Source of the DNA: Trichopria drosophilae
Lineage: Eukaryota > Arthropoda > Insecta > Hymenoptera > Diapriidae
DNA: 64,000 nt
Reading direction: 5' to 3'
Assembly: GCA_030407085.1 (NCBI GenBank)
Contig: CM059585.1
Coordinates: 112,643,501-112,707,500, forward strand
Below are positions 1 through 64,000 of this stretch, in pieces. A program made the translations under genes and the position numbers. The notes beneath the pieces are model-generated. The model was not told the origin of the DNA and did no database searches. It was given only the letters and a program-made list of their open reading frames with translations. The first letter of the stretch is position 1, and each line of letters starts with the position of its first letter.

Positions 1-3000
1 TGCATATTTCCATAATCTTAACGGTCAAGTGCAATACGCTTTCAAAACGAGAAATTACGAGGACAAGGATTTGGATGTTAATATGTACATACTTTAAAAA
101 GTCGCCACTTAGAGAGTATAACTTCTTCCACCCTTTATACGGTTAAAAAACTGTACGAAACCTTTATTATTCCTAAGCATACTCAATAACATTGATTAAG
201 ATATTTTATAAAATTAGTATTGTACTTTCAAAAATTGCATAAGTACTAATAAGACTGCATTATTATCGACCGAAGACAATAGTGTGCTGTACATTTCTCA
301 GGATGAATATTTACTAATACTTTAATGTACTACTTCCCCGTAACCTCAAAATTTAGTATAGTCTATCGCAGAATTATAGTCGTGCTAGGTAGTATCTACT
401 CTAAATCGAGATTATTTCCTGTATAGATTCTATACAACATTTCCAACATAGGTCAACGAAATCGTGGAAAATCAATACAAATTTCCATCCTCACAAAAAT
501 TGTGTAACAAATTTTAATATTTTAACGATGATTTTTAAAACATATGTACATTTCTGTTGCTATATGCGTGATTTTTTTGAATACTTGTTATGAAATTAGC
601 GAAACTGTTTATAAATTTAAACATAGTAAACTACTTCCCTAAATTTCTTAGAGTGATAACACAATTTTTTTTGCAGTAAAAAGTGAATTTTAACAGCGAA
701 AACTCTAAAAACTTAGAAAAGTACTAACGGTAAACTGATACTATGTCTAAAATATAGCTTATTTCAGTCTTTCAATAAAGTTAGTTAAATTTATTTTCCT
801 ACCATTTCCAGGCATATCGAGTATAGTTATCGTTTGAAACTTTATATACTAATAAACTGCGCGTAGATAGGTTTTATTTATCCCGAGTAAAAAAAGTTGA
901 TCAAATTTTGATCAAAATGAGATCAAAATCGGTCAGATTCAAAAATGATCCGAAAGAAATCCAAGTTTTGAGACATTCTAGGACCAACTTTGGACGAGTT
1001 TACAACCAAAAAATAATCTCAATTATAATTGCATGAGATTGAAAACTAATCCAATTTTTGTCTTTAAAGATACAAAAATGTGTTAATAATTGTACTGAAC
1101 AGATTCGTTATTTTTTCGATCATTATGAGAAATTCTGACGTTTTCTTTACCTTGAAGCATTAAATTTCGCCAGGTATTATTTCTCAATAATTTTTGTAAA
1201 ATGATGTATTTATTATTTATATGTATAACTACTACAAATAATATGATAAAAATAAAACAAAACTAAATATCATGGCATTACACGTACAATTTAAATATTA
1301 CAGAAGCTAATAATGCATGTTAATCAAGTAGATTCATAGGCATTAAAAAGAATTGGCCCACCGTAATAGTAATTCTTTACCCTATTTAGTTAGTTTTATA
1401 AATAACTAACAAAGAATATCGCGCAAAGTCACAGAACACTGTTGATTTTATTACATCACTCAGCTGCGTTCAAAACTACTTTGAAATGTTAAATAAAATA
1501 AATATTTTTTATTTGCACAGAACCAACAAATAAGAATGCTTAAGTTATTTTTATTTGTCAAAATTGTTATAATGTTGAAATTTACATAAAACGAATTTAA
1601 ACCAATAAGATCTGTAATACATATTACCATTATATAATAGTGCTCAAATTTAGTATCAAAAAATAGTAAAAGACCACTTTTTTAATTAAGTAAAGTCTTT
1701 TGATTGTAGCAATTTTTCAAATTAATGACTAGTAGTTAAATTTATTTAAAGTAGGTAAATAGTTTTTGTTTAAATAGTTAAATTCTGCAAATAATTCCAT
1801 CGACTACGTTGCTAGTTACTTTACCTAATTAAGGATAGATAGTACAACTAATGAAATGTAGATAAAAATTAGAAAATTTACTAAGAATTGTTTTCAGAAC
1901 ATTTCAAATATACCTTTAATTAATTGATATATTTTATGTACCATACATACCAAATTGAGAAATGATGCAAGTTTAATTTTTCAGAAAATATATGTAATGT
2001 GGAATGTAAAGTTACTTTGAAAATAACACATTTAATGTCCTAAGTATCGATTATTAATCGTTAATTAAATTCGGATTAGTTTACAATGTGTTTAATAAAT
2101 AATAATGTTTTAAAATCAGACTTGGATAAATTATATTGCCGTATTATATGTCGAATTTCGGAAAATAGTGTATCCATAATTATCGGTAAAGTTTAAATAT
2201 TCCTTAATGCGATTAACTAAAATAAATACATAATTAATTTGACTAAAAGTTTCGGAATATCTCTAATGTATTTTCCAAGCTAATATACAGTTACACGATA
2301 GGACTTAAAAAGGATTTAATGGATGGAAACTTTCAATATCGACTGATTATAAATTCTGTACTTAAATTGTAATTATGATTTTGTATTCTTTAAAAGTAAA
2401 TTCTCGACAATTTTATAGGTAAAAATGTCTAAAGTATAAAATTATCAGGTGTATTCAGTTTTAGACAACATAATAATCATGAATTATTTCGATGTACATT
2501 AATCGTACCAAAAAATTTGATATTGATTTAATACATTAATAAAATGTAACAGATTAATGCGTAATTATTATTAATAGTTTATAAAAGTAAAAAAGGCATC
2601 AGTGAAGTAAAGTTAAATGTATAACAAACCCCAATTGTTTTAAGACAACAAAAAACGTAAACTATTTTTTTAATTAATATCATTAAATAAAATAACACAT
2701 GTATAACTTTCGATTGTTAAATTAGTTTCTCAAGTGAAATATTTTCTGATTATTAAATACTAATGAAACGCATTTTAAATTAAAAGTAGAAATTTATGTT
2801 TGATACGTTTGAGATGGTTCACATATATGTAACTGTACCTGCACTTACTGAAAGTGAATTTTCACTTATTAAACTTTACAGAGTGAAAGAAACTGTCATC
2901 TGGGATGCATATGCACCTTAATTAAAAGTTAAAACCAGAATTTCTGTTCGGACGCTCGGGCTCTTTGAATACGTGCATATATATTTGAATCTAATTTTCC

Positions 3001-3590
3001 TGAAAATCCAATAAGTTGAATTTTTAAAATCCAATACTTGATGTGAATGAGGAAATTCCGGAAATTCAGTGAGAATCTGTAATGCAATGATATTCTATTT
3101 TTCTCATTAATGAATGTGATTTAATATATGACCTTCATTAATATTACAAACATTATGAATTTAACTTGTTTTATTTCTTTGTCATCAATTTTTAAATTAT
3201 TTTAATAGTGTGAGAAAAGAAGATCTAGATATGTGCCGATCATTATAATTAAGTAGATAATAATATATGTTGTAAACAATAAACATTGTAAATAATTTCG
3301 TAACTGTGATATAAGTTCACGTGACACTCGTAACTATTATTTTAATATATGTAGCGAGAAAAAAACAATTTTAATATTGAGAATGTTGAAAAATATCCCT
3401 GTAGTATGTGTCATTAAACTGTTAAAAAATAATAATAATATATACTCTGTTCACGGGATTAACCACAATGTAAGACATACATCTTCCACATTTTGTGGTT
3501 TCAATATGTTTTCTATACCTGTAATTGTTCTAAATTTTTCAAGCAATGGAAATGCATAGAAAATACTTATAAAAATAAAAATGTACGTGT
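1..3590. other. AT-rich DNA with no recognisable gene
   Basis: No open frame of convincing length, splice-site-bounded GC-rich block, RNA gene or terminal inverted repeat was seen on either strand. A small cluster of GATCAAA-type words lies near 896-940, but it forms no clear array. Confidence 0.6.
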
Positions 3591-3599
3591 AGTGAAATT

Positions 3600-3915
3600 C
3601 ATCTGCAGCACGTTTGATCTGGTTTGAGATCAGGCATATTGCGTCCGCCATTTTGAATTTTGAATATACATCCGATTTTAGATTCTTAATCAGTGATCTA
3701 GAAAATTATTAGTTACTAAGATTAGTTTCTTTTGATCTCCTGTAGAGTTTTTCCAATTCATAAAAAGGTCTTATTTGTGGATTTTCAAGGTCAACAGTTT
3801 ATAATAAATATTTATCAATATTTTTCTTCTGTTCTACAATTTACTATCTTGAATTTTGTTCTAGTCCCACCGATTTTAGTCGAATCTTGGTCACAAACTT
3901 AAAGTTAAATTTCGA
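3600..3915 (-). repeat. Dispersed ATGGCGG-family repeat copy, decayed
   Basis: This carries the reverse complement of the word AAAATGGCGGA (seen as GTCCGCCATTTTGAATTTTG near 3643), followed by phrases about an 'aatcagtgatc' core. The same words recur near 23.3, 24.1, 29.4, 30.5, 31.1, 61.0 and 62.0 kb. It is a degenerate copy with unclear ends. Confidence 0.5.
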
Positions 3916-3950
3916 TAGGACCCGGAAATCGCCCTGAACAGGTATACCCA

Positions 3951-3964
3951 CCCCCCCCCCCCCC
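3951..3964. repeat. Poly-C run of 14
   Basis: There are fourteen consecutive C after ACCCA. This is an isolated homopolymer, unusual in such AT-rich DNA and prone to length error in sequencing. Confidence 0.9.
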
Positions 3965-4210
3965 AATGAAATCGTAGATAGTCAAGTGCTTTCGACAATT
4001 ACGCGTTTAGATTATGAAAAATCTAAAAGCTGTAAAAAAAGAACGAAAAATGAAGAGGAATATGTATGTAGGTTTGGCATCATTTTATCTTTAAATACGC
4101 TTGATTTGGGAATATTCTCCCTCTTTAAGAAACAATGTTTCACTTTTAGAGGAGATATAAATTAGCAACTTCCAATTTTATATTTAGAAATATTTATTAC
4201 ATATATATAT

Positions 4211-4935
4211 ACAGGGTGTACGAAAAGTCCCGGGACGGTTGAATAACTTTCGAAAGAATAAAAATTTCAAAAATCGCCGAAACACGTGATTCGATTTTTC
4301 AAACAAGCTATCTTTTGAGGGGGGGTTTCGGCCCCCCAACCTCAAGGGGGGCGGGGGGCACGAGGGGGGCCAAAAATCTTAAATGGCAACATGATTTGAG
4401 TGGGGGCTCATTCGAAAGGTATTTTCGAGATGAATTCAGATCACTGGTCATAGAGGGCGCTGCGATCATTTTTCGCAGAGATTTTTGACATTTTCAGATC
4501 TTAGACGTACTAACGTTTGAAAAAATGAAAATTTCGAAGTCGCCGAATCGTGTAATTCAATATTCTTAAAAAACTTAAAAAACTTAAAATCGTGTAAAAC
4601 AATATTCTTAAACGTGTGTCAACCCGTTTCTGAACGTTACATTGAAAACCTCTTTTACTTGTATCTCTCCGAAAAATGATCGCAGCGCCCTCTATGACCA
4701 GTGATCTGAATTCGTCTCGAAAATACCTTTCAAATAAGCCCCCACTCAAACCATGTTGCCATTTAAGATTTTTGCCCCCCCCTCGTGCCCCCCGCCCCCC
4801 TTGAGATTCGGGGGCCGAAACCCCCCCTCAAAAGATAGCTTGTTTGAAAAATCGAATCACGTGTTTCGGCGATTTTTGAAATTTTTATTCTTTTGAAAGT
4901 TATTCAACCGTCCCGGGACTTTTCGTACACCCTGT
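4211..4935. mobile_element. Foldback (long inverted repeat) element, 725 bp
   Basis: The left end ACAGGGTGTACGAAAAGTCC is mirrored at the right end by GGACTTTTCGTACACCCTGT. The mirror continues inward for roughly 280-300 bp, including the G-rich block (about 4318-4372) and its C-rich partner (about 4770-4830). The flanks are TATATATA on both sides, so the target duplication cannot be resolved. No transposase is present, and the short open frames inside are by-products of the palindrome. It is a non-autonomous element of unknown superfamily; the ACAGGGTG start is shared with other insect repeats, including one at 43408. Confidence 0.85.
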
Positions 4936-4949
4936 ATATATATTTTTTA

Positions 4950-6220
4950 TATAATCTATTTCAGAAAATATTATTTATTCAAAAGACACACCCCTTCATC
5001 AGTAGCACGTAATGAATGTTATTAATTAATATCGTGTATAAAGTCGTTTTAATATCCGCGAATTAAATTAGAGTTTATAATAAATAATGTCCACCAATAT
5101 AATTATTTACGTTGAATGAAATTAAATTTTCCGTATTATTAATGACGAATATTAAATAATATTATAGATTCTGTGCTTTTGCAAATATTATGATTACATA
5201 CTTTTGGAAATGGTAATAAGCAGGGAAATATTTTGTAAATATTTTAGATTACAGATTTATTTGTAATTATTATGCCCTCGTAAAAGTATCTCTACAAATT
5301 ACAGCGAATGGGAGTCGACAATTTCAGGCCAACATGATAAAAAATTTGAATGTTAAATTCCTTTATTTTTAATTTCATTTACTAATGTTTACCTTTTATA
5401 AAACTTTTAATTATATTTCAATATTATAGTAACAATTTTCAACGCAAACGACTTGATTATTAAAAAAGATAGTTATAAAAGTTATTAATATTTTTATATA
5501 TAAAACATTTTATTACATATAATAACAATTTTCACTCGTTAAATTAATAATACATTAAAGGGATAAAATTTATTAAAATAAATTAAACGTGGAACGATTA
5601 AAAAAATATGGGTAAAAAGATATGTTTTTGTAAAACTTATAACATTTTACAAAAACAAGTCAAAAAAATACAAAATTTTTTTAACACATTGATGTAAGGT
5701 TTGGGCACTTACGAGGCTATCTTCAGAACAAAAACTAGTAAGTCGTGCCTATTCATTTAACCATAGTTTAAACTGGCAATTAAGATCTAGAATACATGTT
5801 TCATACAAAATTACTTTCTAACCTTTTGAGAAGCATGTTTTCAATTATTGAGAAAAATTTTGAATGAATACGGAATCACGACTTGGTTTTCTTTCTGATG
5901 ATGACCTGTATCAAGTGCTGAAACAAAACATATCAAATTGTTGATTATTTCATTCCCAATACCAGGAAATAAAGTAAAAGAACCATCATCCAAAGAAATT
6001 GATTTTTCTAAATTAAAACATTACGTAGAAATACAGAATTCAAATTGAAATGAACTATCTATAATTTTTAATTTTAGTATTTGGATTTAAATTACTCACT
6101 TTATTTATAAATATATATTATAACTCATTTAAACTTTTTTGTTCTAAACTTCACTCGTCATATCTGCAAATTCAGCCACATGTGATGAAAGAGTGAATTT
6201 TTAGTGCTGAAAGCGGCGAT
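4950..6220. other. AT-rich DNA, no gene seen
   Basis: Nothing convincing was found. A sequence at 5893-5927 resembles a ribozyme core (CTGATGA...GAAAC), but stem II does not pair (see the rejected list). Confidence 0.5.
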
Positions 6221-6309
6221 TTTTCGCTTTGATGAAACAGCATATACCGACAATAAGTAATGATAACACTAAAAAAAATGTATTTATCTGGGGTCGAATA
6301 TACTACAAA

Positions 6310-7760
6310 CAATAGTCGATTCTCCGCTCGTTTTCTAGCAATTGTCACAAATTGTAAAAAATGGGTTTTGATAGTGATAATGAAATATAAGAGAATACGA
6401 CTTGCCTCAGGTTAAGACTATTTTTATGAATTTTGATCAGCTTATCATAAATTTGCAATAAAAATCTAGAGTTTTAGAGGAAATCTTAATAAACTAAAAA
6501 AACACGTTTTTAGTGCTAAAAATGCTAAAAAAAAGAGTATGACTTAGCACACGTTGAAATCAGGTTATTTCGATGTATTTTGACTCACTGCATACGAATC
6601 TTCAATAAAAAATTCGCCATGTTAAGTTACTCTGGTGGCGAAAAATGTAACTACTGAGATACGTTTCACGTACAGTACACAAATGAAGTTTTCATCGTTG
6701 TGTACTGTATTGAAACCCATCTCAGTAATTCAAATCTGGCCACCAGGGTCAATTAACCTGGGGAGTGGAAGTCGGCTGATGACGTCAGAGATAATTTAAT
6801 AATTAATAGAATTTCTCGTCCCTTGTAAACAATATTGTATGAGTAGTGTTTAAAAAAGGTCACCTTAAAAAGGAATAAAAAAGGGGGTTTTAAATAAAAA
6901 TTACAGGATAAAAAAAAATAAAAATAAAAATATGGCGTAACATAACATAAATATGTAATAACATAATTACTTTTATCTGAAGAACGCTGCACGTCAGAGA
7001 TAACCTCAAAAATGCGTAAAAAGGGCTTTTGCAGCGCTGCATCAGTCTTGACTAATATTTAGACTGCAAGAAGCTGACTATATATATATGTCAGTATAAC
7101 AACATGGCAATATTCACACAGTTATCGTGAGAAAGGCCCGTTTTGTAATAAGAAGACATAATGTGGAAGGTATGTAACAAGAACTAAATTGGTTTTTGTT
7201 GAGTATTGCCGAAATTCAGAAGTAAAACCAGCTTCAAATTCGTCTTTAGACTGCTTTTGTGCCCAGTTTTTCTTACAGTCTAAACATTAGAGAAGATTGA
7301 TGCAAGTGTGTTTGTGCGTTTACGAATAAAATTCATAATGACCTTAACCTGACAGAAATCATATTCTACTTTTTATAAGCCCTTATCTCTATAAAAGTGT
7401 GTTTACGATTTTTTTTGAGGTTGAGGTCACTGGACGATCTCCATTTTTATTGCAGATTCGTACCTAGCGGTTCAAAATGGATCTAGGAATAATGTAATCT
7501 CAATGTGAGACAAGCCACACTCTTCTTTTTGAGCCTTATTTGCTGTAAAAACGAGTTTTTTTAACATTTTGTTTAGTTTTCTCTAAGGCGAGCAGAAATC
7601 CCCTTGTTTTTTATTGCAGATCAAAATGCATAAAAATAGTATAGTCCTAACCTGATGCAAGTCGTATTATCTTATACTTAACTGTTATCACTAAAAAAAT
7701 CGTTATTTATGATTTTTTGACATTTTCTCGAAAACAAGCGGGAAACAACTGTTTTTAGAC
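6310..7760. repeat. Compound inverted repeat, about 1.45 kb
   Basis: The left arm (about 6310-6610) contains the word AATACGACTTGCCTCAGGTT and TTGCAATAAAAATC. These reappear reversed in the right arm (about 7420-7760) as AACCTGATGCAAGTCGTATT and related words. Similar sub-units recur more than once in the right arm, including near 7330-7380, so the arms are built from diverged units of roughly 120-190 bp. The ends and target duplication were not resolved. Confidence 0.55.
6622..6757. mobile_element. Small hairpin MITE nested in the larger inverted repeat
   Basis: GTTAAG and ACTCTGGTGGC on the left match GCCACCAGGGT and TTAAC on the right. The two halves stay complementary almost to the centre, near 6690 (ACAGTACACAAATGA opposite its mirror). 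Total length is about 136 bp. It has no coding capacity. Confidence 0.7.
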
Positions 7761-8130
7761 ACAGGGATTATGTGATGACAAACCAAGATTTATACACTTT
7801 TCTCGTGGGCCTCTGTAATTTACTGAAATAGTTTCTCTTTAATGATTCCCAACCTTAAACTTTCAACATGTTTCACTCTTTTCGTATTTGGGACAATCCA
7901 ATTCAAATGGGCCCCTTTTTGGAGATATTATAATTTTTATTACCAGTTTCCGAGCGATGTTTAATGAATTTATGGTTTATTTGATCCTATTTTACTGTAT
8001 TTCGCCGTTAGCAGCATTTGTTATCTAAAAAACCATCTTAAATCTTTCAACATAAATTTTGCGAAAGATAGGGATTTTTAAAAATCTGAAAAAATTCTCA
8101 AAAATACTACATTTTATTACAAACATGCTA

Positions 8131-8531
8131 CACTGAGAAAAGTGTTTTTTACCCAGTATTAGAATTCTTATGCCCCGTAAAAGATAGTATTTTACGTATA
8201 GGGATTGCCATCTTTCTATTACCTGTTAAAAGACGAAGATTTTAGATTATTCTAACCAATATGTCAGTTTATTTTAGCCTTTTCTCTTTAACTAAAAGCA
8301 ATTTTTGTTTATGGAAATTTATCTAGCAAATTAAAATATTAACAATGCCTTCTTTTAGTCATAATAAAACATTCTTTTAAAATAGGAGAGTTTAATACAG
8401 TTTCGTATAACCTGTCGAAAACAAATGCTGAAGACGGAGGATTTTACTAGTTATAATATTTCTTTTAAGGACTATAATACACTTTTTAAAAGCCAAGGGA
8501 TAGTAACTGATAAAATACACTTTTCTCAGTG
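8131..8531. mobile_element. TA-flanked MITE, 401 bp, CACTGAGAAAA ends
   Basis: The ends are CACTGAGAAAAGTGTTTT (8131) and AAAATACACTTTTCTCAGTG (ending 8531). A TA dinucleotide lies directly outside each (8129-8130 and 8532-8533). A TA target duplication is the Tc1/mariner superfamily rule. A related left end (CACTGAGAAAAAG) recurs at 56785 without its partner. Confidence 0.8.
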
Positions 8532-9044
8532 TAATGTATTGGACGAATTGACAACTAAACGCCGTGTATGAGAAAAACAGATTAAAAATACATTAGGCCC
8601 CTGGATATAATAATGTATAGGCTTCAATATCTCAGTAAAAAATTATCGAAAAATAATTTTGTTTTTTTTCAACAGGAAAACCAGCTCTTTTATTATAAAT
8701 TATTTACTTAATGATAAATTTTGAGCCTGTAATGTATAATAAGGAAAAACTTTAATGGGATCGAAATTTGGATTAAAGAAAGATATTTTGTAACTACTTT
8801 ACGCCTGCTGTCAGGCTGTAAAACCATTACCAAATATAATATCGTAATACCAAGGAGCAAAGATATCAGCATAACGTTGAATTTCCAAATAATCATGCTA
8901 GATAAATGATCTCATCGATAAGGAGCTCTATAGATTTATATTTATCGAAACACATTTCGTTTATGGGTAGAAGTTACATTACATGCGTTGATCGAGCGAT
9001 GCACAGTGAGCGAGTTGTCAACTAATAATAAATTTATCAAATGC

Positions 9045-9267
9045 AAAACCTGCCAAGTCCAAAAAAATAAAAAACTGAAATAATCATATAAACATATATT
9101 ACATATAGTTCTTTGAATGTTTAGAGATTTTGTATATGCAAAAAAAAAATTCATCCTTTGTTGACACCTATAAATCAGCTATCCAATGTTAACGGCAAAC
9201 AGTTTTCCGCGTTTTTCTCAAAACTGCATAAAACGAACGTGGCAGGTTTTGCACCCCAACGCCTCAA
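9045..9267. mobile_element. Decayed MITE, family also at 30833-31079
   Basis: The right end (GGCAGGTTTTGCACCCCAAC then GCCTCAA) and the interior words (CAAAACTGCATAAAACG, ACATATAGTTCTT) match the copy at 30833-31079 read in the opposite orientation. The left end (ATGCAAAACCTGCCAAGTCC) has lost its outermost bases. Confidence 0.65.
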
Positions 9268-9499
9268 ATAATAGCAGAACCAAAAATCTAATTGCTGCTT
9301 CCACGAGATAGACGTTCCCCACGAGGAACCAGCTAGGAATTTCGTTCCTTGTCAAAACTAAACAAGAAAGAATGCTAATTTTGTTTACGTGTGACAAATT
9401 TTTCAATGACTTAGATATTCTTTAAGCTGGCACAAAGCTCATATTTTAAATGGATTGTTGCTGAAGATAGTTTCTAATCTCATGCAATGGACATAGTTA

Positions 9500-9860
9500 G
9501 TTACGTTCGATGTCATGGACTAGCCGGACATTTTGACGCCTGCGGCATTAGATGCCGTATATCTATACAGCTTTCGGTTTTCGGCCGTCCAGGAAATGTG
9601 ACCGTCTCTTTGATGGTATACGGCGGCGTTTGAAGCCTGTTGACGTGACAATCGAGTTGCACTGATTGGATCGCTCGATTGCAGCCTTTTTTCCGATTCA
9701 TGTTGTTTCCCCCCTTTTGGGAAAATAGCCGATCTATTGAAAGCGAAAGAGCTTTTTGGGATTGTCGCGATAACTCGGCTAAATTCGAGCTTTTTTACGG
9801 CGACACGGGATTAGAGGAAAACAATGCCTTTTTTTAAATCGCTGCTCCGTAAAAGAAACG
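9500..9860. other. GC-enriched, non-repetitive islet
   Basis: This stretch is clearly richer in G+C and CpG than its surroundings and is not seen elsewhere in the window. Open frames on the minus strand reach only about 60 codons and have no recognisable motif. It may be a regulatory element, a promoter or a short exon; the sequence alone does not decide. Confidence 0.35.
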
Positions 9861-10642
9861 AAACGCGATAAACTATAGACAAACGTTGAACGAAATCATA
9901 GGAATACACTTTTTCTATATTGTGAAAAATTCAGTAAATAAAAGTAATAGAACATTATGATGTATTAGCGGTAAATTCGTGATAACTGAACGAGCGTGAG
10001 ATTCCAAGCACATGCCGAAGTCGAGTAAATTATTCCCGCACGAGTCAGTTGTTCCTAATCCAAATTCTTATCGTATATTATTTTTTTTTTTAATATTTGC
10101 GTAATGTCAATACTCATTACTGCTTTTATAAATTAGAAATAATCATAACAAACAAAAATAATAGTCATATTTAATTTCATGATTATTTAAAAAAAATTTA
10201 CCCGGAAATGAATTAACACATTTTTGGTAAAAATATAAGCTCTAGATTTTGATTTTTAACATAGAAGAGGAGCTAAGATGATTTTGTTCAGCTTCAAGCA
10301 GGTACGGATGCAACGTGAATTTTGATTCGATGCAATACATTAGCGTCTAATTACTATTATTAATTAATAACTACCGTTGTATTCAGATAGTTTTGTAATG
10401 GAGTTGGTGTATCCCTACACGGAGAAAAATGACTCCGCTGGATTAGCTGATAAATATCAGCTAAAATTTTCGGCTGGAATTGCCGAAAGTATCCGCAGTG
10501 TTAGCTGTTCCGATTCCGCTATTGTAGCCTTACGAATCGGTAAATATTGCAGAGATAGTTTCTGTAAATGTTACAGAAAATAATGTGTAACATTAGCTGT
10601 ACATATAATAATCATGTAAATTGGCGCAATGCAATCTATACA

Positions 10643-11947
10643 ATCCCAGGTAGCACATTTCAGCATCCGCTAACAAAAAGTTATTGAAATGTTAACAAAT
10701 GTTGACAAAAGTTAACATTAGTGAATACCAGGGGGGTGACACTGCTGCTATATTCCCTATGGTATGTCGGTTCTCTTCGTGACCTCCCACTTATCTCAAA
10801 ACTTCATGTATCCAGATGGCGCTTGCAGTCATGTGCTCGGCGAGCTTTGGCGTGATAATCGTAACGCCCTTTTAACTAATATACGTGCACTAGATGTTTA
10901 CAATCGCCGATACGTGGTCTAGGTATCGAACGCCGTGGTTCTTCGTCACTTTAACTAAAATACGTCCACCAGGTGTTTAGGGTCACCGATTACGGGGTCT
11001 AGATATCGCGCACCGTAGTTTTTCAACTCTTCGACTAAAATACGTGCACCAGGTTTTTAGGGTCGTCTATTACGGGGTCTACGTGTAGCGTTCCGTAGAT
11101 TTTCATGTTTATAACTAAAAAACGTGCCCCCGGTGTTTGGGGTTGCCGATCATGTAGTCTAGGTATCCACTTGGTGTTAACCAACGATGACCTTGAGGTC
11201 AAAGTTGAAGGTCATTTCAAGGTCAAATCAATTTTATCTAATAAACAACGGTAACCTTGTCCTTGACCTTGGGCCAAATTTGAATAAAATTTGAAGGTCA
11301 TTTCAAGGTCAAATCAAAATATGTTCAAATTTGAAGAAAAATAAGCAAAATTGATTCGACCTTGAAATGACCTTCAAGTTTGACCTCAAGGTCATCGTTG
11401 GTTAACTCGAAGTCAATACCTAGACCACTTGATCGTCGACCCCAAACGCCTGGTGCATATTTTTTAGTTAAAAAGATGAAAAACTACGGATCGCGATTCC
11501 TAGACACCGTAATCGCCGACCTTGAATACCTGGTGCACGTATTTCAGCTAGAATCATGAAACACTATGGAACTCGATACCTAGACCCCTTGATCGGCGAC
11601 CCGGAACACCTGGTGCATGTATTTCAGCTAGAATCGTGAAAAACTATGCAGCGCGATACCTAGACCCCGTAATCAGCGAACTTAAACATCTGTTGCACAT
11701 ATTTTAGTTAAAATGGGGAAAAACTACTGAGAGCGATACCTAGTCCCCGTAATCGGTCATCCTAAAGACCTGGAGCAAATATGTATTTTGCCAATCCGAT
11801 TCAAAACTGCGAATCGTCATATCACGTTGCCAAGCCTATGTATAGTCGCGCCATCTAGTGATCGCAAATCCTGGGGGTTACGGCGGGAACGTTATGAATG
11901 AAACAGTTTCACCCCCCTGGTGAATACTCAAATATGCTACCTGGGAT
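10643..11947. mobile_element. Short MITE with ATCCCAGGTAGCA ends, itself interrupted
   Basis: ATCCCAGGTAGCA at 10643-10655 is exactly mirrored by TGCTACCTGGGAT at 11935-11947. Subtracting the foldback it contains (10728-11920) leaves only about 110 bp. This is a small hairpin-type element that took a secondary insertion. No target duplication is clear. Confidence 0.6.
10728..11920. mobile_element. Foldback element, 1193 bp, arms made of 80-bp units
   Basis: Terminal repeats CCAGGGGGGTGACACTG and its mirror AGTTTCACCCCCCTGG bound the element. TGAATA is duplicated outside it (10722-10727 and 11921-11926). Each arm carries a tandem series of 80-bp units recognisable by TACGTGCACCAGGTGTTTA and TTACGGGGTCTAGG; unit starts lie near 10881, 10960, 11040 and 11120, then mirrored units run from about 11420 to 11790. 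The centre (11180-11400) is a second inverted repeat rich in AAGGTCA words. There is no coding sequence. Confidence 0.85.
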
Positions 11948-12284
11948 ACGAAGAATCGTGTTTGATATCGTGTTCAGTCGGTAACGGTCGGAAAGGTCGG
12001 TAACGGTTAACCTAAAACCAGATTGCGCAAGATAGCGTCAGAGAGCGTAGCGGTCTGTGCGAAATTCGAAAATTGATCGATTATCCTATATTGATTATTT
12101 GTTAATTGTGGATATACATACAGCTGTTCTCGCCAGTTCCCGAGGCCTGCTCCATTGGACACATATGCCATACATGCATAAGATGTCGCAGTTCATTCGC
12201 CCTTATTACATAACCTCATCCTGTCATTATTCACTGAACATATGAATAAGAATCGAATCAATCGAAATCGAATTCCACTCGTTC

Positions 12285-12313
12285 CGTATGTATGTATGTA
12301 TGTATGTATGCAC
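12285..12313. repeat. (TATG)n microsatellite
   Basis: About seven uninterrupted TATG units. Confidence 0.9.
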
Positions 12314-13081
12314 ATGTATATGCTCATATGAGAATGCCACTTCGCCACAGGCGTTGAGTTTCGCCTCTATATAAAAATTAATTTCTATGCACTGTGTGAA
12401 GTCACTTGTGCACTCACTGTTTCTAAGAGCAAAATTCAGGAAATGTAGAAAGTATGATAGACACAGACAATTAAAAACTGCAGATATGTAGAAACTCGAG
12501 TTAACAAAAGAAAATAATCCGCTACGTTAGCAGATTTATTTCGGCTAAATTTACAGACTTTTTTCCGTCAGTTTTGCTGACTCGTACTGTTTGGAATTTA
12601 CAGTTATTTTTCAGTAATTTTAGCTGAAATTATCGGCTATCTCTAATGGAATTCTAGAAGCTTTCCCCAAGAGAAAAAATCGGCAGAATCTGCGGATATT
12701 TCGGCTGATACAGCTGATTATTTTTCTCCGTGTAATTAAGTTGGTTCCACCAGGTGATCGTCTTGAACATTAATACGTAGACAAATTAGTTGAATATAGT
12801 TTATCATGAAATATAGCAATGATAATAATAAAATACTAACTTATGGAATTGAAACGTACAAAAATGCACTTCTTTTAAATTTAATTAATTTTCAGAGATA
12901 ACTCGATAAAACAGAGAACAGCTTAGCAAATTCAGTACAAGGACCGCCGGTAGGAACCAATTAAATTAATAAACATTCCACTTACAGTCTAATTAGTCAG
13001 GTGTTACAAGTACGAGGTAGAAGTTACCATATACAAATAAACGTTAGTTTGATTTTAAGAGCTTCAGTAGTTTTCTAGATA

Positions 13082-13341
13082 CAGTCGAGTCTCGGTATAT
13101 AATTTACCCACTCGGTTCTTCACCTTCCCTGATAGTCTCCTTATATTTACCAAAAGAAAGGGAGCGATGCTTCTCCCACTTTCCTCAGTTGCGTTATGTT
13201 CGTGACGTCACAGCAGGCCCTTTCCGAGGTCCTAATCTGCAAGGTGGGGAAAAGGAGAGCGGCAATAAGCAAATATAACGAGACGGAACCGAGCAATTAT
13301 GCTGGGACGTATATATAACGAGACGAAAATATACCGGGACT
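13082..13341. mobile_element. pogo/mariner-like MITE, copy 1 of 3
   Basis: It begins CAGTCGAGTCTCGGTATAT after TA and ends near ATATACCGGGACT. The interior words GGGAGCG..GCTTCTCCCACT, GTGACGTCACAGCAGG and TGCTGGGACGTA are shared with the copies at 33231 and 34702. The right terminus is decayed. The CAGTNGAG start and TA flank fit pogo/mariner-type elements; no transposase is present. Confidence 0.75.
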
Positions 13342-13571
13342 GCATTGGTATTTCTGTAATTATATTTAGAAGACATATTACAAATATACTGTCGAATCTA
13401 ATGCTGTTTATTTCCGGTATAGTACAGCCTCAGAAAAAAGTAAACTGCAATAAAGAAATCTAAAAGTACGAAAGATAGGATGGTAGCAAATATTGTTATG
13501 GCGAAGACTACGGAATAATTTTTATATTTATAAACTGGATAACAAATTTTAGTATTTTAATATAAATATAA

Positions 13572-13644
<73 letters not shown>

Positions 13645-13657
13645 TTCTCTCTCTCTA
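13572..13657. repeat. (CT)n microsatellite
   Basis: A nearly pure CT run of about 70 bases, followed by an impure tail. It lies next to the pyrimidine-rich sense-complement of a retrotransposon remnant. Confidence 0.95.
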
Positions 13658-13924
13658 TCTATCTCTATCTCCCACCTATCAGATCCGCTTCCATCTTCAT
13701 TAAGTACATCCACGGCTATCTAATTTTTTCACACATACCGAGTTGCCTCATACGTTCTCTTTCTTTTCCACATAATCTACATCCTTTCCTCCTCTCTCAT
13801 CCAGTATCAATTACCCCTTGTTTCATTTCTACATCTTCGTCTTGCTATTATCTGTTTTCTCCTTCCTTCGGTTTTACTTTTATTTTCCCTAAAGATATTA
13901 TCATCCACTATTAAAGCGTTAAGT

Positions 13925-14013
13925 AGAGTAAGGGGGTAAGGGGAACTTTCAAATAAGAGGGGTCGGCGCCATCTTGGAAACCATGACCAGTTGAAATAAG
14001 AGGGGTTCTACTG
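13925..14013 (-). mobile_element. End fragment of a pogo/mariner-like element
   Basis: Read on the minus strand, it starts CAGTAGAACCCCTCTTATTT immediately inside a TA (14014-14015). A second AAGAGGGG word lies 45 bp inward. Only this terminus was found. It may have landed within the retrotransposon remnant that surrounds it. Confidence 0.5.
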
Positions 14014-14129
14014 TATTGAGCATCAGAAGAAGAAGAAGGGAGCTTTAATAAGCCAATGAAAATTTACAAGCAGGAGCTCAATACTCCTATCGTCGTACCT
14101 GTCTTGTACAAATTATAATTTCGTATTGG

Positions 14130-14872
14130 TTCACCCACTATTTTTGGCATATTGCGCATCTGTAGGGAACGCTTGTATCATTACATCATGCTTCCTTCTC
14201 TCCAAACTATCCCCAGCCCATTCTGTTTCTATCTTCTTCTTCTCATCTTTCCTTATTTCTATCATTCACGTTTTTCCAATCTCTCTCCTCTCTTTATTAG
14301 TAATTTCTTTACCAAAGTCTCCCGCCTTGTTTCCTGTTTTTTTTTTAAATTTCTTCTTTCTTCTTAGTTCCTCTCTTACTATATTAAGAGAGGAACTAAA
14401 TTGAAAAAAATGTAAATTTGTAGGCAGGTGTTACTCTTTCTAAGTTTATAATCCATCTCAATTATTTTTCCTGTAATTTTTCTACATCGTTCCATTCTTT
14501 GTATACCCAAATTTAGACTCCGTATAGTAAAACCCTTTTCCCTATAGTGTCGAATACTTTTTATCCTCCACCTCACTTCCCCGCTAAATTTTCTTTTTCC
14601 GTAACTCCACACCCATCCCATTGCAATTCTCGCTTTTGTTACGCACTCACTCACGTGTTCATCCTCTCTATTATTTATTTTCATTACATACTCTAAATAA
14701 TTAATCTTCTTTACTTCCTGAAAACTTGCGTTTCCCCACCACCACTTCCTTTCTGCTACCAACTTTTTTCCTTCCAATTCCTACACATCTTCTTTTACTC
14801 CTTTTTTCCATTCTGCCTTTTTTATCCTTTTCCTATATTCTTTATCATCCCCTTTCGTCCAATCTTGTATTT
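14130..14872 (-). pseudogene. Decayed non-LTR retrotransposon, C-terminal reverse-transcriptase region
   Basis: Minus-strand translation gives a chain of blocks typical of the region after the polymerase core of insect non-LTR reverse transcriptases. In order these are a WWWGNASFQEVKKINYLEYV block, then RIAMGWVWSYGKRKFSG, then after a frameshift (near 14560) FDTIGKRVLLYGV, KEWNDVEKLQEK and LRWIINLERVTPAY, and finally EELRRKKKFKKKTGNKAGDF. These read like the 'YLGYVMK..VWGIGERKF..LLYGVEVWGW..LRWVLG' series known from ant and wasp elements. There are stop codons and at least one frameshift, and the catalytic YADD part is absent. Minus-strand fragments down to about 13660 may belong to the same element. 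It is non-functional. Confidence 0.65.
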
Positions 14873-14873
14873 T

Positions 14874-15500
14874 ACTTCGACCCAGACCATAGGTCTGGCG
14901 AAGTATTGAATTTGGTCAGTTCCCGCAAAAAAATTACCCTATAGTTTTTCATCAAATGTCGACGTTTCAGGCCCTAAGGAACCCAAAGCAACAATAAAAA
15001 AATTGGTGTCCGTTAGGTTGTACGTCCGTCCGTCCGTCCGTCCGTCCGTCCGTGGGCAAAATTTTGTATACGCGATATCTCGCGACTGGCAGAACGAATT
15101 TAAAAAGTACAAACGGATTTGGATTTCTCTTGGCCAAACTTAGATCTGATTAGTTTTTGGAGACAATGCATACTAGATTATGGGGAGGTTTAACAAAAAA
15201 ACGCTGAAAAAACACGTTTTTTCCAGTTTTTAACAAAAAATACAAATCGTACAAAAAAATGATTTAAACAAAAAATATAGAACGTCGAATTCTCTACAAA
15301 AAAGGTTTTATTCATTTCTTCGTAAAATCAACGATAATGCCGTAAAAAACGGAAACCGAAGTATCCCACATATAAAAAAATTTATTTCCTGCAACCCGAC
15401 CTGTCAAAAACTCGACTGAACCGCGTTTCTTTAAGTATGAGTATGAACAAGACGTGCTCATTTATCAGTACTTCGGCTGACCTTCGGTCGGGGTCGAAGT
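14874..15500. mobile_element. MITE-like element with hairpin ends, about 627 bp
   Basis: The left end ACTTCGACCCAGACC is followed at once by its near-mirror GGTCTGGCGAAGTA. The right end ACTTCGGCTGACC is followed by GGTCGGGGTCGAAGT. The two ends are therefore inverted repeats of each other, and each can also fold alone. A CGTC array (15024-15053) and a CGCGATATCTCGCGA palindrome lie just inside the left end. There is no coding sequence. Confidence 0.65.
15024..15053. repeat. (CGTC)n tetranucleotide array
   Basis: About seven tandem CGTC units inside the preceding MITE-like element. Confidence 0.9.
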
Positions 15501-15530
15501 TTTGAAAATGCTCATTTTCAATTTTAATAT

Positions 15531-15991
15531 AGGGTGAATATGCCAATAATGAATGGACGACTACCAATGAATGGACGATTTTCTACATATTCCTATTTCT
15601 TATGAATGTATGATGCACAACATGCAACAAAATACATATTTTTAAGTTCTTTGAACATTCAAAACAATATTTACAGTACTATTGATCTTCCAGTGTTTAT
15701 TATTTTGTAAAATCAAAGCAAAGTTTTAAAGCCATCCAAAACTGGTACTGAAAACGTCCCATTTGATTTAACCCGTCTATTCATTGGGGTTTAGCGGATT
15801 TTTTTACAAACGTATGAAGACGAGGTTAATAATTAAATAAAATCAAAGGTTGAACTACACGGTCATAAAGAGCAGAGTCTAATGATTCTAATGGCGGTAT
15901 CATAATTAAATTTTCATAAAAGAATTCAAAAGTTACAATCGATCAAAGTGTGAAAAATGGTTAACCGCCCATTCATTGGCATATTCACCCT
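15531..15991. mobile_element. MITE, 461 bp, AGGGTGAATATGCCAAT ends
   Basis: AGGGTGAATATGCCAAT at 15531 is mirrored by ATTGGCATATTCACCCT ending at 15991. The word AATGAATGGACG repeats inside the left end. Target-site bases around the ends are AT-rich and ambiguous. No coding sequence was found. Confidence 0.75.
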
Positions 15992-16460
15992 ATTTAAGGA
16001 ACAAGATATTATTACAATATATGTATAGAAACTACTCGAACCTAACGATGCTAAAACTACCCTCTGCCGCCTTCTTTCCTGGTACTGTTAAAATGGGAAT
16101 ATTCCCGGAAGCATCAGCCTTTCGTCAGGGAACTGCAATACGAATTTAGCCAAAATTGTAGACACCCGGGTCGAAGGCATCTAGTTTACTTTGGTTGATT
16201 ATACACTATGGATCTCGTGCTTTACAAGAGCGGAATTTATTTCTAAAGCAGAGAAATGCTTATTCAACTTCAAAATCAGGAATTGGTTTATGAATCATCG
16301 CATTGTTGTGTACATTGTACGGCAATTGTTCTTCCCCATTGTTTCCGTTTCTTTGTTTAGTTTTATTGGGTCCTTTAAATAAACAGAAATAATTATGTGC
16401 CTGTGAAGATTTGTTTGATGAATTAAATTTTTTCAGGTTAGTAAGATCCAAAGCAATTTT

Positions 16461-16482
16461 ACACACACACACACACACACAC
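16461..16482. repeat. (AC)11 microsatellite
   Basis: Eleven uninterrupted AC units. Confidence 0.95.
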
Positions 16483-16845
16483 TTGTATCGAATTCTTCAT
16501 ACTATGCTTAAAGTGTCCATCTTTTTACCGATTTTATGCGTATATAAAGTTGATATGTTTTCACGATGGACGTGACATACAAATATGGAAATAATACTTA
16601 ACTAAATACTAGATTCGCCCACTTCCTACAGTAATTATGACTGTATCGAGTAAATGTACGACTTAATTAAGAGAAAGTTCGTTTTTTCGTATATTAACAT
16701 TTATCAGGAAGAATAATGTTGACACTCACTCGTGGAAGAGACAAAAAATTTGCAGTTGTGGTCCGAAGGATTTATGGACACTTCATCGTAGCCTATTTCA
16801 TCCTCCCCCACTTCATAGCCTTCCGTTTCATCGTCTACGACACTT

Positions 16846-17031
16846 CATCGTCTGGACACTTCATCGTCTGGGACATTTCATCGTCCGGGACACTTCATCG
16901 TCTGGGACATTTCATCGTCTGAGACACTTCTTCGTCTAGACATTTAATCGTCTGGGACACTTCTTCGACCGGAACACTTAATCGTCCGGGACACTTCATC
17001 GTCTAGGACACTTCATCGTCCGGGACATTTC
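16846..17031. repeat. 17-bp tandem array, left arm
   Basis: About eleven to twelve units of the form GGGACACTTCATCGTCT, with point differences (ATTT for ACTT, CC for CT). Confidence 0.85.
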
Positions 17032-17066
17032 AGCGCGCTCCATACTTTCTTGTGTTATTAGCTTTT

Positions 17067-17280
17067 CTACGTGCACCAGGTGTTTAGGCTCGCCGATTAC
17101 GGGGTCTAGGTGGTGCGCTCCGTAGCTTTTTATGATATTAGCTATTCTACGTGCACTGGGTATTTAGGGTCGACGATTTCGTGGTCTAGATAGTGCGCTC
17201 CGTAGCTTTTTATGTAATTAGCTCAAATACGTGCACCAAGTGTTCGGGGTCACCGATTACGGGGTCGAGGTGGTGCGCTC
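17067..17280. repeat. 80-bp tandem units, left arm
   Basis: Units start near 17067, 17147 and 17227 (spacing 80 bp). Each contains ACGTGCACC, GATTACGGGGTC and GTGCGCTC. Confidence 0.85.
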
Positions 17281-17869
17281 TTCTTCCTCTCTATTTCCCC
17301 ATAGGGAACGGATCCACCGTTGTCCCTCCGCCCTCCATACCCCCTTCTTATACTAACTGAACGTAACTAACCCCCTCAGGGTGTTGTAAGGTTTGCGAAC
17401 CCACGTGCGACTCGGAGAGCTTGGATCCACCGTTGTCCCTATGTCCTGGGGGGCTCCGCCTCCCAGACCCCCCTTTTTATAATAACCTAACCTCCAACCA
17501 ATAGATGTGAGTAAACCCACGCGAAAAATGCATCCCTCCGGATATACCATGAAATGGTTAATTGATTGTATGCACAATTTTTGTTTCCAATGGAGGGCAA
17601 TAAGTAGAGGAGGGTGGCCCAATGCCGACCGTGATGGGAGATATAGAGCAGGGGGTAGTAGGTACAACCCGGTTGGGTTTGGTCGACTTTCCCCTACTTA
17701 TTGCACTACAAGCTCCCCGAGTCGCACGTGGCGTTACAAACTTTACAACACCCTGAGGGGGTTAGTTAGGTTCAATTAGTACAAGAAGGGGGTCTAGGGG
17801 GCAGAGTTTCCCCATGACATAGGGACAACGGTGGATTCAAGCTCAACGAGTCCATATATACCTGCGATT

Positions 17870-18125
17870 CCCTGGTGCACGTATTTGCGCTAATAACATA
17901 AAAAGCTACGGAGCGCACTACCTAGATCCCGTAATCGGCGACTCTGAACACCTGATGCACGTATTTGAGCTAATAACATAAAAAGCTACGGATCGCACTA
18001 CCTAGACACGTAATCGGCAACTCTATACACCCAGTACACGCAGAATAGCTAATAACATAAAATTCTACGGATCCCACCACCTAGCCTGATATCGGCGACC
18101 CTGAAGTCCTGGTGCACGTAGAATA
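17870..18125. repeat. 80-bp tandem units, right arm (mirrored)
   Basis: Mirrored versions of the same unit are recognised by GGTGCACGTA, AGCTAATAACATAAAA, GCTACGGA and CCCGTAATCGGCGA, at about 80-bp steps. Confidence 0.8.
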
Positions 18126-18169
18126 GCTAATAACATAAGAAACTATGAAATGTCCCCGATGATGATGAG

Positions 18170-18370
18170 CCCCGGACGAACAAGTGTCCCGGACGATGAA
18201 ATGTCCCGGACGATGAAATGTCCCAGACGATGAAGTGTCCCAGACGATGAAATGTCCCAGACGATGAAATGTCCCAGACGATGAAGTGTCCCAGACGATG
18301 AAGTGTCCAAGACGATGATGTGTCCAGACGATGAAGTGTCGTAGACGATGAAGTGTCCAGACGATGAAAC
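18170..18370. repeat. 17-bp tandem array, right arm (mirrored)
   Basis: About eleven units of the form AGACGATGAAGTGTCCC, the reverse complement of the left-arm array. Confidence 0.85.
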
Positions 18371-18575
18371 GGAAGGCTATGAAGTGGGGTACGATGAAAT
18401 AGAATAAGATTAAGTGTACTGGTACCGGTCCGAAGCAAGGTCAAAACTTTTGTCTCTATTCTGTTAGTATATCATATTTTTTCAGCTAGTCGTTTTGGCG
18501 CGTTCGTAAAGATCATTCTAAAGACAAAAAGGTCAATTATACCTGTAGTGTCTTACAAAGGTTATATTGTAAACA

Positions 18576-18664
18576 ATGACTACATACGCTCGTCTCTTAT
18601 TGTTTATGTTATTCAGTCGAAGCTCATCGGTTGTCGAGGAGAGTTCGGTGAACGATACACAGTG
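18576..18664 (+). CDS. Candidate first coding exon of a secreted or membrane protein (weak)
   Basis: An ATG in a good insect start context (AAACAATG) opens a frame of 29 codons plus two bases, beginning MTTYARLLLFMLFSRSSS. It runs straight into a consensus splice donor, GTGAGT, at 18665. The N-terminus has a short hydrophobic core (LLLFMLF) like a weak signal peptide. Without splicing the frame stops one codon later. No partner exon in matching phase was identified downstream. It lies just outside the right end of the foldback element, so it could be host sequence. It may well be chance; I do not recognise a protein family. Confidence 0.2.
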
Positions 18665-19739
18665 GTGAGTGATATTTGTTTATAGATCAAAAGCAGTCGA
18701 GAAATATTTTAGATGCTTTTTGCATTGATTTATTTATATAGTTTGTTTATATCCCCTACCCCTCGAATTGCGTCTAAGCCATGGTCTGCTTCGACGAAGG
18801 CTATAACTGGTGCTACCTCAGAATAAGCATTTGTTGTTCTACCGCCGCACAAGCGTTTTCCTACATTACAGTAACGAAAGCGTAATTCTCAATAATTGTG
18901 AGGCTTCTGTAAGGCAATGGCGCGTGTATGAAATAATTTATTTAAATGAAAATAAGATTTCTTGAGATTAACATTTTTAGAATTTATGAATTTCTTTAAG
19001 AGTTCGTTTTACAGTCAATCACAATTCAGACCTCTGCAAGCGGTCTTTCAGAGTGTATATTAGGAAAGAGTTCCGGAAGATCTCTTTCAGAGATGTGTAC
19101 TCTTTTGGTCATACAAGAGCCTCAATCTACGTATCCAGCGCTATAGAGAGCAACCTAGTTTATGTAATACCAAGTAAGATGGAGTGTCGGATGACAAATT
19201 AAAAAACTAAATTTAAAACACCATTTGCACAGATTCCATCTTAAACAAGTAGAATTTAATTATTACTAGGCCGTACTTTTTCCACGAATTTTGAAAAATC
19301 GGTTCCAGGATTTAAAATAATTTTCTAGCAGATGTAGAAAAAGAGCTCTGCTGGCCCAGAGTATCGTTATACAAATGTCGCAGACACGAGTCTTCTTTTG
19401 GTCATATCATAAAGTCTAACAAATTTTATTGCGATCGCAGAAAACACACCTCGAGTTTTCACGGCCATAAAACTTTTCGTATATAAATTTATATTGACAA
19501 GAAATACTTCAAAAGCATAAATTGATGAATATTGATACGGTACCCATCATAATCAACCTGTTAATACTACATCACAAGTTCGTTTGCAAAACAGCCAAAG
19601 AGCTGTGTGTCCTCAGGTGAAGATTTGTGCTGTGGCACCGTAAAACTACTTCAGAACAACTGTGCTTTAAGCGCAGGTTTCTAATTATTTAAAATCGGAT
19701 TCGGCCGATAATTGTAATACCTTCATATATTCTTTTTTT

Positions 19740-20010
19740 TTTATTGGATTGGAAACGTATCACAAGCATCCTTCAGATATCTAGAAAATTCACCGATTTT
19801 GTATGCATCTTCCTAATATCTCTCTTTTGTCTTTAAAAATTACACTTGCATCTTGAAACTATCTGTTAATCATCCACCAGAGATTTAGTATCTGTTAATC
19901 ATCCACCAAATTCAATCAAATCTTTTCTCAATCTCACAAACATCCGTTTGAAATCGTGGAAATGTATCTCTTATTTAGCAAAAAAAACACCTAAGTGAGA
20001 TTTTTTAACG
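19740..20010. repeat. Diverged direct repeat, copy 1
   Basis: It shares a series of words in the same order with 20560-20800: GGAAACGT.T..CAA.CATCC, TACATCTTGAAA or CATCTTGAAAC, TTAATC.TC and AAATCGTGGAA..TGT.TCTTATTTA. It also contains a local 30-bp-period duplication of TATCTGTTAATCATCCACCA (at 19860 and 19889). The element type is unknown. Confidence 0.5.
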
Positions 20011-20559
20011 CGAAAAAATCTCGAAGGGACCTCGGGCAGACCTCAGAGAGATTTTTGAAAGACATCATTCCGTCATCTCGAGCAAGTCTTTCCAGAGTTC
20101 CATTGCAAAACAAATTTAGAGATCTCGTAACAATCTCGCTCCGGCCCAGTAGAAAGATCTCGTCGAGATAAGTTTCTCGAGATCTCTGCGAGGTTTCTTC
20201 AAGATTCCATTTTTTTTACTGGAATTGGTAAATCGCGAAACACTGCAACATTGTTTTTTAAATTATAAATATTATTGAAATTAAAATTTCATTTCTGAAT
20301 GCGGTATATCTTCTCACTCTTCTTGGCAGCAGCAGGTACTTAAGTGGGTAATCCCTGCCACGTTGTCTCGATTTGAGGTTTTATACTACATCCTTGCGTG
20401 TGTATAACTTATCAGTAAATTTACTTATTATTCGAAGAAGAACTTCGTTGTCTTAATTTAATTTATACTCATTTCAATGTTGCAGATGATTTCTTCATAT
20501 CGATTCGTATAATTCATCTATCAAATTCAATGACTTTTTATTCGTCTATCCAATATCTC

Positions 20560-20810
20560 TTTTTAGTTTCTCAAATATATCGGCGTTATCTTGGATGGAA
20601 ACGTCTTGCAATCATCCATTAGAGATCTAGCAAACTCAAATATTTCTTATCTTTTATTTATATCTTTCTTTCAACTTAAAGATCACACCTACATCTTGAA
20701 AATACTTGTTAATCGTCTGACAGAAGTCTGGCAAATTCGTTAACATTTGGATCTCGTCACGATCTCTTAAAATCCTTCTCAAATCGTGGAATTGTCTCTT
20801 ATTTATCTCT
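20560..20810. repeat. Diverged direct repeat, copy 2
   Basis: This is the second copy of the 19740-20010 sequence. Both are followed by GATCTC-rich DNA and a T-run (near 20208 and 20979), suggesting that one larger repeat of about 450 bp is present twice in the same orientation. Confidence 0.45.
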
Positions 20811-21559
20811 AGGACGCTCCCTGAATTCTTTCGTTTGCCTCTGACCCTCTATCCCTCAATGCGATCCAACTAAACGTTTCATCTAAAAGCTTCATCTTCC
20901 AAACGTCTCGTTGCGTCTCGTGTCCGAGACGTCTGCGAGATTGGCGATTGTGAGATCTCTCAAAGATCTTTCTAAGATATATTTTTTTTGTACTCGGGAT
21001 ATGTGTGCACGTATTCGGTGTCGATTAACCTGGCCTGAATTTGAACCAATTCGGGTTGAATTCCTTTACAGCCACATAAGGTTTAAAAATATATTAAAAG
21101 TAGAGTGCAGCATTAATTTTGTAGTATAGTTAAATTGAAATCAGTCCGAAATGTCTACCAAAGTATAATATATAACATATAAGATTATTTCAGACCGACT
21201 AAATTAAGTTACTTTTCAAAATCACACAAATTTCATGGCTTCGTCCAGTTGCATTAAATATAAATAATATACGCGATATACATCAGGGAGAGAAATGTAA
21301 AAATAACGAAGAAATAATGAACGAACGAATGAAACAAAAGTCGATATAAAAAACGAAACGGATGGAATAAGAAGTGTTTCACGTAGACAGGAAACTGCTT
21401 CTATCACCTTTTGAAATTGCAACAGTGATCCGAAACTTTCGTGCGCTTCACCGTGTGTAAATAATTCAGGTGGTGTTTCGTGAAATGTAAATCCTGATAA
21501 AAGCTTATTTCCCCTCGAAGCTAGAGGTATTCAGACGTCGTCAATTTTTCACTACAAGC

Positions 21560-21900
21560 CTGACCGTGGAGCATGGCTAACAGGGGCAATTTGCGTAGTG
21601 GTGCAGTAATCTCGTATTCGAGATGTGCACGAAGCGACGTGCTGATATCAGAATTCTTTCATGTCCAAACCGCGAATTTCCACCGTCGCGCATATCTCGA
21701 GTGTATCATCCATTACCCCCTCCCTCTCCTTAGCCTCATTGTCCCCCGCCCTTAAAATGGGATATTCATGCACTATGCGATGCATTTTCACTGGATCCTG
21801 TAAACATGTTGCCCAGCTGGATGCGGTTTTTAATACCAGCGACATTTACGTCTCCGAGTCGACGACAAGTGTTTTACCCACTTTAGGTCTGAATAAATAA
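21560..21900. other. GC-enriched, non-repetitive islet
   Basis: This contrasts with the AT-rich flanks. It has open frames on both strands (79 codons plus at 21661, 65 codons minus at 21845) with no recognisable motif and no clear splice frame. It may be a conserved non-coding element or an exon of an unrecognised gene. Confidence 0.35.
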
Positions 21901-22100
21901 TGTGTTTATGTCACACATATGATGGGATCTTCTGCCGGAATCAATGAATCTCAAGGCTTTATGGATGTGGGTTAAATTGAATTACTTAAAAATACATGGA
22001 TGATTTGATGGCAGCTTCTTTTAAACTTACTAAAGGCATAAATATTTGAAATTTGTGTTACAATGGCCTAGACCTAAGATAATGATTGATTTTCATACTA

Positions 22101-22890
22101 CCCAGGTAGAAACTCGGTTGGGAAAAATTACACAGAAACCAGCACTTGGGCAGTTGATATCTGTTAAAAACTGGCCACGTAATTAATACCTAGTTTTTAG
22201 GCAGTAGCAGCTCTGTTACACTATATTTTAATAAATTAAAAAACTATTCTAAAATTAGCCAGTTATTTCTTAAGTATCTAGATAATGCTCGACTTTCAAA
22301 ATATTTTTGATAAATAAATGTTTAATGAAACTGGTTAAGAATTATACATATAATTATGTGGAATCCGAGACTTGTACTCCAAAACTTACATTTCGCATGT
22401 ATATGTTTATCGAAGGAATGTGAACTGGGAATGAGATATCAATTTACCAGTTTAATATTAAATCTTACTATAAGATGTAACTTGACAAAACGTAATAAAA
22501 ACCTACACACACTCAATTCAGATTATATTTAATTCTCACTCATGTATTTTACACTTAGGTTATGTCGGAGGTTATGTTAATGGTGTTCACAATATAATAT
22601 ACTATTAGTTTCCCCACTAAACTATGGTTCGGCGATAGTTACGACTCGGCTTGTATCAAAATCTGGGCTGAACAACAGTAGCACTAGTTCAGGCTTAATT
22701 GAAATATAATTAAAAATATTTCTTGGACAAAACTAGACCGGTACTAGCTAATATTTACATAGTAAAGTAGCCTAGCATTAGCGAATTTTGTATGCCACAA
22801 TAGGTACGAATACTGCCCAGTTTCACTGCCCAGCGTCAAGTAAAACTGACAAGTAACTTGTTTTTACCCGGATTCAATTTCTACTTGAAT
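22101..22890. mobile_element. Probable MITE-like inverted-repeat element, decayed
   Basis: The left end CCCAGGTAGAAACTCGGTTG and the right end CCGGATTCAATTTCTACTTG are imperfect mirrors. Inside, CTTGGGCAGT and CTGCCCAGTTT also mirror each other. The CCCAGGTAG start resembles the element at 10643. No coding sequence is present. Confidence 0.45.
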
Positions 22891-23232
22891 ATATTGTCTT
22901 AAATATAATATAGAATCCATTATTTATTCCAAATTTTCATTTGGAAAGTATAAAATTAATTAAAATTGGAATATATAAGGATTTTTTTTATATAATAGCG
23001 AATCTCATAAATTGTAAGACACGTAGTATATAAATTGTAATAGCCGTAAAGTTCCGACAGCTATTGTAAGGCCTTTTCCCACTACCTGGGTCAAATATGT
23101 CCTGTCGTTTGAAAATGCTTACAGTTGTGCAATTTATAAAGTACAATTTGAATATTCTCTGGGACGAAAAAGACCCATGCGTCGAGATCATAACATGTTA
23201 CATTAATGGTTGGAACATTCAATAACCAGCCA

Positions 23233-23612
23233 TTAACCCTTTGAAGCACACATTTTTCTTTATATGGAAAACGGTTGGAATTTATTACTCGGAGGCTTTC
23301 AGGGTTGTTGACTACGAATATGACCTTAGATATTCAAAATTTAAAATGGCGGATCCAAGATGGCAAGTCAAATTAGGAAATAGTTGCTTGATCCAGATGA
23401 AACTGGGTACTGGGGAGTTTTCTGGGTCGGTGATTCCGAATAGGGTCTCAAATATTCAATATTTAAAATGGCGGATCCAAGATGGTTGACCAAATTAGGA
23501 AACTGTTGCTTGATCGAGATGAAACTGGGAACTTGGGGGTTCTCCAATTGCTGATATCGAATATGGCGTCGGATTTCCAATATTCAAAATGTCGGATCTC
23601 GGATCAGAATGT
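23233..23612. repeat. ATGGCGG-family repeat, tandem 121-bp units
   Basis: It starts with TTAACCCTTTGAAGCACACA. It then holds two and a half tandem units with AAAATGGCGGATCCAAGATG near 23343 and 23464 and a decayed version near 23587, giving a period of about 121 bp. The short open frames here are products of the repeat. Confidence 0.75.
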
Positions 23613-24039
23613 TAGAGTAATGATTGGACTTCCAAGTACCTCTGAATCCTGTTCGAGACTGCACAATCGTTACGAGGCCATGCAATTTTGTGTTTATAAA
23701 AAAATCAACAACAAAAGGATCATACAAAAATGAAAAAAAAATATCATAAAATATTAAGGAAAAAAAACAAAAAAGGTATAATAAGAAAATATAAAACAAA
23801 AAAGGTATAAAAAAGTGGAGCTACAAGCTTACTGCGTCCTCGTCGTTAGCTCTGAGTTATGCCAAGGGTAAGCAGTCGAAGGCGGCAATATCTAATGTAC
23901 AATTTTTCATCTAAATGTTAGTATTTCTTAATTTCAAAAATCTGCAAAAAAAGGTTTAGCAAATTTTAAATCTGTTTTCTCAGAGTTTTCAAAATTCAAA
24001 CGTATTTCGGAGCCTCAAAAATCTCCGAATAAACGTTGC

Positions 24040-24190
24040 CAGGCATAAATACATGTCATTTGTTTAAATTCTTGTACTGCCATTTTGAATTCACTATTTT
24101 AAATTTGGAAATCTGACCCCGGATTCGTCATCAGCGACCATAACAACCCCTTAGTGAAAATCCATGAAAATCGAAACTGAAATAAGCAGG
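24040..24190. repeat. ATGGCGG-family repeat fragment
   Basis: TGCCATTTTGAATTC and GACCCCGGATTCGTCATCAG, followed by GCGACCATAACAACC, are the phrases typical of this family. Confidence 0.5.
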
Positions 24191-24368
24191 AAATCGCTAC
24201 TTTTTCTAAAAAAAACGGAAATTTGAATATTAGTGGTATAATGTTGTAGATAAATACCTAAGCTACTAGAAAAACCAACCAATATTTTTAAATACCTCAA
24301 AATTGAATATTTACAAATGATATTATCTGGCAGAAAAGGTGGCCTCTGAGAGGGTGAACGATTGCTAT

Positions 24369-24458
24369 TTTTAAGTATCGGAATAAAGAATTCTGAAGAT
24401 GGCGCGCCCTTATGAGGAGCCGAAACGTAAAAATTGGAGTTTTATTATATACTTAAAA
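24369..24458 (+). ncRNA. Hammerhead-ribozyme-like motif (Penelope-element type)
   Basis: A hammerhead core CTGAAGA (24393-24399; position 7 is variable in the consensus) and GAAAC (24422-24426) flank a stem II of GGC (24401-24403) with GCC (24419-24421). A long stem I can form from TTTTAAGTAT (24369-24378) with ATACTTAAAA (24449-24458) and AATAAA (24382-24387) with TTTATT (24441-24446), separated by an internal loop. Penelope-like retroelements are known to carry hammerheads of this layout. Caveats: one unpaired base sits between the core and stem II, and stem III and the cleavage triplet are only plausible. Activity is unproven. Confidence 0.45.
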
Positions 24459-24879
24459 GTGGTTGAAGCTAGACAAGTAAAAGGACCGTAGACACCAAGA
24501 CAATATATACTTTTATTAAATGAGATCTTCCATTTTCTACAATTTCAACTAAATGCTTTAAAATATTACACAAGAGCTTTTTTTTTTAATTTTGAGAGAA
24601 TAAACGTCGTGAAGATACTTTGATAAGAACAATTGACTTTAACTGTAGAAATAACCATGTTGTCTTTTCAAGGTCAGTTAAAGGTCAGCGTGGTTATTTC
24701 GACACATACCTTTTAATTTAGAACGGTAGAACCTAACAACGTACTTGACCTTGACATCAGTGCCCAAGGTTATGTAAAGTTCACATTTTTATCCTATCTA
24801 TAGAATTACCCAGAGACCATGACGTGGACGCAATATGATTATGTCTCATTTAGGGTGCTTGCTTAGATCCCCGTGCCCC

Positions 24880-25125
24880 TCACTCATATCTGGAATTTGA
24901 CTGAGGTGCTCAAAGATAGCATATTTTGCTGTATGTATAATTCGAGTCGCTGGTGAAATGTTTCTACGGGATATTCGTATAAGTGGCTCGCATTCTAAGC
25001 ATCATGTCTTCTCTAGTTGTTGGTGGATGCTTATAAACAACATTTTTCAAATATCCCCATAAATAAAAGTCAGATTATATCATATCTGATGATCTTGGTG
25101 ACCATCAAACGCTAAAATCTTCACG
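24880..25125 (-). pseudogene. mariner-like (DDE) transposase fragment
   Basis: Minus-strand translation gives RSPRSSDMI, a stop, then SDFYLWGYLKNVVYKHPP and TTREDMMLRMRA. This matches the SPDLTPxDFFLWGxLKxxVY...PxTxEDxxxRI block that holds the third catalytic acidic residue region of IS630/Tc1/mariner-type transposases common in insects. Stop codons interrupt it and only this C-terminal part survives. A GGGTGTTTCGTTTTAAT word read on the minus strand from 25414 may be the 5' terminus of the same element. It is a dead remnant. Confidence 0.6.
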
Positions 25126-25443
25126 TGTCTTATGTAATGTTTTAAGCATTTGACCTTGAATCACGGTCACTAAAGCAAACTTGAAGTACCATTTCTGACC
25201 TAAATGTTTTGCTTTACACGATTCCGGAGTTAAAAATAAGGATTCCCATTTAAAAGTAGCACTTCAACCTTCAAATGACGTTGAATATCGAGTTAAAGGT
25301 CAAGGTTATTGGTACCACTGGATACCAATTCTATCCCTTCCAACTATTGTATAGGCCATTTTTTTATATCATTTTTTTTTACGGAGGTACGTGTGTTGTC
25401 GGATTAAAACGAAACACCCTATAAATATATACATATAAAGAGA

Positions 25444-25463
25444 TAATAATAATAATAATAATA
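25444..25463. repeat. (AAT)n microsatellite
   Basis: About six to seven AAT units. Confidence 0.9.
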
Positions 25464-25869
25464 TGAAAGAAAAATGTGCAATTTGTACTGCTCTTAAAAA
25501 GAGACGTTGTGAATATTTTCGATAAAAAAACAATCGAAAAAGCCAATTCTTTTTAACGAATGCATAAAGAATATTTTTACTGGTACAAGTGCCTCTTGAG
25601 GCTTATTGTATCAAACCGTACAGATGTGTCCATCACAACCATTCTATAAATTCTGATCATTACTACCGCTAGCAGTTGTTCATAACACATAAAACAAACA
25701 CTTCGTTATTTTCAATCATGTCCATCAACAATTTTCGTCTTTTTTTCCTCGTAGAATACTTACTTGGAGGAATATTCAGAAAATTTCCCACCAATCGCAA
25801 CCTATACATATACAAAAATACAAGCTTCTCATAATAAGAGTAGAATGCGAATCAGATATTAAACTCTCG

Positions 25870-26450
25870 TATGATGTTCCATTTTGTACGTACGTAGCCG
25901 AGAAAATCCGAGGTCAATTTGCGAAGGTTCACGAGGGGCTCGAGCCAGTGAGAGTTTTTCAACGAGGCAAATTGAGTGAAGACGAGAAGTCGAGACGCTC
26001 GACTGGCAAAAGCGAGTGTCTAGTTAGGTCTTCGAATAAAAAAAAAAGGTGAAAAGGCCTCCCGCTCCTCCACCACCACTTAGCCCGGTTGCAAATTGCC
26101 AGCGACGTCCCTGCATGTCAGAAAGGCATTATGCCGAGTCGCGCAAGGGGCGGCATATTCGGCGCAGTTTAACCTTAATTGGGCCATCCGACCGATGATT
26201 AGATTTTCGTCCGTGACAAGTCATTGGGCACTAACACAAAAGCAGCCTGGCGACTGCCATTCAAATTCGTTAATTGTCGAATTTCCATTCATTTTCCAGA
26301 TACGCTCGCGCAGATGCTGGAATTTCCGGAGACTCGTTCCGACATTCCATGGGACCAAGTTAAATATAAGCCTGGGTGTTTTATTTCAACGGTGTTACAT
26401 ATATTTTTATCATTCGGAAAATATATTCGGTAGAAAATTAATATAAATAT
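25870..26450. other. GC-enriched, non-repetitive islet with possible exon
   Basis: This is a long stretch of balanced composition with many CpGs. It includes TTAACCTTAATTGGGCCATC and a purine-rich block near 25900-26000. A plus-strand frame is open from 26096 for 116 codons, and another crosses a TTTTCCAG acceptor at 26299 and continues TLAQMLEFPETRSDIPWDQ. No donor site or family motif supports either as a gene. A conserved regulatory element is equally possible. Confidence 0.35.
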
Positions 26451-26679
26451 AAATTACAGACGTTAAAGCAATGGCAATTGATAAAGTGAAATCCTGCTAT
26501 AGGTGAGAATTAGTCTTTCGAACCGTAAATATTTGTGTAAAAGAAAAAAGGTTTACATTACATTATTTTGGTAATTTATTTTATCATTTGTTTAATAAAT
26601 TCAAAATAGGACAATCAACCATAGCATGGGAACTTGTGTCACCTTCTTTGAAACAAGTTTAGAATTTGTGAACTAATCC

Positions 26680-26950
26680 GCATGATGTCGCTCCAAGCAC
26701 CCTGTGCCACCCACTCCCTACTAATCTATTCCCCTCGCTTTCTTGAAACTCTATTGCTCTTGTCTTCTCGCGCTTAATTCTACTGTTACAAAGCATTTAT
26801 TTTACGCGATTTAAGAGTAAGCCAGAATCGAACCGTGCAAAAATTGGCACTGTGGTGGGAATCACAAGGTGCTCGACGTGCCGCTGTGCGGTATACTCTT
26901 CGGCTTCAAGGAGGCGACCACGAAAAATCGGGTAGTGCCAGTTCCGTTCA
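26680..26950. other. GC-enriched islet, unique
   Basis: Mixed-composition DNA (ending GGAGGCGACCACGAAAAATC) with no open frame of note and no repeat in the window. Confidence 0.3.
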
Positions 26951-26959
26951 AAATATTCA

Positions 26960-29320
26960 CAGTTGGTTTTCTCATATCATTTTTCATTGTCTTTGATCTT
27001 TTTGTATACTCATGTGCTTCGGGCTGCATGGATTATTTGTAAGGGATATTTTTCAAACTATAAATTTGTTTATGGAGGATATAAATAACTGACTGTATAT
27101 TCCAATATAACTAAGAATATTTCTCAGGAAATCCCGTGATAAACTGCGATAAAAAAGTGAATTATTTCATTTTTAAAAACAATAATATCCTCCTCCACAA
27201 TTGTTAGCTTAAATGGCGGTTCGGTAATGTTCGACCACCCCGTTAATTATTCATTTTTTTGGCAATACTAATGTAGATAATTATCCGACGAATTTTTCCA
27301 TAATTATTTAGATATTGTTAATAACAATAAACAATTTTTAATGAGCTTTTATGATCTTATTTCCTAGAATAGACAATGAAGCGAAAAAATAGGGAAAAAC
27401 GTACGTCTACGTTTCTTCCATGTTCATTAGACCCTCCCTCCATTGCAATCCTGGACAACAGAGAATTACAAATTTTTTACAAAATAATAAAAATTAATAA
27501 CAGAAATAAGATCGAATCGTAGAATGGCTCATAATGTTTTTAAAAATATATATTTTTCTTCTTTATCCATATATTGAATAACATATGAAAATTTTAATAT
27601 TACTCGGCAAATGGGATAGGTTTGAACGTAATTATAACTCAAAGTTTGATGGATCCGGCAATTATTAATATTAGATCCTTTTCAAAATTTTGTTATTTCT
27701 GCAATAATATAGAAAAAAATTATACAATTATATAAAAATTGTTATATTTTTTTCATAACAATAATAAAGCGATTAAAGACAGCTGAAGATATTATTAAAT
27801 ACTGGTAATATTTTTAACTTACATAATCAATCATAGAAAATAAAAAAATTTACTAAAGACCTTTTTTTTTTCTTTTCGTAAAAATGTTAAACTAGAAAAA
27901 GGCAGTGGTTTCAACTTTCAAAAGAAACTTAGTAAGAATTTTGTTGAATAATAGTTAAAACTCTAAATAAAAAGAGTTTTATTTGTTATAAAGAATTATA
28001 TTATTTTTACTTATTTTTATCCTAGTTATTTTCGCAGATGACATTCAAAACGAGACTAACGAATAGCTGTATTTAATTTATAAATATCACACATGTTTAT
28101 TTAGAATCGGCATAACACAGATTGTTTAACACAACAAAAGAAAAAACATACGAAGAAATTATGGAAAATATGAATTTAAATCTTTAATAAAGTTGGCATT
28201 TTTCTGTTTTATAATTAAGTTTCCGTGTATTATTATTGGACGGTTCATTGTAGAATATCTCAATTAATTAATAGGTGTCCAAAAGATGCACGAAATAAAA
28301 ATTAATAAATAATTATAAATTTTGTTAACGAGTACCGGTTTTTTAAGTCGTCTCATACATTCTTACATTTTGCTAGTCTTTAGACCAGTATGATCATTTA
28401 TATTTAGACATTGAACCAAACATTTTATACGTTCAAGCAAATAAAAATAATAGATTTAAAAATTAAACTAATAAGAAAATATAACTACTTCTAATGTAAC
28501 AAATGATTCATCTTGGTTCATTATTCTTCACTTTGTTATAATTCGACTGCAGTTATTGAAGACATATCTTTACAATTAATTAACGCAGTAGTAGTAATAT
28601 AATCTTGTTCAAAGAGGTTGCAAACTTTATAATTATCGGCATTAAAGTCAGTAAAAAATAATAATAATAATAATAATAATAATGTTCTTATTCGGCACTT
28701 GTATGATGGTAAATTAATATAAAAAGTAATATAGACAAAGGATGATATCTACAAGAGGAACAATATGTATAAAAAAGATACATTGAATGTATTAATTGTT
28801 TCATAATAGCCATGGTAGTTAGGAAATATCAAATACATGTTTTTTTTTCATCACTTTGTGAAATTAATTGAATTTAAAATTATAGAAATTCCATTAGCAT
28901 TCTTAGAAATATGAGAATAACAGAGTATTGGTAGTATTGATTCTAAAAGCTGTGATAAATCAATAAAAATACAAAACACAATTAAACAATGGGACACTAT
29001 TATTTTTTAAGATTTTACGAGTTATTTTACCTTTTATGTATATATTTTTTTATTCAATATTGAAACAGTAAACTTTCAAATTACGAGTTTTTTTAAAACA
29101 GTGGGTCAATTTGCAATAAAACAGAATTCCTGACAATACATATTCATATGCCTGATGAACAAATATCGAAGGCAAAAATGGCAGAAAAGGCAGTTATAAT
29201 AAATAAAGTAAAGTGAAATAGTAAAGTAAAGTAAAATTCACATTAGCGTTATAAAGTTTTGTCAAGATTTGTTTTTTTTTCAAATTAGGATAATAGATCA
29301 AATATTATAAACGTTATAGT
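26960..29320. other. AT-rich DNA, no gene seen
   Basis: Only an AAT microsatellite (about 28656-28683) and short AGTAA-type repetition near 29205-29235 were found. Confidence 0.55.
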
Positions 29321-29324
29321 AAAT

Positions 29325-29745
29325 GAGGTTTCTGGTCGCTGAATACGAATCCGGAGTCAGATTTGCAAAATTTAAAAATTTAAAATGGCGGCTACAACAT
29401 TGCGTACGAAGAAATTAAAAATCACTTAGATTGGCTCGAAGTTAGTCAGTTGAAGATTTTCGCAGTCTCTGATTTCGAATCCGATATGGCGGATGAGTTT
29501 TTAAAATCGTGAATCTGACAGTAGATTTATTATCAGCGACCCTAAAACCTACAAGTAACCGGTTTCAAGTGAATCTGTTGAATTTTTAAAAATTTGTCCC
29601 TCATATTGAATCCGCCATTTTGATTCGCGACCCCAAAAACTTCATAGTTTCAATCAAATCTGATAGGTTTTTATATTTTTTTCTACCATCGCAAAATGTG
29701 GTCAAAATATCGACCACCATGACTGAAAGGGTTAATTATAGTTAA
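29325..29745. repeat. ATGGCGG-family repeat copy
   Basis: TTTAAAATGGCGGCTACAAC near 29379, CGAATCCGATATGGCGGATG near 29476 and an end GAAAGGGTTAATT near 29727-29739 match the family ends (TTAACCCTTT) seen at 23233. Confidence 0.65.
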
Positions 29746-30439
29746 AATCCTCGTCTTTCACTGATATTAGATTAGGTTAAAACTGTACAAAGAAAAATTA
29801 TATATCTCCTGATTTCTGGAATGATAACGAGTTTTTTTGTCAGTAGTGCTTTCCATTTATATTGCTTTGTTGGGTCGGTATTGGTAACCAGCTTTGCTAA
29901 TATGTGGCTACTCTACACACTCATATCTTTTTAACTCTTTGAATGATGAGTTTTTTTTTATTTATAATCAGCAACATAAAAACCATATGCAAGTTTTGTA
30001 AAAAATTTTTTTTAATTCGACCACTATATATGGGATTTTGAAAATCTCGGTTTGAACTCATAATCAGCCACCCAAAAAACGACGTATATATTTTATGCGT
30101 ATATATGTTAATTTTTATAAAATATCGCGCGAAATCCGCCATAAATAAATTTTCAAGAAGTCTCATTTGTTAGATAAAAAATAAAAACTATTGAGTAATT
30201 ATAATTTGTTTAATATAGTAATTAACAAGAGGATTGTTTTACCTTAAAGTATGGCATCCTCATTATCTGAGCTTGAAAATGGCTAAACGTATTTTTTTAA
30301 TTTTCAAAATGGCAACACATAAATGTAGATGAAATAATTCTCCTCAGCATTTACTATCCAGTGCATGCTACTTTTTAAAAATCTGTTATTTTTCTAACAA
30401 TGATGACTGTATGTATCCATCAGATTATAGTTTCATGCG

Positions 30440-30830
30440 CTGATCACGAATTTCATTCAGATTTAAAAAATTCAATAAATGTCGGATCAAATATGGCCGA
30501 CGATATTTGAATCTCGACTTGAAATGTAACAAATCTCAAGAAATTTTGCATATCTTTTAGCCTATCTCGAATGAAAAGAGCCATTTGTCCATTTTATATA
30601 AATTGAAGATAAAAAATCCACCAATCTAACGGGGTCATGAAAGCTAGATTTGAAATCTGCCACAAAATTTACACCATTAGTATATTTCAAATCGATCAGC
30701 ATCAATTTAAAAATACCGTTCGCCATAATGAATCTGCCCTATAAAATTTTATAATACTGACTCCAGAGTCATGAACATTGTCCCTAAAAATTCCTCAATA
30801 CCCAGCTTAAAAGGAGTTTAATCGATTTAA
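30440..30830. repeat. ATGGCGG-family repeat copy, decayed
   Basis: Contains 'ATGTCGGATCAAATATGGCC', 'AACGGGGTCATGAAAGC' and 'ACTCCAGAGTCATGAA', all variants of family phrases. Confidence 0.5.
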
Positions 30831-30832
30831 AA

Positions 30833-31079
30833 ATTGAGGCATAGGGGTGCAAAACCTGACAAGTCCGTTTTATGCAGTTTTAAGAAAATCGCCGAAAACT
30901 GTTTGCCGCTAATATTGGAAAGATAGCAGATTCATAAGTGTACAGCTCCATTTTAAAGGTTAAATTTTTTATTTACATATACACAATCTCTAAACATTCA
31001 AGAACTATATGTAATGTATATGATTATCTCAGTTTTTAATTTTTTAAAACTTGGCAGGTTTTGCATCTCAACGCCTCAA
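30833..31079. mobile_element. MITE, about 247 bp, TTGAGGC ends
   Basis: The left end TTGAGGCATAGGGGTGCAAA continues ACCTGACAAGT. The right end ACTTGGCAGGTTTTGCATCT continues CAACGCCTCAA. The interior matches 9045-9267 in inverted orientation. It has no coding sequence. Confidence 0.75.
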
Positions 31080-31290
31080 TTGTCATTCGTCGTATCAGAT
31101 CCGCCATTTTGAATTATGAATTTCGAATTTGAGTTCGGATACAGATTCAGCGACCAAAAGAATGTGTAGAGACTCAATGTCAGAAAAATAACAAATTTTC
31201 CATAGAAATGCTTATTTATATTTATGGAAAAAAAATTTGTTCGTCATTTTTGAACCTCCATCTTGTCGATTAGATTACTTAGTTGTATCG
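31080..31290. repeat. ATGGCGG-family repeat fragment
   Basis: GATCCGCCATTTTGAATTAT and ACAGATTCAGCGACC sit directly beside the MITE at 30833-31079. That MITE may have inserted between this fragment and 30440-30830. Confidence 0.5.
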
Positions 31291-31823
31291 TACAGAATAT
31301 ACAAGTTACAAATATATTATTCTCATTTATTTTTTCTTTTCAAAATGAAAGATTATTTAGTAACAAAGTGAACATTTTGTGAATACATATTTGTAACAAA
31401 AATGTCGTATGACGAAATTCTCTTGTGCCACAACTGTCCAATGAAGCTGTGCTATATTTGATAGGTATTTAACAAACGATTACGATTATTCATTTTATAA
31501 TAAACATTTTACTTAAAAAATTAAAAAATGATCGAAAACATTAAAAAGTAGAAAACGGCAATTACTGACTGTAACATTTCACTCCTCGGCTTTACTGTCT
31601 GGTATAAATTAGATACAAAATGTTTGCATCCGAGTCTAGATGGAAGTTATGATACCAATGGGTCAAGGTTTACAAATAGTCCCTAAATAACGTTTTCGTG
31701 CATATCTCGTCGCCAGAAATTCAGATATTCAACCTTCTGTGAGGCCTTTTGCTGGGAAAACCAAGCGAATCGCGTGCCCCCAATTAGTACTTCCGCTTTA
31801 GACTTCCTAGGATCTGAAAGGTT

Positions 31824-31932
31824 TCACCCTTGAACCGACGAAATCTCTAAGAATATCACGTTATTATGATCGGCCAAGCAATATCGTATTCCCCGTCGTT
31901 TTTTATCTTCTTTTGACATACTTTGGCTTGCT
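31824..31932 (-). CDS. Candidate terminal coding exon, unknown protein
   Basis: On the minus strand, an acceptor (TTTTTTGTCATAG) ends at 31933. The next 109 bases read, after one codon-completing base, ASQSMSKEDKKRRGIRYCLA then DHNNVIFLEISSVQG and a TGA stop at 31826-31824. The start phase matches the donor phase of the exon at 32797-32704 (two bases carried over). Together they would give a 65-66-residue C-terminus that is lysine/arginine-rich in the middle. I recognise no family. Local GC content is above the surroundings. Chance agreement of phase is one in three, so support is modest. Confidence 0.35.
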
Positions 31933-32703
31933 CTATGACAAAAAAGTCCAATAGTAATGTAAATAAATAACTTTGATTTAATTAAAAAATATAAATAAAA
32001 ATGGATTTGTAATTTGTTATAATATAAGTTATTTGAAATACTCTCATTAAATTCCTGTTGAAGAAAATGTTTTGTAATTTTGGCTAAGATATTAATTTTG
32101 AAATTCCAATTTTGAATGCATATCAGAAAGTGTAATCGATGATAATTGAAATCGATGTAATTACAACAACTCAACATCATAGTTACTTGTGGATATTGTA
32201 CTAAATTAGAGTAACTGATTTGTGAATCGTTACGATGTAAAGAAAGGAATAATTTTTTGTTAAATAAATAAGAACAAAATATATGAAAAACATAGATGTG
32301 CGAATAAAACAATGAACAAATCTAACCTAGAAAGTTAAAAAAAAGTATATATCAATTATTTCGACCGTCATAATAAGAAAACAATTCCTAAACTTTCTTC
32401 GTTTTCTCGGCGGTATTGGCGTAATGATATATAATGTAAAATCATATCATTAATTACCCAATTAAAACAAACAAAAAGAGGTATTGTTGTGGTGGTTCGA
32501 GGGATATTACCACTATTACTCTTATTATTTTTTTTAATTAAAATTTTTTTTCTTCTCTCTCTCTGTCTCCTTTTTTTTTAATTGAATCTATTTAATTGAA
32601 TTTTTAATCGAAAGTATCATCTGCCAATTCACGATGCAATAATTTTAAATAAAACGTAAATTCTACTTTTTCCGATAAGAAACATTTTCATATGAATCTT
32701 TAC

Positions 32704-32797
32704 CTGCTGGGTATACGAGGATAGGCCTTTTTGATTGCGGCATCGTTGGACGTCCAGCCCTGACATCCGCCGACATTTTTGCGTGCCTTCACAAAAT
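32704..32797 (-). CDS. Candidate internal coding exon, unknown protein
   Basis: On the minus strand, a TTTTATTGCAG acceptor (ending 32798) and a GTAAAG donor (starting 32703) bound 94 bases. These are sharply GC-richer than the flanking introns. In the frame starting after two bases the translation is FVKARKNVGGCQGWTSNDAA then IKKAYPRIPS. A second open frame exists (FCEGTQKCRRMSG...), but its codon choice looks less natural. An upstream exon in matching phase was not found. A possible downstream exon lies 771 bp away at 31932-31824. Sharp exon-like boundaries make this the best host-gene candidate in the window; the protein is not recognised. Confidence 0.45.
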
Positions 32798-33230
32798 CTG
32801 CAATAAAAATAAAAAATTAATTTTTTTACACAATACTTACACAAAAAAATGAATGTCATTGCTGCACATTGAGAATTAAAAATATCAAATTTGTTATAAA
32901 TCTTACTGCCTGTGGTAAAGATATGTCCATCTTATTTAATAGTAATATTTTAATATAAATCTAAATCGGTGACGTTGAATATACATTTGTGAACGATTAT
33001 GAAGTATATATGGGTGACGAAAAGAAAATATATTTATTGTCATACTATAAAATGTATGTTTGAAGTTGTTGATAATTTATTATAAGATAAAAGTAAATAA
33101 AAAATAAACACGAATCGAACATAATCAAATGACTCGGCTATAATGAAAATTTTAATTGCATTATCGCTTTAGAAACTGCGCAAGCTCTAAGGTTGAAAAT
33201 ACAAGATACAAGAAGACACATAACATACGA

Positions 33231-33380
33231 CAGTAGAGTCTCGGTATATTTCCTTACTCGGTTTCCCGTCTCGTTATATTTATCGAAAGAAGGGGAGCGC
33301 CGCTTCTCCCACTCCCCTCATTCGGGTTACCTTCGTGACATCACAGCAGGACCGTCTTCGCTGGTCCTCGTACCCTGGTA
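33231..33380. mobile_element. pogo/mariner-like MITE, copy 2 of 3 (truncated)
   Basis: It begins CAGTAGAGTCTCGGTATAT and shares GGGGAGCGCCGCTTCTCCCA and GTGACATCACAGCAGG with copies 1 and 3. It is lost after about 150 bp. Confidence 0.7.
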
Positions 33381-34701
33381 TCGCATTAGAGCCGTAAAAT
33401 CTCGTTTTACGGCCTTGTATCGAGAAATAATATTTCAGTACTGAAAGCTGTCAAAATTCGATTTCGTGGACTGCATTTAGTCCATATGGGTTATGTTTTT
33501 GTTAGCACAGATTCGTGTTACACGTGATCTGTAAAATTTCATTTTACGGACTAAAAGTAGACCGGAAACTCCGATTTTACGGCTATAGGACCGATAAAAA
33601 TAATTCGTAATATTGGATTCTTTTCGCATATTTAGAATCGCTTATAGTTCATAAAAACTTCTGTAAATTTGCCAAAATTTTTGTGATTTTCATAGAATCT
33701 GTTCGACAATTTATATCAGTGGATTGTATAGTACTTTATAAACCGACTTACTGAAAGTTGCGTAAATTGTTCGTGAATTTTTTGTACGTAAGTTTAAATT
33801 GGATAAAAGTGCTTCGTTACACTAAAAGCTTTTAAAACACATGATTTTAACATTGCGCATTAAATTTTTCTTTAATAAGTTATGTCGAAATATGAAATAA
33901 CAAAAAATGGTTGACGTTTTCTAAACTTATGAACGATATATTATAGATTTTAGTATACATAGTTAGTTTCTGGGAAATGTTATACTGGGCAAGTTTTAGA
34001 TTAAGTTTTAAAACCCCATAAATTTCTCATTCATTATAACAAAAAATTAAATTAAAAATTGATAATTGCTTTTTTGTCCCGATGACTTTCTTTAATTGCG
34101 CCTAAGGTCGTGATTGTTACACGTTAAACTGTGTGTAATGCAATTGTATAGCATATTAATGGGGTAGTTATTTATTCAAAAATTACCACAGAATAATAAA
34201 CCTGATCTAAAATTAACCCTGAAGAAATCGATATACTGAGGAAGAAAGAAAAGAAAAGAAGATTAGGAGTGTGCACGGAGTAACGACCTGTGAATATTTT
34301 ATGAATATTGGTCGAAGGAAGGAAGGAACCTATATATAAAGACGTTTTAAACATACCAAAGGAACTCTATTGTCTTTATATTGCATAGTTTATTTGTCTT
34401 TAAAGCGAAAGACAACCGAAGCATTTGCCAGAGGCGAATGCGGATAGCGTCTTTAATAACTCGTGAATAGCTTAGAATTAATGAGCTTCACGTTTTTTCT
34501 TTATAAGGGTTAATTAAGCTTAAACGTATATGCATTTTTAGTATTTCATTAATGTCTTAGCCGTCAACGTGTTGCGCAGAGAAGAAAAGTATCTAATGGA
34601 ACCATTTCACTAAAATAATATATTAATTTACAAAAAATAGTTAAATTTACTATATCGGCAGTAAAAGACCGTGAAATTGTTCCGGTTACTATTTCCCAAT
34701 A

Positions 34702-34965
34702 CAGTAGAGTCCCGGTATATTTGCCCACTCGGTTCATCGCACTTCCTCTCCCGTTTCCGTATATTTGTCAAAAGAAGGGGAGTGCCGCTTCTCCCACTCT
34801 CCTCAAACGAGCTATGTTTGTGACATCACAGCAGGCCCTTCCTGAGGCCGCAGCCCGCAAAGTGGGGGAAAAAGAGAGCGGTGACAGGCAAATACAACGG
34901 GAGGGAAGCGGGCAAATATGCTGGGACGTAAATATAGCGAGATGCAAATATACCGGGGCTCAACT
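34702..34965. mobile_element. pogo/mariner-like MITE, copy 3 of 3 (best preserved)
   Basis: CAGTAGAGTCCCGGTATAT after TA on the left and ATATACCGGGGCTCAACT on the right form terminal inverted repeats, with TA near both ends. The 264-bp interior has no transposase; its 94-codon plus-strand frame is incidental. Confidence 0.8.
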
Positions 34966-36043
34966 ACTTAAATACCCACCCCATCTTACATTACCTCAAA
35001 TGTAAGGCCGTTTTACAATCGAATAGTCATTTTAAATACTCCTAAGTTGTATGGTAGTTTTAGCAATCTTGATTAAATGAAAACAACCTTTTGTCATGGT
35101 AATATATATGTGTGCATGTATGTACGTATGTATCACATAAAAATTAAAGCATTCGCAATATTATGAATAAATATGTCTAAGTACTTTACGAATTGCAGAG
35201 AATTAATTTCATTACTACAACTCAAAGAAAATAGCCAATTAAGAAAAAGTTCTGCGGGTATTGGACGAGATAAACCACTATATAGTTAAAACATTTAATT
35301 CCTTGGTTTTATATTTTTTATTTAATGTTAATAATAATATGTGTATTTATTTAGTTGACGCAGCAAAAAAAATAGTTAATTTTATACACATTAAAATGTA
35401 CAGACGAAATTTCAAGTCCTTATCTTCTGAAGAAGTCTCATAATTGCGAATTAAATTAAATCAAAATTTAAAAATACACTTTTACTCTAAAAACCGAGAT
35501 TTTTAGTGACAAAACAAAAATTAAAATAATGCTAATCGATTGGGAAATTGCAATTGAAATTATTCTCATCTACACATTTTTACAAAATAGCGTAATACTT
35601 TGATTTTGAAGTTAGGTTAAGTGTTTGATTTTTACGGATGCGCAGAAGAATGGAGAACAAATCTCAACCGGAATATGGAATTTGTGTGGTATATGGGAGA
35701 GTCGGGTAGCCCCGACCACCTAAACATTTTATGAAATAACATGAAAAATAATGCATGCAACAAAAGTTATCAACAGATAGAAATATTCTTTGTACCTACA
35801 AAGACATAACTCAAACAAATTTACTTGCAAAAGTCATCAGGCAAATAACAACAGAGAAATAAAATACACTATTTTGTAAAATTTATTTATGATTAATACA
35901 ATTTACCTTAAAATATCCATGGAATTTAAAGTAACAATAAATGTTTTGCATGATTAAAAATGAACTCCGATTAACATGCAATCTTTTCCAACCTAACAAA
36001 ATATCAAAAGAGACGAGTTTCGTAAAATATGGATAAAAAGATT

Positions 36044-36250
36044 ACAGATAGTCTACGCGATAAACTGTGCCCTGGGAGGTCTAGAAAAATTACTAATCGC
36101 GTGTCGATAAAATAATTAAGGAAAAGGCTGTTGTTCACATTAAAAATAATGCCGGAGACATCGCACAAAAACGATATTAGAACAAAGAAAGAAGAAGGCG
36201 AGGTTACATATCGCAAAAAATCAAATAGCTGGACTGAAGAAAATTGGAAA
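36044..36250 (+). pseudogene. Tc1-like transposase N-terminal fragment, left copy
   Basis: Sequence equivalent to the minus-strand fragment at 41284-40970, beginning around the GRPRK linker (here altered to include CCTGGGAGGTCTAGAAAA) and ending with the SWTEENWKKYCFW block. Frameshifts and stops are present. The coding sequence breaks off where the 5S-bearing segment begins. Confidence 0.6.
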
Positions 36251-36556
36251 AAGTATTGTTTTTGGAGAATGTTATATGTGTAGGTGGGTATATGTATTAG
36301 GAAAGTAAATTAGAAAATCTCACCAATCAACAAATACATACATCAATAAATTTTACTTATAGAGCCAATGCATCATTTAATAACCGTTATTGTTAGTTTT
36401 CTCATGTAAAGATTAATTGAGGAAAGTTTAATGAATTATCTACAAACATTTTCTAATATATAACAAATATAAAAAATTACATTATTAAACTCATGATGAG
36501 CGTTGTCTTGCGTGTTTCAGAATCATGTCCCTCTTAAAATTATCACGATTTTATAC

Positions 36557-36674
36557 GGCAACGACCATATCAGTTTGTAAGCACCAGTTCTCGTCTGATC
36601 ACTGAAGTTAAGCAAAGTTGAGCGCGGTCAGTACTTGGATGGGTGACCGCTTGGGAACACCGCGTGTTGTTGTC
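36557..36674 (+). rRNA. 5S ribosomal RNA gene copy (left arm)
   Basis: The 118-nt sequence follows the eukaryotic 5S pattern throughout: GGCAACGACCATA start, AGTTCTCGTCTGATCACTGA, the internal control region AAGTTAAGCAAAGTTGAGCG, TACTTGGATGGGTGACCGC, GGGAACACCGCGTG, and GTTGTTGTC end. The terminal helix still closes (GGCAAC with GTTGTC, allowing one G-U). An eight-T pol III terminator follows at once (36675-36682). Compared with the usual insect sequence there are several C-to-T type changes (CTGATCACTG for CCGATCACCG; GTTGAGC for GTCGGGC), so it may be a 5S variant or an ageing pseudogene. It is identical to the copy at 40677-40560. Confidence 0.9.
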
Positions 36675-37479
36675 TTTTTTTTATTTTTTAAAAAAATTAT
36701 TAGTTTTTCATAATTATATTTGATTTGACAATTATGAAATGTTAGTAAAAAATATTAAAAAATTAATAATAAAAAAATGTTGTTCATGTTATTTATTGCT
36801 CTTTTTTCTATTTCTAGCAATAATAACCGACAATACTTATTATAATAAAAATTAATTAAATAAATTATATTTGACAAAAATAATAAATAACTTTTGTAGA
36901 TATCCCAATATCTGCAATTTACCTTAACAGCATTATGAATTTAAAAACAGAAATATAAACATTAAATAAAAATAAATTTAACAGAAATTAATAATGAAAT
37001 ATACATCATTGATAAAATGTTTAATCATGTTCTTTTAATGTCTAACAGAATCATTTCAGTAGCTTTCGGAGTAAGATTTCATTTCAAAATTGAAGGTCAC
37101 GGGAAAAATTGGTTGCCTTTTCTGTAATTAAATATTCTACTGCTATTTTAGAATCTTTTCGAAAAGAGATACTCAGATTTTTATAGTTATGAATATAATT
37201 GATAATGACGAGTAAATGAAAGTGATGATGTCACAGTATATTTGAGGATTCTACTATGAGAAAGGACTATTGCAATTGACATATGGTAGGTAGAAACCGC
37301 ACAGCAAATTGGTGGGTGTTCTTGAGCAAAAGTCACTAGCGACGTCTCATATCCATTAATTATCTAAATACTAGTGGTACGGGTCTAATTACGCCGAACA
37401 TCGGATTCTCTTCACAGCTGTGGTTTAAGGAGCTATATAGATGTAGTCCTTTAACACGACGGACGAGATTTTATTTAAA

Positions 37480-38065
37480 ATGATCTCGCAGTTAAAGGGT
37501 TCTGGCTACGATGAAAATCCAGAAGGTTGCAACAAACCAAAATTAATTTATTTGGAATTGCTGGTACGCTCGTCGACCAACATGTACTACAAAAGATCAA
37601 CTGTAAAGCAAGGTGGAAGCATTTTGCTTTGGGGTGCATTTTCTTGGATAGCCGTCAGACTAACATTTAAAATTGGTGGCACTATGGATTATACTATGTA
37701 CAAAATATAGTATTGAAACAAATGCTACCTTAGGTTCGTCAGCATTTGCCACGAGGTTGGATTTTCCAAAAAGACATAATCCAAAACATCGATCGCAGCT
37801 ACTTCAGGAGGTATTCAAACAAAACAAAATTTTTGTAAGTTTTGGATTGGCCGAATCAACCTTATTCGAATCCAATCGAATATTTGTGGCAAGAGCTAAA
37901 AGTAAATGTGCTAACTGAACTGCATTGTGGAGAAAGGTTCAAAAAGATTAGATAAATATTTCTCAAGATAGAATTATCAAACTTTTCGATTCGATGCCTT
38001 ATATATGGGCAGTGGTAAGAGCTTCGAATGATATGGCTATGAAGTATTGATGAAGAGATTTTTTA
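37480..38065 (+). pseudogene. Tc1-like transposase, catalytic C-terminal part, frameshifted
   Basis: In one frame TKINLFGIAG appears (matching the Tc1 SKxNLFGSDG block). After a frameshift come YYKRSTVKQGGSILLWGAFS and IGGTMDYTMY, then in another frame GWIFQKDIIQNIDRS, DWPNQPYSNPIEYLWQELK. This is the order of the Tc1 domain: the GGGSVMVWGCFS block, the WIFQQDNDPKHTS block and the SPDLNPIEHLW block. The middle motif has lost its DxxPKH residues and several shifts and stops are present. The N-terminal half is separated from it by a 1.2-kb segment that includes the 5S gene. Confidence 0.75.
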
Positions 38066-39709
38066 TTGTAGTTTTCTTCAGTTTCTGAATTGTTTCCTTA
38101 GATTGATTGCATAATTTATACTTGATCGGATACTTATGAATGATCAATCATTGTTATTGTGTGTAATGCGCGTAAATAGATTTTAAAATATCCAATTAAA
38201 AGGAGAGATTTCCTTTGTCAATTGTGCAGTCACAGTTACCGACTAGTTTCGACCATCGTGAAAGTAATTTCATGCTTTGACGAAGTTGTTGAATACATGT
38301 ATCTATGTATATGACAATGAACGAAGGAAACCACGAACCCGAATTCATTGGAGTAACGTTTGTTTGCTAGCCATGTCCGATAGCTGGGGATGATATTTCG
38401 AAACTTGTTTGTTCGAGATTTGTCTCGGGTAGAACTCAATCTATTACAGTACTTTGGGTAGTACTTGGTGTGGTTCAGATTGACCACGATGCTAAGTCTT
38501 ATTCGGTGCACTTCAGGTCCACCTGTCTAGCTCAATTTCGCATTCGCACGGAGAAATCCAGGAAAATGTCGACGTCAGCCTAGAAAACAATGTTACCCAA
38601 GCGTATACCTTAAATTGATCTCAATTTTTCTTACATCTTCATTTCCAAACTATTAAACAGTTTTTATCCCTGTCGATCTTGTCGTGGATTTTATTTATTT
38701 GTTATTTGTAATTTAATCAGTGATTGACATGAAAATGTTTCTTGTTAAATCTGTCAAGTTTTTATTTTCTGTTTGGCAACTCCTTCGCCGGGATCCCGGT
38801 GTATCGAATCTCTAAAAAGTCGGCCTTAATTTTTTTCATAAATCAGTAATGGTTAAAAAAAATTCAGTCAAAATTTCATCTTTGACAAAAAATGTTTCCA
38901 ACAAAAATTTGCACAAATCTCTGAACTGTACAGACGAGTTTCAGACTTCAGGGGTACCAATGTTCGAAAAAATAAAAAAAATGCAATTAACATCTTTGTT
39001 CAGCATAAGGTGTTATAATTCATTATTAGTTACTTGTAAAATACGATGAACGAAAAATACCTAGTTTTTTGAAAATTTTCGATTACAGGGGAAAGGCAAA
39101 GAATAGCCGTTTGCAAAACCTACTTTAGTCTAGATAAATATAGAATGGTCATTCTACATGCTGAATTTTAATGTCGGTTATTCTACTATGATGCTAACAA
39201 CTTCAACTATATTTATGGATAGTGTAAGGAACAATTTTATTCGTTATATAAACGTTGTCGATATTTATTAAAATCTTTATTAAAATTAATAGTTAATAAT
39301 TATCAGATATTCTAAAATATGTTGTTAAACTAAATCAATTTTGCAGACTTAGCCAGATTAACTTCATATTATTAAATTTAATTTAACTAACTCTCTTCTT
39401 AATCGCTTCCATTTGGTAGTTATAATAACTGACGAAATGTAGTTGAGAACTGATTAAATCATTCACAGTAATTGAAAATTAGTCATGTTTATAATATTTT
39501 TATTGTGCTACAATAACAAGTCCAAATTGTTAGGATATTATCGTTTAGTAACAATTACAATTCCGTTTTTTTATGTGTGAAAATTGCTATTAAAAAATGA
39601 AAAAAACTGATCTTGCGGAGATATAATAATAATAAGATAAGTTCAACAAATTTGTTAACTTAAATAATGAAGATATGCACCGATGATAACTTAATTAGAA
39701 TGTGTAAAT
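38066..39709. other. Spacer between the inverted arms; no recognised gene
   Basis: Contains a GC-richer patch at about 38220-38600 with a 91-codon minus-strand open frame, without any motif or splice-site support. The rest is AT-rich DNA. Confidence 0.5.
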
Positions 39710-41188
39710 TTCTGGATTTTCATCGTAGCCAGAACCCTTTAACTGGGAGATCATTTAAGAAAATCTCGTCTATCGTGTTAAAGGGCTACTTCTATATAGC
39801 TCCTTAAACCACAGCTGTGAAGAGAATCCGATGTTTCGGCGTAATTAGACCCGTACCACTAGTATTTAGATAATTAATGGATATGAGACGTCGCTAGTGA
39901 CTTTTGCTCAAGAACACCCACCAATTTGCTGTGCGGTTTCTACCTACCATATGTCAATTGCAATAGTCCTTTCTCATAGTAGAATCCTCAAATATACTAT
40001 GACATCATCACTTTCATTTACTCGTCATTATCAATTATATTCATAACTATAAAAATCTGAGTATCTCTTTTCGAAAAGATTCTAAAATAGCAGTAGAATA
40101 TTTAATTACAGAAAAGGCAACCAATTTTTCCCGTGACCTTCAATTTTGAAATGAAATCTTACTCCGAAAGCTACTGAAATGATTCTGTTAGACATTAAAA
40201 GAACATGATTAAACATTTTATCAATGATGTATATTTCATTATTAATTTCTGTTAAATTTATTTTTATTTAATGTTTATATTTCTGTTTTTAAATTCATAA
40301 TGCTGTTAAGGTAAATTGCAGATATTGGGATATCTACAAAAGTTATTTATTATTTTTGTCAAATATAATTTATTTAATTAATTTTTATTATAATAAGTAT
40401 TGTCGGTTATTATTGCTAGAAATAGAAAAAAGAGGAATAAATAACATGAACAACATTTTTTTATTATTAATTTTTTAATATTTTTTACTAACATTTCATA
40501 ATTGTCAAATCAAATATAATTATGAAAAACTAATAATTTTTTTAAAAAATAAAAAAAAAGACAACAACACGCGGTGTTCCCAAGCGGTCACCCATCCAAG
40601 TACTGACCGCGCTCAACTTTGCTTAACTTCAGTGATCAGACGAGAACTGGTGCTTACAAACTGATATGGTCGTTGCCGTATGAAATCGTGATAATTTTAA
40701 GAGGGACATGATTCTGAAACACGCAAGACAACGCTCATCATGAGTTTAATAATGTAATTTTTTATATTTGTTATATATTAGAAAATGTTTGTAGATAATT
40801 CATTAAACTTTCCTCAATTAATCTTTACATGAGAAAACTAACAATAACGGTTATTAAATGATGCATTGGCTCTATAAGTAAAATTTATTGATGTATGTAT
40901 TTGTTGATTGGTGAGATTTTCTAATTTACTTTTCTAATACATATACCTACCTACACATATAACATTGTCCAAAAACAATACTTTTTCCAATTTTCTTCAG
41001 TCCAGCTATTTGATTTTTTGCGATATGTAACCTCGCCTTCTTCTTTCTTTGTTCTAATATCGTTTTTGTGCGATGTCTCCGGCATTATTTTTAATGTGAA
41101 CAACAGCCTTTTCCTTAATTATTTTATCGATACGCGATTAGTAATTTTTCTCGGCCTCCCAGGTTTATCGCGTAGAGTATCTGTAGTT
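39710..41188. repeat. Right arm of 1.48-kb inverted duplication carrying a 5S gene
   Basis: Reverse complement of 36044-37524 with scattered single-base differences. At its inner edge the match stops exactly after TTCTGGATTTTC. The left arm continues there into the transposase, while this side continues into unrelated AT-rich DNA. Confidence 0.9.
40560..40677 (-). rRNA. 5S ribosomal RNA gene copy (right arm)
   Basis: Identical over all 118 nt to 36557-36674, in the opposite orientation, with a nine-T terminator on the minus strand (40559-40551). It shares every deviation from the usual insect 5S sequence, so the two descend from one copy by the arm duplication. The upstream 5' flank differs from the other arm by one base. 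No internal 5S promoter element is visibly deleted. Confidence 0.9.
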
Positions 41189-41284
41189 TTGAACTCATTT
41201 ATAATAACTGTCGATTTTCCTACTTTCAAAAGATCGGCTATTTCACGTGGATATTTTCGGTCGTTGTCAAATTCGGAATTTTAA
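40970..41284 (-). pseudogene. Tc1-like transposase N-terminal fragment
   Basis: Minus-strand translation runs NSEFDNDRKYPREIADLLKV, GKSTVIINEFKT, then DKPGRPRKITNR, and after stops and shifts ends SWTEENWKKYCFW. It has a helix-turn-helix-like segment, then the GRPRK linker typical of Tc1/mariner DNA-binding domains, then the start of the catalytic domain. The sequence breaks off where the 5S-bearing segment begins. It extends about 95 bp further toward the N-terminus than the left copy. Confidence 0.65.
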
Positions 41285-41789
41285 TTGTGTTTAACTTATC
41301 GCATAGACCAACAGAAATTGATAGTTTAGTGTTTACATGTCTAACATACGTTTTTGGAATTTAGCCGAACAATCACGAAGAAGCAAAATGCGTTTTGATA
41401 TATTTGTATTTTGTTTGTGTACCTCGTATACAAAGGTCATTCCACGCAAAGAACAAACACTTGTCTGTTGAGGGATCATTGATTTTTCTCTCACTTTGCA
41501 AATGTTTTCTGTATGATACAAGATCAAATATTCAAGACCTCTGATCTGATGTAAACGTTTCATAATCGCTTATTTAGTAAAATATGATATTTTTTTAAAT
41601 TAAAATTTAAATATACATTTTTACATTTTTGCTCTAAAACCCGTGAAGTTTAATAAAAAAATATTTAAATAGTGCTAATTGACTGGACATTTTCCAGGTA
41701 ATTCATTAGCTATTAGGCAAAATTAGCTGAGTTATATTTTTTGTTAATTTCAGTTGTTCAGTTGGTTAGTATAGAAATTATAATATACA

Positions 41790-42708
41790 CTCGTCGATAT
41801 ATTCTATTTGAGCCTTTTCGTGCATGTCTTTGATTCTGGTATATCTGTTAGCATTAAGTATTAATCTAAGTTGTTTGTTTTGAAATCGTTGCAGTAACAT
41901 CTTATTTGTTTTATGCCATTCGATCCGTAAAATGCTATTTTACAAACTTTTGAAATTTTTCGGTCGCATTTTCCGGTCGTATTCAACACGTAGAATGTTA
42001 GTTAATTTTTGAACTTCTTTATCTATGCTACTCTTATCATTAATTTGATTTTGAATTTTAATATTTTTGTTTAAAAGTTGAAACAGCTTCCAGTCTGCTT
42101 TCTTATAGTTTAGGAATTCTTTCTTTTTATTTACTTTCTGTTGTTTTCCTAGCGTGAAAATAACTGGTCGATGATCAGAGCTAAGTTCTACTTTAACTTC
42201 CGGATTACTTATATTATTAACATTTTTATTAATGCCTATGTCAATTAATGTAGGTGTAGAGCCATTATCTGGATACAATGTCGGTTCGTTTGGTAGAATT
42301 AGCATAGCTTCATTATTTTGCATAAAGTTAAACAATGTTTTACCGCTTTTGTTTTCAATATGGCAGTTCCAAGAGCTATGCCTTGCATTCAAGTCTCCGT
42401 AAATTGATATTAAATTAATATTGTTCGAAAATGTTATACCTACGCATTCTATTGATATATTAGCTAATTGTAATTCTTTGAATGGAATATTGTTTTTTAT
42501 AAAGATGGCATCACCGCCAGCTGCATTATCCCTATCCTTTCGTATATATACACTTATAGTTTATAATATCTAATTTAATGTTATTCGTAAATTTAGTTTC
42601 GTTTATCATAACTACATCTATACTAGGACGATCAAGGAATTCCGATAACTCGGATATTTTGTTTCTTAAACCATTTGCGTTCCAACTGCATATTTTAATC
42701 GTATCCAT
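41790..42708 (-). pseudogene. Jockey-like ORF2 remnant: endonuclease fused to C-terminal tail, RT deleted
   Basis: Starting from ATG at 42708, the minus strand reads MDTIKICSWNANGLRNKISE, the first block of an AP-type endonuclease. After frame damage near 42535 it continues with GDLNARHSSWN and SSDHRPVIF (catalytic SDH motif). Near 41940 it passes directly into ILRIEWHKTNKMLLQRFQNK, QLRLILNANRYTRIKDMHEK and a stop near 41793, which resembles the extreme C-terminus of Jockey ORF2. The whole reverse transcriptase (about 500 codons) is missing. The element cannot move by itself. Confidence 0.75.
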
Positions 42709-43407
42709 TATTTTGTAAATTGTTCAGAAAACGTTACAAATACTTCAAATTGTTCTAGTTCCATGGAACATTGTTCTACCTGTGTACGGAGTTCCTTGAT
42801 CGCTTTCAGCATTTTAGTAATGTTACAAATTTTTTTAATTTGGTTTATTTCCGATACTAATGTTTTAATTTCACTGAGTTCTGGTTGTTGCATACTTCTT
42901 ACGTGCGTCGTTTGCTTCGCTCGAGTTTTCATGCATTGATATTGGCTTGTCTAATCCTGTCAAGTGTAGCTGCTCTCTGGTTTGTTGGGCAGTCGAAAAC
43001 CATGCGCTTCTTTGTCTTCCGTATCCTCGTTGTTTCTCTCTTAATGTTGGAAACTCCTGTCGATCATGGATTTCGAATGTTGGCTGCATTGTGCGTGCTG
43101 TTTCTTCTCGTTTCGCTGATCCCGTTGATCCTTTGTTTTTCATGTTTTCCAGTAGGGCAATTCTTTTTTTATATTCTATGCATATGGTAGTAGCATTTGC
43201 GGGATGATCGCCATAGCATTTTGCACATTTTGCAGGGACGTCTTTTGTTTCCTTGCATTCTTTGGTTATGTGATTTTCTGCATATTTTAAGCAACGTGGC
43301 TGTGCGTAACAATTCGCCGTGGCGTGCTCCCACTCTTGGCATCGGTGACACTGGATTATTTTCCTTTTGTTCACATAATTATCCCACTTGTTTTGGGTGT
43401 AATTTAT
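42708..43407 (-). pseudogene. Jockey-like ORF1 (gag-like) remnant
   Basis: The minus strand carries zinc-knuckle motifs: an intact CHRCQEWEHATANC (CX2CX4HX4C), a damaged second (CLKYAENHITKEC, second Cys lost) and a third CAKCYGDHP. Then comes a low-complexity region and, after a +1-type frame change near 42900, a coiled-coil-like C-terminus (ELSEIKTLVSEINQIKKICN ... LEQFEVFVTFSEQF). The gag-like protein binds element RNA in relatives. The 5' side is cut at 43408 by another repeat. The stop codon overlaps the ORF2 start as TAATG (42710-42706). Confidence 0.8.
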
Positions 43408-43790
43408 ACAGGGTGACCCATTTTAACTTCCCCACTTGATTATCTTGAAAGGAATGCTTTTGCTGAAAAAAAAGTTTCAGACATGAGTTTTATTATTTTT
43501 CCCTGGCTATTTAACGATGATATTGAATTTGACCTTGAAGGTTATTTCAAGGTCAAGTTTTTTTTTTTAAATGGAAACCCCTATTTTTTGTCACGGATTC
43601 GGAAAGAGTGGACAATTTTACGTCCGAATACGATACAACCGATATTTTGATCAAGGTGAAACTTAAAAGTTCCCGTAACGGCGAATTACCTGAGCGGGCC
43701 AATATCTCCCTGGCTATTTAATGGTACCATTCAAATTGACCTTGAACATAAACCCATATTTTTTGTCACGGATTCGGATAGAGCACATTT
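43408..43790. mobile_element. ACAGGGTGACCC repeat element, partial
   Basis: It begins ACAGGGTGACCCATTTTAAC. It contains two partial copies of TTTTTGTCACGGATTCGG (near 43587 and 43759) and of CCCTGGCTATTTAA (near 43501 and 43710), as well as AAGGTCA words. It separates two unrelated Jockey remnants. A matching opposite terminus is not visible. Confidence 0.55.
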
Positions 43791-44935
43791 CTGAAAGCTG
43801 CTTGGGATTCCCAACATCGATTGAAATATTTTTCGCTTTTGAAAGTGATGATAGTTTTTTCCTGAATACAATCGTCTCGCTTTTACTAGGATTAATTTTT
43901 ATTTTCCATGTAAAGTAATAATCCTGTATTTTGTTAAAGAGTTCTTGGAGTTCTTCTTGTATAATTTTTGTTTTAGAGCCAACAATATAAATTATCAGAT
44001 CATCTGCGAAAGCTAGTCCATTTTTATGTGGTTCTATGTTTATACCAAATAATTTGAGGAGATCACTATTGTAAATATGGAATAGAATTGGCGAGTTTAC
44101 TGTTCCTTGCTGGAGACCATTTCTTATTTTAAATTCTTTGGTAGACGTATTAGACCCATCTGATGTAATAAATGATTTGTCTGTTATCACACGCCACACT
44201 ATTTTTATTAAATAAGACGGAAATTGTTTTTTTATCATTTTATATATCAATGCCTCGATCCAGATTGTGTCAAATGCCTTTTCCAGGTCTATGAGGCATG
44301 CCCCAACTCTTCTGCTCCCATTTAAAGCCCAGCAAATATCGGATACTAATATTTTGTGAATAGCGTGAGTTGTGGAGAGTTTATGCCGGAATCCGAATTG
44401 ACTTTCCAGAATTACACTATTTTTATTACAGAAATCTGTTAAGGAATTATTTATTAATACCTCAAAAACTTTACTTATGTTCGGTAAAAGGCTAATCGGT
44501 CGCATGTTAGCTGGATTTGAAATATCTTTGTCTTTTTTGGGTAGTGCTATGATTTTTTCTTTTTTCCACTGGGTCGGAAAGTACATATTATTTAATGCGT
44601 TGTTGAACAGAATTGTGTAGAGCCATTTTATTTTTGAAGAAATATGTTTTAATACAATATTAGGAATATCATCTAACCCTGCAGATTTATTATTATTTAA
44701 TTTGTAAAAAATCTTAGACATTTCTCTAGAGATTGTGAAGTATCTTGTTTGATCGCAAATTTGAAGAGGGTTATCGGCTCTATTTTGTTTAGAAAAAGTT
44801 GTTACTGTGATATTTTCCTGACGATCCTTTTCGATTTCTGTTTTCAGTTTATTAGTGTCCCTTATAATAATTTTACTTAATCTGTCTTTTCCGAAACTCT
44901 CATTTTGATTATGAATACTCTCAAAACGGGCTCTT
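43790..44935 (-). pseudogene. Jockey-like reverse transcriptase domain, 3' truncated
   Basis: This is a long minus-strand frame with reverse-transcriptase blocks in order: NNNKSAGLDDIPNIVLKHI (fingers), MRPISLLPNISKVFE, QFGFRHKLSTTHAI, ACLIDLEKAFDTIW (motif A, catalytic D), GLQQGTVNSPILF (motif B) and LAFADDLIIYIV (motif C, FADD in place of the common YADD). The natural frame continues upstream of the first Met to at least 44935. The C-terminal thumb and downstream part are lost at 43790, where the ACAGGGTG repeat begins. The catalytic residues are intact over this segment, so this is the best-preserved protein domain in the window, but the element is dead. Confidence 0.85.
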
Positions 44936-45740
44936 GCGGGAACATGATACTTGGATCATTTATTGGTATTTTTTTATTTTGTTTTTCCAGTACGTTGATA
45001 TTGTACTTTTAAATTCTTGCTTTAGTTTTATTTTCATATCCTTTGATATTGATTTAAGGTTAGCAATTTTTTCTTCTTTATTATTTACTTTGTTGCGACG
45101 CAGATCATTTATTTGGGCTAAAATAAAGCTTTTATCTTTCTGGATTTCTCTGATTTTATTATTTATGTAGGATTCGCACGAATTTTTGTCTTTGTTTTTG
45201 GAACTATTTGGTGAATAGTGTGAACGATGTTTATTTCTATTTCTTTTAAGTACATATCGATTTCGTTATTAGTTAAGTTTCTATCGTTTGGTATCTGAAT
45301 GTTGCAGCTAGAATTTAGTTTAGATTTAAATTTTTCCCAGTTTGTCTTTTTAAAGTTTAGTTTATGATGACTATTTTGTGTTTGCAAAACAAAATCTTTA
45401 TTGAATTGAAAATCAACTTCAATATTTAAAACTTTATGATCGCTGTCGTAAATTATAGAATTTATTGTGTTTTTAGAGTATTTATTAAGTACTTCTAATC
45501 GTGTATCTGTTAAGCAGAGGTCTAAGTAACTGTTACCCGCTGCATAAGACGGATCTTCCGATCCAAAAAGACGTAACTTATAACGAAAATAATTTTTTTC
45601 AAGCCAGGAATTTAGAAACACTCCCCTGGGATTGTTATTACGGTTTTTCCAATTCGCATGTATTGCGTTTAAGTCACCAGCAATGATATAATAGTTTTCT
45701 TTTCTGTCTAGTTTGGCTTCTAGCTGCTTCATTTTTTTCT
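44936..45740 (-). pseudogene. Jockey-like ORF2 endonuclease C-terminal half and linker
   Basis: The minus strand shows YYIIAGDLNAIHANWKNRNN, SYLDLCLTDTRLEV and YDSDHKVLNIEVDF, the middle and end of an AP-type endonuclease with its SDH motif. Frame changes near 45175, 45000 and 44935 join it to CESYINNKIREIQKDKSFIL and the reverse transcriptase. The N-terminal third of the endonuclease is missing. This is a different family from the neighbouring element at 41790-43407. Confidence 0.75.
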
Positions 45741-45950
45741 TTGATTATTTTGATTAAATCATCATTATTGTAGTCCTCTTCTGTTAGAAGACTTTGTAGT
45801 ACTTCATACCTGTTTTTATCAGTAGATTGATTGTCACCGATTTCCATTGTTATATTAGAATTTACAGGAGCGTCGTTTGTAATATTGTCTAATTTTTCTT
45901 TTGATTTCCTTTTGGTGAGGTTAGGTTTTGGGTTCAGTTTTATGTGATAA
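45741..45950 (-). pseudogene. Jockey-like ORF1 N-terminal fragment
   Basis: An open minus-strand frame reads NPKPNLTKRKSKEKLDNITN ... DKNRYEVLQSLLTEEDYNND. The 'NRYEVL' phrase with an acidic tail is like the N-terminal part of Jockey gag-like proteins. It abuts the middle of the endonuclease, so the rest of ORF1 and the start of ORF2 are deleted. Confidence 0.5.
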
Positions 45951-45959
45951 ATTATTTAT

Positions 45960-48090
45960 GCGATATTTTTTCGTAACATAACAAATACCAATAAAAACGG
46001 GTTTAAAAATAAAGTAAAACACACACTTTCCTTAATTAAAATTTGAATGCATAATATTCTTTTACGTGCATTTGACGACACAAATTGACACTTTCGAACT
46101 ATCGAATATTGTTTGTATGTCGTATTGCTTCGAAGGAAACAAGTAACAACGACTACATACCATCAAAAGTTGCCGCGTATTAAAGTTAGTTTGTAGTATA
46201 GAAACTGTAAGTCTGGCAATACTGTAACGCTTAAAAATTGGACTGAGCTAATATACACCACTCTAAAGGTTTAAAAAGTTATGATTTTTAATCCTGTTAT
46301 AAAAATCACTAATTTTAACCGGCATGTACCTGATTTCAGATTAGTATTTGGTATGTTTATAAATATACCCCGTATCTCGTGTTGGGATTAGTTTGAACGT
46401 TTTATTTAGATAAATTAGTAACAAATTTTGAGCGGTAGACTTCTTTTAAAATTTTCATTTTGTTGTGTATTTTACATAGATTAAAAATTCATTATGTACA
46501 TTATATGTTGTTAAATTTTTTTTACAATTTAAGTATAAACTATAAGTTAATACATTATTATTATTATTATTATTATTATGTAATTATTTCTACCATGATA
46601 ATAAATAAAAATGACCCCTTTCTTAGTCATCGCAGAGATTTTTATAATATAATTTTATTCAAAGAAAAAGAAGACAAAACAAACAAACTTAATAATATAC
46701 TTTTAATTATAAATTTTTGAAAAAAAAGTTATATGCTTATAATTATATAATTAATATAAACAAATACATTTTCGGGCCTATACATTTTTAGAAATAGAAA
46801 GTATCCGCAGAATTTATATGTGACAGTAATATATCTATATCCTTCTATTTTTTTTATCATGTAACTATAAATCAATAGAAAATGGCAATAATATATCAAA
46901 TTTGAAAATAGTAACAAAAAAAATTTTTTAAATAAAACCCATTTTAATAGAAAATCGTAGTTTTAATTTAATTTAAATTCTTGTATATTCTAAATCGTGA
47001 ATTTTCAACAATGTATAAACTAAAAAAAAATGTTTGTGGTCTATGAGGATTGTACTTTCCGTTTCGAATTCACACTAAAAATATTTTACAATCGAATGAA
47101 AAATTGTTCAAATAAATTTCTTTATTGAAGAATTGTATTCATTTTGAATATTTCTCATACCAGGATGAACAGATTATTTTTTGTGCATGCGGTGGGTATG
47201 CAATCTCTCATCCGGATTTATGAACATATATGATCCGAATAGTGAATGAATATGGCGGCAAATTTGAATAGAAATTCCAAAAAAGTTTGACATTTTTAAA
47301 ATTTTTCTCGAAATTTTTGTTAACAAACTCCGGACGCTGTAAATAAAAAACGATGAGTTTTTTTTTTCAAAAAAAGCATAGTAAAAAAAGCATAGTATAA
47401 AAAGTACTGAGAATTTTTAGAGCTATATCCTAGATTTTTTTAGGATTTGTTGGTGATATTCAGTGAACATTTTTATTCAAATCAGAGAACAATAATTTAA
47501 GAAAAATGCTGAAAATATTGTCGTATATTTCTGGACGAATTCTCAGAATTTTCTGTTGTTTGCAATTTTTTCCAAAGTTTACATATGTTGATGAAGACTA
47601 TATCTTTTTTTTTAATTTAACATTATAATAGAATTCGTATGGTTGTACCAAATTGTGACTTAGAATGTTTAAGGCTGACCTCGAAAACATTAGGATATGG
47701 AGTTGAAGTACATGTAGAGTGGATATTTCTCTACCAAAGTTTAAATAAAAGTAAAACTTATGACTCTTGGGCGTTAATGGCTTAATTTTAATGGTTAAAA
47801 AGGTCATTGTAAGGTTTCCAATTCAGGTGACTATTATAGTGTATATTATAGTGTTCAATTGCTAAATCCTCCAGACGAACACGGAATATTAGTTGTAAGA
47901 GTGGTTTCAACGTGTAGTCATAAAATTCTTATCGTTTCGCACAAACGATAGCATTGCAAAAATCGATGCCAAAATTTAACGATACACCAGAATAAAATTT
48001 TACGATCAATAAATTAACGAGTAGTCTCGTAACAATGAAACGATAAAAACAATTAATATGGAAATGCAATAAAAAAACGGCAAACTTTTC
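45960..48090. other. AT-rich DNA, no gene seen
   Basis: Contains an (ATT)n run at about 46554-46579 and a weak ATGGCGG-like word near 47251. The first 200 bp may include the 5' leader of the Jockey remnant. Confidence 0.5.
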
Positions 48091-48109
48091 GAAGAAAAGT
48101 GAATTTTAT

Positions 48110-48326
48110 TATTTATCAAAAAAGGAAATATTTCGGCAATAAAAAACGAGACGTGAAAAGATGAGTCCGTATAATGCGATATATTGCGGAGTGAATCGAT
48201 GGCAGCCGACGACGATGGGATTCTAGACGCGATCGTCGGGATCCTCTGATACGTTCGACCCAAATAACCTCAGGCATGAACACTCGGAAACTCGTTTTCT
48301 CGCGCAATCTGCGGAAACTGTAAGTG
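48110..48326. other. GC-enriched islet with a consensus splice donor
   Basis: This is sharply GC-richer than its flanks. On the plus strand it ends in GTAAGTG (donor at 48320) and holds a 16-codon frame starting at 48199 (MAADDDGILDAIVGIL). On the minus strand a TTTCCGCAG acceptor-like word opens a 63-codon frame (MREKTSFRVFMPEV...). It could be a 5' exon or leader of a plus-strand gene, or an exon on the other strand. There is no family match. Confidence 0.3.
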
Positions 48327-49484
48327 TGTAAGTTTCGAATATAAGAACATTTTTTATCTCGATTGAATATTATGGGGCGAATATTGCGGAAATATGGGCA
48401 TTCTCACCTACAGATTCACCAACAAAAATGTGAATCATGTATGTTCTGCTTAAAGCAGAATGTCGCCGGGGTATATTTAAAATAATAAAAACTTAAACAT
48501 ACTTAAATATTATATATTTATTATTTTTTCATATTTTCCAGAATTATAGAATATTTATTATTATAGTCTTTTATATTAATTGTTGTTATGTTTGATAAAA
48601 ATCATTTTTTTTTTATTTTCATTAAATTTTCAGTAATCGTCGATTTGAAATGGTAAATTTCTAGTAGTAAAAATTTACACTATACATTTTTAGTAGGTTT
48701 TTCATGAAAAGTTGTAAGATTTCAAAATGAAAAACTTTTTCTTCGTACTTCGGTGAATTTAAAATTTATTATTAAAGCAGTACGAAAACGAAAATAATAA
48801 GTTTTACAATTAATGGTCGAACAAATCAACACGACTTGTATGAGTGATATGTGACGGTATTAACCATTAAAAAAAACGAATTTCACTACAAAAAACTCAA
48901 AATGCTCATAACTCATTAACGCCCCAGAAACCTGGAACTTTTATCCCACATTCGTGCCTCAGTACTCAATAGAAAAATAGAAAAGATCATCAAGAAACCA
49001 ATTGGCCTTGCTATTTTCGGGTGTGCTCTTCGGATTTTGGCAGTCAAAGTTGCATTTCTATGCCCTAGGAAAGCAATATGGCGGATTTAATTTGAAAAAG
49101 TATTGAAAAATTGGAAAAATGTTGTTTTATCCATTTTTTTGAAGCCCATGACGGATGTCGATTCCTTTCAAATTATGAATAAACGTGAACAAAATAGTTT
49201 TACTTCATTAGATAAATTTGTTTTATAGCTTCATATAGGTTACCTCTTTAAAAATGACGGAAAAGTGTGAAAGTTTCGAAAAATACGTATTTTTCTGAGT
49301 ATTTGTGATATGTATCAATGTGCAATGAAATTTTTGCCACCAAAGTATAAACTTATGTTTGATTAAACAAAATCATCATTTCCAGTTTCCTGTCATTTTC
49401 CAGTACATTTTACAGCCTCAATAATTGCAATTCATTTTGATAACATAAATTTTCGTCCACGGAGGTGTAAAATTGGTATTTTAT

Positions 49485-49900
49485 TCATTTAATTATCGAT
49501 CTTCGACGATTGTGAAGTTTGTCCCCGAGCGAAGTGAGGGTAACAATGACACTCATCGGAGATCGATATTTCGCCCGTGACCAATAATGTATTTTTGGAT
49601 CCGATTGTCGTAGGGCTCGATAATTCACGGCCGAAGGTTTCGCCCTAGGCCGAGAAATCGAGTTTTACAGCTGGAGAGTAAAAAAATATTTTACGCCTAC
49701 TGTATCAAAAAAACAATGTTTGAGTCTCAGGTGTAGAATTTTCACCCTCATGAACCTCGAGCCGGCTTTGCAGTCTTTCGGGTTCTATTGTCGAGGTGTA
49801 AAACTCCATTTTTCGCCCTTGATACAAAAATAACTATTGTTATTTGTTCGAATACAGTGTTACGCACCTGTGATTACCGCACTTCATCGGTGTGTAAATT
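49485..49900. repeat. Dispersed ATCGATCTTCGACGA repeat copy
   Basis: TATCGATCTTCGACGATTGT with GTGAAGTTTGTC, then TCGGAGATCGATATTTCGCC mirrored nearby, and TCGATAATTCACGGCCGAAG. The same words recur at 53270-53340 and 55148-55200. Element class unknown. Confidence 0.55.
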
Positions 49901-49999
49901 ATTACCGATTATTTGAATTTTATTATTAGATCGTCTAAAAACGAATACCAGCTTATATAATATACATTATTTTTCTTATTCTACGATAGCTTCGTAAAC

Positions 50000-52900
50000 A
50001 GGTTGTGTTAAAATATTATTCGTTATCACTACACTTATAGGCACATCATGCTTAGTAACATATGCACAACCACCAGAAAGATTCGATCCACATTATTTTT
50101 ATAAGCTTTGGTATTGAATTCTTCCCTTTACACTTTTTGGAAAACGTGAATGCGCGACATGTTCTAAATATTTATATATTTATGGTGAATAATTAGTATT
50201 ATTATGAGTAAAAATGCCGATTTATTTAATCATCTATTTTTTGGGTGTTTCAATCCGAATCTTTTCTGAACATTATTCAGATTCCATGCATTAACATTTA
50301 GCATTCAACGTTTCACGTAACAAGGGAGAAATTCTTGATTGAAAATTCATTATTTATATAACTTTATATTAACAATAAACAAATAATGAAAAAGTTGCGT
50401 AAACACATTTGGTATTCTATCAGTCTTTAGTATCGGTCACTGACGTACATTACTGAATTTTTTTTATTTTCAATAATGATTCACGAATACAAGCGAAAAC
50501 AGAAATGCAGGATCTCGATGCATATATTATTCCTGATTTTTGTTTAATTTTGTAACGTTCCTTGAAGACCACTCAAAAACATGATGCGGCGCTTCGGTAT
50601 CCGTCGAACGCAAAACATACATTTTAGGTATAAAAATTAGAGTTTTAAATAACCTCTGGTGTGACACTAGTTTCGACTCGGAATTCCTATTGCAAAAACA
50701 GTTATGAGAAAAACAAAATTCGCGACGCTTTACCCCGACATAATTGAGAATTGAATTTTAATTGTATATCTTACATTTAAGTATGCTATTTTGAGTATAC
50801 ATTAAGGTTATTTTGCATTAATTAATATTACGCGTCATGTAAAAGTGGGCCAGAAAAAAATGCAAAATGTGTGAAACAGCATTTTACGCATACTGTAACA
50901 TAAAGTAACTTTGGTGCATAGTATCAAAAAAAGAGTCACTTTACGCACAGAAATCGATGAAAAAAAGTACTACTTTACTCACACCCGCGGAAAATGTTAA
51001 TTATTTATTAAAAGAAAGAAAAGTTAAAGCATAATAATGAATTTGGCACGTTTATAGGAAACGAAAATGCACTTCTTGAAAGATGCATATCTGAATTTCA
51101 ATATGGTTTGTTTGAAACAAAGTTGTTCTTGTCACGTCGAATCTGTACATTCAAGATATATCAGTAACCTCAGTGCGAATGCAGTCTCGGAATGTAGATT
51201 ATTTATTCACGATGCAGAGTCGATTACGAATATCTCGAACATCGCTGATGCATAGCATATATGGTGAGGTTCTGCAAGTGATCGCGACGAATGCAACACT
51301 TGCTTTTCACGTTGATGTGTGACGTCGTATATATACATATATATGCACTTTATATAAGTGATGTCTGGCGTTCCATCTAATCTGCTACTAATAATAGTCC
51401 CGCATAAATTGCGACGATATCATCCCTGAGGAAAATGCGCGGATCGCTTATGAAAACGAAAAGATACCAGAAATTTAAAAAAATGTTATATGTGAGGGTT
51501 TTATCTCTGCGATTCACGAATCTCGCAAATTGGATGAAATATCAACGTACAGAAAAAAGTAATTGGTTTTCATAAACTGCATATTATTACATATGTTATC
51601 GCGATAGGAAATTATGACAATATTCAATTCGTTAATTATTATTAACACATTTCAATACCTGTAGTAAATTCCGTATATCAATTAATATTATGCAGATGAA
51701 ATCCACAGTCATTAAATCAATAAAATTTCTTTCATAACATTTTAATATGTTCTACTAAGCCGTTTAAATATAGTAATGAAAAAAATATTTTCCAATGTTG
51801 ACGTCGTACTAAATTGACGATATATTCATTTATTAAGCTCAACACTATTTTGCGTTTTTATCGCATCGTCAGTCGCATATCAGTACGTTAAGCGTTAATA
51901 TTTTTTTTAAACATACTTTGATTTCAAGTAGAGTAGAAATGCTTTTTTCTTTTTTTTTCTGTTTTATAATATCGATCAAAACGGTACTTTGATTAAATAT
52001 ACTTTAAAAATAAAAAAAATCGTTGAATGTCAATCTCTTGCGTTATATTTATGCGTCGGTGACATCAATTCTAAAAACGGAAACAAGAAAATGGCAATTT
52101 CGCAAAATCAAAATCAATCATACTTTTTAAGTGAAAAATATAATTCCAACTCGTTTCAGATTTATAGTTCCTCATGTCTTTTAAAAATGGTGGTATTCAT
52201 ATGTATGCACAATCGTAACAATATTATTTTTGTTTGTAAACACTTTTTATCCGTAACATATTTTGTAATTAAAAATTGATTTCGTCAGTACAAATGACTA
52301 TTTGAAGACAGAAAAATCAAAGAAAATTATTTACATTTTTCCGTTTGTTTAGTAATAATTGGCTAATTGTAGACTACTGCACATAAAAAGGTACAAAACA
52401 TTTTAATAAAATCGTTAAACAAATACTATGGAAAAAATAAGTTCCCGTATTCTTGATTTAATTACATATACATTAGTTCATAAAAACAAATAATTATTAA
52501 TAGCATTTCAATAAAGAAGAGTCATTACATTACATGACATTGTAGAAAGTATAGTCTCTATTAATAATTGCAATTAACTAAAATCACATAGTTTGCGAAC
52601 AGTACAACGTAATCAAGATATTAATATTTTTGTTTCTTATCACGTAAGAAATTCGTTTAGAATAGAACACGCGAATAAAATAAACTGCTAATAACAATAA
52701 AAAAAGAAACTTTTTTTAAGTGATAGTTTACCAAAACCTGTACGAAATATGAAGATAGCTTTTCACATACACAATAAGCGGCTTATCGAATTAATTATAC
52801 GTTCTATAACATAATTCTGTTCTTTCAAGCCGAGTTTTAAGAGAGATAAGAGTTCTCTGCTATCTCCCATGTATTCTTCATGTTTATTATTTTGCCTAGC

Positions 52901-53150
52901 ACAGGATTTAACAGTAAGAATGGGCCTTAAATATTGTACATTAAAAAGAATGTAGAAATAGTAATAGTAAAAATGCATATTTGTAATTTTTATAAAATAC
53001 AAAAATATTACAATTTTGGTATATCCAATGGGTTATCTAATAAATCTTATCTATAGCATATTAAGAAAAATTCGTGAACAATTTTAATCCATTTAATTTT
53101 ATATGCTATGTAGAGAGTTTTGTAACAAAATTTTATGATTTGTGTCTAGC
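50000..53150. other. Mostly AT-rich DNA, no recognised gene
   Basis: A GC-richer patch at about 51060-51490 has short open frames only. TATATATA/TATAAG words occur near 51330-51357 with no downstream gene evidence. Confidence 0.45.
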
Positions 53151-53179
53151 TATTGCCTACATTGTTAAAAATTTCTTTT

Positions 53180-53345
53180 TAACACTCCGTGCGTAAAACA
53201 CGATTTTACGCACTAGGGCGAAATTTTCATGTACGTAAAATTGCGCTCTACGCACGTCGTATTAAAAAATATCGTATGGAACATGGGCGAAATATCGATC
53301 TTCGACGAGTGTGAAGTTTGTCGCTCGGTATAATTGCGCCCTTGT
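53180..53345. repeat. Dispersed ATCGATCTTCGACGA repeat copy
   Basis: Shares GGGCGAAATATCGATCTTCG and GTGTGAAGTTTGTC with 49485-49900, together with ACGATTTTACGCAC-type palindromic words. Confidence 0.55.
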
Positions 53346-54051
53346 TGCATAAAATACTATTAGGAATTTTCTGAAACATGTAACGGAAGCTTTTTACGGT
53401 TACTGTTTCATAATTTTCTGAACCAAAATTTAGTGATTTTGAGTTACAGTAACAGAAATATTCAAGGCGAATAAAAAAAATTGTTGGCTTCATTAAATAA
53501 TTTATCAATATGTTTGATATTGTTTTGTAGGTAAATTATTAGTAATTTAAGTAAATTTGTTGTTAATTACATAAATAAATTATTTAAAACATATTAAATT
53601 TATTGAACCAACAATGGCACATAAATTTTTAGCATACAATAAAATATTATTCGTATATTGTGATTGTACTCGTTTCAACGTTATAACGATTTTATTCCAT
53701 TCGGATATGAAATACTTTAGGTATATAAGCTACATTATGAAATCCCTTATGATTGAATCAAAACCCAACTTCTACAACAGGAAACACGCGAGCCTCTGCT
53801 AATGACGCTAACGTCGCGTCTACGCCTGGCGACGACGAACCAAACTATCTTCACCTTCGCTCGTTGATTCATATTCATATTTCCGTTACAAGTTTCGGAA
53901 TTTTCTGAAACTGTTGCATAATCTGTCTGTCTATTACAGGTTTTGGTAAAATTCTGTTACTCCGGTAACATAAAAGCATCAGAATTTTCCAAACATTTCT
54001 AACAGTACACATTTCAAAAATATCTGTTTTTTCGCTTAAAGATTGTCAAAA

Positions 54052-54125
54052 GTCCGGTTTTTCGTCGCAAATTCTGAAATGTCCGGTTCTTCGTTGCAAA
54101 ACTTTCGAAATGCCCAGTTCCAATT
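54052..54125. repeat. Short tandem repeat, about 29-bp period
   Basis: Units start GTCCGGTTTTTCGTCGCAAA at 54052, GTCCGGTTCTTCGTTGCAAA at 54081, and a decayed third near 54112. Confidence 0.7.
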
Positions 54126-54370
54126 CGTCACACGCTTGAGTTGATTCTTCCTTTGACATTACATGTAGTGACTAATTCCGTTTTGTAGAACCGACTTTTC
54201 TAACATTATAATTTGTAAAATTAGGAGGGTCTCCTATACATATCTCTGCCAAATAAATCTTTTGTTTTTTAGAGATGTACATGTACATATAGTTGAATAT
54301 TAGTAACAGCACGTAGAAAGTCCTGTCATTTTGAACAGTGTACTCTATAATCTACAGATTTAAAAAAATG

Positions 54371-54372
<2 letters not shown>

Positions 54373-54433
<61 letters not shown>

Positions 54434-54440
54434 TGTGTGT
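54373..54440. repeat. (GT)n microsatellite
   Basis: About 34 GT units with one interruption near 54431. Confidence 0.95.
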
Positions 54441-55145
54441 ATATAAAAATCAAATCCTTTAGTATATCGGCATCCGATTAAATGCATAAAGAAATATCAG
54501 AAATTGAACACAATGTATTTAACAAAACCGCTTTAAAATGAAGTGTCTTCTTTATACAGATGTCTTAATACACACAAGTCTATTTTGATTTTGAAACGTA
54601 CGCTTTGATATCTCATAAAAGTATGTCAACATGTCGAGATGTTGAAAGCGACTGACTAGTTCAATTACGTATTGTACTCTATAACAATAGAAACCGGTTT
54701 AATTCAAATTTAATAATAGCTAGGTACAAAAATGGAATAGCGATTGGAAATCTCATAGTTATTTCTGTAAGCGTCTTTGAATTCATTTAATAATTGGTAT
54801 ATCATAAAACAGTACGCATTTTTTTAATGATTTGCAACCCAGAATGTTTCTTTTTAGGGACAGTCACTAGTTGTTTTAGAGTCTTATGCAAGAATTAGCA
54901 AAAACTAACGATTCTCTCTGTAGGTTGTTGTAGATGATTATTATGTTTTTAAATTTCGAGTTACACGACAGTTTCTACTTCTGAATTGTTAGCATTTATT
55001 GTAGCATTATATACATTTGATTGGTGAATATGTACCATAAACAATCCAGTTAATCGATTGAACAAAATATCATTTTTTTTTATATATTTTCTATAAAGAG
55101 GGACTACGTTTGGAGACAAATATTGAACACGTCTACATATTATCT

Positions 55146-55205
55146 TGGAGCTCGATAATTTGCGCCCGAAGATTTCCCTGCAGGGCGCAAAATCAAGTTC
55201 TGCTC
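55146..55205. repeat. Fragment of the ATCGATCTTCG repeat family
   Basis: GAGCTCGATAATTTGCGCCC and GAAGATTTCCCTGCAGGGCG correspond to GGCTCGATAATTCACGGCCG and the following bases at 49613. Confidence 0.45.
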
Positions 55206-57038
55206 CCGGAGGATTAAAAAAACATTTCCTTTTGATGTACTTATGTGGATATATATGAAAAATATTAGTATTCCATTTAGGAGAGGAAAAATAACTTGCT
55301 AAACTGTATCCCCATTACAAATAAAATTTATTTATCGACAAGATCTTAATCGAAATGGTGAATATATTATTCGTACAATTCTGTCACATCGTTCTTCATT
55401 TTAATTTTAGTTTAAGTTCTTATGCGAATTTTAATGATAACTGTAGTTTTCGAATTTCCAATTGAATAAAGTTATTAAATGAAGTAAATTTTAGGTGTTT
55501 TAACTCAAACAAAACTGTGATTTCTACAAATTTCCTTTAAACAGCAGACATATAAGAAGATTTTCAAATCAGAGGGCATGTATCTTTTATATTTTTTATG
55601 TAAAACAACCTTGAAAAACACATCAAATGAGGTCAAAGTCTAAACATTATCCTATTTCATTGTGGTTCGTTATGAACGTGTAAAAGTTATTAAACGGCAC
55701 TTGCAGCTGTAAACAATATTAATAAATTATATTAGATTACGATATATCTGGAAATTTAATACTGTGATGGTATACATTCATCTAACAATATTGACAAAAA
55801 TATGTCGAAATATTAAGGACGAGTATTTTTTTTCCTAACAAAAGCAAGCATTTGTTTCAAGGTTGTAGAATTTTTATAGATCTTGGAGTTGAAAAAGAAG
55901 GAAAAATGGTATGAAGTGTACAAAATAAGTGCCGATAAATTTTTAATCGTCAAAATGTTGATTTTTTAAATAAAAACGAAAGATTAAAATAAATTTTGGA
56001 ATTATTATCTCTACTTTATACCACAAAATATCCATGCAGGTTATTTATAAGCTTCAATTACTTACAGATGTGGTAGAAATAATTTTCAAATAATTCGAAA
56101 ATATTGTATCGTAACGTTATTTGATATTTTGAATATCCTAATATAACGTGAATGTTATAATAAGTGAAAAATTATTATTAATAATTTTCGGTATTTATGG
56201 ATATACGTAATATGAAACTTTGAAATTGTAATATATTTTTAAATAAAAGAACAGTCCTCCCGTTATCACAATCATTATGAGAAATGTAATTATTTATCAA
56301 TATTATTGGTAATATTTGTGTTTATTACATTATGGGCATCGTTTCATCTTAATAGAAAAGAGTTATGAATTATTTTCTTATGGGAAACTAATTAACAAAT
56401 AACAAAATTATAATAAATATGATAATATCCCATTTTTCGTGTTTTTTAAATGCCGTTTTGTTTTCTTTCATTCGAGAATATTTCACACTAAAATGTTTTT
56501 AGGTGTTTCTAACGTTTTTTTTTATTTTACAGAATCGTTTATCACAGCATTGTCAGAATCATCTTAAGTTAGTTTTAAAAGAAATAATACTTAAACTTCG
56601 GTGCAAAATATCATTAATATATTGAACGAAACGTACACTGTAAGAAATGTTTGTATTGGAAGTTTTTTACCAATACGTAATGTAAGTTTACAATACGTGT
56701 CTTGTAAATTTACAACACTTGTGTTATAGATTTCCGCTACTTTTTTTTGTAAGATTATAATACGCTTTTCTAACATTTGTCCACTGAGAAAAAGATACAG
56801 AGAGCCGACGCCCCTAGCGGCATGCCGCGGAACTAGAATTACAGTACACAGAAAGTGTATATTTTAGTTGGTTTCACTATTTAAATAGTGGACTTGGCTA
56901 CCCAATTTGTCGAGATCACTATTTAGATACTAAAATTAACTAAAAACGATGGCTGTGTCTCATCCTACTATCAAGTTAGTAGTTCAAACTATTTTAGTTT
57001 TGTAAGTTTACAACACGTGTATTATAATTGATGATGAG

Positions 57039-57944
57039 GAAACTTTGAAATCAGTTGGCCCCTCCTCGATGTTGAAGAAAAAAATTAATATTATGAAAAG
57101 GTAACTTTGTTAAGAATAACAATCAGCATCTTTTTTCTAAATACTTTTTTTTTTGTTCAATCTATATTTTTAATAATAATGAAGATAAAATGGAAAAAAG
57201 TTTATGTATTTAATTATATTTTAAAACATATATTGCCGTAAATTAGTCAATTATGAATGAAACTTTTTGAAATTTGGTACACATATTATGCAGTATACCT
57301 TGGTGAAGCCCATAAAATAATGAAAGCATAGAAATATATCTATTGTTTAATAATAATTAATTTCAAAGTGCAGAAAGTCGGAAATGCGTTTGCCCCAATT
57401 TCATATGCTGACCATAGCTCCGCGCTTTTTCTTGACAATCGAAAATCGTTTTTAATTTTTAATCTTTTGTTGTGAAATCTTCACGAAAAACTTCATTCAA
57501 CTATGGGGAACTAATCTCTCGCCAGAAGTTTTTTCAATTCTTCACCGAATGTGAACTGGCCAGCGCATGAAGTTTAGCAATCGTGTTTTCGACGTTCTTC
57601 ACTTTGAAATTAATTATTATTAAACAATCGATATATTTCTATGTTTTCATTATTTTATGGGTTTCATCAAGGTATACTATACATGTGTACCTTATTTCAG
57701 AAAGTTTCATTAAAAAATTACTAATTTATGGCAATTTATGTTTTAAAATATATATTAATTAAATTCACAAACTTTTTTTCATTTTATCTTCATTATTATT
57801 AAAAATATAGATTGAATAAAAGAAAGGATTGAGAAAAAAGATGAAGATTGTTATTCTTAACAAAGTTACCCATTCATAATATTAATTTTTCGAACTTTAA
57901 TTTTTTCCTTCAATATCGGCGAGGGGCCAACTGATTTCGAAGTT
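57039..57944. mobile_element. Foldback element, about 0.9 kb
   Basis: The left arm (57039-57371) begins AAACTTTGAAATCAGTTGGC. The right arm (57600-57944) ends GCCAACTGATTTCGAAGTTT. The arms mirror each other over more than 300 bp (for example TTAATATTATGAA versus TTCATAATATTAA), with roughly 10-15% differences by eye and a loop of about 230 bp. TTTACAACAC/TTTACAATAT words outside both arms hint that the true element is larger (about 56640-58080). No coding sequence. Confidence 0.75.
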
Positions 57945-58289
57945 TCGAGCCCTCGTCGAGTTTTATGATCCGGAACCTCAATTGTACAACAAATGTCTAC
58001 TAATTTCATTGTACATTACAAGAACTGTAGGTTTACAATATAAATTGTTAATAGTGTAGGATTACAATATCTACAAATTATAATTTTATCGGCCGATGAC
58101 TTATAAAAACAAAAAAAATCGTTCACGAAACGATTTCACAAAAACGTCGTTTATTCGGTAGTTGGAATGATTTCGAGAAGTGAGCGTTTTAAATATTTAT
58201 TGAAATTTCTATTATGACATACGTTTTGTTGGTTACAAGCCGATAAATTTATTAATTATTTATGAAACAATATTTTTTTTTTCTTTTTG

Positions 58290-58850
58290 CATATATCATA
58301 GTAGTCGGAGAATGCCTAAGCGTGGGAATCTTATATACCCTACATTTACCCAAATCCCCTTGGATATCAGCTTGCGGTTACGTTGGTTACATCGGGTATC
58401 AGGGCTAGCGCAAAGTACGCTCAACTAACCGGAATGCAATAAATTCCCCCATCCCGTAAATACAGAAGAATATTAAAGTTCTATATCATTTTTTGACATT
58501 GTAGAAACATCTGCTCATAGAGGCATGATATTATTTACTAGTTATCGGACTCGATTTGCATTATGTTCGGACTGAGGGGCGAAACGGCGATGGATTCGCT
58601 TATACCGCCTGCTAAAGCAAGACAACTCTATTGAAAGCAAGAAGAGAAAGTGCAATGCACTAATGCCCAGGGTGATTAGTTGAAGCCGATTAGATACGCT
58701 GCATTCTGCTTAAATTACACGGATTAAACAATTGCGAATTAGTAGGAGAGAGATTCACGGTGAAGGACTCAAGCAAATAAGCTAGGTTTCCTTGAAATTC
58801 GCAGGTGCTTGCAGATCTCCGTTCCGATTACCTCGGTGTGCACATTTCAA
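58290..58850. other. GC-enriched unique islet; possible regulatory element
   Basis: Balanced base composition with no open frame of note and no repeats in the window. Three GATTA words (58674-58678, 58688-58692, 58722-58726) lie within 53 bp; GGATTA/TAATCC is the core bound by Bicoid/Otx-type (K50) homeodomains. Function is inferred only from composition and motif clustering. Confidence 0.3.
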
Positions 58851-58859
58851 CAAGTAAAT

Positions 58860-60620
58860 ACTTTTAATTTCATGGAAAATTCTTGGAAAACTTTGTTATA
58901 ATTGCATGCAATTACCTTTGAAAGCGATAATCGTTATTGCATTTGTTTCAGCAAATTTCTGTTTGACTATTTGCTAATTCAATTTATAATTTGCACTTCT
59001 GTATAACTATGTCCTCATGAAAATGTACATGTGCTCGTAATGATGTAGTGTTAGCAATTGCAAACAAATTTCTCGTTTTACTCCATTTGCGACATAAATA
59101 GTAGCAATTATTCACTGTGTGTATCTCGTCCGTCTGACCTAGTCGCCTGTATACTACTTATCAAAGCCTCTGGGACGTTCCAATTACCAACAGGTCATAG
59201 CGTATTTAAATTATGTACAATTTTATTTAATATCTGTAGAATAGTAACTGGCATGTTTAATTAATATAAAAATAAACTCACAGTACAAAACAAGTCTCAA
59301 AAAATTAAATCAAAGAAACTCACCTTCAAAAGTTCGTGAATTTTTGAACTTTTTTGATAAACTATTGTTTCAGAATTCTTTGCTAAATTGGCGCAAACCT
59401 CTTTGATTGCAAACAGTCGTTAGATATATCTGAAACTAGAGAAATACAATTTTAACTCTCTGCGGTATCGACTTATTACGCGAACGAACTTTAGAAATTT
59501 CTTGAAGCAGGAATTATAAAAATTCCGTATTCTACGTGAAATTGAAATAAGAAAATAAATGATTTTTACGTAGAAGAATCAGAAACTGTTTAAATTGAAT
59601 CTGTCATTTTTAATTACCAAAAGAATATGTCCACGAGGAGCCTCAATAATCAGTTTGAAATATGAGATTCTTTTTTAATGTGATGATTATTATTTATAAA
59701 TTAACAAAAATTTTACAAATATTGTCTTCGATAATTGTATTTAAGTGAAGAGCAATAATAGTACTATATACTCTGATCTATTATAATGCTACTTCGTACA
59801 TCGAACCTGAAAGAAGTTAAAATGTCGCATCAACTCAATTCATTCTTAATTATGTGATACTTTTTATTTTCATTTGTTCTACCATATTTATTGGAAATTA
59901 TCATTTAGTTTTAAAGAAACAAAAAAGGGCCACGATGTATGTGAAATTGCTCCTGAAAATAATGGAGTTTTTATTCAGACTTAATTAAAATAATAAAAAC
60001 TCAAGAAGGTTTCTAACCTTGAAAATTTGATTCCCAGATTACTATACAAATTTTTGAATAAGAATACAAATTATTAATAAGAATACCTTTGATCTGGGTC
60101 GAAGTAATTTTATACATTTTGCGAATTTATATGATAAAATAAAAATAACCACAATGAAGTTAATATTAAATTTTAAGACGAAACTAAGGTCGCAGTAAAC
60201 AAAATTAGAGTTGAAATTGGATTGCAGATGTTTGCACACTCCATATGCACAGTGGTCGAATTATTCGTGACTCCCTGTGTAGCCATGAAAATGTGAAATA
60301 TCCATTTGCCTTAAATTCCCCAAGGCCTCCTAATACAACACGTGCGAAGATGCTATAATTTATAAGAATCATTTTCGCGTAACAACCAAGTACCAAGGTG
60401 CAAGAATTACAGGATCACATGCATCTTCCACGTGAGCTACGAAACCCATAAATGTCTGACATCTTATTGCAAACATAGTGGTTATTATTTTAGTTTCAAA
60501 GAATTATTATAATTGGAAATATTTCATAGTGTCTCGAGTACGAGCTGGAAGACAGCACGTTGTAATTTTTCCTATTGTTAAGTGTTGAGTTATGTTTAGA
60601 CATCGGAGATTGCGATTTAA
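58860..60620. other. AT-rich DNA, no gene seen
   Basis: Only short incidental frames. Nothing with motifs or clear splice boundaries. Confidence 0.55.
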
Positions 60621-60624
60621 CTTG

Positions 60625-61192
60625 TTTAACCCTTTGCGGCATAGTGCCACTCCAGAGTGTCATCTTTTTCTCTCCACATATTCGTAATTTTCGAATAGTA
60701 GTTGACATGTTTTAAGGCCAAATTTTTTATGCCATAGAGTATACGTTACTTTCTACTGTCATAAAGGCATAAAAAATCTTTATTACTAGATATATACATT
60801 GTTATAAATAAAAAAAGTCTTCAAAATCGCGTCATTTACAGTAAATGTAATTATAACTTAGCTACACGATAAAAAAATTTGAAAAAATCGATGTGAAGTC
60901 TGGTCGTTAATAATGAATCTGGTGTTTGTTTTTCGAAAATCAAAATGGCGGATCCAATATGGCGGACAAAAAATGCAAATGAATCAGATTTACTTGAAAC
61001 TTGTTACTCGATGGTTTCTGGAGTCGCTGATTACAAATATGATATTGAATTTTCGACATTTTTGCAATTTTTTCACATTTTGAATTTTGAAAATGTGAGG
61101 TCCGATTCGTAATCAGTGTCGCTGCAAATCCCCGATTAACAAATTTCAACTGTTTCCCATGTAAGGAAAAATGTATGCTTCAATGGGTTAAA
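60625..61192. mobile_element. TTAA-ended element containing ATGGCGG-family sequence
   Basis: The left end TTTAACCCTTTGCGGCATAG and the right end (read inward) TTTAACCCATTGAAGCATAC are similar. The interior carries CAAAATGGCGGATCCAATAT then GGCGGACA near 60942-60966. The right half read on the minus strand matches the start of 23233-23612. TTAA at both ends suggests piggyBac-type target preference, unproven. Confidence 0.5.
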
Positions 61193-61879
61193 TTATACTT
61201 ATATTGATAGTTTTCGTATATGTATTGAAACTATTACTTTTAATAGGACCAAAAGAGAATAATAAATACATTTAAATTACTTCCATGGAACGCTAGGTGG
61301 TGCTCAATTCCAAAAGTAAGTTGCGTAAGGATTCAGTCAAGTTTCAACGTGATCGTCAGCTGTAATGAAAAAAAGGACATTAGACCGCATTCGTGATATT
61401 CTTCGCTGTTTTTATACATTTTAGAGCAAATTTTTATTCAATGTATTTCTCATTCATTTGATCTACAATTCAACTACGTTGAGCGATATCGTTTTTTTAT
61501 ATTTACGTTTCGCCTAGTGTATTGCAGTCAAACTTTTACAAACTTTACAAATACATATTGTATTTTATGTTATTTTAAAAAATAGAATGTGTCAATGGAG
61601 CTATTTAGTCACTATTTAATAAAAACTTGTAAATATTGACACCAGCCACCTAACGAAATATACTAATTATATCAAGAAAAGCCAGAAAAAGAGAAAGAAA
61701 ATAGAAAGAGTAATAAATTAATTAAAAGCTATATCAAAGTAGGTTGCTGCATCATGTAATATTGAATTTCGTTAATTACACAAATCAATAGGATAGTATT
61801 ACGTAGTTGGCGGAGAAATGTTCCATACAACCCGGCGTAAACGGTAGACCGAAAAACTGAAACCATAGATCAAAATCAT

Positions 61880-62280
61880 AGTCGTGTGACCTGAATAAAA
61901 TCATTTCAAACTTGGTTCCAGGGTTTTTTTTAGGTCACTATCTTGCAAATTGAAGTTAGTATTAAAAAATTCAAAATGGTGGATCCAAAATGGCAAACGT
62001 ATTTACTAAAATCAAATAAACACTTCATTCTTGGTACTTCATGGTCTTGGGGTCGTTGATTCCGGTGTGGATCCCTTGTGGATCCTCCATTTTTAATTTT
62101 TTAAAAATAAGATAAGATTTGGATTGAACGACCTCAAAAACTGCTGGGTATCAAGTTTGAAGTGATTTTATTCGAGTCAATCGATTGGATACAAGTGACT
62201 ATGATTTTGAAATAAAATCGAATTTGACAGGCATTTTCGAGCCGCCATTTTGGAATTTAATTATTTGCAATAGTTACTAC
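61880..62280. repeat. ATGGCGG-family repeat copy
   Basis: CAAAATGGTGGATCCAAAAT near 61972, GGGGTCGTTGATTCCGGTGT near 62050 and GAGCCGCCATTTTGGAATTT near 62239 are family phrases in two orientations. Confidence 0.55.
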
Positions 62281-62299
62281 CTTCTAGCACAAATATTTT

Positions 62300-63780
62300 T
62301 GACGGTATATCTGGAAATATATGAGGTATGAAATGATTAAAAAATAACAATAAGTGAACAAAATCTGAAAAATTCTTAATTTTTCTTAAATAAATGCTCG
62401 TAATTTGTTTGCTTTTAAATTAGTGGCATATTTCGATACACATTCGAAACAGGAGGATTTGGGTAATAAACAATTTTAACTATAACATTTTTTTCACTGT
62501 GTTTTACTTCCAAGAAGTACTGTCAAACTTCACGTTGAATTTATGTGCAGTTGGTCCTTAAAGGGTGAAAAGAGATGCAACTTAATATTTCGTGCTGAGA
62601 TACATCTTCTATTTTTCTTATTCTTATTTGCCAATATTGTTTCATGTTTTAGCTATTTGGTTATTGGTAGACCTATTTACTATCGTAATTATTGAGTGAT
62701 ATTTTTCACTCTGTACATTAATCCTACCTTAAGTGTATTGTACTTAGTCGTAATTTAACTTTCTGTTTTATTTAATCATGGTTTGATCTTAGCTCCTCTG
62801 TTTTATACTGTATTTGCATCGCTGTTTATTTACGCAAGCAAGTATTACTTTCACTATATCTTTTTGTTTATTTGCCAAGAAATGTTACCATCATTAAAAT
62901 TAAAACAAAATTAAAATATGATAACGTTGATAAGGAGCACCAGAATAGATAGAATAATTGTATAAAAAATTAACTTTAATTTTTCGGTTTTTTAATTATT
63001 AAATAAATTAATTTGATTGATGCCAATAAAGATGTATAAACAGTATATGGACGGAATGAGTCATCTTTCATAATTGAGCCCACCGTTTGTCGCTTATATT
63101 CAGTACGTAATCAAAATACTGGAAATCAAATAAATACATTTTATAGCACATTATTTTGATTGATTTTTAAAAATTTTATTGTCACTTATATAAAAGTTCC
63201 TATGTGTGGCTTGATACAAAATAATCTCTCGAGATTAAAAGAAATAATAAACGAGAATAAAAAAGTCAACCATAAAAAGATGAACAAAAATATTTTTATA
63301 AGCACGGAGATTTTATAATATTAAAGTTAAGAAACCGAATTATCTATTAGATTGCAGGGTATATTGTCATTAAATAAAATCAAACTTACTTTTTTCTTAT
63401 TAGCGGTTATTTACTCGTACTAAATTGTGTAGTAACACATATATTGCAAATAGAAATATTAATAATAACTTAAATAAACTAACGTCCGTTATCGTAGTTT
63501 TCTGTTTTATAATACTGCATTACCAGTATTCTCCTAGTATTCCTAAGGGTTTCTGCAAATTTTAAGACATTTCAAAGACTTGAAGGATTTGAACGGTTTC
63601 GAGGATTTGGAAGGTTTCAAAAGATTAACCTCGTGGCCAGTTTGCACGAGTTGTAAAACAAAACAACTCCTATACACATACAAGTTTCTCAATCCATTTC
63701 AACGAATAATTTACAATCCTTTCTATCTTTTTACAAACGATTCCATTTTAGACTTTGAGTGAAACAAGGATCACTTAAGA
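62300..63780. other. AT-rich DNA, no gene seen
   Basis: Only a short imprecise repetition of GAAGGATTTGAACGGTTTC-type words at 63580-63625 was noted. Confidence 0.5.
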
Positions 63781-63800
63781 CCTGCTTGGTTACTTTTATT

Positions 63801-63886
63801 TATAGAAATATATATCGTGAATAAATAAATTACACAGTTGACGTTTCGGTCATTTGTTTTGACCCTCTTCAGAATATATTTCTATA
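63801..63886 (-). ncRNA. Hammerhead-ribozyme-like motif, second copy
   Basis: On the minus strand CTGAAGA (63872-63866) and GAAAC (63847-63843) flank stem II GGTC/GACC (63864-63861 with 63851-63848). A 13-bp stem I forms between TATAGAAATATAT (63801-63813) and ATATATTTCTATA (63874-63886), the pairing partner being on the far side of the core as in a hammerhead. An internal loop lies between. As at 24369-24458, one unpaired base separates the core from stem II. Penelope-like elements are the expected source. Stem III is very short. Confidence 0.45.
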
Positions 63887-64000
63887 TATACAAAAATTAC
63901 AAAATAATATATATTATAGTGACAAAATTACAATAATAAACAAATTTTTTTTTTGATATTTCTGAAAAACTTGTTAGTATCTTTTGTTTACGGTTTTATT

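What the first reader, a model, noticed from the sequence alone, without database searches (positions are those of the whole stretch)
36044..41188. Recent 1.48-kb inverted duplication carrying two identical 5S rRNA genes
Two near-identical arms in opposite orientation, about 2.2 kb apart, each carry the same 118-nt 5S copy with a T-run terminator. 5S genes normally sit in tandem arrays. A head-to-head palindromic pair embedded in transposon DNA points to a recent unusual duplication, or to gene conversion keeping the arms alike. An assembly error joining two haplotypes is the main alternative.
Basis: partly seen in the sequence, partly recalled or inferred. Interest (0 to 1): 0.75.

Follow-up and report, generated by a model that had tools for sequence, protein, structure and literature searches.

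The report
Palindromic 5S gene pair kept alike
Two identical 5S ribosomal RNA genes face each other in a 5-kb palindrome built from an old, broken transposon, and the pattern of differences suggests that the two halves have recently been copied over one another by gene conversion rather than simply duplicated.

Summary
Arms 36043-37524 and 39710-41185 (inverted) align over 1484 columns with 16 substitutions and 10 gap columns; the 5S genes are identical (119/119) but converge, tail to tail, not head to head. Differences are uneven: 10 of 16 substitutions lie in 144 edge bases, 6 in the 1338-base core (scan p<=0.0005). An older duplication whose core was recently homogenised by arm-to-arm gene conversion fits better than one recent duplication. 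Each arm is a 5S-bearing segment joined to decayed Tc1 transposase; on the left it interrupts the gene at a site uninterrupted in another genomic copy. Tc1 5' sequence lies clearly beside the right arm only, 3' sequence beside the left only, as one spacer inversion would leave them. The arm is not a dispersed element among the matches scored. A second convergent pair of the same 5S subtype, one gene broken by a LINE, lies 1.3 Mb away. Among 47 scored 5S matches these are the only opposite neighbours within 10 kb; 21 pairs agree, 18 of them in one array. Mechanism inferred; no reads or RNA seen.

The parts
36043..37524 (+). left arm of the inverted repeat
39710..41185 (-). right arm of the inverted repeat
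36557..36675 (+). 5S rRNA gene, left copy, followed by T-run terminator
   Evidence: RF00001 103.7 bits; 33 of 34 model pairs standard
40559..40677 (-). 5S rRNA gene, right copy, identical to the left over 119 nt, followed by T-run terminator
36104..37441 (.). homogenised core of the arm: 6 substitutions and two 1-nt indels in 1338 nt; partner is about 41130-39791
36043..36103 (.). outer edge of the arm: 4 substitutions and a 6-nt indel in 61 nt
37442..37524 (.). inner edge of the arm: 6 substitutions and a 2-nt indel in 83 nt
36038..36269 (+). decayed Tc1 transposase, about codons 45-152, with a gap of roughly 28 codons and frameshifts shared by both arms; one relative (P0004) also matches weakly outward to 35981
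   Evidence: tblastn with P0001-P0010; DNA match to L075
40965..41532 (-). decayed Tc1: transposase codons 16-152 at 41271-40965 and upstream sequence aligning with L075 out to 41532, within its 5' terminal repeat; beyond 41185 it lies outside the arm
36270..37532 (+). about 1263-nt 5S-bearing segment that interrupts the Tc1 gene between codons 152 and 153 (left copy); 36408-37137 has a 73-82% relative at C4:112.410 Mb
37533..38190 (+). decayed Tc1 transposase codons 153-338 (to 38047) and sequence after it; lies in the spacer, beside the left arm only
37525..39709 (.). spacer between the arms; about 38789-39067 belongs to a dispersed repeat of the genome
35456..35564 (+). left member of a 69% direct repeat flanking the palindrome
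   Evidence: E=2.4e-10
41595..41707 (+). right member of that direct repeat

Best explanation
A 5S rRNA gene with its flanks (about 1.26 kb) came to lie inside an old Tc1 transposon copy. About 1.48 kb of this composite was duplicated in inverted orientation some 2.2 kb away, long enough ago for the unconverted edges to differ by about 7%. Since then the two arms have paired, as a hairpin or between sister chromatids or homologues, and non-crossover gene conversion has recently overwritten some 1.34 kb of one arm with the other, leaving the two 5S genes identical. A crossover in the same kind of intermediate would invert the spacer; that would explain why the Tc1 5' part is beside one arm and its 3' part beside the other. 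Shown: the arms, the 5S genes, the Tc1 interruption, the uneven divergence, a second convergent pair of the same subtype. Inferred: conversion as the cause, the order of events, the inversion, and that the genes are transcribed.
For: Core/edge contrast: 6 substitutions in 1338 nt against 10 in 144 nt; the scan statistic (13.7) exceeded all 2000 uniform simulations (largest 10.6). The identity is not confined to the 5S gene but covers AT-rich sequence and Tc1 debris, so selection on 5S alone cannot explain it. The outer edges carry changes of their own: the left arm keeps 6 nt that Tc1 relatives have and the right lacks; the right keeps a Pro codon that the left changed. A second convergent inverted 5S pair of the same subtype lies at C4:113.999-114.003 Mb and is also more alike within the pair (3 differences in 93 nt of the 5' part, 0 in the 97-nt 3' gene part) than between pairs (11-15, and 1 between the two left copies). 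Tc1 flanks: right outer flank against L075 scores 133 (100 shuffles at most 66); left inner flank scores 605 (no shuffle run; BLAST E=8e-100); left outer (57, shuffles to 70) and right inner (61, shuffles to 86) are at shuffle level.
Against: No population data or reads, so no conversion event was observed. The core/edge boundary was chosen after seeing the data (the scan test allows for this; the Fisher test, p=2.7e-7, does not). In the second pair one of the two 5S genes is broken by a LINE that the other arm lacks, so conversion has not kept that pair alike throughout. Trees of the short 5S regions are poorly resolved: the second pair has support 69 (5' part) and 46 (3' part), the concatenated tree puts the array sequence inside it (56), and in the raw 3' part distances WR is nearer EL (1) than WL (3) because of T-run length (W = window pair, E = second pair, L/R = left/right copy). 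One Tc1 relative, P0004, matches the left copy out to 35981 (codons 25-66, 48%) and a permissive BLAST stretched the arms to 35998-37551, so the left copy may keep a little more decayed Tc1 5' sequence than the DNA test shows, which weakens the inversion reading. Complementary flanks are also expected about half the time for any two partial copies (my estimate). A comparison of the window's own presumed Tc1 ends found no terminal repeats (35 of 200 shuffles as high).
Confidence: 0.68

Rival explanations
1. A single recent inverted duplication of 1.48 kb; the arms are alike because they are young, and the edges differ by chance or local hypermutation.
For: 98.2% overall identity; only one locus with full-length arms among the scored matches.
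Against: Uniform accumulation of differences is rejected by the scan test. Copying 1.48 kb alone derives neither arm's surroundings from the other: the right has Tc1 5' sequence not detected beside the left at DNA level, and the left has Tc1 3' sequence that was not detected beside the right.
Confidence: 0.17
2. Two copies of a mobile element that carries 5S in its repeats (5S-LTR elements such as Cassandra or Ajax, a foldback element with long terminal inverted repeats, or a 5S-derived SINE) landed in inverted orientation.
For: The insert in the Tc1 gene could be read as TG...CA with a 4-nt duplication ACAA (my reading); a second inverted 5S pair exists.
Against: The arm search gave 75 matches from 40 scored of 79 candidates: full length only for the two arms, the rest being 5S with its close flank or relatives on C4. 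Homology to the C4 relatives stops at different inner points (36408-37137; 36455-36746; 36468-36746; 36503-36690), not at the insert's ends (the upstream side of the 91.377-Mb copy was not tested). No direct repeat longer than 21 nt was found in 36240-37560. The second pair shares only 188 nt with this one.
Confidence: 0.07
3. Assembly error: an inverted join of two copies or two haplotypes.
For: Short near-identical inverted arms can be mis-joined; reads were not available.
Against: Surroundings of the arms similar only at shuffle level, a 2.2-kb spacer found full length only here among scored matches, differences concentrated at the edges; total length 5.1 kb, within ordinary long reads; a 121-Mb contig; a second pair with the same orientation elsewhere.
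Confidence: 0.05

Closest known systems
Gene-converting chromosome palindromes, e.g. human Y palindrome P6 (PMC3723533, abstract read)
   Same: Inverted arms kept alike by gene conversion with kilobase tracts; crossover inverts the spacer only rarely.
   Different: Here a 1.5-kb arm in a mobile-element region of an unnamed eukaryote, carrying 5S rRNA genes; conversion is inferred from one assembly.
Transposon-linked 5S genes of insects, e.g. Tribolium freemani 5S arrays interrupted by Jockey-like elements (PMC11202950, Results section and passages read)
   Same: 5S genes in several places, with LINEs among or in them.
   Different: There the genes are in tandem arrays; here an isolated convergent pair inside Tc1 debris.
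Cassandra and Ajax (TRIM elements with 5S sequence in LTRs; PMC10886601, abstract and section 3.7 read)
   Same: 5S sequence inside transposable-element DNA.
   Different: No direct LTRs found, no dispersed copies among scored matches, a complete 5S with its own T run, inverted rather than direct arrangement.

Membership tests
Gene-converting palindrome | two inverted arms alike well beyond any gene they contain | tested here: met
   1484 columns, 98.2%
Gene-converting palindrome | divergence lower in the arms' interior than at the ends of homology | tested here: met
   6/1338 against 10/144, scan p<=0.0005
Gene-converting palindrome | copies within a locus more alike than copies between loci | tested here: inconclusive
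   5' part distances agree (1 and 3 within pairs, 11-15 between); 3' part distances and tree support do not settle it
Gene-converting palindrome | conversion events or spacer inversions seen among individuals | not testable with these tools
   one assembly, no reads
Functional 5S rRNA gene | complete structure and T-run terminator | tested here: met
   33 of 34 pairs standard; all 13 double changes from the Rfam consensus pair; a T run follows
Functional 5S rRNA gene | internal promoter boxes A, IE and C intact | not tested
   no box model was applied; the region looks intact from recall only
Functional 5S rRNA gene | gene more conserved than its flank between loci | tested here: met
   4 of 119 against 8 of 54 between the two C4 pairs, p=0.0097
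Functional 5S rRNA gene | transcribed and incorporated into ribosomes | not testable with these tools
   no RNA data
Cassandra/Ajax 5S-LTR elements | two direct LTRs holding the 5S | tested here: not met
   arms inverted; longest direct repeat in 36240-37560 is 21 nt
Cassandra/Ajax 5S-LTR elements | dispersed copies with common ends | tested here: not met
   (40 of 79 candidates scored)
Cassandra/Ajax 5S-LTR elements | TG...CA ends and short target duplication | tested here: inconclusive
   TG...CA and ACAA possible for the left copy, boundaries chosen to fit
SINE3 (5S-derived SINE) | 5S head fused to a tail, many dispersed copies | tested here: not met
   complete 5S with immediate T run; no dispersed copies of the flank among scored matches
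Tc1 transposon (host of the 5S segment) | Tc1-type transposase sequence with HTH and DDE domains | tested here: met
   relatives of 338 aa with PF01498 and PF13358; the window pieces and the joined reading reach no Pfam cut-off themselves
Tc1 transposon (host of the 5S segment) | terminal inverted repeats | tested here: inconclusive
   L075 has them (195 columns, 77%) and the right flank aligns into its 5' one; none shown directly within the window

The most novel reading that the evidence does not exclude
On this chromosome a minor 5S rRNA gene subtype, 12-17 positions different from nine other forms sequenced here but with its folding kept, survives as convergent palindromic pairs whose arms correct each other by gene conversion and occasionally invert the spacer: a two-gene substitute for the tandem array in keeping 5S copies uniform, while the three unpaired copies of the subtype are broken by a 5S-specific LINE and have decayed.
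Probability: 0.27. Interest if true: 0.68.

Novelty: new variant of a known kind. Interest (0 to 1): 0.5.

Why it matters
Concerted evolution of rRNA genes is usually explained by unequal exchange and conversion in long tandem arrays. A two-copy palindrome of 5S genes isolates the conversion part: it gives a minimal, sequenceable system in which tract ends, edge effects and crossover-driven inversion can be read from flanking marks (the Tc1 halves). The same genome offers contrasts: a second palindrome with one gene broken, three unpaired copies broken by an apparently site-specific LINE, and a tandem array of another 5S form.

Tried and rejected
5S-LTR elements, SINE3 and foldback elements were considered and set aside because the arm's flanks are not dispersed among the scored matches and homology to relatives ends at inner points. 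A comparison of presumed Tc1 ends, to show that the right 5' part and the left 3' part are one element, failed (35 of 200 shuffles as high). Homology of the arms beyond their ends was tested and was at shuffle level, outer and inner, though a permissive BLAST stretched the alignment by 45 and 27 nt on the left arm. Exact 5S patterns in viral contigs and genome contigs gave 0 matches. Pfam scans of the Tc1 pieces and of the joined reading reached no curated cut-off, and a PDB search with the N-terminal piece found nothing; the protein search did identify them. The flanks at C4:91.34 Mb form a 74-81% inverted repeat, but one side of it is a high-copy repeat (97 matches from 40 scored of 896 candidates), so it is not counted as a third 5S palindrome. 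A count of LINE-5S junctions by pattern did not complete. Paper searches listed no paper that I recognised as describing an inverted or palindromic 5S pair; apart from the papers named as read, only listings were seen. PMC11354594 was seen in passages.
Full report
Observation. The window is position 112,643,501-112,707,500 of contig C4 of an unnamed 936-Mb genome in 509 contigs. From its LINEs, Tc1 elements and arthropod-like 5S I take it for an insect (inference, partly recall; no name was given). The inverted repeat is as described: left arm 36043-37524, right arm 41185-39710, 1484 alignment columns, 16 substitutions, 10 gap columns. Rfam finds one 5S gene per arm, 103.7 bits each. They are identical over 119 nt. 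The left gene is on the + strand and the right on the - strand, so they converge; 'head-to-head' is wrong.

The differences are clustered. Of the 16 substitutions, 4 (plus a 6-nt indel) lie in the outermost 61 nt and 6 (plus a 2-nt indel) in the innermost 83 nt; the 1338 nt between hold 6 and two 1-nt indels. A scan statistic over all interior/exterior splits was higher than in every one of 2000 simulations with 16 uniformly placed differences. The homology of the edges is real: identical runs of up to 20 nt (outer) and 36 nt (inner) lie among and beyond the differences. Further out and in, similarity is at shuffle level, although a permissive BLAST stretched the alignment to 35998-37551. At the outer edge, comparison with Tc1 relatives shows changes of its own in each arm: the edges have an older history than the core.

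What the arms are. The outer part of each arm is decayed Tc1 transposase. A frame-joined reading found 12 relatives, the best four by E-value at 48-52% identity. With these, tblastn places Tc1 codons 45-152 at 36038-36269 (left arm), codons 16-152 at 41271-40965 (right arm and beyond), and codons 153-338 at 37533-38047, in the spacer beside the left arm. So in the left copy the reading breaks after about codon 152 and resumes some 1263 nt later. A Tc1 copy at C3:135.02 Mb (L075) runs through this point without an insert and has inverted ends (195 columns, 77%). In a genome search with the spacer, 11 of 15 Tc1-type matches begin at query base 15, window 37534, and the other 4 at query bases 73-93 (40 of 614 candidates scored). 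So a 5S-bearing segment lies inside a Tc1 gene. The arms share the same missing codons and the same junction, so the decay and the insertion came before the duplication.

The Tc1 flanks are complementary. Against L075 the sequence outside the right arm scores 133 (100 shuffles at most 66) and aligns into the 5' terminal repeat; that inside the left arm scores 605; the other two sides are at shuffle level (57 with shuffles to 70; 61 with shuffles to 86). Against this stands one protein match, P0004 codons 25-66 at 35981-36103, which hints at a little more decayed Tc1 on the left. One inversion of the spacer by crossover between the arms would reunite a single Tc1 copy on the right and leave the left arm as a bare partial duplicate. 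Two independent truncations would do as well, so the inversion is possible, not shown. There is a precedent: in human Y palindrome P6 conversion is frequent, tracts average about 2 kb and inversions are rare (PMC3723533, abstract read).

The genome. RF00001 gave 47 scored matches out of 19,624 first-look candidates, so counts are lower bounds. Of the 30 whose sequence was cut out there are 11 distinct forms; the window form differs from 9 of the others by 12-17 positions and from the copy at C4:113.999 Mb by 4. A cluster of 19 matches at C5:22.29-22.34 Mb is all in one orientation. Among 23 neighbouring pairs within 10 kb, 21 agree in orientation, 18 of them within that cluster and only 3 elsewhere; the 2 opposite pairs are the window pair and C4:113,999,014 (+) with C4:114,002,624 (-). 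That second pair is again convergent, with arms of 93.7% over 190 nt and 98.5% over 131 nt; its right 5S is broken by an insertion of about 790 nt. It shares 188 nt around the 5S with the window (93%) and has no Tc1 match. A search with the whole arm returned 75 matches from 40 scored of 79 candidates: only the two window arms are full length; C4:112.410 Mb matches pieces of 36408-37137 at 73-82%; C4:91.343 and 91.377 Mb match about 280-290 nt; the rest are 5S and its close flank. On this evidence the arm is not a dispersed mobile element.

Are the genes used? Across 12 aligned copies (11 distinct) 96.3% of cells of the 34-pair structure are standard pairs and 6 pairs have changes on both sides (shuffles 3.5 on average, 5 of 500 as high; slid structures 0 or 1). 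One measure went the other way: 8 further pair types against 11.0 in shuffles, all 500 at least as high. Between the two C4 pairs the gene has 4 differences in 119 and the upstream flank 8 in 54 (p=0.0097). Of four copies broken by a LINE, three (112.410, 91.343, 91.377 Mb) have 5-6 substitutions from the window form in the 96-97 nt of the 3' gene part and 31 of 34 pairs standard; the fourth, in the second palindrome, is identical to its partner there and keeps 33 of 34, as do the intact copies. This fits constraint on intact copies, in a small sample. Transcription was not tested.

Reading. I favour an older inverted duplication of a Tc1-plus-5S segment with recent gene conversion of the core. 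Both neighbouring pairs of this subtype are convergent palindromes, while the other neighbours seen agree in orientation; outside the one array this contrast rests on 2 pairs against 3. Whether the second pair was born with the first or independently is open, and the short trees do not decide.

Noticed in passing
L067 230-4840 (C4:91.372 Mb), L031 7722-8509 (C4:114.003 Mb), L066 4600-4741 (C4:91.343 Mb), L064 5337-5386 (C4:112.410 Mb): Four copies of the window's 5S subtype carry an insertion at the same place (about 5S nt 23-39) with the target AAGCACCAGTTCTC duplicated (0-1 mismatch) and an A-rich 3' junction; the longest is a 4.6-kb LINE with CCHC-like and RT reading frames (judged by eye), two shorter inserts align to its 3' end, the 50-nt one is too short to place. 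It looks like a 5S-specific non-LTR retrotransposon; compare Mutsu of zebrafish as cited in PMC11202950.
   Followed up: partly
window 43830-45941 (-): A 90-96% copy of that LINE in pieces, both ends missing and not inserted in a 5S gene; remnants with a gag-like frame (by eye) and an endonuclease domain lie at 41940-43422.
   Followed up: partly
L068 (C5:22,293,001-22,303,000): In the 5S cluster a repeat of about 201 nt carries only the first 45 nt or so of the 5S gene with 10 nt upstream, many times between complete 5S genes; compare the satellite with a 5S end piece in Tribolium freemani (PMC11202950).
   Followed up: no
window 35456-35564 and 41595-41707: A 69% direct repeat flanks the palindrome 410-480 nt outside each arm, in the same orientation on both sides; origin unknown.
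   Followed up: partly
window 10867-11788, 16775-18417, 4179-4970, 57039-57946: Further inverted repeats of 75-94% in the window, the first two built partly of about 80-nt tandem units.
   Followed up: no
window 37446-37501: A possible hairpin (CCTTTAAC...GTTAAAGG) near the inner end of the 5S-bearing insert, better matched in the right arm's version (read by eye).
   Followed up: no
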